64,000 nt of DNA from an uncultured Selenomonadaceae bacterium (lineage in GTDB: Bacteria; Bacillota; Negativicutes; Selenomonadales; Selenomonadaceae), in the NCBI GenBank assembly GCA_905233135.1, contig CAJOCQ010000001.1, positions 186,001 through 250,000 on the forward strand, read 5' to 3'. Under the pieces are notes generated by a model. That model was not told where the DNA came from. It was given only the letters and a program-made list of their open reading frames with translations, and did no database searches. A program made the position numbers and the translations under genes. Below, piece by piece: positions 1 through 64,000 of this stretch; within the stretch, counting starts at the first letter, position 1; each line of letters begins with the position of its first letter.

Positions 1-214
1 TGCGCTTTTCGGCGGTATGGATAACATTAAATTTAAACGCCCGATTGTACCCGGCGACACTTTAATTACTAAGGCGGAAATTGTAAAAGTGCGCGGCGTT
101 TTCGGCGTACTTCACGCCGACGGTTATGTTGAAGATAAGCTTGTTTCGTCCGCAGATTTTAAATTTGCGCTTAAAACCAACGAAGAGCTTTTTGGTTTAC
201 GGAATAAGGATTAA
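1..214 (+). CDS. fabZ: FabZ, 3-hydroxyacyl-ACP dehydratase (3' end only)
   Basis: Only the last 70 or so residues are present; the frame is already open at base 2 and the start lies left of the window. FabZ dehydrates (3R)-hydroxyacyl-ACP in type II fatty acid synthesis. The visible part, with ALFGG near the edge and RPIVPGDTL soon after, matches the C-terminal half of the hot-dog fold, where PGD is conserved. The catalytic His/Glu would lie in the missing half. Placement directly before lpxA is the usual lipid A gene order and supports the call. The stop codon lies inside a heptad repeat array. Confidence 0.9.
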   Translation, partial: ALFGGMDNIKFKRPIVPGDTLITKAEIVKVRGVFGVLHADGYVEDKLVSSADFKFALKTNEELFGLRNKD

Positions 215-257
215 GGGCTGAGGATTAAGATTTTTCTTAACCCTAACCTAAATTCCT
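206..257. repeat. Heptad foldback array A
   Basis: Left arm reads as 7-base units GGATTAA, GGGCTGA, GGATTAA; the right arm (about 235-257) is its imperfect reverse complement (TTAACCC, TAACCTA, AATTCCT). It overlaps the fabZ stop and ends just before the lpxA ribosome binding site. Member of the window-wide heptad family. Confidence 0.7.
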
Positions 258-280
258 AAACAAGGAGCTGGGTAAAAAAA

Positions 281-1096
281 ATGATAAATTTAGAAAATAC
301 GGGCGAAAATTTAATTCATCCTACGGCGGTAATTGCGCCGAGCGCAAAAATCGGGCAAAATGTCATTATCGGACCTTATACGGTTATTGGCGACGAAGTG
401 GAAATTGGAGACGGATCCAACATCGGACCAAACGCCGTTGTTGCAAATTATACAACTATTGGAAAGGACTGCAGAATTTTTCAATTTGCGTCAGTTGGCG
501 AAATGCCGCAGGATTTAAAATTTAAAGGCGAAAAAAGCTATACATTTATCGGCGACAGGACTGTTATTCGTGAAGGCGCAACGATTCACCGCGCAACGGG
601 CGAAGGCAATGAAACGCGAATCGGCAGTGACTGCCTTTTAATGGCGTACATTCACATTGCGCATAATTGCACGCTCGGCAATCACGTTATTATGTCGAAT
701 CTTGCAAGTTGCGCGGGGCATGCTACCGTTGAAGACAGAGTTGTTATCGGCGGAATGGCGGGTGTTCATCAGTTCGTTAAAATCGGGCGAAATGCAATGG
801 TCGGCGGTATGAGTAAACTTGTTCAAGACGTTGTACCTTATACCATTGTTGACGGACACCCCGCAAAAGTTGTTGGCTTAAATAATGTTGGAATTTCGCG
901 CGCGGGTATTCCGCTTGAATCGCGCCGCCTCATTAAAAAGGCGTACAAAATTTTATATCGTTCGGGCTTGAGTTTGGCTGAAGCTATTGCGGTAATTGAG
1001 CAGGAAGTTGATTCTTGCGAAGAAGTAGAACACTTTTTAAGATTTTTGAGAAATGCTGAACGCGGTATTTGCAGGGAACGCCGCGACGTTGAATAG
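281..1096 (+). CDS. lpxA: LpxA, UDP-N-acetylglucosamine acyltransferase
   Basis: Transfers a 3-hydroxyacyl chain from ACP to the 3-OH of UDP-GlcNAc, the first step of lipid A synthesis, in the cytoplasm as a trimer. Length (271 aa) is normal. Residues about 12-200 are hexapeptide repeats of the left-handed beta-helix (VIGPYTVIGDEVEIGDGS and similar), and the motif HIAHNC near residue 125 places the catalytic histidine at about His128. The C-terminal helical part follows GHPAKVVGLN. ATG 281 has an AAGGAG ribosome site. It lies between fabZ and lpxI, as in other Negativicutes. Confidence 0.97.
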   Translation: MINLENTGENLIHPTAVIAPSAKIGQNVIIGPYTVIGDEVEIGDGSNIGPNAVVANYTTIGKDCRIFQFASVGEMPQDLKFKGEKSYTFIGDRTVIREGATIHRATGEGNETRIGSDCLLMAYIHIAHNCTLGNHVIMSNLASCAGHATVEDRVVIGGMAGVHQFVKIGRNAMVGGMSKLVQDVVPYTIVDGHPAKVVGLNNVGISRAGIPLESRRLIKKAYKILYRSGLSLAEAIAVIEQEVDSCEEVEHFLRFLRNAERGICRERRDVE

Positions 1097-1178
1097 GGGC
1101 TAAAGAATAAAGAATAAGATTTAGGAGAGGGATTAGGGAAAAATCCCTAGTCTCTTTAGGCTTTAACCCTTAGTCTTT
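1096..1178. repeat. Heptad foldback array B
   Basis: Units such as GGGGCTA, AAGAATA, AAGAATA, AGATTTA, GGAGAGG, GATTAGG form the left arm; the right arm (TCCCTAG, TCTCTTT, AGGCTTT, AACCCTT, AGTCTTT) folds back on it. It starts at the lpxA stop codon and runs into the ribosome-site hairpin of lpxI. Confidence 0.7.
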
Positions 1179-1201
1179 AAAATTGACTGAAAGGAAGTTT
1201 T
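1179..1201 (+). promoter_or_regulatory. Ribosome-site hairpin of lpxI
   Basis: AAAATT pairs with AGTTTT (one G-T pair) around the 11-base loop GACTGAAAGGA, which contains the Shine-Dalgarno AAAGGA; ATG 1205 follows at 9 bases. The same loop recurs at 24955, 28928, 36271 and 38113 with different but still pairing stems. Confidence 0.55.
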
Positions 1202-1204
1202 TTA

Positions 1205-2008
1205 ATGGAAAAATTGGGGATATTGGCGGGCGTTGGCAAATTGCCTGTTGAATGTGCGCGGGCAGCGTGTCAACTCGGCTATGAAGTTTACGCCGTCGGA
1301 CTTTTGCCTGACAGTGATTCTGAAATTGCGAACTTCGCAAAAGATTTTAAAAGTATCAGCGTTGCACAACTTGACGCTATTTTAAATTACTTGAAAGAAA
1401 ACGAAATTACGCGCGTTACAATGATTGGTAAAGTTACCAAAGAATTGCTTTTCAACGGCGCGGTAGTACCTGACGCCCGAATGTTGCAACTGATAATGTC
1501 ATTGCCAGACCGTAACGACGATACAATTATGATGGCGTTCGTGCGTGAATTGGCAATGGCGGGGATTCAAGCATTTGACCAAACTGCACTTATAAGAAAA
1601 TTAATTCCGCGACGCGGCACAATTACAAGCCGCGAACCAACAAGCGTTGAGCGGCAAGATATGGAATTTGGTTTTATGGTTGCAAAGGAACTCGGACGCC
1701 TTGACATCGGGCAAACTGTAGTTGTTAAAAATCGCGCGGTTATGGCACTTGAAGCTATTGAAGGAACTGACGCCTGCATTTTGCGCGGCGGCAAACTTGC
1801 AAACGCGGGCGCGGTTGTTGCAAAAGTTTCAAAGCCGAATCAAGATAACCGTTTTGACGTGCCGACAGTCGGCAAAAGAACTTTGGAAGTTATGGCGGAA
1901 GTCGGAGCAACTGCGCTTGCTATTGAGGCGGAAAAAACTTTGATGGTTGACCGCGCGGGAATGGTTGCCTTCGCTGACGAAAAGGGAATTGCTATTATTG
2001 CAATGTAA
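1205..2008 (+). CDS. lpxI: LpxI, UDP-2,3-diacylglucosamine pyrophosphatase
   Basis: Hydrolyses UDP-2,3-diacylglucosamine to lipid X plus UMP, replacing LpxH in many bacteria. The 267-aa product starts MEKLGILAGVGKLPVE, the typical opening of the LpxI (DUF1009) family, and keeps the family-like C-terminal stretch GATALAIEAEKTLMVDR. It sits between lpxA and lpxB, where an LpxH/LpxI step is expected, and no lpxH is visible. Translation start ATG 1205 is served by a ribosome site in a hairpin loop. Confidence 0.93.
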   Translation: MEKLGILAGVGKLPVECARAACQLGYEVYAVGLLPDSDSEIANFAKDFKSISVAQLDAILNYLKENEITRVTMIGKVTKELLFNGAVVPDARMLQLIMSLPDRNDDTIMMAFVRELAMAGIQAFDQTALIRKLIPRRGTITSREPTSVERQDMEFGFMVAKELGRLDIGQTVVVKNRAVMALEAIEGTDACILRGGKLANAGAVVAKVSKPNQDNRFDVPTVGKRTLEVMAEVGATALAIEAEKTLMVDRAGMVAFADEKGIAIIAM

Positions 2009-2150
2009 AATCTGCGCGAAATTTGCCGAAATTTGCGGCTCCAAAATTTTTTTAATATAAAAATATACTAACACTAAAACAAAGTGCCCTTCTCGTCAAA
2101 ATTTGACGCTTTAAAAGCTATTTTAAACTTGGAAGAGAGGCGAAAAAGTT

Positions 2151-3266
2151 TTGAAAATAATGTTTTCGGCGGGCGAAGCGTCGGGCGATATTCACGGCGC
2201 AACTTTAGCCGCCGAAATTAAAAAACTTTCGCCTTCAACCGAACTTTTCGGAATGGGCGGCGATTTAATGAGCGCGGCGGGCGTGCGCCTCGTTCGCAAT
2301 TACAAAGATTATAACGTTATGGGCGTCGTCGAAGTGATAAAAAATCTGCGCAGGCTTTTTCAACTGCTGGACGATTTAACAGAAATTGCTCGCGCCGAAA
2401 AGCCTGATTTGCTCGTTTTGATTGATTATCCAGATTTCAACTGGAGACTTGCAAAGCGCGTTAAAAAGTTCGGTATAAAAATTCTTTCGTACATACCGCC
2501 TTCTGCGTGGGCGTGGCGTAAAGGACGCGCCGCCGATTGCGCCAAAATTGCAGACGAATTTATTGCAATTTTCCCTTTTGAATTGCCTGTTTACCAACAA
2601 GCCGGCGCAAAAATTTCTTTCTTGGGCAACCCGCTCGTTGACGCCGTAAAAAATAATTTTTCTGTCGATGACGCAAAAAAATATTTCGGCGTAAAAAATT
2701 CCGAACACGTAATTTTATTAATGCCCGGCAGTCGCCGCCAAGAAATTAAATTGATTTTGCCCGAAATGTTGAACGCCGCCAAAATTCTTTCAAAGCTTGA
2801 CGTAAGATTTTTTTTGCCGCTTGCAGATAATGTTGATGAAAACGAAATTTCCAAAAAAATTGCAAGCGCGGGCGTTGAAGTTACGCTGACAAAAAATTTT
2901 CGTTACGATTTAATGAACATTGCGGACGCGGCTATAGCAACTTCAGGCACCGTAATTTTGGAGGCGGCGTTAATGAATTTGCCTTGCGTTGTTCTTTACA
3001 AAATGGCGCGGCTAAATTATTTTATCGGTAAAATGCTCGTAAACATTGAAAATTTCAGCTTGCCAAATATTTTAATGAACAAAAAAATTCAGCCCGAACT
3101 TTTGCAGGACGAAGTTACAGGCGAAAAAATTGCCGAAGAAATTTTAAAAATTTGCAGTAACCGCGCAAAAGTTGTTGCAGATTTAAAAACAGCCTGCGCT
3201 AAACTCGGCGAACACGGCGCGGCTCGTCGAATTGCCGAAAAAATTTTAAGCGTCGCAAAAAATTAA
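2151..3266 (+). CDS. lpxB: LpxB, lipid A disaccharide synthase
   Basis: Glycosyltransferase (GT19) joining UDP-2,3-diacylglucosamine and lipid X to give the lipid A disaccharide; peripheral membrane enzyme. Seen: SAGEASGDIHGA at residues 6-17, IPPSAWAWRKGR near 115, PGSRRQEI near 193 and ATSGTVILEAA near 265, all typical. Length 371 is normal. The start is TTG 2151, preceded by GAAGAGAGG at about 10 bases. The 142-base gap from lpxI holds a perfect 7-bp inverted repeat, CGTCAAA/TTTGACG (2094-2108). Four bases separate it from the flippase gene. Confidence 0.96.
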   Translation: MKIMFSAGEASGDIHGATLAAEIKKLSPSTELFGMGGDLMSAAGVRLVRNYKDYNVMGVVEVIKNLRRLFQLLDDLTEIARAEKPDLLVLIDYPDFNWRLAKRVKKFGIKILSYIPPSAWAWRKGRAADCAKIADEFIAIFPFELPVYQQAGAKISFLGNPLVDAVKNNFSVDDAKKYFGVKNSEHVILLMPGSRRQEIKLILPEMLNAAKILSKLDVRFFLPLADNVDENEISKKIASAGVEVTLTKNFRYDLMNIADAAIATSGTVILEAALMNLPCVVLYKMARLNYFIGKMLVNIENFSLPNILMNKKIQPELLQDEVTGEKIAEEILKICSNRAKVVADLKTACAKLGEHGAARRIAEKILSVAKN

Positions 3267-3269
3267 ACT

Positions 3270-4994
3270 ATGAAAAATTATAAAAGACTTTTAGCGTATA
3301 TTAAACCGTACTTGGGGCGGCTAGGACTCGCCGTCATTTGCATAATTATTGCATCGGGCGCAAATTTATATTTGCCTTGGATTATTAAAGATATGATTGA
3401 CAAAGTATTGGCCGAAAAAAATATGGCAATGCTTAACGTCATTTCAATAAGTATCGTTGTAGTTTTTGCAATTCGCGGCTTTTTTTACTATTGGCAGTCG
3501 TATTTAGTTTCATACATAGGGCAGCGCGTGGTTGTTGACGTGCGCGAAGTTATGTTTAAAAAATTTCAGCGAATGCCAATGGCGTACTTCGACAAACATC
3601 AAACGGGCGAAACTATGAGCTACATTACAAATGACGTTGGCGCAATTCAAGCCGCGCTTGTCGATAATCTGATTGAATTTTTTACTGAAGCGGCAATTCT
3701 AATCGGCTCAATAGTTTTAATGCTGTACATTGATTGGAAATTGACGCTGTTGACTTTAATAACAGTGCCAATGGTCGGCTACGCAATGAAAATTTTCGGG
3801 CGCAAAATTAAACGTTCGGGGACTTTGATTCAAGAAAGAATTGCTGACATTACCGCACTTTTGCAGGAAAGTATTTCTTCAATCCGCGTTGTAAAATCTT
3901 TCGTGCGTGAAGACTACGAAATAAAAAGATTTCGCGCAGAAAACCTTTTAAACTTTCAAGCCGTTATGAAAAATGTACAACTTACAAGTTTACTGACGCC
4001 GACTGTTGAATTTTTGGCGGCGTTGGCAGTAACTTTAATTGTTTGGTTCGGCGGTTACGAAGTTGTTCAAGGGATTATGTCCGCAGGTTCGCTTGTAGCT
4101 TTTTTAACTTACGCCGTAAATTTGGCTAATCCCGTCAAAAGACTTTCAAGAATTTATGGACGTATGCAACAGGCAATGGCGGCTATTGACAGAATTTTTT
4201 CCGTTCTTGATATGAAAGAAACTGTAAATGATAAGCCCGATGCCGTAACCTTGCCGAAAGTTGAAGGCAGAGTTTCAGTCGAAAATATAACTTTTTCCTA
4301 CGATGACCAACATAACGCACTGGAAAATGTAAGCTTTGAAGTTGCGCCGGGACAAATGATAGCCTTTGTCGGTCCGAGCGGCGCGGGTAAATCTACCATT
4401 GCGAATTTAATTCCGCGCTTTTACGATGTCAACGCGGGCGCAATAAAAATTGACGGCTTCGATATAAGAGACGTAACTTTAAATTCTCTGCGCGAACAAA
4501 TCGGAATTGTGCCGCAGGAAACGCTTTTGTTTAATACAACGGTGCTTGAAAATATTCGTTACGGCAAACTTGACGCAACTGACGAAGAAGTTATTGCGGC
4601 GGCGAAGGCGGCGAATGCAGATACTTTTATTAACGAATTGCCGAACGGTTATCAAACTTTGATTGGCGAGCGCGGCTTGAATCTCAGCGGCGGGCAAAGG
4701 CAAAGAATGGCAATAGCCCGCGCAATGTTGAAGAATCCGCAAATTTTAATTCTTGACGAGGCAACAAGCGCACTTGATACTGAATCTGAAAAAATTGTTC
4801 AGGCGGCACTTGATGAGTTAATGGTTGGGCGAACAAGTTTTGTTATTGCGCACAGATTGAGCACGATTTTTGCGGCTGACCAAATTTTTGTTATCGACAA
4901 GGGCAGAATTTGCGAACACGGCACGCACGCCGAATTATTGAAACTCGGCGGCGTGTACAGCAATCTTTATAATATTCAATTCGGCAATGTTTAA
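3270..4994 (+). CDS. msbA: MsbA-type lipid A export ABC transporter
   Basis: Half-transporter of 574 aa: six membrane segments in residues 1-310, then an ATPase domain with Walker A GPSGAGKST near 368, signature LSGGQ near 472, Walker B ILILDEATSALD near 493 and the switch histidine in IAHRLST near 528. As a homodimer it would flip core-lipid A across the inner membrane. Tight coupling to lpxB (3 bases) supports MsbA over a generic multidrug exporter, although the two are hard to tell apart by sequence alone. A strong terminator follows. Confidence 0.9.
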   Translation: MKNYKRLLAYIKPYLGRLGLAVICIIIASGANLYLPWIIKDMIDKVLAEKNMAMLNVISISIVVVFAIRGFFYYWQSYLVSYIGQRVVVDVREVMFKKFQRMPMAYFDKHQTGETMSYITNDVGAIQAALVDNLIEFFTEAAILIGSIVLMLYIDWKLTLLTLITVPMVGYAMKIFGRKIKRSGTLIQERIADITALLQESISSIRVVKSFVREDYEIKRFRAENLLNFQAVMKNVQLTSLLTPTVEFLAALAVTLIVWFGGYEVVQGIMSAGSLVAFLTYAVNLANPVKRLSRIYGRMQQAMAAIDRIFSVLDMKETVNDKPDAVTLPKVEGRVSVENITFSYDDQHNALENVSFEVAPGQMIAFVGPSGAGKSTIANLIPRFYDVNAGAIKIDGFDIRDVTLNSLREQIGIVPQETLLFNTTVLENIRYGKLDATDEEVIAAAKAANADTFINELPNGYQTLIGERGLNLSGGQRQRMAIARAMLKNPQILILDEATSALDTESEKIVQAALDELMVGRTSFVIAHRLSTIFAADQIFVIDKGRICEHGTHAELLKLGGVYSNLYNIQFGNV

Positions 4995-5000
4995 AATAAA

Positions 5001-5045
5001 AAAAATTGGCTTCAATGCACATTTGCACTCGAGCCAATTTTTTTA
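5001..5045. terminator. Bidirectional terminator between msbA and mtaB
   Basis: Stem AAAAATTGGCT / AGCCAATTTTT (5001-5011 with 5032-5042), A-rich on the left and T-rich on the right, between convergent genes, so it can serve both strands. Confidence 0.85.
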
Positions 5046-5050
5046 TTGTT

Positions 5051-6343
5051 TTAAATTAAATTTGCCAAAACACCGTTCTTAAAAATTTTTTCGATTTTGA
5101 CGGAAATAATTTCGCCGAGTTTAATTTTCGGATTTGCGGGAATGTAAACGCGCACATAATTTTTCGTCAAGCCGTCAACAAAATTATTTTCTTCGGTTTC
5201 AGCGATAATTTCTACAGTTTCGCCAATTAATTTTTCGGCGAAACTTTTTTCTTTTGCAGAAGAAATTTCAAGCGCACGATTGGTGCGCAATTTTTTTGTT
5301 ACGCCGTCAACTTGATTTTTCATAGCGGCGGCGATTGTACCTTCACGCGCCGAAAATGGAAACACGTGAATTTTGCTGAACGGCTGACTTTTTATAAATT
5401 CAACGGTTTCTTCAAAATTTTTTTCGGTCTCATTTGGAAAACCAACGATTAAATCTGTACCGATAGAAATATTTGGAATTTCTGCAACAAGCCGCGCCGT
5501 AAGTTCTGAAAAATTTTTTGTAGTGTAAGGGCGGTGCATAAGTTTTAAAATTTCGTCGCTGCCGCTTTGCAACGGCAAATGTAAATGGTTGCAAATTCTT
5601 GAATCACTTTTAATAAGTTCAATGAGTTCGTCCGTCATTTCGGCGGATTCAAGCGAACCTAAACGCAGTCGCGCAGGATTAGCCGCCTCAAGTACTGTTT
5701 TAACCGCGTCAACCAAATTTGTGCCGTCGTGAAAATCTTTTCCGTACGCGCCGATATGAATCCCCGTCAAAACAATTTCTTTGTAGCCGTCCTTTGCAAG
5801 TTGCAAACATTCCGCGCGAATACTTTCAAGCCTGCGCGAACGTACGCGCCCGCGCACATATGGAATTATGCAATACGAACAAAAATTATTGCAGCCGTCC
5901 TCAATTTTCAAAAAGGCGCGGGTACGGTGCGGCGTATGCGGCAATTCTTCAAATTCGGAAATATTTTCGACATTGCCTACAGCCAAAATTTTTTCACTGC
6001 GATTTTCTAAAACCTGCGCGACAAGTTCAACAATTTTTGTACGCTCGGCAGTTCCAATGATTATATCGACGCCTTCAATTTTAGAAATTTCTTGCGGCTG
6101 ATTCTGCGCATAGCAACCAACGACAACAAGCACGGCGTTTTCATTTGCCCGAGCCGCGCGTCTTATAATTTGCCTCGACTTTTGCGAACTCAATGAAGTA
6201 ACCGTACAAGTATTCACAACTACAACATCAGCAGTTTCAATTTCGGCGACAATTTCGTAACCTGCCGCGCCAAAAAGTTTCTGCATTGCTTCAGTTTCGT
6301 ATTGATTGACTTTGCAGCCCAAAGTGTAAAAGGCGACTTTCAA
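5051..6343 (-). CDS. mtaB: MtaB, tRNA (N6-threonylcarbamoyladenosine37-C2) methylthiotransferase
   Basis: Radical SAM methylthiotransferase that converts t6A37 to ms2t6A in ANN-decoding tRNAs. The 430-aa product has the N-terminal UPF0004 domain with cysteines in TLGCKVNQYE (10), VVNTCTVTS (46) and VVVGCYAQ (77), then the radical SAM motif CNNFCSYC near residue 150 and a short C-terminal TRAM-like domain. KVNQYE after the first Cys points to MtaB rather than MiaB or RimO. TTG 6343 is the start, with GGAGG 7 bases upstream. It follows rsmE by 15 bases, a pairing common in Firmicutes. Confidence 0.93.
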   Translation of the reverse strand: MKVAFYTLGCKVNQYETEAMQKLFGAAGYEIVAEIETADVVVVNTCTVTSLSSQKSRQIIRRAARANENAVLVVVGCYAQNQPQEISKIEGVDIIIGTAERTKIVELVAQVLENRSEKILAVGNVENISEFEELPHTPHRTRAFLKIEDGCNNFCSYCIIPYVRGRVRSRRLESIRAECLQLAKDGYKEIVLTGIHIGAYGKDFHDGTNLVDAVKTVLEAANPARLRLGSLESAEMTDELIELIKSDSRICNHLHLPLQSGSDEILKLMHRPYTTKNFSELTARLVAEIPNISIGTDLIVGFPNETEKNFEETVEFIKSQPFSKIHVFPFSAREGTIAAAMKNQVDGVTKKLRTNRALEISSAKEKSFAEKLIGETVEIIAETEENNFVDGLTKNYVRVYIPANPKIKLGEIISVKIEKIFKNGVLANLI

Positions 6344-6358
6344 AATTTTACCTCCAAA

Positions 6359-7129
6359 TTAATTTAATTCGTATTGGACGATTGCAAGCGCGGAAATTGC
6401 CGCAGTATCAGTTTTCAAAATAGTTTTGCCGAGCGAAACGCTGACGCCGCCGCAATTTTTAATTTCCCTTACTTCGCGTTCGGAAAAGCCGCCTTCAGGT
6501 CCAATCAAAATTATAATATTTTTATCGCCGTCAAAATTTTTGTAATTGTAAAGAATTTCGGCGAGGTTGTCTTCAATTTCCTTTTCGTAAAAAAATAAAA
6601 GCAACGCGCCTTTGCCGTCGAATTTATCATTTTCAAATTTGCCGAGAGAGGGCGCAATTTCTGCAAGCCAATCTGAAAGTTCTTGAATGTTGCCAATTTC
6701 GGGCAAAGTATCGCGGGCGCATTGTTCGGCGGCTTCCTTCGCCACGCGGTGCCAACGTTCCAATTTTGTTTTGGCGCGGAAATTGCCGGGACGTGCAATG
6801 GTTCTGTCTGAAATTAACGGCTCCAATCTGTTAACGCCGAGCTCGGTTGCTTTTTCAACAATCGTATCGAATTTATTTTGTTTCGGCAAACAATCAGCAA
6901 GCGTTATGTGTTTGTTGAAAATTTCGGCGGGTTTAATTTCGCTGACGCACTTTGCATAAATTTTTTCGGAATCAAAATCATTAAGTTCAAGCGTTGCCGT
7001 GTTGCCCGCTTTATCGACGGCAATAATTTTGTCGCCTTTTTTGGCGCGCAAAGAGTTAGCCAAATGATTTGCATCTTTGCCTGTAATTTCCACATTTTCA
7101 GAAAGTTTGTCCAAAAAAATCCTCTTCAT
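6359..7129 (-). CDS. rsmE: RsmE, 16S rRNA m3U1498 methyltransferase
   Basis: SPOUT-class enzyme that methylates U1498 of 16S rRNA. The 256-aa protein has the N-terminal PUA-like part (MKRIFLD to about residue 75) and the C-terminal knot region with IILIGPEGGFSEREV near 215 and SLGKTILKTDTAA near 235, the SAM-binding motifs of this family. It is transcribed ahead of mtaB and divergently from prfC. Confidence 0.95.
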   Translation of the reverse strand: MKRIFLDKLSENVEITGKDANHLANSLRAKKGDKIIAVDKAGNTATLELNDFDSEKIYAKCVSEIKPAEIFNKHITLADCLPKQNKFDTIVEKATELGVNRLEPLISDRTIARPGNFRAKTKLERWHRVAKEAAEQCARDTLPEIGNIQELSDWLAEIAPSLGKFENDKFDGKGALLLFFYEKEIEDNLAEILYNYKNFDGDKNIIILIGPEGGFSEREVREIKNCGGVSVSLGKTILKTDTAAISALAIVQYELN

Positions 7130-7274
7130 ACTTTTGCCGCCCTTCGCAATTTATTTTAAAATATTCTGCAAACGTCAACTTATTCCTGCAGTTGAGTCAA
7201 CCGCCGCAAAATTTGCTTGTAATAAATTTTTTTTGCTGTTATCATTAGCAAAACTATTTGAGGTGTAAAAAAAT

Positions 7275-8876
7275 ATGACATTAACCGAAGAAATATCTAA
7301 AAGGCGGACGTTTGCAATAATTTCGCACCCCGACGCCGGCAAAACAACTTTGACAGAAAAACTTTTACTTTACGGCGGCGCAATTCATTTAGCGGGCTCG
7401 ATTAAATCCAGAAAGACTCAACGCCACGCAGTTAGCGATTGGATGGAAATTGAAAAGCAGCGCGGTATTTCTGTTACAAGTTCAGTTTTGCAATTTGACT
7501 ACGGCGGCTGCAGGATAAACATTTTGGACACGCCCGGGCACCAAGATTTTTCTGAAGACACTTACCGAACTTTGATGGCGGTTGACAGCGCGGTTATGGT
7601 ACTTGACGCGGCAAAGGGCGTTGAGGCGCAAACTAAAAAACTTTTTAAAGTTTGCAGGGAGCGGCGCATTCCGATTTTCACTTTTATAAATAAGCTTGAT
7701 CGTTACGGGAAAATTCCGCTCGATTTGCTGGACGAAGTGGAAAATGTTTTGGGGATTCGCGCCTATCCTATGAATTTTCCAATAGGCATTGACGGAAAAT
7801 ATTTGGGAGTATTCGACAGGCAGAAAAACCGCGCGGAGCTTTTTGCGGAAGATACCACGCACGGGCAAAGCGAAAGAAATTCTGAAATTTTTTCTATTGA
7901 CGATAAAACTTTTATTGAAAAAATCGGCAAGGAAAATTTTAACGCGCTGCAAGATGATTTGGCGTTATTGGACGAGGCAGGCGAAAAGTTTGACAAGGCA
8001 AAAATTGACGCGGGCGACTTGACTCCGACATTTTTTGGCTCGGCAATGACAAATTTTGGCGTACAAAATTTTTTGGAAGAATATCTGAAACTTGCGCCGC
8101 CGCCTGCGCCGCGCCTTTCTGACGACGGAATTATTGAACCGAATGACGAAAAATTTTCTGCGTTCGTTTTCAAAATTCAAGCGAATATGAATCCCGCGCA
8201 CCGTGACAGGTTGGCTTTTATCAGAATTTGTTCGGGCAAATTTGAAAGAAATATGCAAGTTTGGCACGCGCCTTCAAACAAAATTATTAAACTTGCACAA
8301 CCTCAACAATTTTTAGCGCAGGAGCGGCAAATTATTGAAGAAGCTTTTCCCGGCGATATTGTAGGACTTTTTGACCCGGGCATTTTCGGAATTGGCGATA
8401 CAATTACTGACGCCGCGCACAAATTTAAATTTGAAGAATTTCCAACATTCCCGCCCGAAAAATTCGCCCGCGTTTCTGCCAAAGACACTATGAAGCGTAA
8501 ACAATTTTCAAAGGGCATTGAACAGTTGACGCAAGAAGGCGCAATTCAACTTTTTAATCCCGTCGGAATGGGCGGTGATTCGTACGTTGTAGGGACTGTC
8601 GGCACTTTGCAATTTGAAGTTTTGCAGTACAGATTAAAGGCTGAATACGGCGTTGACGTTTTGCTGACAATGTTACCTTTTGAAGTGGCGCGTTGGCTGA
8701 AATTTGAAGACGGCGAAAAAGTTACGCCTGCGACATTGCGCGGCGCAAATCGCGGAATGTTCGTTACTGACAGAATTGAAAATCCCGTGTTGCTTGTCGA
8801 AAATGAATGGGCTTTAGGTTGGATACGCGAAAACAATCCAAAATTAATTATGAGTGCAACGCCTTTTGAAAGTTGA
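7275..8876 (+). CDS. prfC: Peptide chain release factor 3 (PrfC)
   Basis: Translational GTPase that recycles RF1/RF2 from the ribosome. 533 aa, normal length. Motifs: P-loop SHPDAGKTT near residue 19, RGISVTSSV (switch I), DTPGHQDF (G3) near 82, FINKLDR (G4) near 137. The order G domain, domain II, RF3-type C-terminal domain and the phrase KSRKTQRHAVSDWMEIEKQ separate it from EF-G. ATG 7275 follows GAGGTG. Confidence 0.96.
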   Translation: MTLTEEISKRRTFAIISHPDAGKTTLTEKLLLYGGAIHLAGSIKSRKTQRHAVSDWMEIEKQRGISVTSSVLQFDYGGCRINILDTPGHQDFSEDTYRTLMAVDSAVMVLDAAKGVEAQTKKLFKVCRERRIPIFTFINKLDRYGKIPLDLLDEVENVLGIRAYPMNFPIGIDGKYLGVFDRQKNRAELFAEDTTHGQSERNSEIFSIDDKTFIEKIGKENFNALQDDLALLDEAGEKFDKAKIDAGDLTPTFFGSAMTNFGVQNFLEEYLKLAPPPAPRLSDDGIIEPNDEKFSAFVFKIQANMNPAHRDRLAFIRICSGKFERNMQVWHAPSNKIIKLAQPQQFLAQERQIIEEAFPGDIVGLFDPGIFGIGDTITDAAHKFKFEEFPTFPPEKFARVSAKDTMKRKQFSKGIEQLTQEGAIQLFNPVGMGGDSYVVGTVGTLQFEVLQYRLKAEYGVDVLLTMLPFEVARWLKFEDGEKVTPATLRGANRGMFVTDRIENPVLLVENEWALGWIRENNPKLIMSATPFES

Positions 8877-8919
8877 AAAAATCCCCTGACACATAAAATT
8901 TAAAATTGGAGGGTTTAAA

Positions 8920-9600
8920 ATGAAATATGAAATTTTGTACCCCGAAGCATTCCCCGTTGTGAAATTTGATTTACAGCGCGGCGAAAAAATTAAAGCCGAA
9001 TCAGACGCAATGATTGCAATGAGTGCAAGCATTGACGTTGAGGGCAAAATGGAAGGCGGAATTTTGGGCGGACTTGCAAGAAAATTTCTTTCGGGCGAAA
9101 GTATGTTTTTCCAAGAATTGACTGCAAGGCGCGGCGCAGGCGAAGTTATAATCGGGCACCAACTGCCGGGCGGAATTTTGGACGTTGAATTGGACGGCAC
9201 CTACGGTTTAACCGTGCAAAAGGACGGCTTTTTGGCAAGTACCGAAGGCGTTAATGTTACAACGAAAACTCAAAACATTGCGCAGGGCTTTTTGAGTGGC
9301 GAAGGTTTTTTCGTACTGAATGTAACGGGGCGCGGAATAGTTTTTGTTTCAAGTTACGGCGTGATTCATCCGATAAACCTTGACGACGGCGAAGAATACA
9401 TTGTCGATAACGGGCATTTGGTGGCGTGGACAGATTACACCGATTATAAAATTGAAAAGGCGTCGAGCGGCTGGATTTCGAGTATGACTTCGGGCGAAGG
9501 GCTTGTTTGCCGTTTCAGAGGTCCGGGAATTGTTTTGATTCAGACGCGCAACCCTGACAGTTTTGCCGCGTGGATTCGTTCAATGGTGCCTCCGCGTTAA
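8920..9600 (+). CDS. TIGR00266/AIM24-family protein
   Basis: A 226-aa beta-rich protein of the widespread TIGR00266 (AIM24-like) family of unknown bacterial function. Typical features are DAMIAMSASIDVEGKMEGG near residue 28, the glycine-rich LARKFLSGESMFFQ near 48, and the C-terminal GLVCRFRGPGIVLIQTRN. No signal peptide or membrane segment. GGAGGG precedes ATG 8920. Function cannot be inferred from the neighbours (prfC and a UbiD-family gene). Confidence 0.85.
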   Translation: MKYEILYPEAFPVVKFDLQRGEKIKAESDAMIAMSASIDVEGKMEGGILGGLARKFLSGESMFFQELTARRGAGEVIIGHQLPGGILDVELDGTYGLTVQKDGFLASTEGVNVTTKTQNIAQGFLSGEGFFVLNVTGRGIVFVSSYGVIHPINLDDGEEYIVDNGHLVAWTDYTDYKIEKASSGWISSMTSGEGLVCRFRGPGIVLIQTRNPDSFAAWIRSMVPPR

Positions 9601-9681
9601 GATAAAATATATGCAATGAAAAAGTTTTAAAGTTGACTGGGGAAAAATTTTCAACTTGAAAAAGTTTAAGGCGATGTAAAA

Positions 9682-11154
9682 ATGGTTGACAGTTTAAGGA
9701 GTACGCTTGACTTCCTGCGCAAAATTCCCAATCAAATTATCGAAACAAATGTTGAAGTAAATCCTGCGGCTGAACTTTCGGGCGTGTATCGTTACATTGG
9801 CGCGGGCGGAACTGTTATGCGCCCAACTACGATTGACGGTCCCGCAATGATTTTTCACAATATCAAAGGTTTTCAAAATTGCAGCGTGGTAATCGGTTTA
9901 ATGGCAAGCCGCGAACGTGTTGCAAAACTTTTCGGTTGCAAGAAAGAAGAATTGGGACACTTAATTAAAGACTGCGCCAACAATCCTATTCAACCAGTTG
10001 TTGTTGAGGGAAAAGCTCCCGTGCAAGAAATTGTACACCGCGCAACGGACGCAGATTTTGATTTATTTAAAATTTTGCCCGCGCCGACGAATACGCCGCA
10101 AGACGCAGGACCTTATATAACTTTGGGAATGTGCTACGCAACGCACCCCGATACAAAATTATCTGACGTTACAATTCATAGAATGTGCATTCAATCAAAG
10201 GACGAACTTTCAATTTTCCTGCAACCGGGCTCAAGACATATTGGCGCAATGGCGGAGCGTGCAACCGAATTAAATCAGCCGTTGCCAATTTCAGTTTCAA
10301 TAGGCGTTGACCCCGCAATTTCAGTAACAAGTTGTTTTGAGCCGCCGACAACTCCACTCGGATTCAATGAACTTTCAATAGCGGGCGCACTTAGAAAAAA
10401 ACCTGTTGAATTAACGCGCTGTCTTACGATTAACGAAAACGCTATTGCAAATGCCGAATACGTCATTGAAGGCGAAATTTTGCCTGCAAGCAATAATGTT
10501 GTCGAAGACCAAAATACTCATACAGGCTTTGCAATGCCAGAATTTCCAGGTTACGACGGTCCCTCCTCGCACGAATGTTGGCTGTTGAAGGTTAAAGCCG
10601 TTACGCACAGAAAAAATCCCATTATGCAAACTTGCATTGGACCTTCTGAAGAACACGTCAATATGGCGGGGATTCCGACGGAGGCTTCAATTTTAAATCT
10701 GCTTGAAAAGGCGTTGCCGGGCAAAGTTAAAAATGTTTATTCGCACCGCGCAGGCGGCGGCAAATATATGGCAATTCTGCAATGCGTCAAAAAAAATCAC
10801 GTTGACGAAGGCAAGCAACGGCAAGCGGCGTTATTGGCGTTTTCGGCTTTTCCCGAATTAAAGCACGTGATTTTGGTTGATGAAGACGTTGATATTTTCG
10901 ATACAAATGACGTACTTTGGGCAATGAATACGCGCTTTCAAGGCGACAGGGATATTATCACAATTCCAGGCGTACGTTGCCACCCGCTCGACCCGAGTTC
11001 CAATCCGCAATATTCGCCGTCAATTCGTGACGTTGGAATTTCCTGCAAAACTGTTTTTGATTGTACAGTTCCTTTCGATATGAAGGAAAAATTTAAGCGC
11101 GCGCCTTTCTTGGAAGTTGACCCGCGCAAATGGTTTCCTGCCTATGAAGGTTGA
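9682..11154 (+). CDS. UbiD-family prenyl-FMN-dependent decarboxylase
   Basis: 490-aa UbiD/4-hydroxybenzoate decarboxylase-type enzyme, reversibly (de)carboxylating aromatic or alpha,beta-unsaturated acids with prenylated FMN. Seen: the fold starts with LRKIPNQIIETNVEVNP, and the region EGEILPAS...PEFPGYDG near 265-290 carries the family active-site glutamate. The substrate cannot be read from sequence. The next gene overlaps it and looks like the LpdD partner of gallate-type decarboxylases, which favours a catabolic phenolic-acid enzyme over ubiquinone synthesis, and no other quinone genes are near. No UbiX is visible in the window. Confidence 0.88.
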   Translation: MVDSLRSTLDFLRKIPNQIIETNVEVNPAAELSGVYRYIGAGGTVMRPTTIDGPAMIFHNIKGFQNCSVVIGLMASRERVAKLFGCKKEELGHLIKDCANNPIQPVVVEGKAPVQEIVHRATDADFDLFKILPAPTNTPQDAGPYITLGMCYATHPDTKLSDVTIHRMCIQSKDELSIFLQPGSRHIGAMAERATELNQPLPISVSIGVDPAISVTSCFEPPTTPLGFNELSIAGALRKKPVELTRCLTINENAIANAEYVIEGEILPASNNVVEDQNTHTGFAMPEFPGYDGPSSHECWLLKVKAVTHRKNPIMQTCIGPSEEHVNMAGIPTEASILNLLEKALPGKVKNVYSHRAGGGKYMAILQCVKKNHVDEGKQRQAALLAFSAFPELKHVILVDEDVDIFDTNDVLWAMNTRFQGDRDIITIPGVRCHPLDPSSNPQYSPSIRDVGISCKTVFDCTVPFDMKEKFKRAPFLEVDPRKWFPAYEG

Positions 11155-11497
11155 AAATAAAATTATTCGGCGGCAGTTGACATTTTCGGAATTGACGATT
11201 GAAATAAAATCTGTCGGCGCAGATATTTTAATTTTGGTAACGGGCGGCGATAAGCCGCACATCGGCAGCGCAGTTTTGGCAATTCCGAGAAAATCCCTGC
11301 GCGATGAAAATAAAATCAGTTGCACTTCGTCAATTTTGAATGTTACGGGACACAAGGACGAAAAAATTTGCAGGTACTTGGCAGAAACTTTTTGCAAGAA
11401 ATATAACGCCGTGACAATTTGCACGGGCGGTTTTCACTGCGATAATTTGACGCCCGCGCAGATTCAGGAAGTTGTTGACGCCGTAAAAATTTTTTAA
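11144..11497 (+). CDS. LpdD-like accessory protein of a UbiD decarboxylase
   Basis: Small protein (117 aa from ATG 11144) with the pattern ILVTGGDKPHIGSAV, ILNVTGHKDEKICRYLAETFC and TGGFHCDNLTPAQIQEV, which I recognise from LpdD, the small subunit (prenyl-FMN chaperone) of gallate-type decarboxylases. The start overlaps the end of the UbiD gene by 11 bases, so translational coupling is likely; an upstream in-frame codon at 11117 is less likely because it lies deep inside the previous gene. Family call by pattern memory, moderately sure. Confidence 0.7.
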   Translation: MKVENKIIRRQLTFSELTIEIKSVGADILILVTGGDKPHIGSAVLAIPRKSLRDENKISCTSSILNVTGHKDEKICRYLAETFCKKYNAVTICTGGFHCDNLTPAQIQEVVDAVKIF

Positions 11498-11509
11498 GAG
11501 GTGTTTACT

Positions 11510-12046
11510 GTGAAAAAAATTTTAGCAGTTGCAATTTTTGCCGCGCTGATTGTGCCCAATATTTGCCTTGCAATGACTCGCGCAGATTTTACATTGGGCG
11601 GATTAAGTTTGAATATGCCGTACAATGACGTTATAAAAATTTATGGCGAACCGACAAACAAGCCCGGCGGCTGGGCTCAACTTGTCAGCGATTGTATAAA
11701 ATACGGCAATGATATTGAAATTGGTTTTCTAAATAAAAAAATTCGCTACGTTGCAGTAACCGCCAATAACGGCTGGAAAACGGCGGCAGGCGTTTCTGTC
11801 GGTATGAATATTACCGACGTTATTAAAATTTACGGCAAAGATTTTTCAACCGAAACACGCAATGCGCCGCTTAATCCCAATGAAAAATATTTTTTCTACA
11901 AATGGAGCGGCACTAAATACAGTTGGGCTGAAGTTGCCGACGTTTACACCTACGCGCCCGGCGATACCGTTTACATTCTTTCGGTTGTTGTCAACAATGA
12001 TAAAGTTACGGCGATTGAATTAAATCAATCTACGCCTGAATATTAA
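11510..12046 (+). CDS. Secreted protein with two SmpA-like repeats
   Basis: 178-aa exported protein of unknown function. GTG 11510 is preferred (AAGAGGTG 6-7 bases upstream) and gives a signal peptide [21 protein letters not shown]. The mature part holds two copies of one motif: [19 protein letters not shown] and [19 protein letters not shown], about 60 residues apart, resembling the repeat of SmpA/BamE-like envelope proteins. It lies between the UbiD pair and ndk without an obvious link. Confidence 0.65.
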
Positions 12047-12065
12047 TTTTTTGGAGGTTTTAAAA

Positions 12066-12485
12066 ATGGAAAAAACTTTAGTACTTATCAAACCCGATGC
12101 ATTCGGAAAAAATCATACGGGCGAAATTTTGAAAATTTATGAAGCGGCAGGTTTAAAAATCGTAGCCGCAAAAGTTATGCAAATGGATAAAAAAATTGCG
12201 GCTATTCACTACGCAGAACACGTTGAAAAACCTTTTTACCCCGACCTTGTAGAATTTATGACAAGTGCGCCTTTAATGGCGTTGGTACTCGGCGGCGAAA
12301 ATGCAATTTCAAAAGTTCGTGAAATTAACGGCGCAACCAATCCCGCAAAAGCCGCTGAAGGTACAATCAGAAAACTTTTCGCAGAAAGCGTTACCAAAAA
12401 TGCAGTGCACGCTTCCGACAGCCCCGAAAATGCCGCGCGTGAAATTAAAATCTTTTTCAGCGAAATTGAACAGTTTGGAGCTTGA
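12066..12485 (+). CDS. ndk: Nucleoside diphosphate kinase
   Basis: Balances NTP/NDP pools by a ping-pong mechanism with a phosphohistidine. The 139-aa product begins [13 protein letters not shown] and has the active-site region [16 protein letters not shown], where the His of HASDS is the phosphorylated residue; family length is about 140. ATG 12066 is chosen over an in-frame codon at 12051 because GGAGGT lies at 12053-12058. Four bases downstream begins the adenosyltransferase gene. Confidence 0.96.
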
Positions 12486-12488
12486 ACT

Positions 12489-13013
12489 ATGAAAATTTAT
12501 ACAAAGACAGGCGACGCGGGCGAAACTTCGTTGTACACGGGCGAACGAATTAACAAAGATACGCCGCGCGTTGGAGCTTACGGCGCAGTTGACGAGGCGA
12601 ACTCCGCACTTGCAATGGCGCGCGCCTTTTCTGAAATTCCCGCCGTCAAACAAAAAATTTTCGACTTGCAAAAAATTCTTCCGCAATTAATGGCAGATCT
12701 TGCAAGCTTAAACCGCCCCGCGCTGATTAAACCTTCTGACGTTCAACAACTCGAAGACGAAATGGACGAAATGGATAAAAATCTCCCGCCGCTGAAAAAT
12801 TTTATAATTCCCGGCGATACAAAGGCGGGCGCAATGTTAGATTTGGCAAGGACGATAATTCGCCGCGCAGAAAGAAATTTTTACACGCTTGCACGGCTTG
12901 AGGCGGTAAATCAAATTGACGGCTTATTTTTGAATCGTCTGTCAGATTATTGCTTTATGCTTATGCGCGTTGAAGAACATTTTACAGCAAAAAAATCAAC
13001 CGTTACAGTTTAA
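12489..13013 (+). CDS. PduO-type cob(I)alamin adenosyltransferase
   Basis: Transfers the adenosyl group of ATP to cob(I)alamin or cobinamide to make adenosylcobalamin. 174 aa; diagnostic N-terminus MKIYTKTGDAGETSLYTGER (ATP-binding), GAYGAVDEANSALAMARA near residue 30, and the helix with RTIIRRAERNFYTL near 120, where Arg and Glu are conserved. Consistent with the B12-dependent methionine synthase at 31 kb. Close behind ndk, probably one transcript. Confidence 0.93.
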   Translation: MKIYTKTGDAGETSLYTGERINKDTPRVGAYGAVDEANSALAMARAFSEIPAVKQKIFDLQKILPQLMADLASLNRPALIKPSDVQQLEDEMDEMDKNLPPLKNFIIPGDTKAGAMLDLARTIIRRAERNFYTLARLEAVNQIDGLFLNRLSDYCFMLMRVEEHFTAKKSTVTV

Positions 13014-13028
13014 AAAATTGCTACGCAA

Positions 13029-13116
13029 TTTTAGGAAACAGGATACAGGACAGCAGGGAACAGGGATTACAGAACTTCAATACACTGTACCCTGTCCCCT
13101 GTTTTCCTGTTTCCTA
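13029..13116. repeat. Heptad foldback array C
   Basis: Left arm GGAAACA, GGATACA, GGACAGCA, GGGAACA, GGGATTACA; right arm TACCCTG, TCCCCTG, TTTTCCTG, TTTCCTA; arms pair over about 30 bases with a 25-base loop. It fills the gap between the adenosyltransferase and MATE genes. Confidence 0.75.
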
Positions 13117-13135
13117 ATAAAAAAAGGTGTTCATT

Positions 13136-14509
13136 ATGTCAGAGGAACAACAAAAAAATAACGCAGTCAAAGATTTAACCGAAGGCGAACCTGCGAAATT
13201 GATTTTTTATTTTACATTGCCGCTGTTGGCGGGAAATGTTTTCCAACAACTTTTCGGCTTTGTCGATACTTTAATTGTTGGAAGATTTTTAGGCGTCGAG
13301 GCGTTGGCGGCGGTAGGTTGTACGGGCAGCTTAATGTTTTTAATGTTGGGCTTTGTAATGGGCGCAACGAGCGGCTTTTCAATTTACACGGGACAAAGAT
13401 TCGGCGCAAAAGATTATGCAGGGATAAGATATAGTGTCATAGTTTGTTTAGTTTTGTCCGTGATAATGTCAATAATTTTGGCAATAATCGGCGTCATTTA
13501 TTGCAGGGAACTTTTAATTTTTATGGATACGCCGCCTGAAATTTTGGACGGCGCGTACAGTTTCATTGTAATAATTTACGGCGGCGTCGGCGGATTTTTT
13601 TTGTTGCAAATGCAAACAAATTTAATTCGCGCACTCGGCGACAGCAAAATGCCTACCGTTATTCAAGCCGTGACACTTTCAATAAACATTGCGCTTGAAC
13701 CCGTTGCAATAATTTTGTTGGGGCTCGGAATACCCGGCGCGGCGGGTGCAACTATTGTTTCGCTGATTATCGGAAATATTATTTGCGCAATTTATATCAA
13801 GAAAAAAATTCCGCTCCTGCACGTCAAAAAAGAAGACTGGTACTTTGATAAAGCGGTTATACTTGAACATTTGAAAATTGGCTTGCCAATGGGCTTTCAA
13901 TCTTCAATCATTGCAATAGGCGCGGTAGTTTTGCAAATTGCGCTGAACGGCTTGGGACCTGTAGCGGTTGCCTCGTACGCGGCGGCGCAGCGCGTTGACG
14001 GTATAGCGGTAATGCCAATGATGTCATTCGGCGTTGCAATAGCGGCTTACACCGCGCAAAATTTCGGTGCGCAAAAATTCGCCCGTATCCATGACGGCGT
14101 CAAAAAAACTGTTTGGATGAGTTGCACATTCAGTTTTGTTGCGGCGGCGTTCAATATTTTTTTCGGCGCGGAAATTATAAAATTATTCGTCGGCGAAGGG
14201 CAGGAACAAATTATTCAATACGGTCAATTATTTTTGACAGTCAACGGCTTGGCTTATTGGGCGTTAGCATTGCTGTTCATTTTCAGATTTACGTTGCAGG
14301 GATTAGGTCAGGCGTTGGTTCCGACATTCGCGGGCGCGGTTGAATTGGTAATGAGAATAGTTGCCGCAATAGTTTTGGTTGAGTATTGGGGATTTTTGGG
14401 CGCGTGTTTGGCGGCTCCAATGGCGTGGCTCGGCGCGGCTTTACCGCTTGCAGTTGCATTTTATATCACTCATAGAAGAATGAAACACCTTTACACAGAG
14501 GACGATTGA
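13136..14509 (+). CDS. MATE-family efflux transporter
   Basis: 457-aa multidrug and toxin extrusion (NorM/DinF-type) antiporter with about 12 hydrophobic segments in two related halves; FYFTLPLLAGNVFQQLFGFVDT at the start of the first half is a typical MATE opening. It probably exports cationic compounds using Na+ or H+. ATG 13136 follows AAAGGTG; the earlier GTG 13127 would overlap that site. The next gene, a TetR regulator, overlaps its stop and may control it. Confidence 0.92.
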   Translation: MSEEQQKNNAVKDLTEGEPAKLIFYFTLPLLAGNVFQQLFGFVDTLIVGRFLGVEALAAVGCTGSLMFLMLGFVMGATSGFSIYTGQRFGAKDYAGIRYSVIVCLVLSVIMSIILAIIGVIYCRELLIFMDTPPEILDGAYSFIVIIYGGVGGFFLLQMQTNLIRALGDSKMPTVIQAVTLSINIALEPVAIILLGLGIPGAAGATIVSLIIGNIICAIYIKKKIPLLHVKKEDWYFDKAVILEHLKIGLPMGFQSSIIAIGAVVLQIALNGLGPVAVASYAAAQRVDGIAVMPMMSFGVAIAAYTAQNFGAQKFARIHDGVKKTVWMSCTFSFVAAAFNIFFGAEIIKLFVGEGQEQIIQYGQLFLTVNGLAYWALALLFIFRFTLQGLGQALVPTFAGAVELVMRIVAAIVLVEYWGFLGACLAAPMAWLGAALPLAVAFYITHRRMKHLYTEDD

Positions 14510-14511
14510 AA

Positions 14512-15069
14512 ATGATTGTAAGACCAACTACAAAAGAATTGCTTGCAGAATCGTTGAAAGAATTAGCCGCCGCAAAATCTGTTGATAAAATTACCGTCAA
14601 AGAAATTTCTGCAAATTGCGGCTTCACTTCAAAAACTTTTTACAACCACTTTCAAGATAAATATGATTTGATAGCGTGGATTTATTCGACGGCGGCAGAA
14701 AAAATTTTTAATAAGATTGACGGCGAAAATTACACGTGGAACAACGCGCTTACTGACGGTTTAAATTATTTTCTGGAAAACAAAAAGTTTTTGAGAAATT
14801 TGGTACTGAATACGGGCGGGCAAGATTCTTTTATAAATTATTTGGCAAATTTCAGCGTAAAGATTTTTTCGGACTACATTAAGCGCACGCAAAATTTGAA
14901 AGAAGTTTCGCCCGAAACAGAAATTTTTATAAAAATTTATTGTTACGGAATTGTTTGCACGCTATGCGAAATTTTAAATTCGCCGTTGCCTGTACCTGCG
15001 GAAGAATTTGTAAATTTGCTTAAAAAATCTTTGCCCGAGCCGTTGAAAAAATTTATTTACAAAAATTAA
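14512..15069 (+). CDS. TetR/AcrR-family regulator
   Basis: 185-aa repressor-type protein. The N-terminal helix-turn-helix is clear: KITVKEISANCGFTSKTFYNHFQDKYDLIAWIY, residues about 25-57. The C-terminal half resembles the TetR_C domain of DhaS-like regulators. It starts at ATG 14512 (TTG 14506 is an alternative; AGAGGA lies at 14497-14502) and is coupled to the MATE gene, so control of that exporter is the simplest guess. A terminator follows. Confidence 0.85.
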   Translation: MIVRPTTKELLAESLKELAAAKSVDKITVKEISANCGFTSKTFYNHFQDKYDLIAWIYSTAAEKIFNKIDGENYTWNNALTDGLNYFLENKKFLRNLVLNTGGQDSFINYLANFSVKIFSDYIKRTQNLKEVSPETEIFIKIYCYGIVCTLCEILNSPLPVPAEEFVNLLKKSLPEPLKKFIYKN

Positions 15070-15098
15070 AATTTGTGAATTACAGTTATAAAAAATTG

Positions 15099-15128
15099 TG
15101 CCTTGTTAATTGCAGGGCATTTTTTTTT
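15099..15128 (+). terminator. Rho-independent terminator after the TetR gene
   Basis: Stem TGCCTTG / CAGGGCA (15099-15105 with 15113-15119) followed by a run of nine T. Confidence 0.8.
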
Positions 15129-15190
15129 ATTATATTTTTTGTGCAGAAAATTTGGAAAGGTGGTAAGTTTTTTTTACGTATGATTATGAC

Positions 15191-16534
15191 GTGGTTTATT
15201 TGGGAAGCGGGCACGCTTGCTGGCACGGCGGAAAAATTCTTCAGGCGGCGGGCAAAAAAGTTGCATTCGTTGACAACGATTTGACGGGCAGCACTTGTAC
15301 AAATTACGGCTGCAACGCCAAAATTTTGTTGGATTCGCCTTTTGAATTGATTGACGGGATTGAACGGTATAAAAATCTTTGCGTCGATACAGTTCCCAAA
15401 GTTGACTGGAAAGCTTTAATGCAGTACAAGCGCAACGTTTTAAAAGATTATCCTGTTGGACTTGAGAAAATGTTTGAAGGCTTGGGAATGGATTATTTCC
15501 GCGCGCGCGGCAAAATCGTTGACGCGCACACCGTACAAGCGGGCGATAAAAAAATTACCGCCGAATACATTGTAATCGGCACGGGCGAACGCGCAAAACG
15601 TCAAGAAATTCCCGGCTGCGAATACACGCACGACAGCAGAGAATTTTTGGATATTGAAAATTTCCCGAAAAAAATTGTATTGATTGGCGCGGGCGTTATC
15701 AGTATGGAATTTGCCTCAATGGCGGCGAAAATGTGCGATGAAGTTTTTGTCATTCAGTACAACGACAGACCGCTCGGCGCGTATCCTAAAAAATATGTTG
15801 ACCGCGTTGTTAAAAAACTTTCTGACGACGGCGTTAAATTCTGCTTTAATGAATCTGCAACCAAAATTGAGAAAGTCGGCGAAATTTTCAAAGTTTATTT
15901 GAAGGGCGGCGCGGTTATCGAATGTGATTACGTTTTTGAGGCGACGGGACGGCAGGCAAACGTTGACAACATCGGGCTTGAGGAAGTCGGAATTGAATTT
16001 TCTTGGCGCGGCGTGAAAGTCAATGAATGTATGCAAACAAACATTCCGAACATTTATGCAAGCGGCGATTGTGCAGATAAAAAAATTCCGCGCCTTACGC
16101 CTACCGCGTCCTTTGAATCGAATTACATTGCGGAACATATTTTGGGCAAAAAAGAGCCGATTTGCTATCCTGCAATTCCTAATTTGGTTTTCACGTTGCC
16201 GCGCATTGCGCAAGTTGGAGTTTCAGTTGACGCCGCCGAAAAAGAGCCTGACAAATATCGCGTTGAAGTTGTACCCTTCGGAAAAGTTTTACTCTTCGAC
16301 GCTTTGAACGAGCCGGAAAATGAATTTACATTTATTTTTGACAAGGAAAATTATTTGGTCGGCGCGGCGTTTTACGGCAGCGAGGCGGCGTACCTTGTCA
16401 ATTTCGTAACATTTATAATTCAGTGCAGAATTACGGGCGAACAACTTGATAAAATGATTTTCGCTTTTCCGAATCAAACAAACGAACTTGTAATGTTGCT
16501 TGCACCAATGATGAGCGGGCAAAAACTTATGTAA
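15191..16534 (+). CDS. FAD-dependent disulfide oxidoreductase (dihydrolipoamide dehydrogenase-like)
   Basis: Pyridine nucleotide-disulfide oxidoreductase of 447 aa. FAD site GSGHACWHGG at the very N-terminus, redox pair in TCTNYGCNAK (CxxxxC), NAD(P) site VLIGAGVISMEFASMAA near 165, and YASGDCAD near 290. It resembles mercuric reductase/Lpd relatives, but the true substrate is unknown. Coordinates use GTG 15191, but the frame continues upstream to a stop at 15164 and encodes T-Y-D-Y-D-V, the expected first beta-strand, without any ATG, GTG or TTG there. The real start may be a non-standard codon near 15167-15176, or the sequence may have lost an ATG. No Lpd-type complex genes nearby. Confidence 0.8.
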   Translation: MVYLGSGHACWHGGKILQAAGKKVAFVDNDLTGSTCTNYGCNAKILLDSPFELIDGIERYKNLCVDTVPKVDWKALMQYKRNVLKDYPVGLEKMFEGLGMDYFRARGKIVDAHTVQAGDKKITAEYIVIGTGERAKRQEIPGCEYTHDSREFLDIENFPKKIVLIGAGVISMEFASMAAKMCDEVFVIQYNDRPLGAYPKKYVDRVVKKLSDDGVKFCFNESATKIEKVGEIFKVYLKGGAVIECDYVFEATGRQANVDNIGLEEVGIEFSWRGVKVNECMQTNIPNIYASGDCADKKIPRLTPTASFESNYIAEHILGKKEPICYPAIPNLVFTLPRIAQVGVSVDAAEKEPDKYRVEVVPFGKVLLFDALNEPENEFTFIFDKENYLVGAAFYGSEAAYLVNFVTFIIQCRITGEQLDKMIFAFPNQTNELVMLLAPMMSGQKLM

Positions 16535-16555
16535 AAAATTGGAGCGTGATTTCTT

Positions 16556-17350
16556 ATGGCAATGGTAAAAGATTATTTGAACAACAAATTCAAACACGGT
16601 ATCGAAAAGGGAATTTTGCAATACGGCGTTGGAATGGAAATGACTTCGCCTGACGTTGCAGAAATTTTGGCAACTTCAAATTACGATTGGCTTTTTGTTG
16701 ACGGCGAACACGGACCGCACACCGTACAAACAATTTTGCAAGTTTGCCGCACCATTGCGCCTTTCGATATGACGCCTGTTGTTAGAGTTCCTGAAGCGGG
16801 CACGGGAATTTTCAAACAACTTTTGGACGCGGGCGTTCAAAATATTATTATCCCGAAAGTTGAAACGGGCGAAGAAGTCGAAAAAATTATGTATTGGGCG
16901 AGCTACGCGCCGCGCGGCAATCGCGGTTTCGGAGCTACCGCCGTTCGCGCAGGTTATTACGGCAAACACGCTGATTATCTTGACCGCGCGGTTGATGAAA
17001 TTTGCATTTTGCCGCAAATTGAAAGTCCCAAAGGTATGGAAAATCTTGAAGATATTGTAAAAGTTCCCGGCGTCGGCGGAATTTTCTTGGGTCCGATAGA
17101 TTTGGCGGTTGAAATGGGACACGGTATCGACATTTTCCACCCCGAAGTTGCAAATGCTATGGATTATATGATTAAGCGAATTAAGGAACTCGGCAAGCCC
17201 GTCGGCACAATCGCAGTTACGCCCGAACAGGCGAAACATTTTGCAGATTTGGGCGTCAGTTTCTTGGGACTCGGCGCGGACACTGCATTTTTGGCGCAAG
17301 CTACAGATACCGCTTACAACACTTTCAAAGCTGCTATTGAGGGTAAATAA
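16556..17350 (+). CDS. HpcH/HpaI-family aldolase
   Basis: 264-aa class II pyruvate aldolase-type TIM barrel. Motifs: [14 protein letters not shown] near residue 41, PVVRVPEAG near 78, [12 protein letters not shown] near 98 (metal-binding Glu region), [13 protein letters not shown] near 145 and [14 protein letters not shown] near 170. Relatives cleave 2-keto-3-deoxy acids such as 2-dehydro-3-deoxyglucarate. The substrate is not determined, and no sugar-acid genes adjoin. ATG 16556 follows GGAGCG. Confidence 0.85.
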
Positions 17351-17353
17351 TTT

Positions 17354-17839
17354 ATGGATATTAAAGATTTTCAAACTTTTCCGTTCACAAAATTTGACAA
17401 AGAATGGGCACTTTTAACCGCAGGCGTCGAAAATGATTTTAATTCAATAACGATAAGTTGGGGCGGAATGGGCACTTTTTGGAACAAGCCCGTTGTATTT
17501 CTTTTTGTAAAGCCAGTGCGTTACACTTACGAATTTGTAAGCCGTCACGAAGAAATTACTGTTTCATTTTACGATAAAAAATTTAAAAAGGCGTTGGGAA
17601 TTTTCGGCTCCAAGTCGGGGCGCGATATTGATAAAGCAAAGGCGGCGGGGCTTACGCCAAAATTTTTGGAAGGCGGCGTAACCTACGAAGAGGCGGCTGA
17701 AACTTTAATTTGTAAAAAACTTTTAATGCAAACGCTCGACAAGGAAAAATTCCCTGAAGTTGCCGCGCCGTTTTATTCTTTGCCGAATGAAGAATTGGCG
17801 CATTACCTCGTTATTGCCGAAGTTACAAAAATTATTTAA
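17354..17839 (+). CDS. Flavin reductase-like FMN-binding protein
   Basis: 161-aa protein of the flavin reductase/FMN-binding split-barrel class: LLTAGVENDFNSITISWGG at residues 20-38 and FLFVKPVRYTYEFV near 49 resemble the family's FMN-binding core. Likely a small flavoprotein electron carrier or reductase. It starts 3 bases after the aldolase stop and is followed by another flavin-type oxidoreductase, so a shared transcript is likely. Confidence 0.75.
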   Translation: MDIKDFQTFPFTKFDKEWALLTAGVENDFNSITISWGGMGTFWNKPVVFLFVKPVRYTYEFVSRHEEITVSFYDKKFKKALGIFGSKSGRDIDKAKAAGLTPKFLEGGVTYEEAAETLICKKLLMQTLDKEKFPEVAAPFYSLPNEELAHYLVIAEVTKII

Positions 17840-17856
17840 TTGGAGTTTTTTTTATT

Positions 17857-18417
17857 ATGAAAAAAGTTGTAATTATCAGCGGGCATCCCGATTTAAAAAA
17901 TTCCTGCGCGAACAAAACGATTCTTGACGAAATTGCTAAACTTTGTCCTGAAGTTGAAATTCGCAAGCTCGACGAACTTTACCCCGATTATAATTTTGAC
18001 GTAAAGGCGGAGCAAGCCGCGTTTGAAAGGGCTGACATTATCGTTTTCCAATATCCTATGCATTGGTCGAATATGCCGGGAATTTTGAAACTTTACATTG
18101 ATAAAGTTATGGAACACGGCTGGGCTTACGGCTCAAAAGGTACTGCGCTTAAAGACAAAATTTTTATTGCGTCAACTACAATGGGCGTTGTTGACACTGC
18201 GTACGCGGCGGGCGGAATGATGAAGCATACCGTTGAAGAATACAACACTAACCTTGAAGGCTTTGTTTTGACTTGCAGACTTGACTACAAAAAGCTTTTC
18301 TCAATGGGCGGCGCAATGTATATTCCCGGCGTAACTTCCGATGAACAGAAAAATAAATTGGTTGAAAAGTGCAAAAAGCAAGCCGCAGATATTGTTGAGT
18401 GCTTGAAAGCTTTATAA
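17857..18417 (+). CDS. NAD(P)H oxidoreductase, flavodoxin-like fold (KefF/NQO family)
   Basis: 186-aa quinone/flavodoxin-fold reductase: VVIISGHPDLKNSCANK at the N-terminus, RADIIVFQYPMHWSNMPGILKLYIDKV near residue 56, and TTMGVVDTAYAAGG near 107 are typical of the KefF/MdaB/NQO group. Probably reduces quinones or other two-electron acceptors using FMN/FAD. Belongs to the redox gene island. A terminator follows at 18452. Confidence 0.88.
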   Translation: MKKVVIISGHPDLKNSCANKTILDEIAKLCPEVEIRKLDELYPDYNFDVKAEQAAFERADIIVFQYPMHWSNMPGILKLYIDKVMEHGWAYGSKGTALKDKIFIASTTMGVVDTAYAAGGMMKHTVEEYNTNLEGFVLTCRLDYKKLFSMGGAMYIPGVTSDEQKNKLVEKCKKQAADIVECLKAL

Positions 18418-18451
18418 AATTTGCAGGAAAATTTATAACTTCTCAAGAAAT

Positions 18452-18490
18452 AAAATGCACTTTGACAATTACAGTTGAAGTGCATTTTTT
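18452..18490 (+). terminator. Terminator before the cupin pair
   Basis: Perfect 11-bp stem AAAATGCACTT / AAGTGCATTTT (18452-18462 with 18478-18488) and T tract; the cupin ribosome site AAGGAG follows immediately. Confidence 0.8.
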
Positions 18491-18504
18491 AAGGAGTTGC
18501 AAAA

Positions 18505-18825
18505 ATGTTCCCTGAAATTATTAAACATATGACGCACGCCGAAAATTACGGCGTCGAAGGGCTTGAAGTTTATTTTGACCATACGCCCGTCGGCACAATT
18601 TATTTTTTCGGCACTAAAAATGAATTTGTCCTGCCTGAACATATGCACGCCGAACAATGGGGAATGGTTATCAAGGGCGAAGTTACCTACAAATACGAAA
18701 CGGGCGAAACTAAAATTTATAAAGCGGGCGAAACTTACAGCGTCCCCGCCAACGTCAAGCACAAAACTTTTTACAGCGCAGATTTTGAAGAAGTAGGCTA
18801 TGTTGACGACCCTAGTTACAGTTGA
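18505..18825 (+). CDS. Cupin-domain protein (copy 1)
   Basis: 106-aa single-domain cupin. Metal-binding motif 1 appears as LPEHMHAEQWGMVIKGE near residue 43 and motif 2 as YSVPANVKHKTFYS near 80. No fused domain; function unknown (small cupins bind metals, sugars or act as isomerases). The neighbour 12 bases downstream is a paralogue, so this is a tandem duplication. Confidence 0.85.
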   Translation: MFPEIIKHMTHAENYGVEGLEVYFDHTPVGTIYFFGTKNEFVLPEHMHAEQWGMVIKGEVTYKYETGETKIYKAGETYSVPANVKHKTFYSADFEEVGYVDDPSYS

Positions 18826-18837
18826 GGAGTTGTAGCA

Positions 18838-19176
18838 ATGTTTCCTGACATTATTAAAAAAATTCCTGCGCGAGATTATAAAATTGACGGCTTGGAAGTT
18901 CACGTTGACCATACGCCGATTAGTACAATTTATTTTGTCCGCGCAGAAAAGGAAGTAGTTTTCCCGTTGCACGCGCACGCCGCGCAATGGACAATAGTTG
19001 TAAGCGGCTCTTGCACTTTCACGGCGAATGGCGAAAGTAAAACTTACAGCGCGGGCGAAACTTATTTTATTCCTGCAGGCTTGAAACATCAGATAACTTT
19101 GCACGCGGGCTACAGTGAATTTGATTACGTTGACGACCCGCTGGACGGCGAAATTGGAGCAAAAAAGTTTGACTGA
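18838..19176 (+). CDS. Cupin-domain protein (copy 2)
   Basis: 112-aa paralogue of the preceding gene: both start MFPxIIK, share DHTP, AQW/EQW and YVDDP, and align without gaps through most of their length. Metal motif LHAHAAQWTIVVSGS near residue 43 and FIPAGLKHQITLH near 80 retain the histidines. The two copies have diverged mainly in the central sheet, suggesting different ligands or a heterodimer. Confidence 0.85.
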   Translation: MFPDIIKKIPARDYKIDGLEVHVDHTPISTIYFVRAEKEVVFPLHAHAAQWTIVVSGSCTFTANGESKTYSAGETYFIPAGLKHQITLHAGYSEFDYVDDPLDGEIGAKKFD

Positions 19177-19230
19177 ACTTTGATATTTTAAAAATTAAAT
19201 ATAAAAAATTTTTTAGGAGGAAATTTTATT

Positions 19231-20013
19231 ATGACTGAATTGAAAGACGTTATGGAAAAAACTCAAGAATTGATTATTGCTCCGACTTGCTGCGACGCCT
19301 TGAGAAAAAAGGCGCAGACGTGGTTAAAATCTATTGGCACTGATAACGAACGCGCGGCGGCGGTTGACTTCATTAATGAAGTTGAAGAAGATATTGTGCC
19401 GATTGATAAATTGATTGAAAAAGCTGAAGCTATGGGCAACCAAGAACTTTTGGCGCACGCAAAAGACGTTAAGGCGAAGGGCGGAAAATATTGCGATTGT
19501 CCCGCTTGCACGCTTGCCGCGCAAATTCTCGAAATGAAAGACCTTGTTTTGGACAATACTGCGAATGATAAAATTTTGGAAGGCTTGCAAATTATCGTTA
19601 CGCAACTTGACCAACAATCAGGCGGGCATTTGATTCAATCCAGAATTTTTGCAAGTCAAGGCTTGAATAAACTTGCCAAAAAGTACGCCGAACACTCCGA
19701 AGAAGAGCGCGGCTACGTCATTAAATGCATTGACAGAATTATTGATTTGGGCGGCGAAGTCAAACTCGAAGATAAAAAATCTGCGCCCGTTTGCAAAGAC
19801 GCCGAAGATTTTCTCAAGTACGATTTGCAAGTTTCTATTGACGGCTTGAAGTGGCTTGCAGGACTTGTTAGGCTCGCGCAGAGTGATTTAACTACTTTTG
19901 GAATTTTGAGCGATTACTACAAAGACGAAGAAAAAGATATGTATGAAACTCAACAGCAACTTGATTTGATTCAAATGATTGGTAAGCAAAATTGGCTTGC
20001 GTTGCAGATTTAG
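19231..20013 (+). CDS. Fusion of a cysteine-containing domain and a degenerate bacterioferritin-like domain
   Basis: 260 aa. Residues 1-105 carry TCC (19-21) and CDCPAC (88-93) and resemble a small Negativicutes protein often labelled molecular chaperone Hsp90, a name I do not trust. Residues 115-260 align by eye with bacterioferritin, including LDLIQMIGKQNWLALQI at the end. Against E. coli Bfr the ferroxidase ligands are mostly lost: Glu18 to Gln, His54 to Tyr, Glu94 to Ser, His130 to Asp; Glu51 and Glu127 remain, and heme Met52 is Arg. A non-catalytic or re-purposed ferritin fold is likely. It is followed by rubrerythrin, which suggests an oxidative-stress role. Confidence 0.7.
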   Translation: MTELKDVMEKTQELIIAPTCCDALRKKAQTWLKSIGTDNERAAAVDFINEVEEDIVPIDKLIEKAEAMGNQELLAHAKDVKAKGGKYCDCPACTLAAQILEMKDLVLDNTANDKILEGLQIIVTQLDQQSGGHLIQSRIFASQGLNKLAKKYAEHSEEERGYVIKCIDRIIDLGGEVKLEDKKSAPVCKDAEDFLKYDLQVSIDGLKWLAGLVRLAQSDLTTFGILSDYYKDEEKDMYETQQQLDLIQMIGKQNWLALQI

Positions 20014-20090
20014 GTATCAGGTATCAGGTTTCAGGTTTTTTTTCTAATCAATAATCCCTGACACCTGCCGCCTGTCACCTGACACCTATA
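20012..20090. repeat. Heptad foldback array D
   Basis: Left arm AGGTATC, AGGTATC, AGGTTTC, AGGTTTT; right arm CCCTGACA, CCTGCCG, CCTGTCA, CCTGACA, CCTA; loop of about 18 T-rich bases. It lies between the bacterioferritin-like gene and rubrerythrin. Confidence 0.75.
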
Positions 20091-20113
20091 AAAAAATTTT
20101 AGGAGAGAGAAAA

Positions 20114-20659
20114 ATGAGCTTACACGGATTGACGAAAGGCACGCCGCTTGAAAAAGCTGTCGGCGCACTTGCGCAGGGCGAAGCCAACGGCGTAATGATG
20201 TATTACGCTCTTGCACAGTTGGCAAAAGAAAAAGGTATGGACGACGTTGCAGAAACTTTGATTCAATCTGCAAATCAAGAGGCTGTACACGCAGGATTTT
20301 ATGCAACTTTGAACGGCAAGTACCCGCAAGATTTTTGGGCGTTGCTTGAAATTATCAAGAAAGCCGAATACAGCGGGCAACAACAAATTAAAGATCTTGC
20401 CGACAAAGTACGCGCGGCAGGATTTGCCGAAGCTGCCGATCAAATGGAAATTTTCGCTAAACAGGAATATCATCACGGCGAAGTCATTGACGAACTTTTG
20501 AAAAAGTACAATCCGCCAAAAGCTGACACTACGGGCAAAAAAATTTATGTTTGCCCTGTTTGCGGCTTTGAATATGTTGGCGATATTAACGCCGAGCCCG
20601 AAGATTGGACTTGCCCTCTTTGCGGGCAACCTAAATCTGTATTTAAGGAAAAAGTTTAA
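20114..20659 (+). CDS. Rubrerythrin
   Basis: 181-aa peroxide-scavenging diiron protein. Residues 1-135 are the four-helix ferritin-like domain ([20 protein letters not shown] with the first Glu, [10 protein letters not shown] with a Glu/His pair, and [17 protein letters not shown]); residues 140-181 are a rubredoxin domain with CPVCG and CPLCG. It reduces H2O2 using electrons passed through rubredoxin. The stop overlaps the next start (TAATG), coupling it to a second rubredoxin-containing protein. Confidence 0.93.
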
Positions 20660-21690
20660 TGAACCGCCGCAATTTTATTAAAGCGGCAGGAATTGGCGCG
20701 GTTGCTCTCATCATTGGCGAAAATGTTTTTGTTGAATCGAAAGGAAAGTTTGCAATGAAAATTCAAGCGGTAAAATTTGCCGAAAACGGCTTTATGACTC
20801 AACCTTTTGCAATGGGCGGCGAAGAAGGCGTTGAGAAATTCGACGCCAATATTAAATATCGTTCCTGCCTGCAAAATTACGTTATCGACACCGGCAAGGA
20901 AATTATTTTGGTTGATACTGGACTCCCTGCCGAATTTCCCTACCCTTCTTTTGACGAAAAAACTCAAATTCATCTCGGCACAAAAATTAAAAATTATGTT
21001 GATGCGCTGCAAGATTTAGGCTACAAGCCCGAACAAGTTTCAAAAATTCTTGTCACGCACAAACACGAAGACCATACGGGCGAACTTCGCTCTTTCCCCA
21101 ACGCCAAAATTTATATCGGCAGACCTGACGCCGAAGCTATGAAACTTACGGGCGAAAATATTATTCCTACAGATTTTACTGACGGCGCGTATAAAAATTT
21201 CCCTGCCTGCCAAAAAATTGCTGACGGCGTTTACTACATTAAAGCAGTTGGACATACCAACGGCAACAGCATTGTTATTGTTGAGGACGGCGAATTGAAT
21301 TATATGATTCACGGCGACGTGACTTACACCGACGAGGCACTCTATCAAAATAAATTGTCCGTTGTCTTTGAAGATAAAGCCGCCGCGCGTGAAACGCTTG
21401 ACCGCGTGCGCGAATTTATTCGCAACAACAAAACTGTTTATTGCTCGACACATACGCCGCTCGGTTATGAAAATCTTGAGGCGAAAAAAATTGTTGATTT
21501 GGATAACCCGCCCAAAACAATTCCGCCGGGCGAAATTGTTGCACAAAAAGCTAGCGGTAAATATGTTTGCAGTATTTGCGGCTTTGTTTATGACCCCGCA
21601 GAAAACGGCGGCGTAGCGTTTGAAGATTTGCCCGACGATTGGAAATGCCCGCGTTGCAAACAGGCGAAATCTAATTTTAATCCCGCCTGA
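20659..21690 (+). CDS. Tat-exported metallo-beta-lactamase-fold protein with C-terminal rubredoxin
   Basis: 343 aa in three parts. N-terminus [20 protein letters not shown] is a twin-arginine-like signal. Residues about 40-280 are a metallo-beta-lactamase fold with THKHEDHTG near 133, GHTNGNS near 198 and HGD near 218, closer to lactonase/hydrolase enzymes than to flavodiiron proteins. Residues 300-343 are rubredoxin (CSICG, CPRC). Export would place a rubredoxin at the cell surface or periplasm. Enzyme substrate unknown; coupling to rubrerythrin points to oxygen or peroxide handling. Confidence 0.8.
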
Positions 21691-22069
21691 TTGTTGGAAA
21701 ATTTTTTTATAAATTATTTTTATTTATAAATGTTCTTTCTTTCTTTAGTAGAAAGAAAGAACCAAAGAAAGAAGCGTCGCCCGTCCTGTGCGCCTTGCGT
21801 TGGTAACGCTCTTAGAACTGTCGATTCTGCATTCCGGTTTCTGTACGCGCTAAGGCGGCAGGCAGCTGCGCTGAGAGGACGGGCGACATTTTTTGGTTTT
21901 AAGTTTATAAATTTTTTCAAAAAATTCAACACGCCTGTAAACGCGCTTAAATGCTCCAAATTGCGTTTTTAATTTTTTTGATATAAATCCTTCAAAAATA
22001 TTTATACTGCCCTTCACGTCAATTTTTAGGGGTTCTATGACTATTCTAACTGCTTGATGAGAAAAAATT
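21691..22069. other. Gene-free interval holding structured element copy 1
   Basis: 379 bases between the Tat/rubredoxin gene and the next gene. Bases 21728-21890 hold the structured repeat listed separately. After it come an AT-rich stretch and a weak promoter-like pair TTGATA (21978-21983) and TATACT (22003-22008), spaced 19. I see no convincing coding region: reading frames here run through both arms of the hairpins and have no ribosome site. Confidence 0.6.
21728..21890. repeat. Structured intergenic element, copy 1
   Basis: Perfect 12-bp inverted repeat GTTCTTTCTTTC / GAAAGAAAGAAC (21732-21743 with 21751-21762), then a third A-rich copy CAAAGAAAG, then a module closed by an 11-bp perfect stem GTCGCCCGTCC / GGACGGGCGAC (21776-21786 with 21877-21887). 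Related elements at 54845 and 57400 share this order. Confidence 0.75.
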
Positions 22070-22429
22070 ATGAGCGATGAAAAAATTATTGAGGCGTTTC
22101 AAATGATGTGGGGAAATTTTCCCGAGCCTGTTACCATTACTCAAAAGAGCCGCGAAATGGTAGCCGTAAATAGAAAAGCCGCCGAAATGGGTTTAAAAGT
22201 CGGTGTCAAATGTTCGTCAATCGGCAGCCCCGAAAATCATAAAGGTTGCCTTTGCAACAAAGCCGTTGACAGCGGCGAACCTGTTTGTATTACTTATCAA
22301 GGACCCTTTGGGCAATCTTACGGCTATTGGATACCAATTCCCGAAAAGCCCGAATGGGTAATTCATTTCGGCGTTGGCAATGTTTTTAAATATCCTGAAG
22401 TTCAGCGCAAAATTGATAAAATCGATTAA
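22070..22429 (+). CDS. Small cysteine-containing, possibly PAS-like protein
   Basis: 119-aa soluble protein, not assigned to a named family. The middle reads NRKAAEMGLKVGVKCSSIG then HKGCLCNKAVDSGEP and YGYWIPIPEKP, a layout seen in stand-alone PAS-like proteins where cysteines sit beside the ligand pocket. Three cysteines (about 47, 61 and 63) plus one near 74 could bind a metal or cofactor. It is a single gene ended by its own terminator. Confidence 0.55.
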   Translation: MSDEKIIEAFQMMWGNFPEPVTITQKSREMVAVNRKAAEMGLKVGVKCSSIGSPENHKGCLCNKAVDSGEPVCITYQGPFGQSYGYWIPIPEKPEWVIHFGVGNVFKYPEVQRKIDKID

Positions 22430-22452
22430 AAGTTTTTCCATAAACTAAAAAA

Positions 22453-22485
22453 GCGGGTTGCCGAAATTGGCAGCCCGTCTTTTTT
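22453..22485 (+). terminator. Terminator, first of two near-identical copies
   Basis: Stem GCGGGTTGCC / GGCAGCCCGT (22453-22462 with 22469-22478) followed by TCTTTTTT. The same stem and tail recur at 23069-23102. Confidence 0.9.
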
Positions 22486-22511
22486 ATGCATTAAAAAATT
22501 TAAACTATAAC

Positions 22512-22539
22512 TTGACAACTGCAAAATGGGGGGTATATT
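22512..22539 (+). promoter_or_regulatory. Promoter of the AT-rich anchored protein gene
   Basis: TTGACA (22512-22517), 16-base spacer containing a G6 run, TATATT (22534-22539); start codon 25 bases downstream. Confidence 0.65.
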
Positions 22540-22563
22540 TATTTAAAATGGAGGTTGATTAAA

Positions 22564-23049
22564 TTGGATACAAATGAAAATTCTTCAGAAACTTCGCCGA
22601 AAAAATTTCTTCCATATATTGGCGGCGCGGTTGCAATTATTGTAGTTTTATTTTTATTTATTGGAGGGAATCTGACTTCGCCGAAAGATATTGCTGAAAA
22701 ATATGCTCAAATACAAGTTGAGGCTTTAAATAATGGAACTTTTTCCGATAATGATTTAAAATGGTTTAATAACATTTTTAAATATGGAGTTACGGCATCC
22801 AGAGAGATAGGGAGGTTACGCGAGACTGCTTCTACGAATAAGCAATTATTGGCATTACAAGGTACAACAGTGAAAGCAAAATTAAAAAAAATATATATTG
22901 TTGAAGAATACGATACTAATTGCGTAGTCAGTGTTACTTTAGAGATAACTGCTTTTCATCCAACAGAAACACTTACTGAAGATGAGCAAATAATAATCTA
23001 CTTTGTTAAAGATAACGATTGGAAAATTGAAAGAATTGAAAAACGTTAA
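22564..23049 (+). CDS. Small membrane-anchored protein of unknown function
   Basis: 161 aa from TTG 22564 (GGAGG ends 9 bases before; TTG 22555 is too close). A hydrophilic tail of about 15 residues is followed by one membrane helix (GGAVAIIVVLFLFIGG) and an external domain of about 120 residues ending WKIERIEKR, with the feel of a NTF2/DUF4878-type fold. Base and codon use (AGA, AGG, ATA, GGG) is more AT-rich and unlike its neighbours, and it lies between two copies of the same terminator, which suggests acquisition by insertion. Confidence 0.6.
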   Translation: MDTNENSSETSPKKFLPYIGGAVAIIVVLFLFIGGNLTSPKDIAEKYAQIQVEALNNGTFSDNDLKWFNNIFKYGVTASREIGRLRETASTNKQLLALQGTTVKAKLKKIYIVEEYDTNCVVSVTLEITAFHPTETLTEDEQIIIYFVKDNDWKIERIEKR

Positions 23050-23068
23050 TTCAATTTCAACAAAAAAA

Positions 23069-23102
23069 GCGGGTTGCCGTTAATTGGCAGCCCGTCTTTT
23101 TT
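23069..23102. terminator. Terminator, second copy
   Basis: Stem GCGGGTTGCC / GGCAGCCCGT (23069-23078 with 23086-23095) and TCTTTTTTATGCA, matching the copy at 22453. Flanked by A7 and T6 runs, so it can also end the convergent dacF transcript. Confidence 0.9.
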
Positions 23103-24312
23103 ATGCAAAGAAATTATTAAAATGTTTCAGCAGCAAGCGGAAAAAAGATTTTTGTTCAACGTCCGCCGTTGTAACAATGTCAGCGGTTGCAATTTCCTTG
23201 CCGTCGATATTGACGCGCACTTTGCCAATAACTTCGCCGTTGGTAATTGGCGCGTTCAAAACTTCGGGAATATCGTACTTAATTTCATAGGCGTCTTGAT
23301 TTTTGAAAAGCGGTACAATAATTTCACCTGCAGTTTTAACGGGCATAGATTTGCGCCGCCCTGAAAGAATTGGCAAAGTTTTAATAATTTCGTCAGATTT
23401 TACCAAAGTGCCGACGCCGATATTATCAAAGCCGTAATCGAGCAAAATAATTGAATCGTTCCACATATAAAGCCCGTCAAGTACAACTGCAATTAATTGA
23501 ATCCCGTTACGTTTTGCCGCGCTGATAACGCAACGCCCCGCGCGTTGAGTGTAGCCGGTTTTAACGCCGTTGCAACCGTTGTACATCCACAGCAAGCGGT
23601 TTTCAGTACGCAAAAGTTTATTATTGTCGTCGTGAATCCAATTAAATGATGCTTCAGTGGTAGTAACAATTTGTTCAAAGCCGGGCGTTTTAAGTCCCTG
23701 CGCGGTAATCAGTGCAAGATCGCGCGCGCTTGTATAATGGTTATCGTCCGGCAAGCCGTGCGGATTTGTAAAATTGGTATGAGTTGCACCGAGTTCTTTT
23801 GCGCGTTGCGTCATATGTGCGGCGAAATTTGCCACGTTGCCGTCAATGTGTTCAGCTATTGCAACGGTTGCATCGTTGGCTGAAACCATCATCATACCGT
23901 ACAATAAATCTTGCAACGGAATTTTTTCCCCCTGATCCAGCCAAAGAGTTGAGCCTTCAGTGCCCCAAGCATTTTCGCTTACTGTAACAATTTCATCAAG
24001 TCCGCCGCGTTCGAGTGCAAGCAACAACGTCATTACTTTTGTAGTACTTGCAGGGAACATTGGACCGTCGGGGTTGCGCGCGTAAATTACGTGTCCTGTT
24101 GACGCCTCAATTACAATAGCTGAAGTTGCAGTAACATTCGGCAATACGTCACCTTCAGGCACGGGACGGGTATTCTGAACGGGGTCAACGGTGTAGCCGG
24201 GATTCAAGCCGGAATTTTCGCTGTTCCACTGCACATTTTCAAGCGGCGCGGCTTGGGCGGTAAACATAAAAAAACTTGCAGTCATTCCCGCTAAAATTTT
24301 TTTGAGGTTCAA
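23101..24312 (-). CDS. D-alanyl-D-alanine carboxypeptidase (DacF/PBP5 family), copy 1
   Basis: 403-aa serine carboxypeptidase that trims the terminal D-Ala of peptidoglycan peptides. Signal peptide MNLKKILAGMTASFFMFTAQA; catalytic SxxK in PASTTKVM near residue 87, SxN in MVSANDAT near 144, KTG in GVKTGYT near 252; C-terminal PBP5-type beta domain and a hydrophobic/aromatic tail (SFFRLLLKHFNNFF) suited to membrane attachment. A paralogue is at 48762. Confidence 0.92.
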   Translation of the reverse strand: MNLKKILAGMTASFFMFTAQAAPLENVQWNSENSGLNPGYTVDPVQNTRPVPEGDVLPNVTATSAIVIEASTGHVIYARNPDGPMFPASTTKVMTLLLALERGGLDEIVTVSENAWGTEGSTLWLDQGEKIPLQDLLYGMMMVSANDATVAIAEHIDGNVANFAAHMTQRAKELGATHTNFTNPHGLPDDNHYTSARDLALITAQGLKTPGFEQIVTTTEASFNWIHDDNNKLLRTENRLLWMYNGCNGVKTGYTQRAGRCVISAAKRNGIQLIAVVLDGLYMWNDSIILLDYGFDNIGVGTLVKSDEIIKTLPILSGRRKSMPVKTAGEIIVPLFKNQDAYEIKYDIPEVLNAPITNGEVIGKVRVNIDGKEIATADIVTTADVEQKSFFRLLLKHFNNFFA

Positions 24313-24331
24313 TAATTTTCGCTCCTTTAGT

Positions 24332-24949
24332 TTAATCTTGACGCTTATCGACGAGGTTTTTAATTTTTACAGCGTTGCCTGCGTCGTCCTTTTCGACTTC
24401 GGCTTCTTCGGCGAAAAAGGCAGCGTACTGCATTTTTTGTTTTTTTAAATCTTCCCGCGTGGCAAGGGCGGTTTCTCCTTCTTCGATAATAATTTCTGTA
24501 TCAGAAAAATCTTCGAGCGTTTGCAAGTCGGTATTTTCTTCGGCGTCATTTTCGTCTTCTTCGTGTTCACCGCTGATTTTTTTAACGTATTCTGCAACAA
24601 ATGTTTGCAATCCCGCGTTTAAATTTTGGTTAATCTGCGCCATAGTTTTTGCGTGTTCATCCGCAAGATTTTTTGCAAGCTGATTAAGGTTACTTGAAAA
24701 AATTTCATTTGCGGCTTTAATTTCTTCTTTGGCGTTGCGAAGGTTCGTCATTTCAAGGTAAATTTTTTCATTTTCTTCGCTGAGGATTTTATTTTCTTCG
24801 CTCAAGTTTTTATTTTTTTCGCGCAGTTCTTCAATTTCGATTTTCAACAATTCGTTTTCGTCTTGAATGTCTTTGAGTTCCTTTTGAAAATTTTCGCCGA
24901 TTTCCTTAGCAGCCGCCAAAATTTTTTCAAATTCGCCAAGTTGTGCCAT
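24332..24949 (-). CDS. Coiled-coil acidic protein, unknown function
   Basis: 205 aa. Residues about 10-105 form a long coiled coil rich in E, K, N (repeats of LSEENKIL, SEENEKI); residues 130-160 are an acidic linker (HEEDENDAEENTD). No signal peptide or membrane segment. Function unknown; it lies between addB and dacF and starts at ATG 24949 behind a ribosome-site hairpin, with array E upstream. Confidence 0.65.
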   Translation of the reverse strand: MAQLGEFEKILAAAKEIGENFQKELKDIQDENELLKIEIEELREKNKNLSEENKILSEENEKIYLEMTNLRNAKEEIKAANEIFSSNLNQLAKNLADEHAKTMAQINQNLNAGLQTFVAEYVKKISGEHEEDENDAEENTDLQTLEDFSDTEIIIEEGETALATREDLKKQKMQYAAFFAEEAEVEKDDAGNAVKIKNLVDKRQD

Positions 24950-24954
24950 TGTAG

Positions 24955-24977
24955 AAAAACTCCCTTCGGTCGTTTTT
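24955..24977 (-). promoter_or_regulatory. Ribosome-site hairpin of the coiled-coil gene
   Basis: On the minus strand AAAAAC, loop GACCGAAGGGA, GTTTTT; the loop carries the Shine-Dalgarno GAAGGGA and the ATG follows within 12 bases. The stem differs from the other copies but still pairs. Confidence 0.6.
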
Positions 24978-25053
24978 AGGTGTCAGGTTTTAGGTTCCAG
25001 GTTTCAGGAAAATTTCTAACACCTGCCACCTGTAACCTGATACCTGATACCTA
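24978..25053. repeat. Heptad foldback array E
   Basis: Left arm AGGTGTC, AGGTTTT, AGGTTCC, AGGTTTC; right arm CACCTGC, CACCTGT, AACCTGA, TACCTGA, TACCTAG; about 12-base A/T loop. It overlaps the last bases of addB. Confidence 0.8.
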
Positions 25054-28000
25054 GTCCCTCATTTTATCTAAAATTTCGTTGTCGTCCAATTCGGCAATTT
25101 CAGAAACTTTATCGGAATTAAATCCGCACAATTCGCCGTAAATGCAATACTTGCAGGCATCGCTTTTTTTAGTTTTGGCGGGCTTAACTTCAATGTTGCC
25201 GTTCAAAATCTGCGCACCCGTGTTTTGAATTTTTTGTTCAAGAAAATTTAACATAATCGAAAAATTTTCTGCGGATTTAACATTTTTTTTGGAGCGGCTG
25301 TCCAAATTGCCGTCAGTTTTCAAACTTACTTTCAAAAATTCAAAATCTTCCGAGCCGTCAATTTCTTTGATAACTTTAGTATCGTCAAGCGTCCAGCCCG
25401 CAAATTTTAAAGCCTTGTTGACTTCGCCCGCCGCCAAATTTGCACTTTCAACGGTTTTCACGGGAGCTTTCAAAAAATAATACATCATACCCGCAGGCGC
25501 ACGCCCGCCGACAATTTCAAGATTTTTTGCAACAAGCAAATATGTTAAAAGCTGAATGTTCAGCCCGTTGTAAATTTCGTTCAAATTCAGGTACGCATTG
25601 CCCGTTTTATAATCGATAATCAGAAAAAATTTGCCGTCCTCGTTGAAATCCACGCGGTCAATTTTTCCCGTCAACTCCATTTTAACGCCTGCAATATCAT
25701 AAATCAACGCTTGAGTTTTTTTGTCGCCGAAAGTTTCTTCAAAAAAATTCGGGTGAAATTTGCTTACGGCGTCAAGTTTTATCAGACGTTGCAGGGAATT
25801 TATTGCAACTTTTTTAATCCTGTCGCTTTGATGTTTAAGCGCGTTGGTACTCAACAAAATTTTATTGTTCAAATTGGGCGCGGTGTTTTCAAGAATTTCA
25901 GTAACAATTTTTTCAAGTTCGGGATTTTCAACTGACGCCCAACGGCGATTTTCTTTTTTGAGGCGTTCGCCGAATTGCGCCATAACGCTGTGCAAAATAT
26001 TTCCAATGTCGGGCGGCGTAACTTTATATTCGCGGCGTTCCTCAAGTTTCAAGCCGTACTTTACAAAATATTGGAAAGGGCATTTATTAAAAGATTCAAC
26101 ATTTGTAACGGAGCCGCGCAATTTTTTATTCGGCGCAAAAAGTTTTTCGGCTGAAGTTTTCGACAAAGTTTTTTCGACTGCGGCAAAATCAATTTGACTG
26201 CCCAAAGTTTCTAAAATTTCCAACTGAATAAATTCTGTTTTAATTTGCGGGAAAAATTTTTTAATCCTGTCAAGAAGGGCGGCGGCGTTCATAGCGTTGC
26301 CTTCGGAATCTGCAAGCGGGTATGAAATGCAAAGATATTTTTTCGCTTCAGTCAAGCCGCGATAAATCAAAAATTTTTCAGCCAAAATTGCGTCGCTTGT
26401 ACCTTTCGGAATTTCCACGCCGCTATCGTTAAGGTGCAACCTGTCAGCGTCAGATAACAAATTTTTTTCGGCGGCGCGTTTAGGGAAGGCGTTGGAACTG
26501 AATCCCAAAATATAAATTGCGCGGGAATTTTGCAAAGAATTTTGGTCAAAGTTTGAAACAGTAACTTCATCGACGCCGGGCGGAATCAATGACATTTGCA
26601 AGGCGTCAAGCCCTTCATTGATAATCGATTCAAAATCTCGCGCGTTAATAAAACTTTCGTCAAGCGATTCTGCAACTTGGTCGAAGAGCGAAATTATATC
26701 GTCCCAAATTTTCAAATGTTCGCGTGAAAGTGCCAAATTGCCGCGCGTTTCTTCAATCTGCGACCATTCAAATAATTTTTCGTAGGCGTTAAGATTTTCG
26801 ATAAAATTAAAAAGTGCGGCGGTTAAATTTTTCGCAGAATTTTTTTTCTTGAAAGCTTGAGAAAAATTTATCAGCGGCTCAACTGCGGTGCGGCGAATTG
26901 CATCAACTTTTGCAAGGCGGGCTGTTTCACTTTCAGAAATTTTATCACTTTCCAAATTGTGACGATACCAACGCCAATTATTTTCCTGCGTCCAAACTTT
27001 TTCGCCACGCAGCCCAAATTCCAAAACGTAATTTTCCAATAAATCAATATCGTCCTGCGCGAGGTTAAAAAATCCTGTGCGAAGGCAACGAAAAATTGAC
27101 TCGGCACGCCAACCGCGCAAAATTTCCAACGCCGAGCGAATCAATTCGGCGAGCGGGTGATTGTTGGCGGGGCGTTTGCTGTCAATGAAAAAAGGTATGC
27201 CGTGAATTTCAAAAATCGGCTTGATTAAATCGCTGTAAGTTTCGTCACGCGCAATAATCCCAATTTGCCTGCAACGATAATCATTTTGCAAAAGTTGCAA
27301 AATATCCTGCGCGACGGCTTCAACTTCGGCGCGCTTGTTGACTGCTTCAAAAATTTTTAAACCTTCAACATTGCCGCCAAAAGTTTTTTGAGTGCGAGCG
27401 AAAATATTTTCTTCCAAAAATTTCAGCGCGTCAACTTGAAAACGTTTAGCCGAATTGCAGGGAATAATTTTAAAATCAGTTTCAACTTCGGCGGCAAGAT
27501 TTTTCAACGTGTTAAAAGTTTTGAAGGAGCGGTTAAAAATCCCGACGTCCTTAACATTTTCGCGGCTTGAAATGTCAGTTTCCAGCGGCAAAGTTACATA
27601 AACATTTTTTGCACATTTAAAAATTTCGCGCAGAATTTTTCGCTGTTGGGGGTCGAAGAAAATAAAGCCGTCAATAAAAATTTCGGCGCGGCTGATTGAT
27701 TTTGAATTTTTGATAAGCTCGGCGGCGTGTTCCAATAAATCGCTCTCATCGTTTTGCTTGCCGCTTAAAGCCGCTCTGAAGTCTTCGTACAAAATCGCCA
27801 AGTCGTGAATTTTATTTTTTAATTCTTCGTCGTCGATATTTGCGGCGGCGTCAGAAAGTTTTTCGGCGTCAACAGAATAAGTGCGCAGGTCTTGAATTTC
27901 CCTTGCAAGAATTTCAACAAAGCCGCGCTGTTTTGCGGAGCGTTCGTAGTAAAGTAAATCTTTGGCGCGGTTGATTAAAATTTTGCGCAGTAAAAGCCGC

Positions 28001-28269
28001 CTGCCAATTTCAGAAATGCGCGGGATAATCGAGCCACCGACTTCTTCCAAAATCTGCGCGGCGAATCTTTGAAAGCTGTACATTCGCACATTGACCGCGC
28101 CGCCCGTCTCCTTGAAAAGTGCCAATTCTGCGCGGTACGTTTGATAGGCAGGCAACAGAAAATAAATTTCACTTTTGAGCGGGAAAATCGACAAAACTTT
28201 TTTCATACGTTGCAGGCAATGAAAAGTTTTGCCCGCGCCCGCGCGCCCAATGATAATTTCAACAGCCAT
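25051..28269 (-). CDS. addB: AddB, ATP-dependent helicase/nuclease subunit B
   Basis: 1072-aa subunit of the AddAB double-strand-break resection enzyme. N-terminal GRAGAGKT (8-15) is the AddB nucleotide-binding loop; the body is a degenerate UvrD-like domain without full helicase motifs; the C-terminal RecB-type nuclease has GKIDRVDF then FLIIDYKTG near 885; the iron-sulfur staple is CPFQYF near 729 and CKYCIYGELC near 1043. The partner addA, normally adjacent, is not in the window on either side; an unknown gene precedes addB by no spacing at all. Confidence 0.93.
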   Translation of the reverse strand: MAVEIIIGRAGAGKTFHCLQRMKKVLSIFPLKSEIYFLLPAYQTYRAELALFKETGGAVNVRMYSFQRFAAQILEEVGGSIIPRISEIGRRLLLRKILINRAKDLLYYERSAKQRGFVEILAREIQDLRTYSVDAEKLSDAAANIDDEELKNKIHDLAILYEDFRAALSGKQNDESDLLEHAAELIKNSKSISRAEIFIDGFIFFDPQQRKILREIFKCAKNVYVTLPLETDISSRENVKDVGIFNRSFKTFNTLKNLAAEVETDFKIIPCNSAKRFQVDALKFLEENIFARTQKTFGGNVEGLKIFEAVNKRAEVEAVAQDILQLLQNDYRCRQIGIIARDETYSDLIKPIFEIHGIPFFIDSKRPANNHPLAELIRSALEILRGWRAESIFRCLRTGFFNLAQDDIDLLENYVLEFGLRGEKVWTQENNWRWYRHNLESDKISESETARLAKVDAIRRTAVEPLINFSQAFKKKNSAKNLTAALFNFIENLNAYEKLFEWSQIEETRGNLALSREHLKIWDDIISLFDQVAESLDESFINARDFESIINEGLDALQMSLIPPGVDEVTVSNFDQNSLQNSRAIYILGFSSNAFPKRAAEKNLLSDADRLHLNDSGVEIPKGTSDAILAEKFLIYRGLTEAKKYLCISYPLADSEGNAMNAAALLDRIKKFFPQIKTEFIQLEILETLGSQIDFAAVEKTLSKTSAEKLFAPNKKLRGSVTNVESFNKCPFQYFVKYGLKLEERREYKVTPPDIGNILHSVMAQFGERLKKENRRWASVENPELEKIVTEILENTAPNLNNKILLSTNALKHQSDRIKKVAINSLQRLIKLDAVSKFHPNFFEETFGDKKTQALIYDIAGVKMELTGKIDRVDFNEDGKFFLIIDYKTGNAYLNLNEIYNGLNIQLLTYLLVAKNLEIVGGRAPAGMMYYFLKAPVKTVESANLAAGEVNKALKFAGWTLDDTKVIKEIDGSEDFEFLKVSLKTDGNLDSRSKKNVKSAENFSIMLNFLEQKIQNTGAQILNGNIEVKPAKTKKSDACKYCIYGELCGFNSDKVSEIAELDDNEILDKMRD

Positions 28270-28923
28270 TTAATTACCTCTGTTAAAAATCCATTCTATA
28301 ACTTTTTCTTCGGTGGACTTATCGGCGTTGCCCTTGACGCGCAATTCTTCGCCGCTTGAAATTGCAATGTACGTTGCCATAAATTTTGCAAAGCCGTAAG
28401 CTTTTTCTTGGAAGACAAGCAAAAATAATTCTTCGGAATCAATCTCTTCATCTTCCCAAGCTTCAGCGCAATCCCCAAGAATAAATCTGACAAGGTAACT
28501 GAAATTTTCGGGGCGCAAAGTGCCGTTATTGATAAATTCCGCCACGTTAAAATAATAATCGTCCAACGCCTTAATTAAAATTTTGGCGGACTTTTCTACA
28601 ACTTGCGGTTGCAACTCTTCCGAATACGCAACAGTATAATCAACGTCAAAAAATTCGTTTACGGTATCATAGCCGCGCGACAAAAGTACAATCGAATGAA
28701 CATAAAAGCGCGCGTAGTAAATCGCGCTTTTGCAATAATCGTCAAGGTAAAAAGGTTGTTCTTCGTCAATCAAATTAATAAGCGTGTCGCGGATTATCGC
28801 AGTTAATTTTTCAACTTGATTTTCGGGCGGCTGTTTGAATTGGTACAGCTTGAACCATTTCCTTATTGTCTCGGAAATTATGCTGTCGAAAGTGTAAATG
28901 TTGTTTAAAGTTTTTTCGTTCAA
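28270..28923 (-). CDS. Conserved hypothetical protein upstream of addB
   Basis: 217-aa, mostly helical, acidic soluble protein I do not recognise. No signal peptide, no clear motif; aromatic- and Glu-rich segments such as EAWEDEEIDSEELFLLVFQEK near residue 155. It starts at TTG 28923 (AAGGGAG 9 bases upstream, in a hairpin loop) and its stop touches the addB start, so the two are co-translated; a role with AddAB is possible but only inferred. Confidence 0.6.
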   Translation of the reverse strand: MNEKTLNNIYTFDSIISETIRKWFKLYQFKQPPENQVEKLTAIIRDTLINLIDEEQPFYLDDYCKSAIYYARFYVHSIVLLSRGYDTVNEFFDVDYTVAYSEELQPQVVEKSAKILIKALDDYYFNVAEFINNGTLRPENFSYLVRFILGDCAEAWEDEEIDSEELFLLVFQEKAYGFAKFMATYIAISSGEELRVKGNADKSTEEKVIEWIFNRGN

Positions 28924-28927
28924 TGTG

Positions 28928-28950
28928 AAAATCTCCCTTCGGTCGATTTT
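28928..28950 (-). promoter_or_regulatory. Ribosome-site hairpin of the gene upstream of addB
   Basis: Minus strand: AAAATC, loop GACCGAAGGGA, GATTTT. Same loop as at 24955-24977, with a compensating stem change (C-G to T-A, C-G pairs). Confidence 0.6.
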
Positions 28951-29023
28951 AGGAAACAGGATAAAGGAGAAAGGAGAAAGTTTTTCCTTCTTCCTTCTTC
29001 CTTATTCCTTCTTCCTTATTCCC
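28951..29023. repeat. Heptad foldback array F
   Basis: Left arm GGAAACA, GGATAAA, GGAGAAA, GGAGAAA; right arm CCTTCTT, CCTTCTT, CCTTATT, CCTTCTT, CCTTATT, CCCT. The clearest 7-base periodicity in the window. It reaches the last codons of mutL. Confidence 0.8.
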
Positions 29024-30944
29024 TCTTAAACATTTTTGCTAAATCTTTCGCCGAAAATTTAATAATAGTCGGTCTGCCGTGAGGGCAAGTGTAAGGATTG
29101 GGCGTCTTGCTTAAATCGCTTAACAAAACTTTCATTTGCTCAAAATTCAATTCCTGCCCTGCTTTAATTGCGGCTTTGCAGGCGGTAGTTGCCAAAACGA
29201 GTTGGCGAATATTGCGGGCAATATCTGCGCGGCGTGTTTCGTCAATTTCGGCGGGCGTGTCAATTTCAGGCAAGCTTGAAATAATTTCACGCAACATAAT
29301 TTCAGGGTCAGTGCTTCCCGCGTCAACAGGAACTTCAACAAGCCGAAATTCATTTTCGCCGCTCGGCTCCATAGTAAACGCCAAACTTTTAAACAGTTCC
29401 AAATTATTTTCAATCAGCGCAGATTCCGCCGCGTCAAATTTCAAAACTCTATGAATTAATAAACCTTGCGCGGGAATTTTATCAGCGTAGCTGCAAAGCC
29501 TGTCAAACAAAATTCTTTCGTGCGCGGCGTGCTGGTCGATAATGTACAAATCCGAATTGCTCTGCGCGACGATATAACACAAATTAACTTGCCCAATCGG
29601 AAAAAGTTTCAGCGCGGGCTTTTCAGATTTTTTCGGCGGCGCGTCAACTTTTTTAACAGGTTTAATTTCTTCAATGGGTTTAATTTCTGCAACAGGTTTA
29701 ATTTCTGCAACGGGATTTTTTTCGATTGAAATATTTTCTGTAACAAAATTTTCTGCAACGGAATTTTCAAAAGTTTCTTCGACAGAAAAATTTTCTAAAG
29801 TCATTTCGGAAGGCTTTAATTTTTCACGCGCCTTTTCGACGCTGAAATTTTTTTTGTCTTTTGCGGGCTTGCCAAAATATTCGTCAAGGTTTAACGGCTC
29901 ATATTGCGGCGAATCAGGCGGCGCGGCAATTTCAGTTAAATCTGCGGGATTTTCCTTTTTTTCTGAAACAGCTTCACGAACTGCGCGATACACCAACTTA
30001 AAAATTTTGTTATCGTCATCAAAGCGCAATTCGGTTTTCTGCGGGTGAACATTTACGTCAATGGAACTTTGCGGCACTTCGATTTTAAAAACCGCCAAAG
30101 GAAAACCGCTTTTCGGAATTAACGCGCGGTAAGATTCTTCCAACGCCTTAGAAATTGTGCGGTTGTTGACAATTCGCCCGTTAATAATGAAAGTCTGCCA
30201 CGTGCGATAATTTTTTAAAAAATTCGGCTTGCCGATATAGCCGCTAATTTTAAAATCTTCAACGGCAAAATTTATCTCGATTAGTGCACTTGAAATTTCG
30301 GTGCCGTAAATCCCCGTTAAAACGTCCAACAAATTACCGTTGCCTGGCGTGGCGAGCGCAGGGCGGCTGTTGTTAATAAACTTGAAAGAAATTTCGGGGC
30401 GGCTCAACGCAAGTTTTGTAATGTATTCGTGAATTTTGGCGGCTTCGCTTGCCGTTGCCTTCAAAAATTTCAGGCGCGCAGGAGTATTAAAAAATAAATC
30501 CTCAACAATAACCGTTGTACCGATTTTGCAGCCGATTTCGTGACTGTCAATGACTTTGCCGCCTTCGATTTTAATTTTGGTGCCCAATTCAGAATCTGCG
30601 CGACGAGTTTGCAAAGTAAATTTAGAAACAGAGGCGATAGTAGGTACAGCTTCGCCGCGAAAGCCGAGCGTAGAAATATTTATTAAATCCCGAACGTCAG
30701 AAAGTTTGCTTGTAGCGTGGCGTTTAATTGCCAAAAGGGCGTCTTCTTTGGACATTCCGCCGCCGTCATCAGTTACGCGCATTAAAGTTTTTCCGCCGTT
30801 CAAAATTTCAATTTCGATATGCATTGCGCCCGCGTCGATAGAATTTTCAACAAGCTCCTTGACGCAAGAGGCGGGGCGTTCGACAACCTCGCCGGCGGCA
30901 ATTTTATTTATCGTGTTGTTATCGAGCAGGCGAACAATTCCCAC
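29016..30944 (-). CDS. mutL: MutL, DNA mismatch repair protein
   Basis: 642-aa matchmaker ATPase with endonuclease activity. N-terminal GHKL motifs: ELVENSIDAG near residue 30, DDGGGM near 58, GFRGEAVPTI near 95. The C-terminal endonuclease region has DQHAAHERILFD near 468 (final motif Glu replaced by Asp), ACKAAIKAG near 590 and CPHGRPT near 620, features of MutL proteins from bacteria without MutH. The linker (about 385-435) contains near-repeats VAEIKP. mutS is not in the window; it may lie elsewhere. Promoter at 30978-31006. Confidence 0.95.
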   Translation of the reverse strand: MGIVRLLDNNTINKIAAGEVVERPASCVKELVENSIDAGAMHIEIEILNGGKTLMRVTDDGGGMSKEDALLAIKRHATSKLSDVRDLINISTLGFRGEAVPTIASVSKFTLQTRRADSELGTKIKIEGGKVIDSHEIGCKIGTTVIVEDLFFNTPARLKFLKATASEAAKIHEYITKLALSRPEISFKFINNSRPALATPGNGNLLDVLTGIYGTEISSALIEINFAVEDFKISGYIGKPNFLKNYRTWQTFIINGRIVNNRTISKALEESYRALIPKSGFPLAVFKIEVPQSSIDVNVHPQKTELRFDDDNKIFKLVYRAVREAVSEKKENPADLTEIAAPPDSPQYEPLNLDEYFGKPAKDKKNFSVEKAREKLKPSEMTLENFSVEETFENSVAENFVTENISIEKNPVAEIKPVAEIKPIEEIKPVKKVDAPPKKSEKPALKLFPIGQVNLCYIVAQSNSDLYIIDQHAAHERILFDRLCSYADKIPAQGLLIHRVLKFDAAESALIENNLELFKSLAFTMEPSGENEFRLVEVPVDAGSTDPEIMLREIISSLPEIDTPAEIDETRRADIARNIRQLVLATTACKAAIKAGQELNFEQMKVLLSDLSKTPNPYTCPHGRPTIIKFSAKDLAKMFKRE

Positions 30945-30977
30945 GTTGCAATTTCCCCTTTCAATTTTCTTTCATAA

Positions 30978-31006
30978 AGTATAATTCAAAATCTGCGCGT
31001 TGTCTA
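30978..31006 (-). promoter_or_regulatory. mutL promoter
   Basis: On the minus strand TAGACA, 17 bases, TATACT, about 35 bases before the mutL start; divergent from the metH promoter. Confidence 0.65.
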
Positions 31007-31010
31007 TAAA

Positions 31011-31039
31011 TTGATATAGTTTGCGCGGTATGTTAAAAT
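31011..31039 (+). promoter_or_regulatory. metH promoter
   Basis: TTGATA (31011-31016), 17 bases, TAAAAT (31034-31039), 25 bases before the metH start. No cobalamin or SAM riboswitch fits in this short leader. Confidence 0.65.
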
Positions 31040-31063
31040 TTCGGCAGATAGGAGAGATTTTTA

Positions 31064-33427
31064 ATGATAGAGATATTTGACGGCGCAATGGGTACAATGT
31101 TACAACAGGGCGGCTTAAAAGCGGGCGCGTGTCCCGAATTAATGAACATTGAATCGCCCGAAGTTGTAAAAAAAATACACCGCGCTTACATTGACGCGGG
31201 CGCAACAATTATTGAAACAAATACATTCGGCGCAAGTGCTTTAAAGTTGGAACATTACGGACTTTCAAGCCGCGTCAGGGAAATAAACGCCGCCGCTGTG
31301 AAAATTGCAAAATCTGCAGGCAATGTCAAAGTTGCAGGCTCAATGGGTCCGACGGGAAAATTTATTGCGCCTTTGGGCGATTTGGATTTTGAGGACGCCT
31401 ATAAAAATTTTTTGGAACAAGCAGAAAATTTGGCGGAGGCGGGCGCAGATTTTTTAATTATAGAAACTTGCATTGATATTCAAGAAATGCGGGCGGCGTT
31501 GCTTGCCGCAAAAGACGCTTGCAACTTGCCTGTAATTTGTCAACTTTCCTACAGCGAAGACGGGCGCACCGTTACAGGAACTTCACCTAAAGAAGCCGCC
31601 GTAATTTTGGAGGCAATGGGCGCGGCTGTTATCGGCGTGAATTGTTCGTTGGGACCTGAACAACTTGTGCCCGTTGTAAAAATTTTGGCTGAAAATTGCC
31701 GCGTGCCTGTTAGCGTGCAACCTAATGCAGGGCTGCCCTATCTTGAAAACGGCGTTACAAAATTTCCAATGGACGCAAAAACTTTCGGAAGTTGGGGCGT
31801 TAAACTTGTTGAGGCGGGCGCAACTTTTTTAGGCGGCTGTTGCGGTACGACGCCCGCGCACATTTCCGAACTTACCAAAAATATTAAAAATTGCGTTGAA
31901 CCTTCGCGCAGGTTTTCAAACACTTTGAAACTTGCAAGCAGAAGTAAAACAGTTGAAATTTCTAAAAATCTGCCGACGGTTTTAATTGGTGAAAGGATTA
32001 ATCCTACAGGCAGAAAAAAACTTGCCGCCGAAATTCGTGAAGGTTCCCTGCTCGGCGTAAAAAAAGACGCCGTTAATCAAGTCAAGGCGGGCGCAAAAAT
32101 TCTTGACGTAAATATGGGCGTCGGCGGGATTGACCAAGAAAAAATTATGGCACAAGCTGTCAAGGAAATTTCGCAAATTACGGACGCGCCTTTGGCTATC
32201 GACACTTCAGACGAAAAAGCATTGGAGGCGGGCTTGAGAATTTATCCCGGTCGTGCGCTGATAAATTCTGTAAGTTTTGAGCCTGACAGGATTAAAAATT
32301 TTTTGCCGCTTGCCAAAAAGTACGGATCCGCAATTTTAGTTTTGCCGCTTACTGAAAAGGGCGTGCCGAAAACCGCTGAAAGCCGCGTTGAAGTTGCAGG
32401 AAAAATTATTGACGCCGCAAAAAGCGCAGGACTGCGCGATGAAGATTTTTTATTGGACGCGCTTGTTATGACAATTTCGGCGGACGCGGACGCCTGCAAC
32501 GAAGTTTTAAAAACTTTGCGCTTGTACAGGGAAAAATTCGGTTACCCTGCAACGATGGGACTTTCAAATATTTCTTTCGGCTTGCCGAATCGCCCGCTGA
32601 TTAATTCAACATTTTTTGCAATGAGTTTGGCGGCGGGGCTCGACGCGCCAATTATGAATCCCTACAACGAGTCAATGATTAACACGCTTAAAGCAAGTGC
32701 CGCATTGCTCGGCAAGGACGCCAACGGCTTAAATTTCAGTAAATTAGGAGAAAGTGCAAAGGAAAAAGAAAAAAGGGAAATTGAAATTAATTTGCCCGTT
32801 CTTGACGCAATAAAATTATCTGTCATTGAAGGCGAAAAGGACGAAATTGCCGCGCTGATTGTTCGCGCACTTGACGAAAATTTTTCTGCCAACGAAATTA
32901 CCGAAAAAGCTTTAACAGCCGCAATGAATGAAATCGGCGAAGACTTCGGCGCAGGAAAAATTTTTTTGCCGCAAGTTTTATTGTCGGCTGAAACAATGCG
33001 CGTTGCATTTAACAAGCTGAAGGAAATTTTGCCCGCGCAGGAAAATTCAACGGCAGGCACTTTTGTAATTGCGACGGTTAAGGGCGACGTTCACGATTTG
33101 GGGAAAAATATCACGGGCGCACTTTTGGCTAACAGTGGCTTCAAATTGATTGACTTGGGAAAAGATGTTGACAGCGCGGAAATTGTACGCGCGGCGATTG
33201 AAAACAACGCTGACATTGTCGGACTTTGTGCGCTTATGACAACTACGATGATTCAAATTGATAAAGTCATTGCGGATTTGAAGGCGGCGGGTTGCGCGGC
33301 AAAAGTTATGGTCGGCGGCGCGGCTTTAACGCAAGAATACGCAGACGCGGCGGGCGCGGACGCCTATGCAAAGGACGGAGTTGCAGCCGTCAAACTTGCC
33401 AAAAAGTTAATAAAGACTAAAGACTAG
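31064..33427 (+). CDS. metH: Cobalamin-dependent methionine synthase lacking the reactivation domain
   Basis: 787 aa. Methylates homocysteine from 5-methyl-THF through cobalamin. Domains: homocysteine-binding barrel 1-290 with zinc cysteines in VNCSLGP near 192 and GGCCGTTPAH near 257; pterin-binding barrel about 300-560 (LIGERINPTGRKKL near 306); cobalamin cap from about 590; B12 domain with DVHDLGKN near 674 (His is the axial ligand). The AdoMet-dependent reactivation domain of E. coli MetH is missing; a stand-alone version is encoded at 59103-59774. Confidence 0.94.
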   Translation: MIEIFDGAMGTMLQQGGLKAGACPELMNIESPEVVKKIHRAYIDAGATIIETNTFGASALKLEHYGLSSRVREINAAAVKIAKSAGNVKVAGSMGPTGKFIAPLGDLDFEDAYKNFLEQAENLAEAGADFLIIETCIDIQEMRAALLAAKDACNLPVICQLSYSEDGRTVTGTSPKEAAVILEAMGAAVIGVNCSLGPEQLVPVVKILAENCRVPVSVQPNAGLPYLENGVTKFPMDAKTFGSWGVKLVEAGATFLGGCCGTTPAHISELTKNIKNCVEPSRRFSNTLKLASRSKTVEISKNLPTVLIGERINPTGRKKLAAEIREGSLLGVKKDAVNQVKAGAKILDVNMGVGGIDQEKIMAQAVKEISQITDAPLAIDTSDEKALEAGLRIYPGRALINSVSFEPDRIKNFLPLAKKYGSAILVLPLTEKGVPKTAESRVEVAGKIIDAAKSAGLRDEDFLLDALVMTISADADACNEVLKTLRLYREKFGYPATMGLSNISFGLPNRPLINSTFFAMSLAAGLDAPIMNPYNESMINTLKASAALLGKDANGLNFSKLGESAKEKEKREIEINLPVLDAIKLSVIEGEKDEIAALIVRALDENFSANEITEKALTAAMNEIGEDFGAGKIFLPQVLLSAETMRVAFNKLKEILPAQENSTAGTFVIATVKGDVHDLGKNITGALLANSGFKLIDLGKDVDSAEIVRAAIENNADIVGLCALMTTTMIQIDKVIADLKAAGCAAKVMVGGAALTQEYADAAGADAYAKDGVAAVKLAKKLIKTKD

Positions 33428-33546
33428 TGGTTAGGGATTTTTTTAGGAAAAAGAAAGCACGTTTTAAATGACACTAAAAATATATCCTAAAATGCCCGAA
33501 ATTTAAAATTTTTGCAAAGGGTATACTTTTATACTAAAAAATAGTT

Positions 33547-33577
33547 GGAGGCGGCTTGTCGTCGATTCCAGCCGCCT
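33547..33577. other. Inverted repeat in the metH - secreted protein gap
   Basis: AGGCGGCT / AGCCGCCT around a 14-base loop (about 33549-33576). No long T run follows, so it may be a leader structure rather than a terminator. The rest of the 186-base gap holds only weak heptad-like bases after the metH stop. Confidence 0.4.
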
Positions 33578-33613
33578 TAAAATCGATATTTGAACGTGGA
33601 GGGAAATTTTAAA

Positions 33614-34045
33614 ATGCAATTTAAAAAATTTTTGGCAACGATTTTTGCATTGGTTTTAATTTTTGGAACGTTGACGCCTTGCCTTGCCGCAAAAAATCTT
33701 TCTGCGCTCGGCAAAGTTTCCACGCAAAAAAAATATACAATGTATCTCGGCACAAACGACAAAGACACGCAAAAGCGCGAAATTCCTATTAAAGAAATTC
33801 AGGAACAAATGCACGAAATTTGTATGAAACACGTTGACGGCTACACGCTGACAGTTGCCGACGGCTATTTCAAAGACAGCAACGGCAAGCCCTACCGCGA
33901 AATTGCGCTGGTGTACGTTTTCATTGATACGCCGCTGGATTCCATACAAAAAGTTATGGACGAAGCGTTGATAAAATTTAATCAATCGTCAATCTTGCTT
34001 GAAGAATCGACGGGCAAAAGTATTTTCTACAGCGGAGCAAAATAA
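33614..34045 (+). CDS. Secreted protein, possibly DUF3574-like
   Basis: 143 aa from ATG 33614 (GGAGGG at 33598-33603; an earlier in-frame codon at 33590 lies before that site). Signal peptide MQFKKFLATIFALVLIFGTLTPCLA. The mature domain has MYLGTNDKD near residue 43, TVADGYFKDSNGKPYREIALVYVFID near 75-100, which resembles DUF3574 proteins (pattern of one mixed sheet after a YxG strand). Function unknown. hemC begins right after its stop. Confidence 0.55.
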   Translation: MQFKKFLATIFALVLIFGTLTPCLAAKNLSALGKVSTQKKYTMYLGTNDKDTQKREIPIKEIQEQMHEICMKHVDGYTLTVADGYFKDSNGKPYREIALVYVFIDTPLDSIQKVMDEALIKFNQSSILLEESTGKSIFYSGAK

Positions 34046-34046
34046 T

Positions 34047-34955
34047 ATGTTGGAAAAAATCAGAATCGGCACACGAGCCAGCAAATTGGCTCTTTGGCAA
34101 GCGGAATTTATAGCGTCGGAACTTCGCAGGGAATATTTAAACTTGGAAGTTGAATTGGTAAAAATTCAAACAATGGGCGATAAAATTTTAAATTCACCGC
34201 TTGCGAAAATTGGCGGCAAGGGACTTTTTACCAAAGAAATTGAAAACGCGCTCGCCGAAAATAAAATTGATTTGGCGGTTCACAGTTTTAAGGACGTACC
34301 CAACGAATTGCCGCAAAATTTTAAAATTGCCGCAGTAACCAAGCGCGCAAATCCTTTTGACGCTTTTGTAAGCAATAAATTTTCTGCTATTGAAAAAATG
34401 CCGAAGGGCGCGGTTATCGGTACTTCAAGCCTTCGCCGTGCGGCGCAAATTCTAAATTTTTTTCCGCACTTGAAAATAGAAAATTTGCGCGGCAATGTCG
34501 ATACACGCTTAAAAAAACTTGACGCGGGAAATTTCGACGCAATAATTTTGGCGGCGGCGGGGCTGGAGCGTTTAGGTTACGGCGAAAGAATTACTCAAAT
34601 TCTTACAGAAATAATTCCTGCGGCAGGGCAAGGCGCACTTGCCGTTGAAATTCGCGCGGACGATTTTAAAACGGCGGAACTTGTAAAATTTTTGAATGAC
34701 GAACAAACTTTTCAAGCCGTAAAAATTGAGCGAGATTTTTTGAAAGTCATCGGCGGCAGTTGTCAAATTCCCGTCGGAATTTTCGCCTCAATCCTCGATA
34801 ATAAAATTTATGCTCGCGCAGTTGTTGCCGCGCTTGACGGCAAAAAAATTATCAAAGATTTTTCCATTGCGCCGCTTGAAAAAATTTCAACCTTCGGCAG
34901 TGATTTGGCAGAAAAAATTTTGAGCGAAGGCGGGCGGGAAATTCTGCCTATTTGA
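34047..34955 (+). CDS. hemC: HemC, hydroxymethylbilane synthase (porphobilinogen deaminase)
   Basis: 302 aa. Polymerises four porphobilinogens into hydroxymethylbilane for siroheme/B12/heme synthesis. Start ATG 34047; MLEKIRIGTRASKLALWQA is the standard N-terminus. Motifs: HSFKDVPN near 78 (catalytic Asp), GTSSLRRAAQ near 125, LRGNVDTRL near 146, and GGSCQIPVG near 235 with the cysteine that holds the dipyrromethane cofactor. No other tetrapyrrole genes adjoin it. Confidence 0.96.
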   Translation: MLEKIRIGTRASKLALWQAEFIASELRREYLNLEVELVKIQTMGDKILNSPLAKIGGKGLFTKEIENALAENKIDLAVHSFKDVPNELPQNFKIAAVTKRANPFDAFVSNKFSAIEKMPKGAVIGTSSLRRAAQILNFFPHLKIENLRGNVDTRLKKLDAGNFDAIILAAAGLERLGYGERITQILTEIIPAAGQGALAVEIRADDFKTAELVKFLNDEQTFQAVKIERDFLKVIGGSCQIPVGIFASILDNKIYARAVVAALDGKKIIKDFSIAPLEKISTFGSDLAEKILSEGGREILPI

Positions 34956-34980
34956 CGGGAATTTTTTTATTGGTTATAAT
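34952..34980 (+). promoter_or_regulatory. Promoter of the carboxyspermidine genes
   Basis: TTGACG (34952-34957), 17 bases, TATAAT (34975-34980). It overlaps the hemC stop codon, 44 bases before the next start. Confidence 0.75.
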
Positions 34981-35024
34981 TTCATAATTTTAATAATTTT
35001 AACCTAAAAAACGGGGGTGCAGAA

Positions 35025-36227
35025 ATGGGCAAAGCATTAATCATTGGTTGCGGCGGCGTAGGAAGCGTCGCTATTCACAAGTGCGCACAGAACAGCGAAA
35101 TTTTTAACGAACTTTGCATTGCAAGCAGGAATATCGAAAAGTGCAATGCAATAAAATCGAAGTTGGAGGGCAAAACTTCAACAAGGATTTCAACGGCGAA
35201 TGTTGACGCAAATAACGTTGATTCGCTGGTTAATCTGATTGAAATTTTTAATCCCGATGTTGTAGTAAATTTGGCGTTGCCGTACCACGATTTAAACATT
35301 ATGCAAGCTTGCCTCAAAACTAAAACAAATTACCTCGACACGGCAAATTATGAGCCCGAAGAAACGGCTTACTTTGAATACAAACACCAATGGGCATTTG
35401 ACGAAGATTTTAAACGCGCAGGAATTACCGCGCTTTTAGGTTGCGGCTTTGACCCGGGCGTTACGGGAATTTTTACCGCGTACGCGCTGAAACATTACTT
35501 TGATAAAATTGAAACGATTGACATTTTGGACTGCAACGGCGGAGATCACGGCTACCCTTTTGCAACGAATTTTAATCCCGAAATAAATATCCGCGAAGTT
35601 ACGGCGAAGGGCGAATATTACGACGGCGGCGAATGGATTGAGACCGCGCCGCTTGAAATTAAACGCTCTTACAATTTTGATGAAGTCGGCGTTAAGGATA
35701 TGTATCTCCTTTACCACGAAGAAATTGAATCGCTGGCAAAAAATATTCCCGGCGTTAAGCGGATTAGATTTTTTATGACGTTCGGACAAAGTTACCTGAC
35801 GCATTTAAAATGCCTTGAAAATGTCGGAATGACTTCGATTGAACCTATTGACTACAACAGGCAAAAAATTGTTCCGCTGCAATTTTTGAAGGCGGTACTG
35901 CCTGACCCTGCAACGCTCGGCGCGCGTACTGTCGGCAAAACTAATATCGGCTGCATTTTTACGGGCGAAAAGGACGGCAAGAAAAAAACTTACTACGTTT
36001 ACAATGTCTGCGACCACCAAGAATGTTACAGGGAAGTTGGTTCGCAGGCAATTTCTTATACAACGGGCGTACCTGCAATGATTGGCGCGGCTATGTTGAT
36101 TAGCGGGCAATGGAATTTAAAGGGCGTGCGCAATGTTGAAGAATTTGACCCCGACCCGTTTATGGCGGCGTTGAATAAATTCGGCTTGCCGTGGAAAGAA
36201 AATTTTAACCCCGTTTTAGTTGACTAA
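35025..36227 (+). CDS. Carboxynorspermidine/carboxyspermidine dehydrogenase
   Basis: 400-aa saccharopine dehydrogenase-like enzyme; joins L-aspartate semialdehyde with putrescine or diaminopropane by NADPH-dependent reductive condensation. Rossmann motif IIGCGGVGSVAIHK near residue 6, GCGFDPGVTGIFTAY near 140. The choice over saccharopine reductase rests on the neighbour, a carboxyspermidine decarboxylase, the classic partner in the SAM-independent spermidine/norspermidine route. Negativicutes use polyamines in the cell wall, which gives a reason for the pathway. Confidence 0.9.
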   Translation: MGKALIIGCGGVGSVAIHKCAQNSEIFNELCIASRNIEKCNAIKSKLEGKTSTRISTANVDANNVDSLVNLIEIFNPDVVVNLALPYHDLNIMQACLKTKTNYLDTANYEPEETAYFEYKHQWAFDEDFKRAGITALLGCGFDPGVTGIFTAYALKHYFDKIETIDILDCNGGDHGYPFATNFNPEINIREVTAKGEYYDGGEWIETAPLEIKRSYNFDEVGVKDMYLLYHEEIESLAKNIPGVKRIRFFMTFGQSYLTHLKCLENVGMTSIEPIDYNRQKIVPLQFLKAVLPDPATLGARTVGKTNIGCIFTGEKDGKKKTYYVYNVCDHQECYREVGSQAISYTTGVPAMIGAAMLISGQWNLKGVRNVEEFDPDPFMAALNKFGLPWKENFNPVLVD

Positions 36228-36239
36228 ATGAAATAATTA

Positions 36240-36270
36240 ACTGCCACCTGAAACCTGCAACCTGACACCT
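36240..36270. repeat. Heptad half-array G
   Basis: Only the CC-rich arm: CCACCTG, AAACCTG, CAACCTG, ACACCTA. No matching GG-rich arm is visible upstream. It is followed directly by a ribosome-site hairpin. Confidence 0.65.
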
Positions 36271-36297
36271 AAAAAAGCGACTGAAAGGAGCTTTTTT
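36271..36297 (+). promoter_or_regulatory. Ribosome-site hairpin of nspC
   Basis: AAAAAAGC, loop GACTGAAAGGA, GCTTTTTT: 8-bp perfect stem with the Shine-Dalgarno in the loop; TTG start 2 bases after the stem. Confidence 0.65.
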
Positions 36298-36298
36298 C

Positions 36299-37414
36299 TT
36301 GATTGAAACACCGGCTTACATTATCGACGAAAAATTTTTAGTGCGGAACTTGGAAATTTTGGCAGAAGTTCAAAAATCTACCGACGCAAAAATTTTATTG
36401 GCGCAAAAATGTTTTTCCGCGTTTTACTTTTACCCGCTGATAAAAAAATATTTGTGCGGCACTGCGTCCAGCGGCTTATATGAAGCGCGTTTAAGCAAAG
36501 AATTTTTCGGCGGTGAAAATCACGTTTACTCGCCCGCCTACAAAGATTCTGAAATTGGCGAACTTGCCGAAATTTGCGACCACGTAATTTTTAATTCTTT
36601 TCGGCAGCTTGAAAAATTTTCAAACTTTGTAAAATCTGCGGGCTTGCGAATTAACCCCGAACATTCCACGCAAAAAATTTCAATCTACGACCCCTGCAGT
36701 AAAAATTCAAGGCTCGGCGTGCGTATCGACGAATTTAAATCTGCGCGAAGTGATTTAATTGAGAAAATCGACGGCTTGCACATTCATACTCTTTGCGAAC
36801 AAAATTCTGACGCGCTCGAAGAAACTGTTGACGCCTTTGAAAAAAATTTCGGCGAATACCTTTTCAAAATGAAATGGTTAAACTTGGGCGGCGGGCACCA
36901 TATCACTAAAAAAAATTATGACGTTGAACGCCTGAAAAAAATAATTTGCCGTTTGAAAAATACTTACGGCGTGGAAATTTATTTGGAGCCGGGCGAAGCG
37001 GTTGCACTTGACGCGGGTTTTTTGGTTGCAAAAGTTTTAGAAATTCAGAACCTGCGCAACGGCGTGCAAAATGTTATAATCGACGCAAGCGCGGCTTGTC
37101 ATATGCCCGACGTACTGGAAATGCCCTATACGCCAAAAATTATCGGCGCGGCTGAAATTGGCGTAAAAAAATTTAATTACAGATTCGGCGGCGCAACTTG
37201 CCTTGCAGGTGACGTTATCGGCGAATACAGCTTTGACAATCCGCTGAACGAAGGCGACGAAATTACTTTTTGCGATATGGCAATTTATACGATGGTTAAG
37301 AACAACACTTTTAACGGCGCGAAACTTCCTGCAATTTACGCAAGAAATTTTGACGGCACTTTGACACTTATAAAAAATTTTGATTATGAGGACTTTAAAT
37401 GCAGACTTTCTTAA
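36299..37414 (+). CDS. nspC: Carboxynorspermidine/carboxyspermidine decarboxylase
   Basis: 371-aa PLP-dependent alanine-racemase-fold decarboxylase producing norspermidine or spermidine. Seen: MIETPAYIIDEKFLVRNLE, ILLAQKCFSAFYFYP near residue 35 (PLP lysine), HIHTLCEQN near 160, LNLGGGHHITK near 196, EPGEAVALDAG near 230, and GATCLAGDVIGEY near 300 with the catalytic Cys. Starts with TTG 36299. Pairs with the dehydrogenase upstream. The next gene begins inside its last codons. Confidence 0.93.
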   Translation: MIETPAYIIDEKFLVRNLEILAEVQKSTDAKILLAQKCFSAFYFYPLIKKYLCGTASSGLYEARLSKEFFGGENHVYSPAYKDSEIGELAEICDHVIFNSFRQLEKFSNFVKSAGLRINPEHSTQKISIYDPCSKNSRLGVRIDEFKSARSDLIEKIDGLHIHTLCEQNSDALEETVDAFEKNFGEYLFKMKWLNLGGGHHITKKNYDVERLKKIICRLKNTYGVEIYLEPGEAVALDAGFLVAKVLEIQNLRNGVQNVIIDASAACHMPDVLEMPYTPKIIGAAEIGVKKFNYRFGGATCLAGDVIGEYSFDNPLNEGDEITFCDMAIYTMVKNNTFNGAKLPAIYARNFDGTLTLIKNFDYEDFKCRLS

Positions 37415-38058
37415 TTAAAAAATTTTTATTGTTGGCGGCAATTTTAATTTTGTGCGCGGGTTGCGGCGAAGAAAAAAAAGATTCGCCTGAAAATGCGCTT
37501 GCCGAAATTCAAACTGCACTTGCCGAAAGGAACTTTGAAAAACTTTCTGCGCGTGTCGATTCAGAAAAACTTTTCGCGCAGATTTACGATGATGCAACTT
37601 TGGAACTTGCTGCCAACTACGATTACTACAAGGAAAAATATCCCGATGACCCGTATTTCCAACACGACGCCGAATTTTTGAAAAAGTACAACACAGATTT
37701 TAGGGACTTGCATTTGAAATTTGCAAATGACGTTAGGGCGGCGTATTTTGCCAAAATGCCCGCGCCCGCAATTCCCGAAGAAAATCCCCAAGCTTACGTT
37801 GCAAACGAATTTGAAGAACTGCGCCGCGTCGTCAATACCGAAATTCAAAGTATCGTGGTTGATAAAGATTCTGCGGAAATGTTTTTGACGCTGAAGGGAG
37901 ATTCAACATTGCGCGGACAATTTTTCGGCGAATTGACTTTCAAACTCGGCTTTATCAAGGACGGCGAAAAGTGGCACTTGAATAAAATTGAAAATCTTGA
38001 CGAATTGACGCCGCCGCTTGTCGATAAGGCTGAAGTTGTTTGGATTAACTTTTTTTAA
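37399..38058 (+). CDS. Lipoprotein, DUF2939-like
   Basis: 219 aa. Lipobox ILCAGC after a hydrophobic signal segment (residues 8-22) marks a lipoprotein. After a short linker, ENALAEIQTALAERNFEKLSARVDSEKLF resembles the start of DUF2939 domains and of the 62828-63838 protein in this window. Function unknown. It overlaps nspC by 16 bases, so it is translationally coupled to the polyamine genes, though a link in function is not evident. Confidence 0.65.
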   Translation: MQTFLIKKFLLLAAILILCAGCGEEKKDSPENALAEIQTALAERNFEKLSARVDSEKLFAQIYDDATLELAANYDYYKEKYPDDPYFQHDAEFLKKYNTDFRDLHLKFANDVRAAYFAKMPAPAIPEENPQAYVANEFEELRRVVNTEIQSIVVDKDSAEMFLTLKGDSTLRGQFFGELTFKLGFIKDGEKWHLNKIENLDELTPPLVDKAEVVWINFF

Positions 38059-38085
38059 GAAATTTTTAAATCGCTTTGAAGGCTT

Positions 38086-38112
38086 TAAATCCCCCCTAAA
38101 ATCCTGTTTCCT
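38086..38112. repeat. Heptad half-array J
   Basis: CC-rich arm only: CCCCCTA, AAATCCTG, TTTCCT; directly followed by a ribosome-site hairpin. Confidence 0.5.
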
Positions 38113-38137
38113 AAAAAGCGAATGAAAGGGGCTTTTT
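38113..38137 (+). promoter_or_regulatory. Ribosome-site hairpin of guaB
   Basis: AAAAAGC, loop GAATGAAAGGG, GCTTTTT: 7-bp perfect stem with the Shine-Dalgarno in the loop; ATG 38140 two bases later. Confidence 0.65.
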
Positions 38138-38139
38138 AA

Positions 38140-39645
38140 ATGGCTTTTTATTACAAAGAACCGTCACATACTTTTGGAGAATATTTGCTTATACCGGGCT
38201 ATTCTTCAACCGACTGCATACCTGCAAACGTTGACCTTTCAACGCCGCTTGTAAAATTTAAGGGCGGCGAAAATCCCAAGTTAAGCTTAAATATCCCAAT
38301 GACTTCCGCAATTATGCAATCCGTTTCAGATGACAAAATGGCTATTGCGCTTGCGAAGGAGGGCGGCGTATCTTTTATTTTCGGTTCGCAGTCAATCAAA
38401 GACCAAGCCGCTATGGTTCAGCGCGTCAAAAATTATAAATCGGGATTTGTTTCAAGTGATTCAAACGTTAAACCGACTGCAACGCTCAATGAAATTTTGG
38501 AACTTTTGGAACAGACGGGACATTCTACAATGGCGGTTACTGAAGACGGCAAACCTACGGGTAAACTTTTGGGGATTATCACAAGCCGTGATTATCGTAT
38601 TTCAAGAATGACGGGCAAAGAATTGGCTAAAGATTTTATGACGCCCTTTGAAAAATTAATCTACGCGGACGCAGATAACACAACTTTAACAAAGGCTAAC
38701 GATTTACTTTGGGAACATAAATTAAATATGTTGCCGCTCGTCGATAAAAAGCAACGCCTGCGCTATATGGTTTTCAGAAAAGATTACACCGATAACAAAA
38801 TAAATCCGCTTGAACTTATCGACAAGAAAAAACGTTACATTGTCGGCGCGGGGATTAACACGCGGGATTATGCTGAAAGAGTTCCCGCACTTTTGAAGGC
38901 GGGCGCAGATGTACTTTGTATCGATTCTTCAGAAGGTTTCAGCGAATGGCAAAAGATAACGCTTAATTATATTCACAAAAATTTTGGCAAAGATGTCAAA
39001 GTTGGCGCGGGCAATGTTGTTGACGCGGAAGGCTTTAACTTTTTGGCGGAGGCGGGCGCAGATTTTATCAAAGTTGGAATTGGCGGCGGCTCAATCTGCA
39101 TAACGCGCGAGACTAAAGGAATTGGGCGCGGGCAGGCAACGGCGGTTATTGACGTTTGCAACGCGCGCGACGAATACTACAAAAATACGGGAATTTATAT
39201 TCCAATTTGCTCGGACGGCGGAATTGTGCACGATTATCATATGACGCTTGCTCTTGCAATGGGCGCAGACTTTTTAATGTTGGGAAGATATTTTGCGCGT
39301 TTTGACGAATCGCCCTCTGATAAAGTGCGAATTAACGGCACTTACTACAAAGAATATTGGGGCGAAGGTTCCAACCGCGCGCGCAATTGGCAACGCTACG
39401 ATTTGGGCGGTGCAAAAAAACTTTCCTTTGAAGAAGGCGTTGATTCTTATGTTCCCTACGCAGGCTCTTTGAAAGATAATGTTGCATCGACGCTTGCCAA
39501 AGTTCGTTCGACTATGTGCAACTGCGGCGCGTTGAATTTGCCTGAATTGCGCACAAAGGCTAAAATTACTTTGGTTTCTGCAACTTCGATTGTTGAGGGC
39601 GGCAGCCACGATGTTATTTTGAAGGATAAATTTTCGATAGATTGA
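38140..39645 (+). CDS. guaB: IMP dehydrogenase
   Basis: 501-aa enzyme converting IMP to XMP, the entry to GMP synthesis. Barrel motifs: [17 protein letters not shown] near residue 50, a CBS-pair insert about 100-225, [14 protein letters not shown] near 262, [12 protein letters not shown] near 288, and the catalytic loop [20 protein letters not shown] near 318 with the nucleophilic Cys; flap residues near 405 (EGSNRARNW). It is a divergent IMPDH subgroup ([10 protein letters not shown] rather than GPGSICTTR), seen in some anaerobes. Confidence 0.92.
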
Positions 39646-39657
39646 GGCTAAAAATAT

Positions 39658-39755
39658 ATTTGGCAAAAATTTTTGGCGGCAAAAGTTGAAGCGATAAGTT
39701 TTGATAGCGTTGACGAACAGGTGTCAGTTAAAATTTTTTTCAAAGTTTTAAATTA
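39658..39755 (+). pseudogene. Remnant of a duplicated CAP-gene 5' end
   Basis: Reads LAAKVEAISFDSVDEQVSVK before a stop; the intact downstream gene has LAAAKVEAANFGSVDEQAEAVK. The DNA TAGCGTTGACGAACAGG and flanking bases match closely. No start codon with a ribosome site remains. A short duplicated fragment of the neighbouring gene. Confidence 0.55.
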
Positions 39756-39768
39756 AGGCGGCGATATT

Positions 39769-40233
39769 ATGAAGATTTTTTCTGTAATTTTTTTCTGCGC
39801 ACTATTTTTATTGGCGGCGGCGAAAGTTGAGGCGGCGAATTTCGGCAGCGTTGACGAACAGGCAGAAGCAGTTAAACTTTTAAATAATGTTCGAGCAGAA
39901 GTCGGGCTCGGCGCGTTGGCTTGGAATCCCAACTCAAAATTGCAGGCGGCGGCAAGAATCCGTGCGCAGGAATTGGAAGAATTATTTTCACATACACGCC
40001 CCGACGGTTCAAGCTGTTTTACAATTTTTGAAGTTTACAGAATCAGTTACAGGACTTGTGCGGAAAATATTGCTTACGGCACACGCCTTTCAGCTGAAGG
40101 CGTGATTGACCTTTGGTACAATTCTCCCGGGCATTACAAAAATATGACGAATGCAAATGTTACTGAAGTCGGCTTGGCATCTTGGCACGCCGATAACGGC
40201 AATGTTTATTGGGTGCAACTTTTTAAAGGTTAA
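39769..40233 (+). CDS. Secreted CAP/SCP-like domain protein
   Basis: 154 aa: signal peptide (MKIFSVIFFCALFLLAAAKVEA) and one CAP domain. Motifs: LLNNVRAEVGLGALAWNPNSKLQAAARIRAQEL near residue 40, FSHTRPDGS near 73 (CAP His), AENIAYG near 100, and SPGHYKNMTN near 120 (second His). Bacterial single-domain CAP proteins are secreted and of mostly unknown role, some acting on the cell wall. Two cysteines may form a disulfide. Confidence 0.88.
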   Translation: MKIFSVIFFCALFLLAAAKVEAANFGSVDEQAEAVKLLNNVRAEVGLGALAWNPNSKLQAAARIRAQELEELFSHTRPDGSSCFTIFEVYRISYRTCAENIAYGTRLSAEGVIDLWYNSPGHYKNMTNANVTEVGLASWHADNGNVYWVQLFKG

Positions 40234-40236
40234 ACT

Positions 40237-41478
40237 ATGAAAGAAATTGAATTTGCGAAAAAAATAAATTCGCTCGGCGGCACGGCGTACTTGGTAGGCG
40301 GCGCGGTACGTGATAAATTTCGCGGCGTTACAGCGCACGATAAAGACTATTGCATTACAGGCGTTGACGATAAAACTTTTGCCGAAAATTTTCCAAACGC
40401 TTTAAAGTTCGGAAAAGCTTTTCCCGTTTACAGCGTAACCATTGACGGCAAAAATTGCGAAGTTGCACTCGCCCGCACTGAAAAAAAAGTCGGCGCGGGC
40501 TATCGCGGCTTCAAAGTCAATTTTAATTCCGCCGTAACTATTGAGCAGGATTTGTACCGCCGCGACACTACTATTAACGCAATGGCTGTTGATATTCTGC
40601 GCGAAGAATTAATTGACCCTTTCGGCGGGCAAAAAGATATTTTGGAGAAAAAAATTCGCGCAGTTTCCGAACATTTTACTGAAGACCCCGTACGCGCTTT
40701 AAGGGCGGCAAGGCAAGCTGCGCAATTTGATTTTGAAATTACTGCTGACACTTTGCAGGCAATGCAACTTTGCGCGTTTGAACTCAAAAACGAACCCGGC
40801 GAAAGAATTTTTTCCGAACTTGAAAATGCTTTAAAAACTGATAAGCCGTCAATTTTTTTTAGGAACTTGGAACGCGCGGGGATTTTGGAAATAACTTTTC
40901 CCGAAATTGCGCATTTGATAGGAAAAACTCAACCCGTTGAATTTCATCCCGAAGGAGACGCCTACGAACATACGCTAAAAATTGTTGACGAAGTTGCAAC
41001 TGTAAATTCAAAACCCGTTATAAGATTTGCCGCGCTTGCGCACGATTTCGGCAAAGGTACAACGCCCCAAAAAATGTTGCCGCACCATTACCAACACGAT
41101 AAGCGCGGGCTTGCAGTTTTGCAGGAAATGAGCGACAGAATACACCTTCCTACAGATTGGAAAAAAATTGCGGAGTTCGTCATTTCCGAACATATGCGTG
41201 CGCCCGTTTTGACTCGTCTCGGCAAAATTGTTGATTTTTTAATTAAACTGCATAACTCAAAAATTTCTGTCGAAGATTTTAACGATATAATAAATTTTGA
41301 CAATCACGGCTTGCCGCTTTACCTTGCAAATGCTAAAATAATTCTTAACGAAATTTTAAAAGTCAACGGAAGAATGGCTCCGCCCGAAAAACGCGGCGCG
41401 GAAATTGGCGAATGGATTCGCTCCGAACGCATTAAAGTTTTAAGAAATAAATTTTTAATGTTTCCTGAAACCGAATGA
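40237..41478 (+). CDS. cca: CCA-adding enzyme / tRNA nucleotidyltransferase with HD domain
   Basis: 413 aa. Adds or repairs the 3' CCA of tRNA. Class II head: YLVGGAVRDKF near residue 18, HDKDYCIT near 34 (metal Asp pair), RRDTTINAMAVD near 107 (template region), EDPVRALRAARQAAQF near 150; then an HD phosphohydrolase domain with ALAHDFGKG near 268. The architecture matches the bacterial multifunctional Cca of E. coli type. It begins 3 bases after the CAP gene and overlaps the next reading frame. Confidence 0.92.
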   Translation: MKEIEFAKKINSLGGTAYLVGGAVRDKFRGVTAHDKDYCITGVDDKTFAENFPNALKFGKAFPVYSVTIDGKNCEVALARTEKKVGAGYRGFKVNFNSAVTIEQDLYRRDTTINAMAVDILREELIDPFGGQKDILEKKIRAVSEHFTEDPVRALRAARQAAQFDFEITADTLQAMQLCAFELKNEPGERIFSELENALKTDKPSIFFRNLERAGILEITFPEIAHLIGKTQPVEFHPEGDAYEHTLKIVDEVATVNSKPVIRFAALAHDFGKGTTPQKMLPHHYQHDKRGLAVLQEMSDRIHLPTDWKKIAEFVISEHMRAPVLTRLGKIVDFLIKLHNSKISVEDFNDIINFDNHGLPLYLANAKIILNEILKVNGRMAPPEKRGAEIGEWIRSERIKVLRNKFLMFPETE

Positions 41479-41492
41479 AGGGAGATTTTAGT

Positions 41493-42047
41493 TTGAATGC
41501 AAATGGGATTGTACTTGCTTACAAGGGCAAAAAGCCGAAAATTGCCGAAAATGTTTTCCTTGCGCCGAATTGTTCTGTAGTCGGCGAAGTTGAAATTGGT
41601 ACAGGTTCAAGCATTTGGTTCGGCGCGGCAGTGCGCGGAGATTTTCAACCCGTTAAAGTCGGCGTATTTACAAATATTCAAGATAACGCAACTGTTCACG
41701 TTATGTACGACGCGCCTACTGAAATTGGAAATTACGTTACGATTGGGCATAACGCCGTTATTCATTGCCGCAAAATCGGCGACAATACTTTGATTGGTAT
41801 GGGCTCGATTGTTTTGGGCTATTCGGAAATTGGCGAAAATTGCATTATCGGCGCGGGAACTCTTTTGCCGCAATATAAAAAAATTCCCGATAACTGCTTG
41901 GTTTTCGGGAATCCCGCAAAAATTATGCGTGCAATTCGTGATGACGAAATTGAGGCACTGCGCGCCGCCTCAATGCAATATCACGAAAGCGCGCGCCAAT
42001 ATGCTCAATATTTATCGAGTCGCGGTATGTTTGAAGACCTTGATTAA
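41493..42047 (+). CDS. Gamma-class carbonic anhydrase-like protein
   Basis: 184 aa from TTG 41493 (GAAGGGAG 8 bases upstream); ATG 41475 is possible but overlaps cca. Left-handed beta-helix with hexapeptide repeats; the three zinc histidines are visible in ATVHVMYD (near 67), TIGHNAVIH (near 87) and the following VIHC. Typical YrdA/CaiE-type protein; carbonic anhydrase activity is often unproven in this group. The gene ends 7 bases from a convergent gene. Confidence 0.9.
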   Translation: MNANGIVLAYKGKKPKIAENVFLAPNCSVVGEVEIGTGSSIWFGAAVRGDFQPVKVGVFTNIQDNATVHVMYDAPTEIGNYVTIGHNAVIHCRKIGDNTLIGMGSIVLGYSEIGENCIIGAGTLLPQYKKIPDNCLVFGNPAKIMRAIRDDEIEALRAASMQYHESARQYAQYLSSRGMFEDLD

Positions 42048-42054
42048 TTAAATT

Positions 42055-43026
42055 TTAAAATTGGTAACCTAAATTTCGCGCAGTATCGTAATCTTTTTGC
42101 GCGGCTGAATTTTGGCGCGTCATTTCATAACAATAGCCGCGTGCATAATAAGCTTTTCCGCTTGAGTTGTCCAAATTTATCGCAATGTTAAGTTCGGCAA
42201 TGGCAGAGCGGAAATTTTTTTGGTAAAGGTAAGTTGCGCCGAGTCCGTAATGCGCCTCAAAATTTTTATCGTCAATTTGAAGGGCGTTTTTAAAATCAGC
42301 CTCCGCGCGGTTAAATTCTTTTAAGTTGCCGAACGCGCCGCCCCTGTAAATGTAAGCATCGATATTTTGCGGATTCAATTCAACGGCGTCTGTATAGGCA
42401 GAAATTGCGCTGTTGAAGTCGCCGCTGTTGAAAAAATTATTGCCCGCCTTCAAGCGTTGGTTTGACAAAAAATTATTGTCATTCTGCGCAAAATCTTTTG
42501 TCATTTGAAGGCGCACTTGCACTGATAAATTTTCGGAATTATTTTTTTCAGCCGCCACCAATTTTTCCTTAAGCGCGGCAAGTTGTTTTTCTTGTTCGGC
42601 AATGGAATTTTGCAACGCCTTATTTTGCGCCAACAAATCGGGCATAGAATCAGAATTTGCATTCAGCCACTTTGTAATTTCGTCCGTGTCAATGTCAACC
42701 AAAACTTTTGAAATAAATAAAAATCCCGCCTCGTCAGGCTTCACGTCATAAGTTACGGAATGAACTTTCATAATTCCTGCCGTCATAATTTCAATTTCTT
42801 CGGACTTCAATTCGTAATCAACAACTTTTGTATTACTTTTAACGAAAACGCCCGCCTTTTCCTGCGCGGCTTGTTCTGCGCGAGCTTTTGCGCGTTGCTT
42901 TGCAATGTCAGGCGTTTCAAAATCGCTCATAACGTATTCGCCAACGCCTTCATATGTGCGAACTTCGGCGTTTGCAACATTCGCCATAAGTAAGCCGCTT
43001 GCAATTAACGCCAAAAATTTTTTCAT
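42055..43026 (-). CDS. Exported TPR protein with LPP20-like N-terminal domain
   Basis: 323 aa. Signal peptide MKKFLALIASGLLMANVANA, then a domain opening with EGVGEYVMSDFETPDIAKQRAKARAEQ, which resembles LPP20/FlgT-like modules (gVG...A...AR..A), a short coiled coil (LQNSIAEQEKQLAALKEKL near 138), and three to four TPR repeats from about 190 (AISAYTDAVELNPQNIDAYIYRG). Likely a periplasmic scaffold. Promoter ATGATA-17-TAAAAT at 43046-43074. Confidence 0.8.
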   Translation of the reverse strand: MKKFLALIASGLLMANVANAEVRTYEGVGEYVMSDFETPDIAKQRAKARAEQAAQEKAGVFVKSNTKVVDYELKSEEIEIMTAGIMKVHSVTYDVKPDEAGFLFISKVLVDIDTDEITKWLNANSDSMPDLLAQNKALQNSIAEQEKQLAALKEKLVAAEKNNSENLSVQVRLQMTKDFAQNDNNFLSNQRLKAGNNFFNSGDFNSAISAYTDAVELNPQNIDAYIYRGGAFGNLKEFNRAEADFKNALQIDDKNFEAHYGLGATYLYQKNFRSAIAELNIAINLDNSSGKAYYARGYCYEMTRQNSAAQKDYDTARNLGYQF

Positions 43027-43045
43027 TTCTTACACCTCCAAAAAA

Positions 43046-43074
43046 ATTTTAGCATACAAATTTTAAAATATCAT
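43046..43074 (-). promoter_or_regulatory. Promoter of the TPR gene
   Basis: Minus strand ATGATA, 17 bases, TAAAAT, 19 bases before the start codon. Confidence 0.5.
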
Positions 43075-43113
43075 TAGATTTTTCGGCGGCGAGGCGGTAA
43101 ATATTTTTTGACA

Positions 43114-43163
43114 AATTGTAAAAAAAGCGTCAACTTTACAATTCAAATTCAAATTGCTAAAAT
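43114..43163 (+). promoter_or_regulatory. Promoter and candidate operator of the dynamin-like gene
   Basis: Perfect 9-bp inverted repeat AATTGTAAA / TTTACAATT (43114-43122 with 43135-43143), spaced 12. The right arm contains a possible -35 (TTTACA, 43135-43140), followed after 17 bases by TAAAAT (43158-43163). An operator over the -35 would fit a repressor. Confidence 0.55.
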
Positions 43164-43190
43164 TTTGCCAAACAGAAAGGAGAAATGGAA

Positions 43191-45899
43191 ATGAGCAGTT
43201 GGGAACAGAGCAAACAGGATTTTATTGACAAACTCTCGAACGCCGACAGGACTTTCAGCGAAATTTTTCAAGTCGACAAAGAAGGGCTTGTAGTGCAGGG
43301 CGAAGAACGCGCCGAACTCGAAAAACTGCAAGCCGCAAACAAAGTTGTTTTGAAAAAGTTGCAAAGCCGCGAATTTACAGTTGCGATTGTAGGATTGGAA
43401 AAAGCCGGCAAAAGTACTTTGGGCAATGCTTTAATTAAGGCAATGGTTTTGCCCGAATATTCCGAGCGTTGCACTTACACTACAACCGAAATTCGCAGCG
43501 GCGATACTGACGTTGCAGAAGTTTATTTTTACAGCCGCGAAGAGTTCAATAAAAATTTTAAGCGTATGTTAAACGACGTGAAATACCCCGACACGGCAGA
43601 TTTTTTCACAATGACGCTTGACGCCTTCAAAAATTATTGGCAGGCAGTCGAAACTGACCCCGAACGCCAAAATATTTTTATGGTTCACAACGGCACTACC
43701 GCCGAAGATATTAAAGCTATCCTCGAAGGCAAACAAAAACTTTTGCCGCTTTTGGGACACGCTACAATGACGTTCGGCGCGGAATATTGGACGGGCGGCG
43801 ACGAATTTAACGAATTTAAAACTTATATAACGGGGATGAGCGGCAAAAATCCCGACGGCTCCGTTATTCGGCAACCGCACCCTTACGCCGTTAAAAGTGT
43901 AACCATTCGTTCAACCCAACTTGCAGAAATGAGCCACCTTGTTTTATACGACGTGCCCGGCTTCGATTCTCCCACAGATTTACACAAAAGACAAACTGAA
44001 GAAATGCTTAAATCTGCCGACGCAATTATTTTGGTTACGAATGTTGGCGACAGACCGAATTTGACGGGGACGCAGCTTGATATGTTGCGCAAAGGACAAG
44101 ACGCCGACGGTATTAAACTCAGTGCAAAGGCGTTTGTTTTCGGAAATAAAATTGACCGCGCCGCCGACGCGCAAACTGCCAAAAATAATTTCGCCGCGCT
44201 GAAAAATGAATCTGTCAACAAATATCAAATTGCGCTTGATAATCACGTTATCGGCGGTTCTGCGCGCGCCTTTTTGGAAACGCAGGGATTAATGTCGGGC
44301 AACGTTGCAAGCCGCGTTATTGACGAATGGCAGCTCCCTGACGGCGACGGCGTTGCAGTTCTTCATAAAAAAATGCAGAATTATTACGATAACGCCCGCT
44401 TTGAAGTTATCAAACGCCGCGCAGAATCTACGCTTACAAAAACGCAGGAAGTTTTGAAAAATTTGCTTGAACGCTACGACAGCGGCGAATTAAATTATAC
44501 TGACGTAAGCGCAGAAATTTTAATGGATATTCAGGCGAAATTGCCGCGCTTTATCCAAGAATCTAACAGAATTACAAAAATTCATACGGGCGAAATTATA
44601 AAATCTGCGCCGTTTACCAACGCCCTTAAAGCCGAAATTGAAAATATTTACCCGCTGTCTGACGCCGAATACACGCAGAATTTAATTCAAGATATTGAGT
44701 ACAGCTTGGCGATTGACCCCGACAGCATTTACCCTGCAACAACCATTAACGGCAATGTACGCGATAAGCTCGGCAAAAAATTTGTTGAAAACGTTGTAAC
44801 CTCCGCCGCCAAATTGACTATCGAAAAGCAAAACGATTTAAATATTGCGCTCGTTGAATCTTTCCTTAAAATTATGGGAATGGAAGAAACCACGCCGCAT
44901 AAAGCCGCGCTTGAACAATCTGTCAACAAACTTTTTGAAAATATGCTGATTAAGGACGGCTCGGATTGCAATTTTAATTCTTTGGTTGAAAGATTTGTTA
45001 CAACGCTGATTCAAACTTTAATTTCAACACCATTTGCAGAAGACGAACGCCTCAACAAAGTTAAAGCAACTTTTGCCGAATTGGTTTCTCTCGCCGTTTA
45101 TTACAATATGCCGATGACTGATTTGCAAAATGTCAATCGCGCAGGAGTCAATTTCTTTTCAAAAATTTTGGTACACGAAACACTCGACGCCGCGCCCGAA
45201 GTTTCATCCAAGCCTACAAATCCAAAAACTGCCAAAGACAATGAAAACTTTTTGCGAGGAATTTTTGAAGATAATATTGACGCCGTGCAAATGGATATTA
45301 ATTCTTTGCCCTTTGCAAAATGGGCGAAAATTGTTGCAGACGCCGAAATTAATTTAGTTGACGTGCAAGTTGACGCGCGGATTAAAGGCAAAGACAAACT
45401 CGGCAACAAGTTGGAAAATCTTTTCTACGATGACAGCTGGAAAACTTTTCCCGCCGCAAAACGTGTACAGGCTATTGAAAGTCTCGTCAACGTTTACGCC
45501 CGCCCAATTTCAACTTCGCCCGCCGATACTTCGAGCGTTAATCTTGAAGGCTTGCACGAAATGGCGCGTAAAGTTAAACGTATGCAAAGCAAAGAAGATA
45601 TGGTTGCAACGCTTGACGCCGATATTGAAATTTTGCGCGATATTACGGCAAAGGCGGTTATTAATGCTATTGGGCTTGAACGCGCTTTTATTTCCGTCGT
45701 TACAAAAAATGTTGAGTTAATCCGTGAACATTTACAGGCGGGCGAAGGTGCAAAAGAGTTCCGCGCGTGGATTCGCAATAACGCAACTAATTTAATGCCT
45801 TCGCACTTTGAACACATTATCGAAGAACGCGCTATTAATGAAAACAGAAAAGCTATCGTAAACGCAATTAAAGTTATGCAGAATAAATTAGATTTCTAA
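43191..45899 (+). CDS. Large dynamin-like GTPase
   Basis: 902 aa from ATG 43191 (AAGGAG at 8 bases; ATG 43185 would be too close). Dynamin-family G domain: P-loop GLEKAGKST near 68, threonine switch YTTTE, G3 DVPGFDS near 254, G4 FGNKID near 317. The remaining 550 residues are helical stalk-like sequence without an obvious membrane segment. Bacterial dynamins remodel membranes or act in phage or stress response; usually two occur in tandem, but this one stands alone. Probable control by the inverted repeat upstream. Confidence 0.8.
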   Translation: MSSWEQSKQDFIDKLSNADRTFSEIFQVDKEGLVVQGEERAELEKLQAANKVVLKKLQSREFTVAIVGLEKAGKSTLGNALIKAMVLPEYSERCTYTTTEIRSGDTDVAEVYFYSREEFNKNFKRMLNDVKYPDTADFFTMTLDAFKNYWQAVETDPERQNIFMVHNGTTAEDIKAILEGKQKLLPLLGHATMTFGAEYWTGGDEFNEFKTYITGMSGKNPDGSVIRQPHPYAVKSVTIRSTQLAEMSHLVLYDVPGFDSPTDLHKRQTEEMLKSADAIILVTNVGDRPNLTGTQLDMLRKGQDADGIKLSAKAFVFGNKIDRAADAQTAKNNFAALKNESVNKYQIALDNHVIGGSARAFLETQGLMSGNVASRVIDEWQLPDGDGVAVLHKKMQNYYDNARFEVIKRRAESTLTKTQEVLKNLLERYDSGELNYTDVSAEILMDIQAKLPRFIQESNRITKIHTGEIIKSAPFTNALKAEIENIYPLSDAEYTQNLIQDIEYSLAIDPDSIYPATTINGNVRDKLGKKFVENVVTSAAKLTIEKQNDLNIALVESFLKIMGMEETTPHKAALEQSVNKLFENMLIKDGSDCNFNSLVERFVTTLIQTLISTPFAEDERLNKVKATFAELVSLAVYYNMPMTDLQNVNRAGVNFFSKILVHETLDAAPEVSSKPTNPKTAKDNENFLRGIFEDNIDAVQMDINSLPFAKWAKIVADAEINLVDVQVDARIKGKDKLGNKLENLFYDDSWKTFPAAKRVQAIESLVNVYARPISTSPADTSSVNLEGLHEMARKVKRMQSKEDMVATLDADIEILRDITAKAVINAIGLERAFISVVTKNVELIREHLQAGEGAKEFRAWIRNNATNLMPSHFEHIIEERAINENRKAIVNAIKVMQNKLDF

Positions 45900-45927
45900 A
45901 AAAATTTTCCAATCCCCGGCAGGAAAT

Positions 45928-45936
45928 GGGGGGGGG
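45928..45936 (+). repeat. G9 homopolymer
   Basis: Nine consecutive G between the dynamin stop and its terminator, in an AT-rich gap. Confidence 0.8.
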
Positions 45937-45945
45937 CGTCGAATT

Positions 45946-45980
45946 AACACCTTCAGAAAAAATTTTGGAGGTGTTTTTTT
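45946..45980 (+). terminator. Terminator after the dynamin-like gene
   Basis: Stem AACACCT / AGGTGTT (45946-45952 with 45969-45975) and a T7 run. Confidence 0.8.
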
Positions 45981-46053
45981 ATGGATTAAAAATTTTATCA
46001 AAAGTGCCGTAAATTCTCAGAACTTTGATATTTTAATTTAAGGACTCGTTGAT

Positions 46054-47007
46054 ATGTTAAAGAAAACTCGTGACCAATATTTTAATGAGGCGGCTTTTCC
46101 CGTGATGTTGCAATTTGAACTTACCGGCGCGTGTAATTTGAAATGCAAACAATGTTACAACGATTCAGGCGAAAAAATAACTTCAATGACACCCGAACAT
46201 TGGAAAAATTTTTCAAAAAAAGTTGCGAACGATTTATTCAGCGTAACATTAAGCGGCGGAGAACCGTTACTGTTGGGCGAACAATTATTTTCTTTGATGG
46301 ACATTTTTCAAGCGGGCAAAACGTGGATTAACTTAATTTCTAACGGATTTTTCATAGACAGAGAAAAAGCCAAACGATTGTCAAAATATGATCTCGGTTG
46401 GGTAGAAATATCTATAGATTCTCCCTTCGAAGATTATCATGATTATTTGCGCGGTGTACAGGGAAGTTGGCGAAAAGCAGTTTTGGCGGCGTCGTATCTT
46501 GCAAGCTATAATGTTCCTGTATTTATAGGCACTTGTGTTACTCCAAAAACTTTGCCCGATATTGAGGCAATGGTAAAGTTGGCTCAAGAAATTGGCGTAA
46601 AAGGTTTAACCCTTACAAAAATTTTCATTTCCGGCAGAGCATACAGCAACGCAGAAGAGTTGATACTTTCCGAAGACGATACAGAAAAATTTATAGCTGA
46701 AGCAATGCAACTCAAAAAAAATACAAAAGATATTGTCATTAATTTTACAACTCAAACTATTCAAGACGCAATTAAAGACGATACCGGAATAACAAATTAC
46801 CAAGTGCCGATAATCAGACCGGACGCCAAAATGCGTTTATCCTGTTTTGAACCAATTATAGTTGGAGATGTGCTGAGCGAAGATATTCAAACTCTCTGGC
46901 AAAGATATAAGCAGGTACGCGCAGCAGTTAAAAATTCTCCTGAAAAAATTACCGCTGCAGGCAGAAATTATGTCGATAAGGAAATAAGCTATGTTAAAGT
47001 ACTATGA
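46054..47007 (+). CDS. Radical SAM peptide-modifying enzyme (PqqE/AlbA-like)
   Basis: 317 aa. Radical SAM core with cluster motif CNLKCKQC (residues 27-34), SGGEPLLL near 70 (SAM-binding GGE), LISNGFFI near 95 and EISIDSP near 116. The C-terminus has IIRPDAKMRLSCFEPIIVGDV near 250, the start of a SPASM-like extension, but only a single cysteine there, so full auxiliary clusters look absent. A PqqD-like gene overlaps its end and a small peptide gene follows, the standard layout of a RiPP pathway. Confidence 0.88.
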   Translation: MLKKTRDQYFNEAAFPVMLQFELTGACNLKCKQCYNDSGEKITSMTPEHWKNFSKKVANDLFSVTLSGGEPLLLGEQLFSLMDIFQAGKTWINLISNGFFIDREKAKRLSKYDLGWVEISIDSPFEDYHDYLRGVQGSWRKAVLAASYLASYNVPVFIGTCVTPKTLPDIEAMVKLAQEIGVKGLTLTKIFISGRAYSNAEELILSEDDTEKFIAEAMQLKKNTKDIVINFTTQTIQDAIKDDTGITNYQVPIIRPDAKMRLSCFEPIIVGDVLSEDIQTLWQRYKQVRAAVKNSPEKITAAGRNYVDKEISYVKVL

Positions 47008-47287
47008 ACTTATTAAAGAATCAAAGCCTAAAAACAAGGCGAAAAAAATAAAGTTTGACCAATCCCAACATATTTATTTTGCCTCTTGTCATAATTATGC
47101 GGGAGTGGAAATTTTGGGCGAAGCCTCCGGCTTACTTTTGACGTTGTCCGACGGCGAAAAAACTTTGGCTGATATTGCAAAGCAGTTATCTTTAAAATTT
47201 AATGTTGCCGAGTCTGATATTGCAGAGATGATTGTTATAGAAGTGCGAAATTTACAGCGAAAACATCTTCTTTTCTTAGAAATTTAA
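46991..47287 (+). CDS. PqqD-like RiPP recognition protein
   Basis: 98 aa. Winged-helix PqqD fold pattern: LLLTLSDGEKTLADIAKQLSLKFN near residue 48, then VIEVRNLQRKHLLFLE. In RiPP systems PqqD domains bind the precursor leader and present it to the radical SAM enzyme. It overlaps the enzyme gene by 17 bases, so both are made together. Confidence 0.82.
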   Translation: MLKYYELIKESKPKNKAKKIKFDQSQHIYFASCHNYAGVEILGEASGLLLTLSDGEKTLADIAKQLSLKFNVAESDIAEMIVIEVRNLQRKHLLFLEI

Positions 47288-47360
47288 AAAGGATATAGCC
47301 AAAAATCCCGAGCTAAAAAAATTTTTTAATGTTGAATGCCCTGATAAGGAGAGTTAAAAA

Positions 47361-47519
47361 ATGGAAAATAAAAAAGTTGACACCAACAATATTTTTGAAT
47401 CGGTTGTTTTAGAATCTGCCGATAAAGCTGAAGCTAATGCCGTTTTAATTGTTAATTTAGTTATTGCGGTTAGACCCGTTACTGACAGCGATTTAAAATG
47501 CGCGGGGCTTAACCAATAA
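47361..47519 (+). CDS. Candidate RiPP precursor peptide
   Basis: 52-codon gene with AAGGAGAG 7-8 bases before ATG 47361. Product opens MENKKVDTNNIFESVVLES, continues with AEANAVLIVNLVIAVRPV and ends TDSDLKCAGLNQ, with a single Cys six residues from the end. Size, position directly after radical SAM and PqqD genes, and a terminator behind it support a precursor. Leader and core cannot be split with certainty; an acidic/amide leader up to about 25 and a hydrophobic core are plausible. No family recognised. Confidence 0.6.
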   Translation: MENKKVDTNNIFESVVLESADKAEANAVLIVNLVIAVRPVTDSDLKCAGLNQ

Positions 47520-47577
47520 AGTTTCCTGATTAGAATTGCAACATTAAAAGTTATATAGAACATTGTACAAAAAAATT

Positions 47578-47605
47578 AAGCCGCCAATCTCTGACGGCTT
47601 TTTTT
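47578..47605 (+). terminator. Terminator of the radical SAM cassette
   Basis: Stem AAGCCG / CGGCTT (47578-47583 with 47595-47600) and a T7 run, closing the three-gene unit. Confidence 0.75.
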
Positions 47606-47620
47606 AGTGCCAAAAAATTT

Positions 47621-48541
47621 TCAGTGCCCTTTAGTTTTAAATCTGCCGCCGACAATGTCATAAACAGAATTTATTGTAACAAAGGCGTTTTCGTCCATTG
47701 ACAAAACAATTTCTTTAACCTTCGTAACTTCGAGGCGGTTTACCACGCAATATAAAATTTCTTTCGGCAGTTTTGTATAGCCGCCTTGCCCGTGCAAAAT
47801 CGTAACACCGCGCCCTAATTGCCTGTTCAATTCGTCCGTAACTTCGATTGGATCTTTTGTAACAATCATAACCGCGTACGTTTCATCAAATCCCTTTGTA
47901 ACAACGTCAATCATTTTCGCAATTACAAAATATGCAACAAGCGAATACATTGCTTTATCCCAACCGAATAAAAGTCCCGCGCCGCTCAAAATAAAAAGAT
48001 TTATAAACATAACAACTTCGCCGACTGAAAAGGGCGAATGTTTATCGGCGATAATTGCAACAATTTCTGTACCGTCCAAAGAGCCGCCCGCGCGCATAAT
48101 TATTCCAACGCCGATACCGTCAACAATCCCGCCGAAAATTGCCGCCAAAAACGGGTCATTGGTAACTTTCGGAAAAGTTGCCGCGTATTCGGAGCAAAGG
48201 CTCAACATTATTACCGCAATAACCGTCGAAATTGCGAAATTTTTTCCAATGTGTTTATAGCCGATATACAAAAACGGAAGGTTCAGCACCACCAAAAAAA
48301 CGCCGAAAGGTACGCCGTCAACCATAAAATGTCCCATAATCGACAAGCCGACAACGCCGCCGTCAATAACTTGATTCGGTATCAGAAAAAGTTCCAGCCC
48401 CATCGACGCAATAGCCGCGCCAATAAAAAGCTGTAACCATTGTAAAATATAATTTCTTAATTTGCGCCCGCGTTTCATTATAATTGCGTTTTTGTTAATT
48501 TCCTCAACTTTTGAATTTCCAATTTGCTGTTCCGTTTCCAA
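47621..48541 (-). CDS. YitT-family membrane protein (DUF161/DUF2179)
   Basis: 306 aa. Five to six membrane segments in residues 30-215 (LFIGAAIASMGLELFLIPNQVIDGG, GVGIIMRAGGSLDGTEIVA) followed by the soluble DUF2179 domain with RGVTILHGQGGYTKLPKEIL near 243. Family of unknown function common in Firmicutes. TTG 48541 has GGAGGG upstream. A tiny hydrophobic frame precedes it. Confidence 0.9.
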   Translation of the reverse strand: METEQQIGNSKVEEINKNAIIMKRGRKLRNYILQWLQLFIGAAIASMGLELFLIPNQVIDGGVVGLSIMGHFMVDGVPFGVFLVVLNLPFLYIGYKHIGKNFAISTVIAVIMLSLCSEYAATFPKVTNDPFLAAIFGGIVDGIGVGIIMRAGGSLDGTEIVAIIADKHSPFSVGEVVMFINLFILSGAGLLFGWDKAMYSLVAYFVIAKMIDVVTKGFDETYAVMIVTKDPIEVTDELNRQLGRGVTILHGQGGYTKLPKEILYCVVNRLEVTKVKEIVLSMDENAFVTINSVYDIVGGRFKTKGH

Positions 48542-48562
48542 AAAAATCCCTCCAAAATTTTA

Positions 48563-48649
48563 TCAAAGAAAAATTTCAATCCCAAGCAAAATCACTGCAA
48601 TTTCAATCAGAATTTGCAACACGTTAAAAAAAATTTTTTTCCACTTCAA
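48563..48649 (-). CDS. Candidate 28-residue membrane peptide upstream of yitT-like gene
   Basis: TTG 48649 with TAGGGA 9 bases upstream gives KWKKIFFNVLQILIEIAVIL plus a few residues: basic end then one hydrophobic helix, the look of a small membrane protein or toxin-like peptide. The stop is 21 bases before the YitT start. Short and AT-rich, so it could be chance. Confidence 0.3.
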   Translation of the reverse strand: MKWKKIFFNVLQILIEIAVILLGIEIFL

Positions 48650-48708
48650 GAAAATCATTCCCTAAAAATTTTTTTTTATTATAAATGACGTTGCAACGAA
48701 TTTCAATG

Positions 48709-48737
48709 TTGACGCACATAAAAATTTCAGTTAAAAT
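48709..48737 (+). promoter_or_regulatory. Promoter of the second dacF gene
   Basis: TTGACG (48709-48714), 17 bases, TAAAAT (48732-48737), 24 bases before the start codon. Confidence 0.7.
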
Positions 48738-48761
48738 TCATTCAAAAAGGAGTGACAGGCG

Positions 48762-49931
48762 ATGTACAGGATTTTTACAGCAATTATTTTTTCACTATTA
48801 TTAATTTTAACTGCGCCGACAAACGCCGCTCAAAAGAATTTAAATTTAACGGCGGATTCGGTAATTTTGGTTGAAGCGACAACGGGGCGCGTGGTTTACG
48901 AAAAAAACGCGGACGAAGTTCGCCCGCCCGCAAGTATGACAAAAATGATGACTTGCATTTTGGGGCTTGAAAATCTTTTTCCCGAAGAAAAAATTAAAAT
49001 TTCGCAGAACGCCGCAAATACCGAAGATTCATTTTTATATTTGCAAGAAAATGAGGCGTTGACGGCGCACGACCTTTTGCGCGGCGTTATGCTCGTTTCA
49101 GATAACGGCGGCGCGGTTGCAGTTGCTGAAGCGGTTTCAGGCAACGTTGCAACTTTCGCAAAACTTATGAACAAAAAGGCTAAAGAAATTGGTTGCAAGC
49201 ATACCAATTTTGAAAATCCCAACGGCTTGCCGAATGATTCTCACTTTTCGACGGCGCGTGATATGGCGAAAATTGCTATGTATTGTTTACAGAATTTTGA
49301 TTTTCGGGATATTGTCGGCACGCAGCGCGAAACGATTCATTTTATTGAACCTGTAAAAAGTGACGTAAAAATTGAAAACACCAACAAACTTTTGGGCACG
49401 TACAAAGGCGCGACGGGCTTAAAAACAGGCTGGACCATTGCGGCGGGCGGTTGTTTGGCGGCGTCAGCGAAGCGCGGCGATGTTGAATTAATTGCAATAG
49501 TTATGCACGCGCCCGACGCTGAAACTCGTTTTAGCGACGCGGCAACTTTGCTCGATTACGGCTTTGAAAAAGTAACTTCGGTTTACGGCGTGGACAAAAA
49601 GCAAGCCGATAAAAAAATTTTTGTGCGACACGGCAAAAAAGGTTCTGTTGAAGTCGAAATGAAAGACGATTTAAACTACGCGCTCTTCAAAGACGAATAC
49701 AAACAAAATTTGACGGTTGATTATGATTTACCAAAAGTAATTGACGGCGGCTTTAAAGCGGGCGATGTTGTCGGCAAGGCGGATTTAAAATACAACGGCA
49801 AAGTTGTTGCAACTGTACCGTTCGTGGCAAAGGAAGATGTTGAAGAAGGTTTCAGTTTTTCTTCGGCGATTGTAGGACTTTCTGAACCGTTTATGTCGGT
49901 GGCTGAAGATTTTTTACTATTCTTGGCTTGA
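48762..49931 (+). CDS. D-alanyl-D-alanine carboxypeptidase (DacF/PBP5 family), copy 2
   Basis: 389 aa, paralogue of the 23101-24312 gene. Signal peptide up to about residue 23 (ILTAPTNAAQ); SxxK in PPASMTKMM near 57, SxN in VSDNGGAVA near 113, KTG in GLKTGWT near 220; beta-rich C-terminal domain and a hydrophobic tail for membrane attachment. Two copies may serve growth versus sporulation-like or stress conditions, but that is a guess. Own promoter and terminator. Confidence 0.92.
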   Translation: MYRIFTAIIFSLLLILTAPTNAAQKNLNLTADSVILVEATTGRVVYEKNADEVRPPASMTKMMTCILGLENLFPEEKIKISQNAANTEDSFLYLQENEALTAHDLLRGVMLVSDNGGAVAVAEAVSGNVATFAKLMNKKAKEIGCKHTNFENPNGLPNDSHFSTARDMAKIAMYCLQNFDFRDIVGTQRETIHFIEPVKSDVKIENTNKLLGTYKGATGLKTGWTIAAGGCLAASAKRGDVELIAIVMHAPDAETRFSDAATLLDYGFEKVTSVYGVDKKQADKKIFVRHGKKGSVEVEMKDDLNYALFKDEYKQNLTVDYDLPKVIDGGFKAGDVVGKADLKYNGKVVATVPFVAKEDVEEGFSFSSAIVGLSEPFMSVAEDFLLFLA

Positions 49932-49962
49932 TTGACGAGCCGCAATTTGAAATAAAAAAATT

Positions 49963-49990
49963 TCCTGCGCAGTAACAACGCAGGATTTTT
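49963..49990 (+). terminator. Terminator after the second dacF
   Basis: Stem TCCTGCG / CGCAGGA (49963-49969 with 49979-49985) followed by T5ATT. Confidence 0.85.
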
Positions 49991-50036
49991 TATTTTTGGC
50001 GGCGTAATTTATCAAAAATTTTTAGGAGAGATTAAA

Positions 50037-50690
50037 ATGAAACTTATTGCAATTAACGGCAGCCCGCGCAAAAATTGGAATACCGCGCAACTTTTGCAAA
50101 GTGCAATGCAAGGCGCGCAGGACGCGGGCGCAGAAACTGAAATTGTTCATTTGTACGCGCTGAATTTTAAAGGCTGTACAAGTTGCTTTTATTGTAAGCT
50201 GAAGAGCAAGGAGCACGGCACCTGCGCGATGAAAGACGATTTAACGCCCGTGCTTGAGAAAGTTAAAAATGCTGACGCCGTAATTTTCGGCACGCCTGTT
50301 TATTTTATGAATTATTCGGCTGGAATGGTCGCCTTCATTGAACGGCTTTTTTTCTCCAATTACATTTACAGCGCGGAAATTCCTACCGTCTTTCCAAAAA
50401 AATTGCCGAGCGCGTTTTTCTATACAATGAATATGACACAGCAACATTACGAACAATTTGGAATGGCGCAAAAGTTCGGGATTTACGAAAACTTTACCAA
50501 AACTTTGTTGCAGGTTGAGCCGAAAATTCTTTATGCTTTTAATACCGTACAATTCAAAGATTATTCAAAGTACGAATCTTCGATTTTCAACCCCGAAGAA
50601 AAATTTGCTTACAAAGAAAAAAATTTTGACGAACTTTTGAAACAAGCTTACAATATCGGCAAAGATTTAATCAACCAAAAAACGCCCTAA
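50037..50690 (+). CDS. Flavodoxin-family NAD(P)H-dependent FMN reductase
   Basis: 217 aa. LIAINGSPRKNWNTAQLLQ at the N-terminus binds FMN phosphate; FKGCTSCFYCKLKSKEHGTC near residue 45 carries four cysteines typical of iron-sulfur flavoprotein-type relatives; VIFGTPVYFMNYSAGMVAFIERL near 83 is the second flavin loop. Probably an electron-transfer flavoprotein of anaerobes. Terminator overlaps its stop. Confidence 0.88.
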   Translation: MKLIAINGSPRKNWNTAQLLQSAMQGAQDAGAETEIVHLYALNFKGCTSCFYCKLKSKEHGTCAMKDDLTPVLEKVKNADAVIFGTPVYFMNYSAGMVAFIERLFFSNYIYSAEIPTVFPKKLPSAFFYTMNMTQQHYEQFGMAQKFGIYENFTKTLLQVEPKILYAFNTVQFKDYSKYESSIFNPEEKFAYKEKNFDELLKQAYNIGKDLINQKTP

Positions 50691-50711
50691 GTTTCGACTT
50701 TAAGGCGTTTT
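50679..50711 (+). terminator. Terminator overlapping the FMN reductase stop
   Basis: Stem AAAACGCC / GGCGTTTT (50679-50686 with 50704-50711); the stop codon lies in the loop side. The T run is short. Confidence 0.6.
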
Positions 50712-50753
50712 CATAAATATTTTAAAGGCGGCTCTGCGGCGATTGTAGGCATT

Positions 50754-51662
50754 TTAAATTAAGTATTTTAAGCAACAAAACCATTTAATTTGGCAGCGTT
50801 TATGTCCGTTGCTGTCATCGTAATTACATTCTACTAATTCCTTTCCATAGTCGGTTACAACGTAGCCGTATTTGAAATCTTTTCTTTGAAGACCGAGTTC
50901 AACTAACCTTTGGTTGACGTATTGCGCAGATTTTCCGACAAGTGCGCCAAGTTGTTTAGGCGTCAACCATATTTCTTCCTCTTTTTCAACGGGCGGAATT
51001 GGCTTTTTCAATTCTTGAAGGTCAATCCCGTAAGCCAGCTCCATTATTGAAACAGCTTTTAACCTTGCCATATCTTGAGGAATAGAAAATTCTTGCTCAA
51101 AAATTTGCATAAGCCCTCCAGCGTCTATGATAGCCTTTTTTGTTGTTTCAATTAACACCTTTGGAGATTTTCTTTTGGTAGTTGATTTTTCTTCGCTCGG
51201 CGCAGTTTCGTTTTTACGAATTGATTCTAAATACTCATCATATTTTTTTTGAATGGCAGGTTTAGTTTCTTCAAAAAATTTTCTATTTATCTCTTTAATA
51301 TCTTCAGCATATTTGACAAGTTCGGCGCACGCTTCCTCAAAAGTGATTTTAAAAAATTCGCCTTTAGTACGAAAAGTATCAAAAGTTTCGTGGCAAGCTT
51401 TTTCAATTTTTGTCGCTACATCGTGATGCACGTACTCAGTATGATAACAATTAACAACTTCCAAGCCGCTACTGCTTGAAATAGTGCGCATTCTGTTTTC
51501 AAAATTTCTTGTCTTGCCAATTTTAACGGTTTGATTGTCCATTTCAAGAGCATAAACGCACGTCATATAAGGATTAAGCAACGTTTCATAATGGATTTCA
51601 GTTAATTTTTGTTGTAATTTAACAACCCAAGCCTTTGTCCTTTCATCTAAATTATTTTCCAT
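50754..51662 (-). CDS. T5orf172/MUG113-type GIY-YIG-like protein, phage-related
   Basis: 302 aa. Residues 35-110 match the GIY-YIG-related T5orf172 domain: CVYALEMDNQTVKIGKTRNFENRMRTI, with Y, KIGKT and R in place. A linker leads to a C-terminal helical segment with WLTPKQLGALVGKSAQYVNQRLVELG near 235, resembling helix-turn-helix modules of phage antirepressor proteins. It is probably a prophage remnant or orphan regulator. AAGGAGG precedes ATG 51662; the leader contains face-to-face promoters. Confidence 0.75.
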   Translation of the reverse strand: MENNLDERTKAWVVKLQQKLTEIHYETLLNPYMTCVYALEMDNQTVKIGKTRNFENRMRTISSSSGLEVVNCYHTEYVHHDVATKIEKACHETFDTFRTKGEFFKITFEEACAELVKYAEDIKEINRKFFEETKPAIQKKYDEYLESIRKNETAPSEEKSTTKRKSPKVLIETTKKAIIDAGGLMQIFEQEFSIPQDMARLKAVSIMELAYGIDLQELKKPIPPVEKEEEIWLTPKQLGALVGKSAQYVNQRLVELGLQRKDFKYGYVVTDYGKELVECNYDDSNGHKRCQIKWFCCLKYLI

Positions 51663-51686
51663 AAAAAAAGCCTCCTTAAAATAAGA

Positions 51687-51715
51687 TTGACAAATTTTAA
51701 CAAGGCGTTTATAAT
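51687..51715 (+). promoter_or_regulatory. Consensus plus-strand promoter in the leader of the phage-like gene
   Basis: TTGACA (51687-51692), 17 bases, TATAAT (51710-51715): the best match to the vegetative consensus in the window, yet no plus-strand gene follows for over 8 kb. Confidence 0.75.
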
Positions 51716-51738
51716 AACAATGAAGTTAGTTATAAACG
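51706..51738. promoter_or_regulatory. Candidate operator between opposing promoters
   Basis: Perfect 9-bp inverted repeat CGTTTATAA / TTATAAACG (51706-51714 with 51730-51738), spaced 15. The left arm covers the plus-strand -10, and the whole lies in the 5' leader of the minus-strand gene. Confidence 0.55.
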
Positions 51739-51769
51739 TCTTCTTTGAGAGTTTTGATTGACTAATGGA

Positions 51770-51798
51770 ATTATATCAAAGCTAGACGATTAAGTCAA
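51770..51798 (-). promoter_or_regulatory. Promoter of the phage-like gene
   Basis: Minus strand TTGACT, 17 bases, TATAAT (-10 at 51770-51775, -35 at 51793-51798). Transcription would run into the opposing promoter at 51687-51715. Confidence 0.7.
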
Positions 51799-51823
51799 TA
51801 ATATTTCGTTATAATAAAACAAA

Positions 51824-51849
51824 AAAGTTGCCGCAAGGCAATTTTTTTT
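51824..51849 (+). terminator. Terminator of the candidate small RNA
   Basis: Stem AAGTTGCC / GGCAATTT with a GCAA tetraloop and T8. Confidence 0.75.
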
Positions 51850-51854
51850 GCGCA

Positions 51855-51887
51855 AAAAAAGCCTCCAAACATTTTGAAGGCTTTTTT
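51855..51887. terminator. Terminator of ksgA
   Basis: AAAAAAGCCT / AGGCTTTTTT (51855-51864 with 51878-51887); overlaps the ksgA stop and can work on both strands. Confidence 0.75.
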
Positions 51888-52725
51888 ATTTTTGCAGTGA
51901 GTTTGCTAAATTTGCGAATTCAGCAACAGATAAATTTTCTGCGCGAAAGTTAGGCGGAATGTTGGCAATTTCCAACGCCGCCAAAATTTTTTCCCTGTTA
52001 AAACCCGCGCCGACAAGTGAATTAACTAAAGTTTTTCTGCGTTGCCCGAACGCCGCGCGCACAACTTTTATAAAAAAATCTTCGCTTGCAACTTTGAATG
52101 GCGATTCGCGCACGTTGCAAACTACAACCGCGCTTGTAACTTCGGGGCGCGGCAAAAATGCTGAAGGCGGCACTTCAAACGCAATTTGAACATCTGCGCG
52201 AAATTGTACAGCAACGCTCATTGCGCCGAAAATTTTGGAATTGGGCGCGGCTGTCATTCGCTCGGCAACTTCCTTTTGCACCATCGTTACAATTTTTGTG
52301 ACGGGCAATTTTTTTTCAAGCAGCGTCAACAAAATTTGCGTCGTTATGTAATACGGCAAATTTGCAACAACTTTAAAATTCGGCGGCATTATTTTTTCAA
52401 CGTCAACTTTTAAAATATCGCCTTGAATCAGCTTGAAATTTTCGTAACCTTCCAAAGTTTTTTCAAGGACGGCAGGAAGTTTTTTATCAAGTTCCACCGC
52501 CGTAACATTTGCGCCGGCTTCCAATAATCCCTGCGTCAATGTTCCAATTCCCGGCCCAATTTCTAAAACTTCATCGCCCGCCGAAATTTCCGCCGCGTCA
52601 ACTATTCTTTGAACAACGCTTGAATCAATTAAAAAATTTTGCCCGAGCCTTTTTGACGCACGCAAGTTGAAAGTTTTTAAAATGTGCCGCGTTGCCGCAA
52701 TGTCAGCTATTTTTGGGTGTAACAT
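51886..52725 (-). CDS. rsmA: KsgA/RsmA, 16S rRNA dimethyladenosine transferase
   Basis: 279 aa. Dimethylates A1518 and A1519 of 16S rRNA. Motifs: RLGQNFLIDSSVVQRIV near residue 26, EIGPGIGTLTQGLLE near 57 (SAM), NLPYYITTQIL near 122 (catalytic NLPY), PRPEVTSAVV near 187. Overlaps the RNase M5 gene by 23 bases, the usual Firmicutes arrangement. Confidence 0.96.
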   Translation of the reverse strand: MLHPKIADIAATRHILKTFNLRASKRLGQNFLIDSSVVQRIVDAAEISAGDEVLEIGPGIGTLTQGLLEAGANVTAVELDKKLPAVLEKTLEGYENFKLIQGDILKVDVEKIMPPNFKVVANLPYYITTQILLTLLEKKLPVTKIVTMVQKEVAERMTAAPNSKIFGAMSVAVQFRADVQIAFEVPPSAFLPRPEVTSAVVVCNVRESPFKVASEDFFIKVVRAAFGQRRKTLVNSLVGAGFNREKILAALEIANIPPNFRAENLSVAEFANLANSLQK

Positions 52726-53248
52726 TTTCCAACGCCTCCAGAAATTCCGCGCGAGTTACGCCGTAAGAATTTAAACGGTTTACGAAAGTTTTAACATTGC
52801 CGTAACCAATCCCCAACGCCGCGCCGATTTTATCACGCAGTTTTGAACTTTCCGCGCCGCCTGATAAACCGTACTGCAACATTTCAGCCGCCGTAAATTC
52901 TGTACGCGGATTTAAATTCAGCGTATGAAGTTTAGCAAGCGCATTTTTTATCGACTCGGGCGCGGCTTGCTCAACGCCTATATCGTCATTCGCTGTTGCT
53001 TCGTCTTTGGAAATGTAGGCGTGTTTTGCGTTGGGAAATTTTTGAGTCAAAAACTTTCTGATATTTTCGCCCGCCGTGTCGGGGTCTGTCAAAATAATTA
53101 TACCGCGCCGCTTGTACGCCGCCGCAATGTTCGACAAAGTTTTTTTGTTAAAATGAAAGCCGTTGGTAATAATGCAATCCGCCTCAACCGCGCGGCGCAC
53201 TGCGACAATATCCATTTTGCCTTCAACGATTATAACTTCTTTCAGCAA
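52703..53248 (-). CDS. rnmV: Ribonuclease M5
   Basis: 181 aa. TOPRIM-domain nuclease that matures 5S rRNA. EVIIVEGKMDIVAVRRAV at residues 4-21 has the TOPRIM Glu, IILTDPDTAGENIR near 50 has the DxD acidic pair; the C-terminal DUF4093 region follows. TTG 53248 with GGAAGT upstream. Paired with ksgA. Confidence 0.93.
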   Translation of the reverse strand: MLKEVIIVEGKMDIVAVRRAVEADCIITNGFHFNKKTLSNIAAAYKRRGIIILTDPDTAGENIRKFLTQKFPNAKHAYISKDEATANDDIGVEQAAPESIKNALAKLHTLNLNPRTEFTAAEMLQYGLSGGAESSKLRDKIGAALGIGYGNVKTFVNRLNSYGVTRAEFLEALENVTPKNS

Positions 53249-53260
53249 ATAAACACTTCC

Positions 53261-53914
53261 TTAACTAAGCAGCATTTCTTCAACAAGGCGGAAAACATCC
53301 GCTTCAATGTCAAGCGCACTGCGAGCGAAATTATTTGCGGCGCAATTAACAATTTTCCAGCCGTATTTCTGCGCGAGGTCATTATAAACTTTGTAAGATT
53401 TAACCATAAAATTATAATCGTCTTCGTGAAGATCGGCGCGCCCGCGTTTTTGGCGGAGCATAGCGGCAATATTCGGCGGCATATCCAAAAAAATTGTAAG
53501 GTTGGGGCGCGGCAGTTGAAATTTTTTTAATTCAACGTCTTCAATCCAATTCCAAAATCTTTCACGGTCAGCCTTGCGCGAAAATTTCGCCGCTTGGTGC
53601 GCCATATTTGAAGCAACGTACCTGTCAGCCAAAACAATCCCGCCGTCATTATAAAAATCTTTCCACGTGGTAAAGCTTGCGAATCTGTCAACGGCGTAAA
53701 ACATTGCCGCCGCGTAAGGGTTGACACTTTCGGCAGTGCCGCCGAAATCGCCGCGTAAATACATTTTAATTAGCGCGGAAGATTCACTTTCATAATTTGG
53801 AAAACTGATGCGCAAAACATTAACGCGCAAATTGCGAAGGCGTTCAAAAAGTCTTGTAGTCTGCGTAGCCTTGCCGCTGCCATCAGTGCCTTCTATTACA
53901 ATTAACTTGCCCAT
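53261..53914 (-). CDS. tmk: Thymidylate kinase-like protein
   Basis: 217 aa. Phosphorylates dTMP. P-loop EGTDGSGKATQT at residues 8-19 (Ala in place of the usual Ser after Lys), DRYVASN near 96 (DRY/DRF motif), FLDMPPNIAAMLRQKRG near 144. The P-loop variant and NWIEDVELKKFQLP belong to a distinct dTMP kinase subgroup, so the substrate is slightly less certain. Twelve bases upstream of rnmV. Confidence 0.85.
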   Translation of the reverse strand: MGKLIVIEGTDGSGKATQTTRLFERLRNLRVNVLRISFPNYESESSALIKMYLRGDFGGTAESVNPYAAAMFYAVDRFASFTTWKDFYNDGGIVLADRYVASNMAHQAAKFSRKADRERFWNWIEDVELKKFQLPRPNLTIFLDMPPNIAAMLRQKRGRADLHEDDYNFMVKSYKVYNDLAQKYGWKIVNCAANNFARSALDIEADVFRLVEEMLLS

Positions 53915-53925
53915 TTCAACACCCC

Positions 53926-54690
53926 TTACAATTTAAAAATTTCAGTAACAAACGTGCGTAACATTTCCTGCAAAACTGTCACGTTTAAAAGTAACGCTTC
54001 AGCTTGCGGGCGCAATTTTGTATAGTGGAATTTCGGCTCGCGCGGCACCAAAAAATCAGTCGGGCAAGGGATAACTTCAAAGCCCTGTTGATTGAAATTT
54101 AAAACCGCGCGGCGCATATGGAACGCCGAAGTTACAAGAATGGGTTTATTTAAATTTTTCTCGCGCAGAATTTCTGCGGAAAAAATTGCATTCTGAGTAG
54201 TGTTGACGCTTTTACCTTCGATAAGGATTTTTTCAGGCGGGACGCCGAGCGTTTGCAAAATTCTAAGCGCAATTAATGCCTCCGCGCCGCTGTCTGAATA
54301 AACTTGTCCGCCACTTAAAAGTATCGGCAGGTTGAAAATTTTTTGAAGTCTTACGGCTGTTAAAAGGCGATTGGCGGGGCTTGCGCAGAGCGTGCCTTCG
54401 CCGTCCACGTCTTGCGAATCACGAATTGCGCCGCCGCCGAGCATTATTATCACGTCAGCAGAATTTAATTCTTCAACATTTGGCGAAGAATATTTTTGTT
54501 CGAGCCAGCCCATTGTTTTATCAGCTACAAGACTTGTACACATTAAATAAAAAATCAGCGTCAAAGTCCCCAACATCAAAGAAAGTTTGAAGTTGAAGCG
54601 CGACAAATATATTGTAAAAACTATCAGCACGATAATAAAAAGTCCGGGCGGCAATATCCAACTTGCGCCGAATTTCAGCAAGTATACCAA
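53926..54690 (-). CDS. YdcF/ElyC-like DUF218 membrane protein
   Basis: 254 aa. Two N-terminal membrane helices (residues 8-60), then a DUF218 domain: DVIIMLGGGAIRD near 80, LPILLSGGQVYSDSGAEA near 118, EGKSVNTTQNAIFSAEIL near 155, and PILVTSAFHMRRAVLNF near 183. ElyC/SanA relatives act in envelope integrity. Starts at TTG 54690 (AAAGGTAG upstream); an ATG is not available. Confidence 0.85.
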   Translation of the reverse strand: MVYLLKFGASWILPPGLFIIVLIVFTIYLSRFNFKLSLMLGTLTLIFYLMCTSLVADKTMGWLEQKYSSPNVEELNSADVIIMLGGGAIRDSQDVDGEGTLCASPANRLLTAVRLQKIFNLPILLSGGQVYSDSGAEALIALRILQTLGVPPEKILIEGKSVNTTQNAIFSAEILREKNLNKPILVTSAFHMRRAVLNFNQQGFEVIPCPTDFLVPREPKFHYTKLRPQAEALLLNVTVLQEMLRTFVTEIFKL

Positions 54691-54844
54691 AAAAAAATCT
54701 ACCTTTCAGCCATAAAATTTTTTGATAAAATATTTTAGGCTTATTCGGCAGATTGGAAAAAATTTCCTGCAATTTTATTAAAGTGCTGATTTGCGCGGTT
54801 GAATCTTTTATTTACTTTAAATTTTAAATTCTCGAACAACGGCA

Positions 54845-54985
54845 TTTCTTTCTTTTTGCAAAAAGAAAGAAACGCCTGGCAAAGAAAGAAAAACTGGCAC
54901 CCCGCACATAATTCAATCCTGAATTAAGTGCGGGCGGCGGTCATCCTTGACCGCCGTGTTGCACCTTCGTTTAAGGTTGCACAAA
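54845..54985. repeat. Structured intergenic element, copy 2
   Basis: Perfect 13-bp inverted repeat TTTCTTTCTTTTT / AAAAAGAAAGAAA (54845-54857 with 54860-54872), then an A-rich CAAAGAAAG, then three hairpins: CCCGCAC...GTGCGGG (54901-54934), CGGCGGTC/GACCGCCG (54935-54956) and ACCTT/AAGGT (54963-54977). It fills most of the gap between the YdcF-like and GGDEF genes. Confidence 0.7.
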
Positions 54986-54987
54986 TT

Positions 54988-55905
54988 TTAAGTTGTAAAA
55001 ATTTGAAAATTATTGCGCCCGTGTTCCTTGACGAAATATAAAGCTTTATCGGCAAGCGCAAAAGCTTTTTCGTAATTGACGGCGGAAGAAACATTTACCG
55101 CGCCAATGCTCGCCGTAATTTCAATTTCCATTCCCTCAACAAAAATATTTTTTGCCGCCTGTAAAATTTTTTTTGCCTTGTCTGAAATAAAATTTTCATT
55201 CGGGGGATTTTTCAGCAGAATAACAAATTCATCGCCGCCGAATCGCCCGACGTAGGAATTTTCATTAAAAATTTTGCGCAGGAAATCTGCAAACATTTTT
55301 AAAATAGTATCGCCCGCTTGGTGCCCGTACGTGTCATTAGCTTCTTTGAAATGGTCCAAATCAATGACGTACAACGCAGCATTTTGATTTTTTTTAAGAT
55401 AATTCGCGCAGAAATTTTCCATAGCTTTTTTGTTCAGCAAGCCTGTAAGTTTATCAGTTTCAGATTCTTTTTTCAGCTGTTTATTTCGCAGTTGCAACTG
55501 TTGATTTAAATCCTTGACGCGCTGCAAATCCAATTCAACGCCGCGCAATTTTATTAACTCGGTAATATCGTCAATCAAAATCAGAATGCCCATTTTTTCC
55601 GCGCCGTCGTACATAATGGACGTTTTCATATGCAGATATTTAAAATTTTTGCCGTCGAAATATTGAACAATGTTTTCGTGCGCGTTGGTATAATCTTGAA
55701 TAGCGTCCAGAACAATTTGATTAAAATCGTCGTTTTCTGCGTAGTCGATAAAAATTTGGGCGAAAGGAATATTTAACATTTCGGCGGCAGATTTATTTAA
55801 AATATTTTCAGCCGCAGGATTGACGTAATTAATTTTCCCGCTTTTTATGTAAAGTATACCGCCTGAAATACCATTTAAAATTTTCTTATGAAGCAGATTT
55901 TCCAT
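54988..55905 (-). CDS. PAS-GGDEF diguanylate cyclase
   Basis: 305 aa, cytoplasmic. An N-terminal PAS domain (residues about 8-120: GGILYIKSGKINYVNPAAENIL, MGILILIDDITELI), a coiled-coil linker, and a GGDEF domain from about 150 (DKLTGLLNKKAMENFC). The active-site motif GGDEF is intact near 220; no inhibitory RxxD is obvious. It would make c-di-GMP in response to a small ligand or redox cue. Confidence 0.9.
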   Translation of the reverse strand: MENLLHKKILNGISGGILYIKSGKINYVNPAAENILNKSAAEMLNIPFAQIFIDYAENDDFNQIVLDAIQDYTNAHENIVQYFDGKNFKYLHMKTSIMYDGAEKMGILILIDDITELIKLRGVELDLQRVKDLNQQLQLRNKQLKKESETDKLTGLLNKKAMENFCANYLKKNQNAALYVIDLDHFKEANDTYGHQAGDTILKMFADFLRKIFNENSYVGRFGGDEFVILLKNPPNENFISDKAKKILQAAKNIFVEGMEIEITASIGAVNVSSAVNYEKAFALADKALYFVKEHGRNNFQIFTT

Positions 55906-55914
55906 AAAATAACC

Positions 55915-57108
55915 TCAAATCAATTTTGCAACGCGCAAAATAATTTTTTCGGCAAGTTCGGACTTTGTCATTTTGGGGAAATTTTCAACTTCGCCCGCGC
56001 GATTGATAATCGAAATAATATTTGTATCGACGGCGAAGCCCGCGCCTTCCTTTGAAACGTCATTTGCAACGATAAAATCTAAATTTTTTTCGACGATTTT
56101 ATTTTTGGCGTAATCGATAACGTTTTGAGTTTCGGCGGCGAATCCTACAAGCAACTGATTTTTTTTGCGCTGCCCGAGTTCTTTTAGAATGTCAGGATTT
56201 TTGACAAGTTCAAGCGTCAAAGTTTCACTGTCCTTTTTAATTTTTTGCGGCGCAATATTTTTAACGCGGTAATCAGAAACTGCGGCGGACATTATAACCG
56301 CGTCAACAGAATCAAATTCTTCCAAAATTTCTTCGCGCATTTGTTCGGCAGTTTCGACTTTGATAAATTTCAAATTGGCGGGCGCGTCAACAGTTGTATT
56401 GCCGGCAATGAGAATAACTTCCGCGCCGTGATTTTTCGCCGCCTTTGCAATTTCAAAGCCCATTTTGCCGCTTGAACGGTTGCAAATGAATCTTACTGGG
56501 TCAATAGGTTCAATGGTGCCGCCCGCCGTAACGAGAATTTTTTTACCTTTAAGAATTTTCGGCGCAAAAAATCTAATAATTTCTTCGCAGATATTTTCGG
56601 GCTCGGCGAGTCTGCCTTTGCCGCTTGTACCGCAAGCCAACAAGCCAATTTCAGAATCAATAATTTTGACGCCGCGACTTTTGAGAATTTCAATATTTTC
56701 TTGAGTGGCGGGGTGTTCAAGCATTCGGGTATTCATTGAAGGAGCGACAAGCAAGGGCGCGGGCGTTGCCAAAATTGTTGTAGTCAATAAATCGTCCGCT
56801 ATACCGTGCGCCGCCTTCGCCAAAAAATTTGCGGTTGCAGGAGCTATTAAAACTACGTCCGCAAAATTTGCAAGTGCAATATGTTCAACGTGAAAATTAA
56901 TTGCGCCTGCGAACATTTCGACTGAAACGGGATTTTTTGTAATTTCTTGGAAAGTGCGCGGAGCGACAAATTCGGCGGCGGCGCGCGTCATTACAACGCG
57001 CACTTCTGCTCCCAATTTTTTCAGGCGGCTTACAACTTCAACCACTTTGTAAGCGGCAATTCCGCCCGTTACTCCGACAAGAATATTTTTACCTTGCAAT
57101 TCATTCAT
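55915..57108 (-). CDS. coaBC: CoaBC, bifunctional phosphopantothenoylcysteine synthase/decarboxylase
   Basis: 397 aa. CoaC half: GVTGGIAAYKVVEVVSRLKK, FHVEHIALANFADVVLIAPATANFLAK near 70 (active His), APSMNTRML near 123. CoaB half: ILVTAGGTIEPIDPVRFICNRSSGKMG near 193 (nucleotide-binding loop) and FAAET near 305. Two steps of coenzyme A synthesis. Overlaps rpoZ by 8 bases. Confidence 0.95.
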   Translation of the reverse strand: MNELQGKNILVGVTGGIAAYKVVEVVSRLKKLGAEVRVVMTRAAAEFVAPRTFQEITKNPVSVEMFAGAINFHVEHIALANFADVVLIAPATANFLAKAAHGIADDLLTTTILATPAPLLVAPSMNTRMLEHPATQENIEILKSRGVKIIDSEIGLLACGTSGKGRLAEPENICEEIIRFFAPKILKGKKILVTAGGTIEPIDPVRFICNRSSGKMGFEIAKAAKNHGAEVILIAGNTTVDAPANLKFIKVETAEQMREEILEEFDSVDAVIMSAAVSDYRVKNIAPQKIKKDSETLTLELVKNPDILKELGQRKKNQLLVGFAAETQNVIDYAKNKIVEKNLDFIVANDVSKEGAGFAVDTNIISIINRAGEVENFPKMTKSELAEKIILRVAKLI

Positions 57109-57331
57109 CGGGATTCTCTCCGCTCATTTCGTAGGTAATTTTACCCTCATAAATTTCTTCCATTGCGTCGGTAACAAATTTGTTTGAAGGGTTATCAATG
57201 TGGCAAGGTTGCCCTTCCAAAAGTTGACGTGCACGCTTTGAAGCCAATACAACCAAAGTGTAGCGGCTGTGCGTGCGTTTAACCATTTCGTCTGTTGAAG
57301 GATTTACCATGCTTGGAACTAAAATGCTCAA
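57101..57331 (-). CDS. rpoZ: RNA polymerase omega subunit
   Basis: 76 aa. Helps assemble RNA polymerase. The core TDEMVKRTHSRYTLVVLASKRARQLLEG has the conserved YTLVVLASKRARQL segment; NKFVTDAMEEIYEGKITYE follows. TTG 57331 start (GGGAG upstream); ATG 57310 is an alternative. Usual order gmk-rpoZ-coaBC, here broken by an intergenic element. Confidence 0.93.
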   Translation of the reverse strand: MSILVPSMVNPSTDEMVKRTHSRYTLVVLASKRARQLLEGQPCHIDNPSNKFVTDAMEEIYEGKITYEMSGENPDE

Positions 57332-57675
57332 TTTTAATTACATCTCCCAATAATTTTTTTGGTCTGTAGATAAACTTTTAATTTTTAATATTTTTAAATG
57401 TTCTTTTCTTTTTCCAAAGCAAAAAAGAAAAGAACCAAAAGAAAAGTGCTTTTTATCGCCCGTCAGGGCCGCTAAGGTCAAGAACGCGCTTAGTAACAGG
57501 TGCCCCCTTTGGGGCCTCTACTTTTTCCTACGCATCAGCATTACCGCAAGCTGCGGCTTTAGTGACGGGCGGATATTACATTAGCTTTTATTGGGTTGCA
57601 GTTATATTTCAGCAAACAGGAAATTTGCCGCGCGTCCTGCGCGAAGGGGGCGGCTCACATCACGTTCGCCGCTTT
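57332..57675. other. Gene-free interval between gmk and rpoZ
   Basis: 344 bases holding structured element copy 3 (listed separately) and, between it and gmk, a GC-rich stretch (57600-57675) with no recognisable gene. In most Firmicutes gmk and rpoZ lie within a few dozen bases of each other. Confidence 0.6.
57400..57574. repeat. Structured intergenic element, copy 3
   Basis: Perfect 14-bp inverted repeat GTTCTTTTCTTTTT / AAAAAGAAAAGAAC (57400-57413 with 57422-57435), an A-rich CAAAAGAAAAG, then a module closed by ATCGCCCGTCA / TGACGGGCGGAT (57455-57465 with 57563-57574) with small inner hairpins (GCCCC...GGGGC; CCGCAAGCTGCGG). Confidence 0.75.
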
Positions 57676-58281
57676 TTAATTTTCCAATAATTTTTCAAAA
57701 AGAAATTCGTTGCGTTTAACTTTGCAACGTTCGGCGGCAATTATCGATTTTATTTTTTCAACCGCCGCGTCAACAGTATCATTTACAACGACGTACTGAT
57801 ATTTTTCGCCGACAGCAATTTCATTTTTGGCGGCGTTAAACCTGCGCGAAAATGTTTCAGGCGATTCACTGCCGCGCCCGTTAATCCTGTTTGCAAGTTC
57901 TTCCAATGAAGGCGGCAACAAAAAAATATACACGCCGTCAGGACGCTTTTTCATAACATTTAATGCGCCTTGAATGTCAATTTCCAATAAAACATCTTCG
58001 CCGCGTTGCAAGCGTTCTTCAATCTTATGAATCGGAGTGCCGTAAAAATTGCCGTAAACTTCCGCGTACTCCAAAAATTTTTCTTCCGCTATCCAATTTT
58101 TAAATTCGTCAACGCTTATAAAAAAATATTCTACGCCATCAGTTTCGCCAATGCGCGGTTGCCGCGTTGTTGCAGAAATGGAATAAAAAAGCGTCGGAAT
58201 TTCTTCCAACAATTTTTTGCAAACAGTGCCCTTGCCGGTGCCGCTTGCTCCCGAAACTACCAATAATAAACCTTTTTGCAT
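57676..58281 (-). CDS. gmk: Guanylate kinase
   Basis: 201 aa from ATG 58281 (AGG at about 7 bases; TTG 58302 is an extended alternative). Makes GDP from GMP. P-loop VVSGASGTGKGTV near residue 8, ISATTRQPRIGETDGVEYFFIS near 34 (GMP binding), LLEIDIQGALNVMKKRPDGV near 95. It lies between dapF and the element that separates it from rpoZ. Confidence 0.95.
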   Translation of the reverse strand: MQKGLLLVVSGASGTGKGTVCKKLLEEIPTLFYSISATTRQPRIGETDGVEYFFISVDEFKNWIAEEKFLEYAEVYGNFYGTPIHKIEERLQRGEDVLLEIDIQGALNVMKKRPDGVYIFLLPPSLEELANRINGRGSESPETFSRRFNAAKNEIAVGEKYQYVVVNDTVDAAVEKIKSIIAAERCKVKRNEFLFEKLLEN

Positions 58282-58294
58282 TTTGTAACCTGCC

Positions 58295-59098
58295 TTAAAC
58301 AATTCCTGTAAAAACTTTTTCAGCCGCGCCCGTCATATAAACGTGATTATCTGCGCCCCATTCAATTTGCAAATCGCCACCGTCAAGGTGTACTGTTGCA
58401 GATTTTTCCGCCAAGCCGTTCAAATTCGCCGCAATGACCGTCGCGCAGGTTCCCGTACCGCAAGCCAAAGTTATACCGCTGCCGCGTTCCCAAACGCGCA
58501 TTTTTAATTCACTGCGGCTCAATACTTTGACAAATTCTGTATTTGTGCGGCGCGGGAAAATTTTATGGTATTCAAACTTTTTGCCTAGCTGTTCAAGATT
58601 AATTTTGCTTAAATCGTCAACGAAAATTACGCAGTGCGGATTTCCCATTGAAACGCAAGTAATTTTAAAAATTTCGCCGTCAATTTCCAGCGGCTCGGCA
58701 ATAACTTTATCTTTGTTGAAAGTTACGGGGATTTTTGCGGCGTCGAGAATCGGTTCGCCCATATCGACTGTTACAAGATTTTTTTCAAGTTGGACGTTTA
58801 AAATTCCCGCGCCCGTTTCAACTTGGAGCGCATCGGAATTTTCGCCGAGCAGAAATTTTGTAAAGCAACGAATACCGTTACCGCACATTTCGGCTTCGGA
58901 GCCGTCCGCGTTAAAAATTCTCATACGCACGTCTGCAACTTCGGAAGGCAAAACGTAAATCACGCCGTCCGCGCCAATCCCAAAATGGCGGTCGCACATT
59001 TGTTTTATTTTTTCGGCGGCGTCGATTCTTTCATTTTGAATGCTGTTGAAAATTATAAAATCGTTGCCGCAACCTTGCCACTTTTCAAATTTTTGCAA
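58295..59098 (-). CDS. dapF: Diaminopimelate epimerase
   Basis: 267 aa from TTG 59098 (AGGAG 8 bases upstream). Converts LL- to meso-diaminopimelate for lysine and peptidoglycan. The two catalytic cysteines are visible in EMCGNGIRC near residue 72 and TLACGTGTCA near 210; KWQGCGNDFI is the N-terminal motif. Fits a meso-DAP cell wall. Confidence 0.95.
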   Translation of the reverse strand: MQKFEKWQGCGNDFIIFNSIQNERIDAAEKIKQMCDRHFGIGADGVIYVLPSEVADVRMRIFNADGSEAEMCGNGIRCFTKFLLGENSDALQVETGAGILNVQLEKNLVTVDMGEPILDAAKIPVTFNKDKVIAEPLEIDGEIFKITCVSMGNPHCVIFVDDLSKINLEQLGKKFEYHKIFPRRTNTEFVKVLSRSELKMRVWERGSGITLACGTGTCATVIAANLNGLAEKSATVHLDGGDLQIEWGADNHVYMTGAAEKVFTGIV

Positions 59099-59102
59099 AT
59101 TA

Positions 59103-59774
59103 TCAACTCCTAGCAATACAATCAATTTTAGTACACGTCGCGCAGGATTTTTTCTGCTTAATATTTTTATCTGCTGAAAAATTTTTTTCCAATCCGATAA
59201 TCGCCGTAACAGATTTACGCGGCACGAGCATTAATGATTCAGTTAAATTCATACCAATTTCAGGCGCGCCCGTAACATAAAAAAATTTTTGCTGATTTTC
59301 CAAATTCCAATCGCCGTAGCCGGGACTGAAACGCCAACGCATTTTTAAACTTTGTTTAGAAACTTCGCGGGCAATGGCTTTTTCCAATTCATCGGCGGCT
59401 TGTTCAACTGCAGCGGTTGCGGCGGCGTCAAGCAATACCGAAGAAACATATTCGCCCGCGTCAAATTTTTTTGTAACTTCGCGCTCGATATTTTCGCCGA
59501 CAGTAACTGCAATGCACGCAACTTTTTCGCAGCCTGCAAGGTGTTTTGTAATGGAATTGCCAAAAATTTTGAAGGGCGGCGCAGAATTTACAACGGCGTT
59601 TTCGCAGTCATAATCGTAAATTTTATAAATGCCGCGCACTTGCAAAAGTAATAAAGCTTCTTCGCAGGCGTCGGAAATATTTTTTTCGTCAAAGTTTTTG
59701 GCGTTTTTCAAGCCTGCGTAACGGCGCGTTTCGGCAGCTGAAATTTCTAAAATCTGCGCGTTATATATCGGCAA
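59103..59774 (-). CDS. Stand-alone methionine synthase reactivation protein
   Basis: 223 aa matching the AdoMet-dependent reactivation domain of MetH, made as a separate protein. RFSPGYGDWNLENQQ near residue 148 is the AdoMet-binding RxxxGYG motif; LMLVPRKSVTAIIGLE follows. A C-terminal triad CATCTKIDC (about 211-219) is extra and could bind a cluster or zinc. It should reductively remethylate oxidised cobalamin for the reactivation-deficient MetH encoded at 31064-33427. TTG 59774. Confidence 0.88.
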   Translation of the reverse strand: MPIYNAQILEISAAETRRYAGLKNAKNFDEKNISDACEEALLLLQVRGIYKIYDYDCENAVVNSAPPFKIFGNSITKHLAGCEKVACIAVTVGENIEREVTKKFDAGEYVSSVLLDAAATAAVEQAADELEKAIAREVSKQSLKMRWRFSPGYGDWNLENQQKFFYVTGAPEIGMNLTESLMLVPRKSVTAIIGLEKNFSADKNIKQKKSCATCTKIDCIARS

Positions 59775-59796
59775 AAAAATTTCTCCCTTCGGTGTT

Positions 59797-59867
59797 TAAG
59801 GGTTCCAAGGATTAGGGAATAGTGATTTTCACTGGTGCCCTATATCCCTTTATCCTTTGAACCCTAA
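59797..59867. repeat. Heptad foldback array H
   Basis: Left arm AAGGGTTCC, AAGGATTA, GGGAATAGTG; right arm CACTGGTG, CCCTATAT, CCCTTTAT, CCTTTGAA, CCCTA. It begins at the FlhB-like stop and ends close to the ribosome site (CACCGAAGGGA) of the MetH reactivation gene, but the stem around that loop is poor here. Confidence 0.65.
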
Positions 59868-60205
59868 ATAAGCGGACGGCGGGCGCGTTGGAGAGCCTGC
59901 GCGGCGTTGAGTCGCCCTTTTTCTTTATCCATTTGGTAAACGTACGCCATAACTTCAGCAATAGCTTTATAAAGTTCGGGCGGTATTTCCCTGTCAATTT
60001 CCAAAGCCATTAACATATTGACAAGTGTTTTATTTTGGTAAACGGGAATAGAATTTTTTTGCGCGGCTGCCAAAATGTGTTCTGCAACGTGCCCTTTGCC
60101 CTTTGCAACAACGCGCGGCGCAGTGTCTTGTTGCATATCGTATTTCAACGCAACCGCTTTTTGTTCGGCTATTCGTTGTTCTTCGCTTTTATTTTCTTCG
60201 TCCAC
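59864..60205 (-). CDS. Stand-alone FlhB/EscU C-terminal-like protein
   Basis: 113 aa related to the cytoplasmic tail of the flagellar/type III export switch protein FlhB: AVALKYDMQQDTAPRVVAKGKGHVAEHILAAAQKNSIPV near residue 16 and ALEIDREIPPELYKAIAEVMAYVY near 67. The self-cleavage NPTH motif is not seen and the membrane domain is absent. Such small FlhX-type proteins can substitute for part of FlhB. No other flagellar genes in the window. GTG 60205 start. Confidence 0.85.
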   Translation of the reverse strand: MDEENKSEEQRIAEQKAVALKYDMQQDTAPRVVAKGKGHVAEHILAAAQKNSIPVYQNKTLVNMLMALEIDREIPPELYKAIAEVMAYVYQMDKEKGRLNAAQALQRARRPLI

Positions 60206-60240
60206 TTTCCTACCCCCTGCTACCTAAAACTTAATGCTTA

Positions 60241-60269
60241 ATTATATTTCTTGCAATGTTTAACGTCAA
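60241..60269 (-). promoter_or_regulatory. Promoter of the minus-strand operon starting with the FlhB-like gene
   Basis: Minus strand TTGACG, 17 bases, TATAAT (-10 at 60241-60246, -35 at 60264-60269). Confidence 0.75.
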
Positions 60270-60359
60270 GCAATGAAAATTTTTGGCTGATTATGAAAAT
60301 AAAAATGAAATTCCTGCCGAATACGATAAAATTTTTTCCTAAACAAGAAAAAATACTTG

Positions 60360-60398
60360 TTGACGTAAATATGAAAAAAAGTTAAAATGCAAACGTCA
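60360..60398 (+). promoter_or_regulatory. Promoter of the HPr-like gene with an inverted repeat
   Basis: TTGACG (60360-60365), 17 bases, TAAAAT (60383-60388). A TGACGT (60361-60366) / ACGTCA (60393-60398) pair brackets the -10 region and may be an operator. Confidence 0.6.
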
Positions 60399-60512
60399 CA
60401 GGGAAGTGGCGCGGTAAATTATTTTGGAGGAGTTTTTATTATGAGATTGCAAACTAACTTAAAAGTTAAAAATATAAATATGGTTGCTCAATCCAAAAAG
60501 GAGGGAGGGCTT

Positions 60513-60845
60513 ATGGCAAAGAAAAAAGTTGAAAAAATTAAATTCGTCGAAAAGATTCCTGAAATTGAAAATATTTCGGCGTTTGTATCTTTCAGAATGG
60601 TTTCAAAGGTTAAGCTTTGTTTCCGCGAATGTGCAAGCATCGTTAAAGTTGCCGAAGATACAGCTTGCCTTGTAGAAATTGCATCCGGTACAAAGGAAGG
60701 CAATTCCGACAGCATTTTATCTTTGGTAAATCTTGCGGTTACGGCCGGGCAAAGTTTGCTTTTAAAAATTCACGGTGATAACAACAAGGAAGCTTTTGAA
60801 AGAATTTCTAAAATTCTCAACGGCGAATCTGAATTTGAAAGCTGA
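60513..60845 (+). CDS. HPr-like protein without the phosphorylatable histidine
   Basis: 110 aa from ATG 60513 (AGGAGGGAGG upstream). A second in-frame ATG at 60441 also has a ribosome site (GGAGGAG) and would add 24 residues. The fold aligns with HPr: the usual LHARPA is LCFRECA here, so His15 becomes Cys while Arg17 stays, and the Ser46 region is SDSILSLVNL with the serine kept. Like Crh of Bacillus it could be a regulatory partner that is phosphorylated only on serine. Function unproven. Confidence 0.6.
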   Translation: MAKKKVEKIKFVEKIPEIENISAFVSFRMVSKVKLCFRECASIVKVAEDTACLVEIASGTKEGNSDSILSLVNLAVTAGQSLLLKIHGDNNKEAFERISKILNGESEFES

Positions 60846-60870
60846 TTAATTTTTTATAACGAAATTTTTA

Positions 60871-60902
60871 AAGTCGGAAGTTGTAAACTTTCGGCTTTTT
60901 TT
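60871..60902 (+). terminator. Terminator after the HPr-like gene
   Basis: 10-bp stem AAGTCGGAAG / CTTTCGGCTT (60871-60880 with 60888-60897, two G-T pairs) and T7. Confidence 0.85.
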
Positions 60903-60961
60903 AGTTTACGCAGGAAAAATTTTCGGCGCGTTGAAAAAACTTTTTGAAAGGAGAAAATTTA

Positions 60962-62725
60962 ATGTCAGATTTAAACATTTCAAAGAAAACTATTTACAAC
61001 ATTTTTGCAGGAAATAAGGTTAATTTTTTAATTCCCGATTATCAACGCCCGTATTCTTGGGGGATTGAAGAATGCGATACTCTTTGGACGGATTTATATA
61101 ATTTTGCTTTTCCCGACGGCAACGCAGATAATTTTACGGATGACAAGGACGAATATTTTTTAGGTACAATATTGACTGTCAGCAACGGCTCCTCTCAAGA
61201 TGAAGTTATTGACGGGCAACAACGCTTGATAACGCTTTTACTTTTATTGCGCGCGTTTTATGAAAAATTCGGCGATACCCAAAGTAAGGTACGTGATAAA
61301 ATTTCTGAATGTGTTTGGTATTTGGATAAGGATGACAATCCCGATAAAACTCGTGTAAAAATAATTTCGGAAGTTGCCACTGAAGCCGATAACGCCGAAT
61401 TAAGAATTATACTTGAAACGGGCAAGGCAAATGAAAAAAGTAAAAGCCATTACGCGCAAAATTATTTTTACTTTCAAAATAAAATTGACGAATTTAAAAA
61501 TTCAATGCCTGATGATTTTTCGTACTTTCCAAAGAGAATTATGCAAAATTGCATAATGTTGCCGATTGAAACAAATTCGCAAAATACGGCTTTAAGAATT
61601 TTTACAACGCTGAATGACAGAGGAACGCCGCTTTCTGATTCGGATATTTTCAAGGCGCAATTTTATAAATATTATTCCGCTCCCGAACAAGGCGGGCAAA
61701 TTTCAAAAAATAATTTTATAAAACGCTGGAAAGAACTCGAAACAATCTGCAATGCAAATTTCCACCCGCGCACGGGTACGCCGCTTGATGATTTATTTAT
61801 GCGCTATATGTACTACAAGCTTGCAGAATCAGGCACAAAAAACGATACTTTTATTGGCTTGCGTCCTTACTTTGAAAAAGATAATTACCAAAAATTTAAA
61901 AACGAAAAAAGCTTTGAAGATTTGGTAACTCTTGCAAATTTTTGGAATGATGTTTCAAAACGCAACGAAGAAAGATTTTCTGAGCGCGTTTTAAAGCGGC
62001 TGTACGTTTTGAGTTATTCGCCTTACAACATTTGGAGCTACATTGTTTCAATATATTTTATGGGCAATCGTGACGCGCAAAATAAATTGGACGACGAAAA
62101 ATTTTATAAATTCCTGCACAAAATAACCGCAATGTTTTTAATGCATTCAATAGTTAATCCCGGCAACCAAAACATTCGTCGCCCGTTCTTTGTAGAATTT
62201 ACAAATATTTTTAAAGGTAATGAATTGACTTTTAAAGCTGAACCTAACGCCAAACAAAATTATGATTACAGACAAGATAGAAAATTATTTCGCGGCAAAT
62301 TGAATGGTACAACTTTTTCAAATACAAAGAAAATTACAAAGGCAATGTTGGCGTGGTGGACTTTCCAAAATGACGCGCAAGAATTGCCGCCGCTTGATAC
62401 AAAATTGGAAATTGAACACATTTACGCAAAAAAACTTCACGAAACCAAGCCGCTTGCAAATGTTGAAAATCTGGAACTTTTGGGCAATAAATCACTGCTT
62501 GAAAAGCGCATAAATATTTATGCCTCAAATCTTCCCTTCGCCAACAAAAAAATTTATTATCTCGGCAAAACCAACAAGAAAAATGCAATGCCTACTTTCA
62601 ATCAGGAACTTTTGGAACTTGCAAAAACGCACGAGGATTTTACAGAAAATGATATTCTTGCACGCAACGAAAAAATTTTTGACGGCTTTATAAATTACCT
62701 CGACGAAAATAAATTGCTGAAATAA
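60962..62725 (+). CDS. DUF262/DUF1524 protein (GmrSD-type)
   Basis: 587 aa from ATG 60962 (AAAGGAG at 6-7 bases). N-terminal DUF262 (GmrS-like, ParB-type NTP-binding): IPDYQRPYSWG near residue 25, VIDGQQRLITLLLLLR near 85, RIFTTLNDRGTPLSDSDIFKAQFY near 215. C-terminal DUF1524 (GmrD-like, HNH nuclease): LEIEHIYAKKL near 482 and NLELLGNKSLLEKRIN near 505. Both halves on one chain is the common single-protein form of type IV modification-dependent restriction. No other defence genes adjoin. Confidence 0.9.
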   Translation: MSDLNISKKTIYNIFAGNKVNFLIPDYQRPYSWGIEECDTLWTDLYNFAFPDGNADNFTDDKDEYFLGTILTVSNGSSQDEVIDGQQRLITLLLLLRAFYEKFGDTQSKVRDKISECVWYLDKDDNPDKTRVKIISEVATEADNAELRIILETGKANEKSKSHYAQNYFYFQNKIDEFKNSMPDDFSYFPKRIMQNCIMLPIETNSQNTALRIFTTLNDRGTPLSDSDIFKAQFYKYYSAPEQGGQISKNNFIKRWKELETICNANFHPRTGTPLDDLFMRYMYYKLAESGTKNDTFIGLRPYFEKDNYQKFKNEKSFEDLVTLANFWNDVSKRNEERFSERVLKRLYVLSYSPYNIWSYIVSIYFMGNRDAQNKLDDEKFYKFLHKITAMFLMHSIVNPGNQNIRRPFFVEFTNIFKGNELTFKAEPNAKQNYDYRQDRKLFRGKLNGTTFSNTKKITKAMLAWWTFQNDAQELPPLDTKLEIEHIYAKKLHETKPLANVENLELLGNKSLLEKRINIYASNLPFANKKIYYLGKTNKKNAMPTFNQELLELAKTHEDFTENDILARNEKIFDGFINYLDENKLLK

Positions 62726-62733
62726 ATCTGCGC

Positions 62734-62762
62734 GACAGTCGATAACGCGGCTGTCTTTTTTT
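62734..62762 (+). terminator. Terminator after the GmrSD-type gene
   Basis: Stem GACAGTCG / CGGCTGTC (62734-62741 with 62748-62755, one G-T pair), T7. Confidence 0.85.
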
Positions 62763-62827
62763 GTGCAGGAAGAAAATTAATTGCCGCCGAATTATACCGA
62801 AATTATTTTAATCAAGGAGAGTTAAAT

Positions 62828-63838
62828 TTGGACAAAAAATTGAGATTGGGCGTAGTTGCGGGAGCCGCCATTTTGATATTTGCGGGCGGCGGATATTTCT
62901 TTTTGACTTCGGACAAAGATAAACCGGCATACGCTCTGCAGACGGTTGAAAAAGCCGTCGAAAACCATAACAAGGCGGATTTTTATAAAGTGGTAGACCT
63001 TGAAAGTATTTTGGATGAAAGCTACAACAGCATTGTTGAAGGCGTGACTGACGCTGATAAATCAATGACGGCAGACGCGCGCGTTGCAGTAAAAAATTTT
63101 ACTGAAATGTTGCGCGAACCGTTGCTGTTGAGTTTGAAGGCGGCGGTTGATTCTTACATTGAAAACGGCGAATTTAATAAAAGCGAAAATGCAAGCGTCA
63201 CAACTCTTTTGGAGCGGACGGGCTTTGACAGAATAAAATATCGCGGCGTTGACAGCGTAGAAATTAATCCGCGTAATTCCAGAGAGGCAACCGCGCGGGT
63301 CAGAATTTATCAGCCTGAAATTGACAGGGAATTTATTTTTAACGTGATTCTGCGCCGCAATGCCAAAGACGATTGGCAAATTGTCGGCTTGCAAAATTTT
63401 CAAGATTTTATTGACGGCTTGAATAAAGTTCGCCGCGTGCAACTTGATAAATACTTGGAAGATTCAGCCGCCGTTAATTCCAAACACGCTGAAATTATTT
63501 CGGACGCCGAAGAAAAGTACGCCGAAATTTTGGAAGAAGGAACTTTAGGGCAGGATAAAACTCGCGCAGATTTAAAGGCGTTAATGCTTGACGTTATCAA
63601 AAAAGATTGGACTGAACGCAAGCAGGAACTTTCCAATTTGTCCGTACCGCACGGCGCAAAAACTCTTCATAACTTGCGAATTAAAATTTGCGAATTGCAA
63701 ATTGGTTACGCTGAAGACTTCGCGCAATGGATGGACGATAAAAAAGCTGAAACCGCCAAATCTGCCGAAGACAAGAAAAAACTTGCACAAACTTTGCAAG
63801 CCGAAGATAACGCCTTAACGCGCAGAATGTCTAACTAG
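62828..63838 (+). CDS. Membrane-anchored DUF2939-like protein
   Basis: 336 aa from TTG 62828 (CAAGGAGAG upstream). One N-terminal membrane helix (VVAGAAILIFAGGGYFF), then a domain YALQTVEKAVENHNKADFYKVVD that resembles DUF2939 and the lipoprotein at 37399 in this window; a helical, Lys/Glu-rich C-terminus. Probably faces the periplasm. Function unknown. The next gene starts 11 bases later. Confidence 0.65.
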   Translation: MDKKLRLGVVAGAAILIFAGGGYFFLTSDKDKPAYALQTVEKAVENHNKADFYKVVDLESILDESYNSIVEGVTDADKSMTADARVAVKNFTEMLREPLLLSLKAAVDSYIENGEFNKSENASVTTLLERTGFDRIKYRGVDSVEINPRNSREATARVRIYQPEIDREFIFNVILRRNAKDDWQIVGLQNFQDFIDGLNKVRRVQLDKYLEDSAAVNSKHAEIISDAEEKYAEILEEGTLGQDKTRADLKALMLDVIKKDWTERKQELSNLSVPHGAKTLHNLRIKICELQIGYAEDFAQWMDDKKAETAKSAEDKKKLAQTLQAEDNALTRRMSN

Positions 63839-63849
63839 GAGTTGCTGAA

Positions 63850-64000
63850 ATGAAAATTAATTTTGTATGCTTGGGGAATACTTGCCGTTCGCCAATGGCT
63901 GAATACGTTATGAAAAATCTTGTACAAAAAGCGGGCTTGTCTGATAAAATTTCGGTTGTATCTTCGGGTTGCCACGCGACAAGCTACAGCGAAATTCACG
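63850..64000 (+). CDS. Low-molecular-weight protein tyrosine phosphatase (5' end only)
   Basis: First 50 residues only; the gene runs off the right edge. MKINFVCLGNTCRSPMAEYV contains the P-loop signature CLGNTCRS (CX5R), the active site of low-molecular-weight protein tyrosine phosphatases. GGAGTT precedes ATG 63850. In bacteria such enzymes act on tyrosine kinases or, in relatives, on arsenate. Confidence 0.88.
   Translation, partial: MKINFVCLGNTCRSPMAEYVMKNLVQKAGLSDKISVVSSGCHATSYSEIH

What the first reader, a model, noticed from the sequence alone, without database searches (positions are those of the whole stretch)
46054..47519. Compact radical SAM / PqqD / small peptide cassette, possible new RiPP pathway
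Seen: a radical SAM enzyme with CNLKCKQC, an overlapping PqqD-like gene and a 52-codon gene with its own ribosome site, all bounded by terminators at 45946 and 47578. Known: PqqD domains present precursor peptides to radical SAM enzymes. Inference: the peptide ending TDSDLKCAGLNQ is the substrate. It does not match any precursor family I know, the enzyme lacks most SPASM cysteines, and there is no exporter or protease nearby, so the product may act inside the cell or borrow other machinery.
Basis: partly seen in the sequence, partly recalled or inferred. Interest (0 to 1): 0.82.

Follow-up and report, generated by a model that had tools for sequence, protein, structure and literature searches.

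The report
Rare radical-SAM peptide-modifying gene cassette
A small set of genes in a gut (probably rumen) bacterium very probably makes a chemically modified peptide of an undescribed family, and in one relative the same set sits inside an antiviral defence gene cluster.

Summary
In detail: a 317-aa radical SAM enzyme (46054-47007), a 98-aa PqqD-like protein overlapping it by 17 nt, and a 52-aa peptide gene (47361-47519) with its own ribosome site. Two relatives carry the same cassette: G058 (79/76/65% identity) and G013 (enzyme cut by the contig end; PqqD 61%, peptide 47%). Corrections: the cassette has a fourth gene (57 aa), of which the window keeps a stub; the terminator at 47578 scores only on the minus strand; the cassette looks inserted (absent in 3 congeners that have the flanking genes). 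Most likely it is a RiPP maturation cassette. The enzyme has the radical SAM motif plus one invariant cysteine (C264); the peptides share no Cys, Trp or Tyr. By analogy this fits a peptide epimerase best, but the chemistry is inferred. In G058 the cassette sits in the middle of a viperin - kinase/STAND-like locus where three other loci carry paired GTPases; a defence role is suggested, not shown.

The parts
46054..47007 (+). Radical SAM enzyme, 317 aa, CX3CX2C at C27/C31/C34, degenerate C-terminal region with one Cys (C264)
   Evidence: 79% identical copy in G058 (L026:3995-4945)
46991..47287 (+). PqqD-like discrete recognition protein, 98 aa; 17-nt overlap with the enzyme gene
   Evidence: hhalign 96.9% to the PqqDs of the wider family; Foldseek first hit PqqD 3g2b, prob 1.00 but E 0.11
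47280..47354 (+). Stub of a fourth small gene (57 aa in G058, 55 or 63 aa in G013 depending on the start); only the last ~25 codons remain, with an in-frame TAG at 47277-47279 and no usual start codon
47361..47519 (+). Putative precursor peptide, 52 aa: conserved N[IV]F[ED]SVV[LI][ED]S near the start, a Val/Ile/Leu-rich stretch, conserved end P-x-x-D-x-D-x4-G-L-N-[QS]
45946..45975 (+). Intrinsic-terminator-like site after the upstream dynamin-like gene, left boundary
47578..47600 (-). Terminator-like site of the converging yitT-like gene, right boundary

Best explanation
The locus is a minimal, probably horizontally acquired RiPP maturation cassette. The PqqD-like protein binds the conserved N-terminal part of the 52-aa peptide and presents it to the radical SAM enzyme. 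The enzyme makes a 5'-deoxyadenosyl radical at its single [4Fe-4S] cluster and abstracts a hydrogen from the Val/Ile/Leu-rich or the C-terminal part of the peptide. Because the enzyme keeps no set of auxiliary-cluster ligands but one invariant Cys (C264), and the peptides share no Cys, Trp or Tyr, the likeliest chemistry is epimerisation to D-residues with C264 as hydrogen donor (about 0.3 for this chemistry alone; the stated confidence is for the RiPP cassette as such). The 57-aa protein is an accessory that the window has lost. No dedicated exporter or leader protease seems to belong to the unit. Shown: genes, conservation, co-occurrence, cysteine pattern, absence at the same site in congeners. 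Inferred: binding, modification, chemistry, fate of the product.
For: Same order rSAM-PqqD-small gene-peptide in G058 and G013; peptide found in 3 of 189 family genomes at E <= 3.1e-14, the same 3 that carry the close PqqD; purifying selection between window and G058 on enzyme (dN 0.147, dS 1.42) and peptide (dN 0.24, dS saturated) (Nei-Gojobori only); PqqD profile and fold; the wider enzyme family has a PqqD-like ORF and Y-x-P peptides in 21 of 21 loci (in L009 the PqqD match is weak, E 0.061); C264 present in 23 of 23 family enzymes aligned and in the G013 fragment, invariant in the 20 rows; PMC8326336 passages: proteusin epimerases have only the radical SAM cluster plus a C-terminal RRE and one strictly conserved Cys proposed to quench the radical; Val and Ile are epimerised in epipeptide and in proteusins such as PlpA.
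Against: No biochemical data. Only three cassettes, one cut by a contig end, one (the window) with a broken accessory gene. PqqD is below the Pfam and NCBIfam cut-offs and no Foldseek hit reaches E 0.001. Peptide window-G013 gives a weaker ratio (dN 0.50, dS 1.20); PqqD dS could not be computed. C264 lies near the place of a C-terminal Cys of SkfB, offset by one in the alignment, so it may be a structural leftover; many wider-family enzymes have further, non-invariant Cys. The match to the epimerase YydG covers only the radical SAM core and is weaker than that to SkfB; the paper says that YydG (EpeE) has two clusters; no comparison with proteusin epimerase sequences was made. The enzyme model (pLDDT 49.5) was too poor to place C264. 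The window peptide has one Cys, not conserved.
Confidence: 0.72

Rival explanations
1. The enzyme works on the conserved C-terminal tail (P-x-x-D-x-D-x4-GLN[QS]): a cross-link, decarboxylation or excision yields a small intracellular molecule, as in mycofactocin or PQQ.
For: The C-terminus is among the best conserved parts; no exporter seen beside the unit; peptide + discrete PqqD + rSAM is the layout of PQQ (PMC8326336 passages); the mycofactocin maturase model scores 82 bits on the window and 92.5 on the G058 enzyme.
Against: Those scores are far below the cut-offs (265 for mycofactocin, 381 for PqqE); no Tyr in the three peptides, while both known cofactors use one; no auxiliary cluster ligands; a rare inserted cassette is an odd place for a cofactor.
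Confidence: 0.15
2. The cassette is a module of anti-phage defence: the modified peptide is an intracellular effector, signal or regulator used with viperin and the kinase/STAND-like protein. Compatible with the RiPP reading.
For: In G058 it lies between a viperin (259.5 bits, cut-off 180) and a Ser/Thr kinase - STAND-like - TPR protein. The 4 genomes of 66 congeners with that kinase gene at E <= 1e-60 all have a viperin or a viperin remnant upstream; in G099, G072 and G105 the middle holds two GTPases instead of the cassette. G013's neighbour gene has homologues about 3 kb from another viperin (L121) and beside a wider-family cassette (L009).
Against: One cassette of three. No viperin was found in the window genome or G013 at E <= 1e-20, both drafts about 86% complete; the window cassette stands alone. 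G072 and G105 are nearly the same locus, so the four are not independent. The STAND part is below Pfam cut-offs. Chance insertion into a defence island is possible.
Confidence: 0.2
3. The 57-aa protein is the true precursor and the 52-aa peptide has another role such as immunity or a second substrate.
For: It is conserved in G058 and G013 (46% identity) and survives as an orphan in G073.
Against: The window has lost its first half while enzyme, PqqD and 52-aa peptide keep intact, conserved frames.
Confidence: 0.1
4. In the window the cassette is decaying and inactive after loss of the fourth gene.
For: Truncated fourth gene without start codon. The stub itself still looks conserved (dN 0.24, dS 2.67), so the loss is recent and the selection seen on the other genes may predate it.
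Against: The three other frames are intact.
Confidence: 0.15

Closest known systems
Proteusin-type radical SAM peptide epimerases (PoyD, OspD)
   Same: Radical SAM cluster only, an RRE, one strictly conserved Cys, Val/Ile among the targets (PMC8326336 passages)
   Different: RRE is a separate PqqD-like protein; no nitrile-hydratase-type or Nif11 leader by Pfam; sequence kinship to these enzymes was not tested
PQQ and mycofactocin peptide + PqqD-like + rSAM systems
   Same: Peptide, recognition protein and rSAM in one small unit (for mycofactocin recalled)
   Different: No Tyr in the peptide, no auxiliary cluster ligands, scores far below the family cut-offs
GeoRSP rSAM (TIGR04303), best NCBIfam hit
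   Same: Similarity over most of the enzyme, 119.2 bits
   Different: Cut-off 400 not reached; no member
Selenomonadaceae rSAM + PqqD + Y-x-P multi-peptide loci (L005-L025, found here)
   Same: 36-41% identical enzyme, PqqD-like partner, same single invariant Cys
   Different: ~350-aa enzyme, one to five short ORFs with Y-x(1-3)-P near the start, a CxxCGxCC ORF (YkgJ-like, label recalled) in 18 of 21 loci; the window peptide has no such motif
SkfB, best solved structure by sequence
   Same: Radical SAM core (E 2.2e-32)
   Different: Makes a thioether on a substrate Cys and carries an auxiliary cluster (recalled); no conserved Cys in the peptides here

Membership tests
RRE-dependent radical SAM RiPP pathway | Radical SAM enzyme with CX3CX2C | tested here: met
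RRE-dependent radical SAM RiPP pathway | PqqD-like recognition protein beside it | tested here: met
   Below Pfam and NCBIfam cut-offs, but hhalign 96.9% to family PqqDs, one of which passes Pfam (L020), and Foldseek first hit 3g2b, prob 1.00, E 0.11. The HHpred criterion of RRE-Finder was not run
RRE-dependent radical SAM RiPP pathway | Conserved adjacent precursor peptide | tested here: met
   3 of 3 cassettes
RRE-dependent radical SAM RiPP pathway | Peptide is modified by the enzyme | not testable with these tools
   needs biochemistry
SPASM-domain maturase | Auxiliary Fe-S cluster cysteines | tested here: not met
   one Cys only in the C-terminal region of the window enzyme
Sactipeptide / ranthipeptide | Conserved Cys in the core | tested here: not met
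   Cys 1, 0, 0 in the three peptides
Cyclophane / streptide type | Conserved aromatic residue in the core | tested here: not met
   no Trp or Tyr in the three peptides; the only shared Phe is in the N-terminal motif
Peptide epimerase (proteusin type) | No auxiliary cluster and one invariant Cys | tested here: met
   23 of 23 aligned family enzymes have C264 and no other invariant Cys outside the motif
Peptide epimerase (proteusin type) | That Cys donates hydrogen in the active site | tested here: inconclusive
   model too poor
Peptide epimerase (proteusin type) | Nitrile-hydratase-like leader on the precursor | tested here: not met
   no Pfam match at E <= 1 for the window and G058 peptides
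Peptide epimerase (proteusin type) | Sequence kinship to PoyD-type enzymes | not tested
   no such sequences were compared
Mycofactocin (MftC) | TIGR03962 score over cut-off | tested here: not met
   82 of 265 bits
GeoRSP | TIGR04303 score over cut-off | tested here: not met
   119.2 of 400 bits
Viperin | NF038283 score over cut-off | tested here: not met
   58.6 of 180 bits; the PADLOC pVip match of 64.9 bits I read as the shared radical SAM core

The most novel reading that the evidence does not exclude
An undescribed RiPP family whose modified, possibly D-amino-acid-containing peptide acts inside the cell as an interchangeable module of viperin - kinase/STAND-like anti-phage loci, replacing a pair of GTPases, and has been carried out of that setting into a stand-alone site in the window genome.
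Probability: 0.12. Interest if true: 0.85.

Novelty: new variant of a known kind. Interest (0 to 1): 0.55.

Why it matters
It gives a very small, testable peptide-modifying system with a precursor that no searched family covers, and a wider related family (21 more loci in one bacterial family) for comparison. If the single-cysteine reading is right it is a compact epimerase with a separable recognition protein. If the viperin link is functional, it would tie a ribosomal peptide product to intracellular antiviral defence.

Tried and rejected
Viral contigs gave no relative of enzyme, peptide or PqqD; phages none of the enzyme at E <= 1e-10; plasmids none of the PqqD and one enzyme match, 28% identical, beside ThiF and another rSAM. 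PqqD profile: 7 of 380 class genomes at E <= 1e-6, of which 3 are the real cassettes and 4 are weak hits (E 4.9e-8 to 4.8e-7) to wider-family PqqDs (G068 read, the others by their place beside L011, L014, L019); 1 (own) of 398 phylum genomes. Peptide search: 38 of 189 genomes at E <= 1; beyond the three, the best (E 0.0057) was read and is a repeat protein, the other 34 (E 0.037 and above) were not read. Structure prediction of the enzyme failed (pLDDT 49.5); that of PqqD is only fair (65.2).

Papers. Full-text searches for radical SAM + PqqD + precursor peptide + Selenomonas, and radical SAM + RiPP + Negativicutes, found 0 papers; viperin + RiPP + PqqD found 1, an iron-sulfur expression study by its listing; GeoRSP found one unrelated paper. 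Four broader searches were seen as listings only. Passages were read in PMC8326336, PMC7470986 and PMC5067487, no whole paper. The likeness of the Y-x-P motif to lasso leaders is recalled; the term YxxP does not occur in PMC7470986 or PMC5067487. The library is open-access only, so absence there is weak.

Other. The Y-x-P peptide count (62 pattern hits, 11 with Cys, 5 with Trp, 32 with Tyr after the motif) includes some ORFs that are not operon peptides and does not exclude aromatic chemistry in the wider family. The tree has very long outgroup branches; only the short/long split is used. A frameshifted PqqD and a translated stub were considered for 47280-47354: the stub frame has a TAG directly before it and no usual start.

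Full report
What is there. Between a dynamin-like GTPase gene (43185-45899) and a converging yitT-like gene (47621-48541; both names by eye) lie three plus-strand genes: a radical SAM enzyme of 317 aa, a 98-aa PqqD-like protein overlapping it by 17 nt, and a 52-aa peptide with a clear ribosome site. The same 17-nt overlap follows from the coordinates in G058 and G013. The left terminator is a plus-strand site; the right one scores only on the minus strand.

Relatives. Among 189 Selenomonadaceae genomes, 23 have an enzyme match at E <= 1e-30, the window's own included: G058 at 79% identity and 21 at 36-41%. The peptide profile finds the window, G058 and G013 (E 2.9e-35, 3.8e-33, 3.1e-14); the next hit is E 0.0057 and spurious. 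The PqqD profile finds the same three and no other close copy in 380 class genomes, and only the own copy in a 398-genome phylum sample. G013's contig begins inside the enzyme gene; its fragment is 62% identical. G058's contig is that of a goat-rumen Selenomonadaceae MAG.

The peptide. The three copies share N[IV]F[ED]SVV[LI][ED]S near the start, a hydrophobic stretch, and P-x-x-D-x-D-x4-GLN[QS] at the end. Window against G058 gives dN 0.24 with saturated dS, and for the enzyme dN 0.147, dS 1.42; window against G013 gives a weaker dN 0.50, dS 1.20 for the peptide (Nei-Gojobori; the second method failed). No Pfam or NCBIfam model matches the window and G058 copies, nor NCBIfam the G013 copy, at E <= 1.

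The fourth gene. G058 and G013 have a further gene of 57 and 55-63 aa between PqqD and peptide (46% identical). The window keeps only its last ~25 codons, preceded in frame by TAG and without a usual start. A fourth genome, G073, has the gene alone, next to genes that I take for mobile-element genes without having searched them.

Insertion. Seven congeners with a dynamin gene 64-89% identical were fetched. In G083 and G078 the yitT-like gene is the next gene and no cassette is between; in G091 a second dynamin gene stands between, again no cassette. In G084, G111 and G050 no yitT-like gene was found in the fetched stretch, and the G082 contig ends. The cassette's GC3 is 0.28-0.34 against 0.44 for the dynamin gene; in G058 the cassette's GC does not stand out from its contig.

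The enzyme. Outside the CX3CX2C motif one Cys, C264, is present in all 23 family rows (window, G058 and the 21 wider-family enzymes) and in the G013 fragment. C161 is shared, among these rows, only by the window and G058; many wider-family enzymes have other, non-invariant Cys. No set of auxiliary-cluster Cys remains in the window enzyme. The best sequence match among solved structures is SkfB, then PqqE; the epimerase YydG is matched over the core only. The curated NCBIfam cut-offs of the 25 listed families are all missed.

The recognition protein. It is below the Pfam cut-off, but its profile matches the PqqDs of the wider family at 96.9%, one of which passes Pfam. The first Foldseek hit of its fair model is PqqD 3g2b, probability 1.00 with E 0.11; two lasso-peptide B1 recognition proteins are among the first seven, mixed with unrelated proteins, and no hit reaches E 0.001. 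RRE-Finder's paper (PMC7470986, passages) describes discrete RREs under 100 residues and says that most RREs from classes other than PQQ and a few others are not covered by the Pfam model.

The wider family. All 21 loci with a 36-41% enzyme have a PqqD-like ORF (weak in L009) and at least one short ORF with a Y-x(1-3)-P motif near the start. NCBIfam gives no passing family for the eight such peptides scanned. The window's unit is a divergent branch: window and G058 group apart from the 21 (support 97/93, with long outgroup branches).

Mechanism. PMC8326336 (passages) states that proteusin epimerases carry only the radical SAM cluster plus an RRE, that one strictly conserved Cys is proposed to quench the radical, and that Val and Ile are targets in epipeptide and in proteusins such as PlpA; the epipeptide enzyme has two clusters. 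The window's unit shows the proteusin combination with the RRE as a separate protein, and peptides that share no Cys, Trp or Tyr. I therefore rank epimerisation first, at about 0.3, ahead of a C-terminal cross-link or excision. Binding by PqqD, modification and fate are inferred.

Setting in the relatives. In G058 the order is a gene on the opposite strand (HTH-like by eye), viperin (259.5 bits, cut-off 180), enzyme, PqqD, 57-aa gene, peptide, and a 1442-aa protein with kinase and TPR domains over the Pfam cut-offs and a STAND-like part below them. That kinase gene occurs in 4 of 66 congeners at E <= 1e-60. In G099 the HTH-like, viperin and kinase genes are 49, 63 and 60% identical to those of G058, with another rSAM and two LeoBC-like GTPases between. 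G072 and G105, nearly the same locus, have a viperin remnant, the same two GTPases and the kinase gene; the HTH-like gene is seen in G072, while G105's contig starts too late. So the cassette takes the place of the GTPase pair in a viperin locus. Viperin occurs in 9 of 189 family genomes but was not found in the window genome or G013. This is one locus of three and remains suggestive.

Verdict. A real, conserved, rare RiPP-type cassette with a precursor that no searched family covers: a new variant of a known kind.

Noticed in passing
L125, L137, L136, L058:1685-10011: A viperin locus frame in Selenomonadaceae: divergent HTH-like gene, viperin, variable middle, kinase - STAND-like - TPR protein; the middle is two LeoBC-like GTPases in three loci and the RiPP cassette in one. 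Two loci, nearly the same, have only a viperin remnant.
   Followed up: partly
L005-L025: A wider, apparently uncurated rSAM + PqqD + multi-peptide family with a Y-x-P motif, with a CxxCGxCC ORF in 18 of 21 loci; 21 of 189 family genomes at the threshold used, plus contig-end fragments in G068.
   Followed up: partly
L061:1222-1665, L121:1830-2246, L009:562-1011: Homologous 138-149 aa proteins with a hydrophobic start lie near the G013 cassette, about 3 kb from a viperin and beside a wider-family cassette.
   Followed up: partly
L120:5323-5505: Orphan copy of the 57-aa gene in G073, directly followed by a large ORF that looks like a mobile-element gene (impression, no family search).
   Followed up: partly
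43185-45899: Dynamin-like GTPase (weak LeoBC match, 40 bits) directly upstream of the cassette; G091 has a second one next to yitT.
   Followed up: partly
L103:4115-5188: The 3' end of the yitT-like gene appears twice in G078, about 145 bp apart.
   Followed up: no
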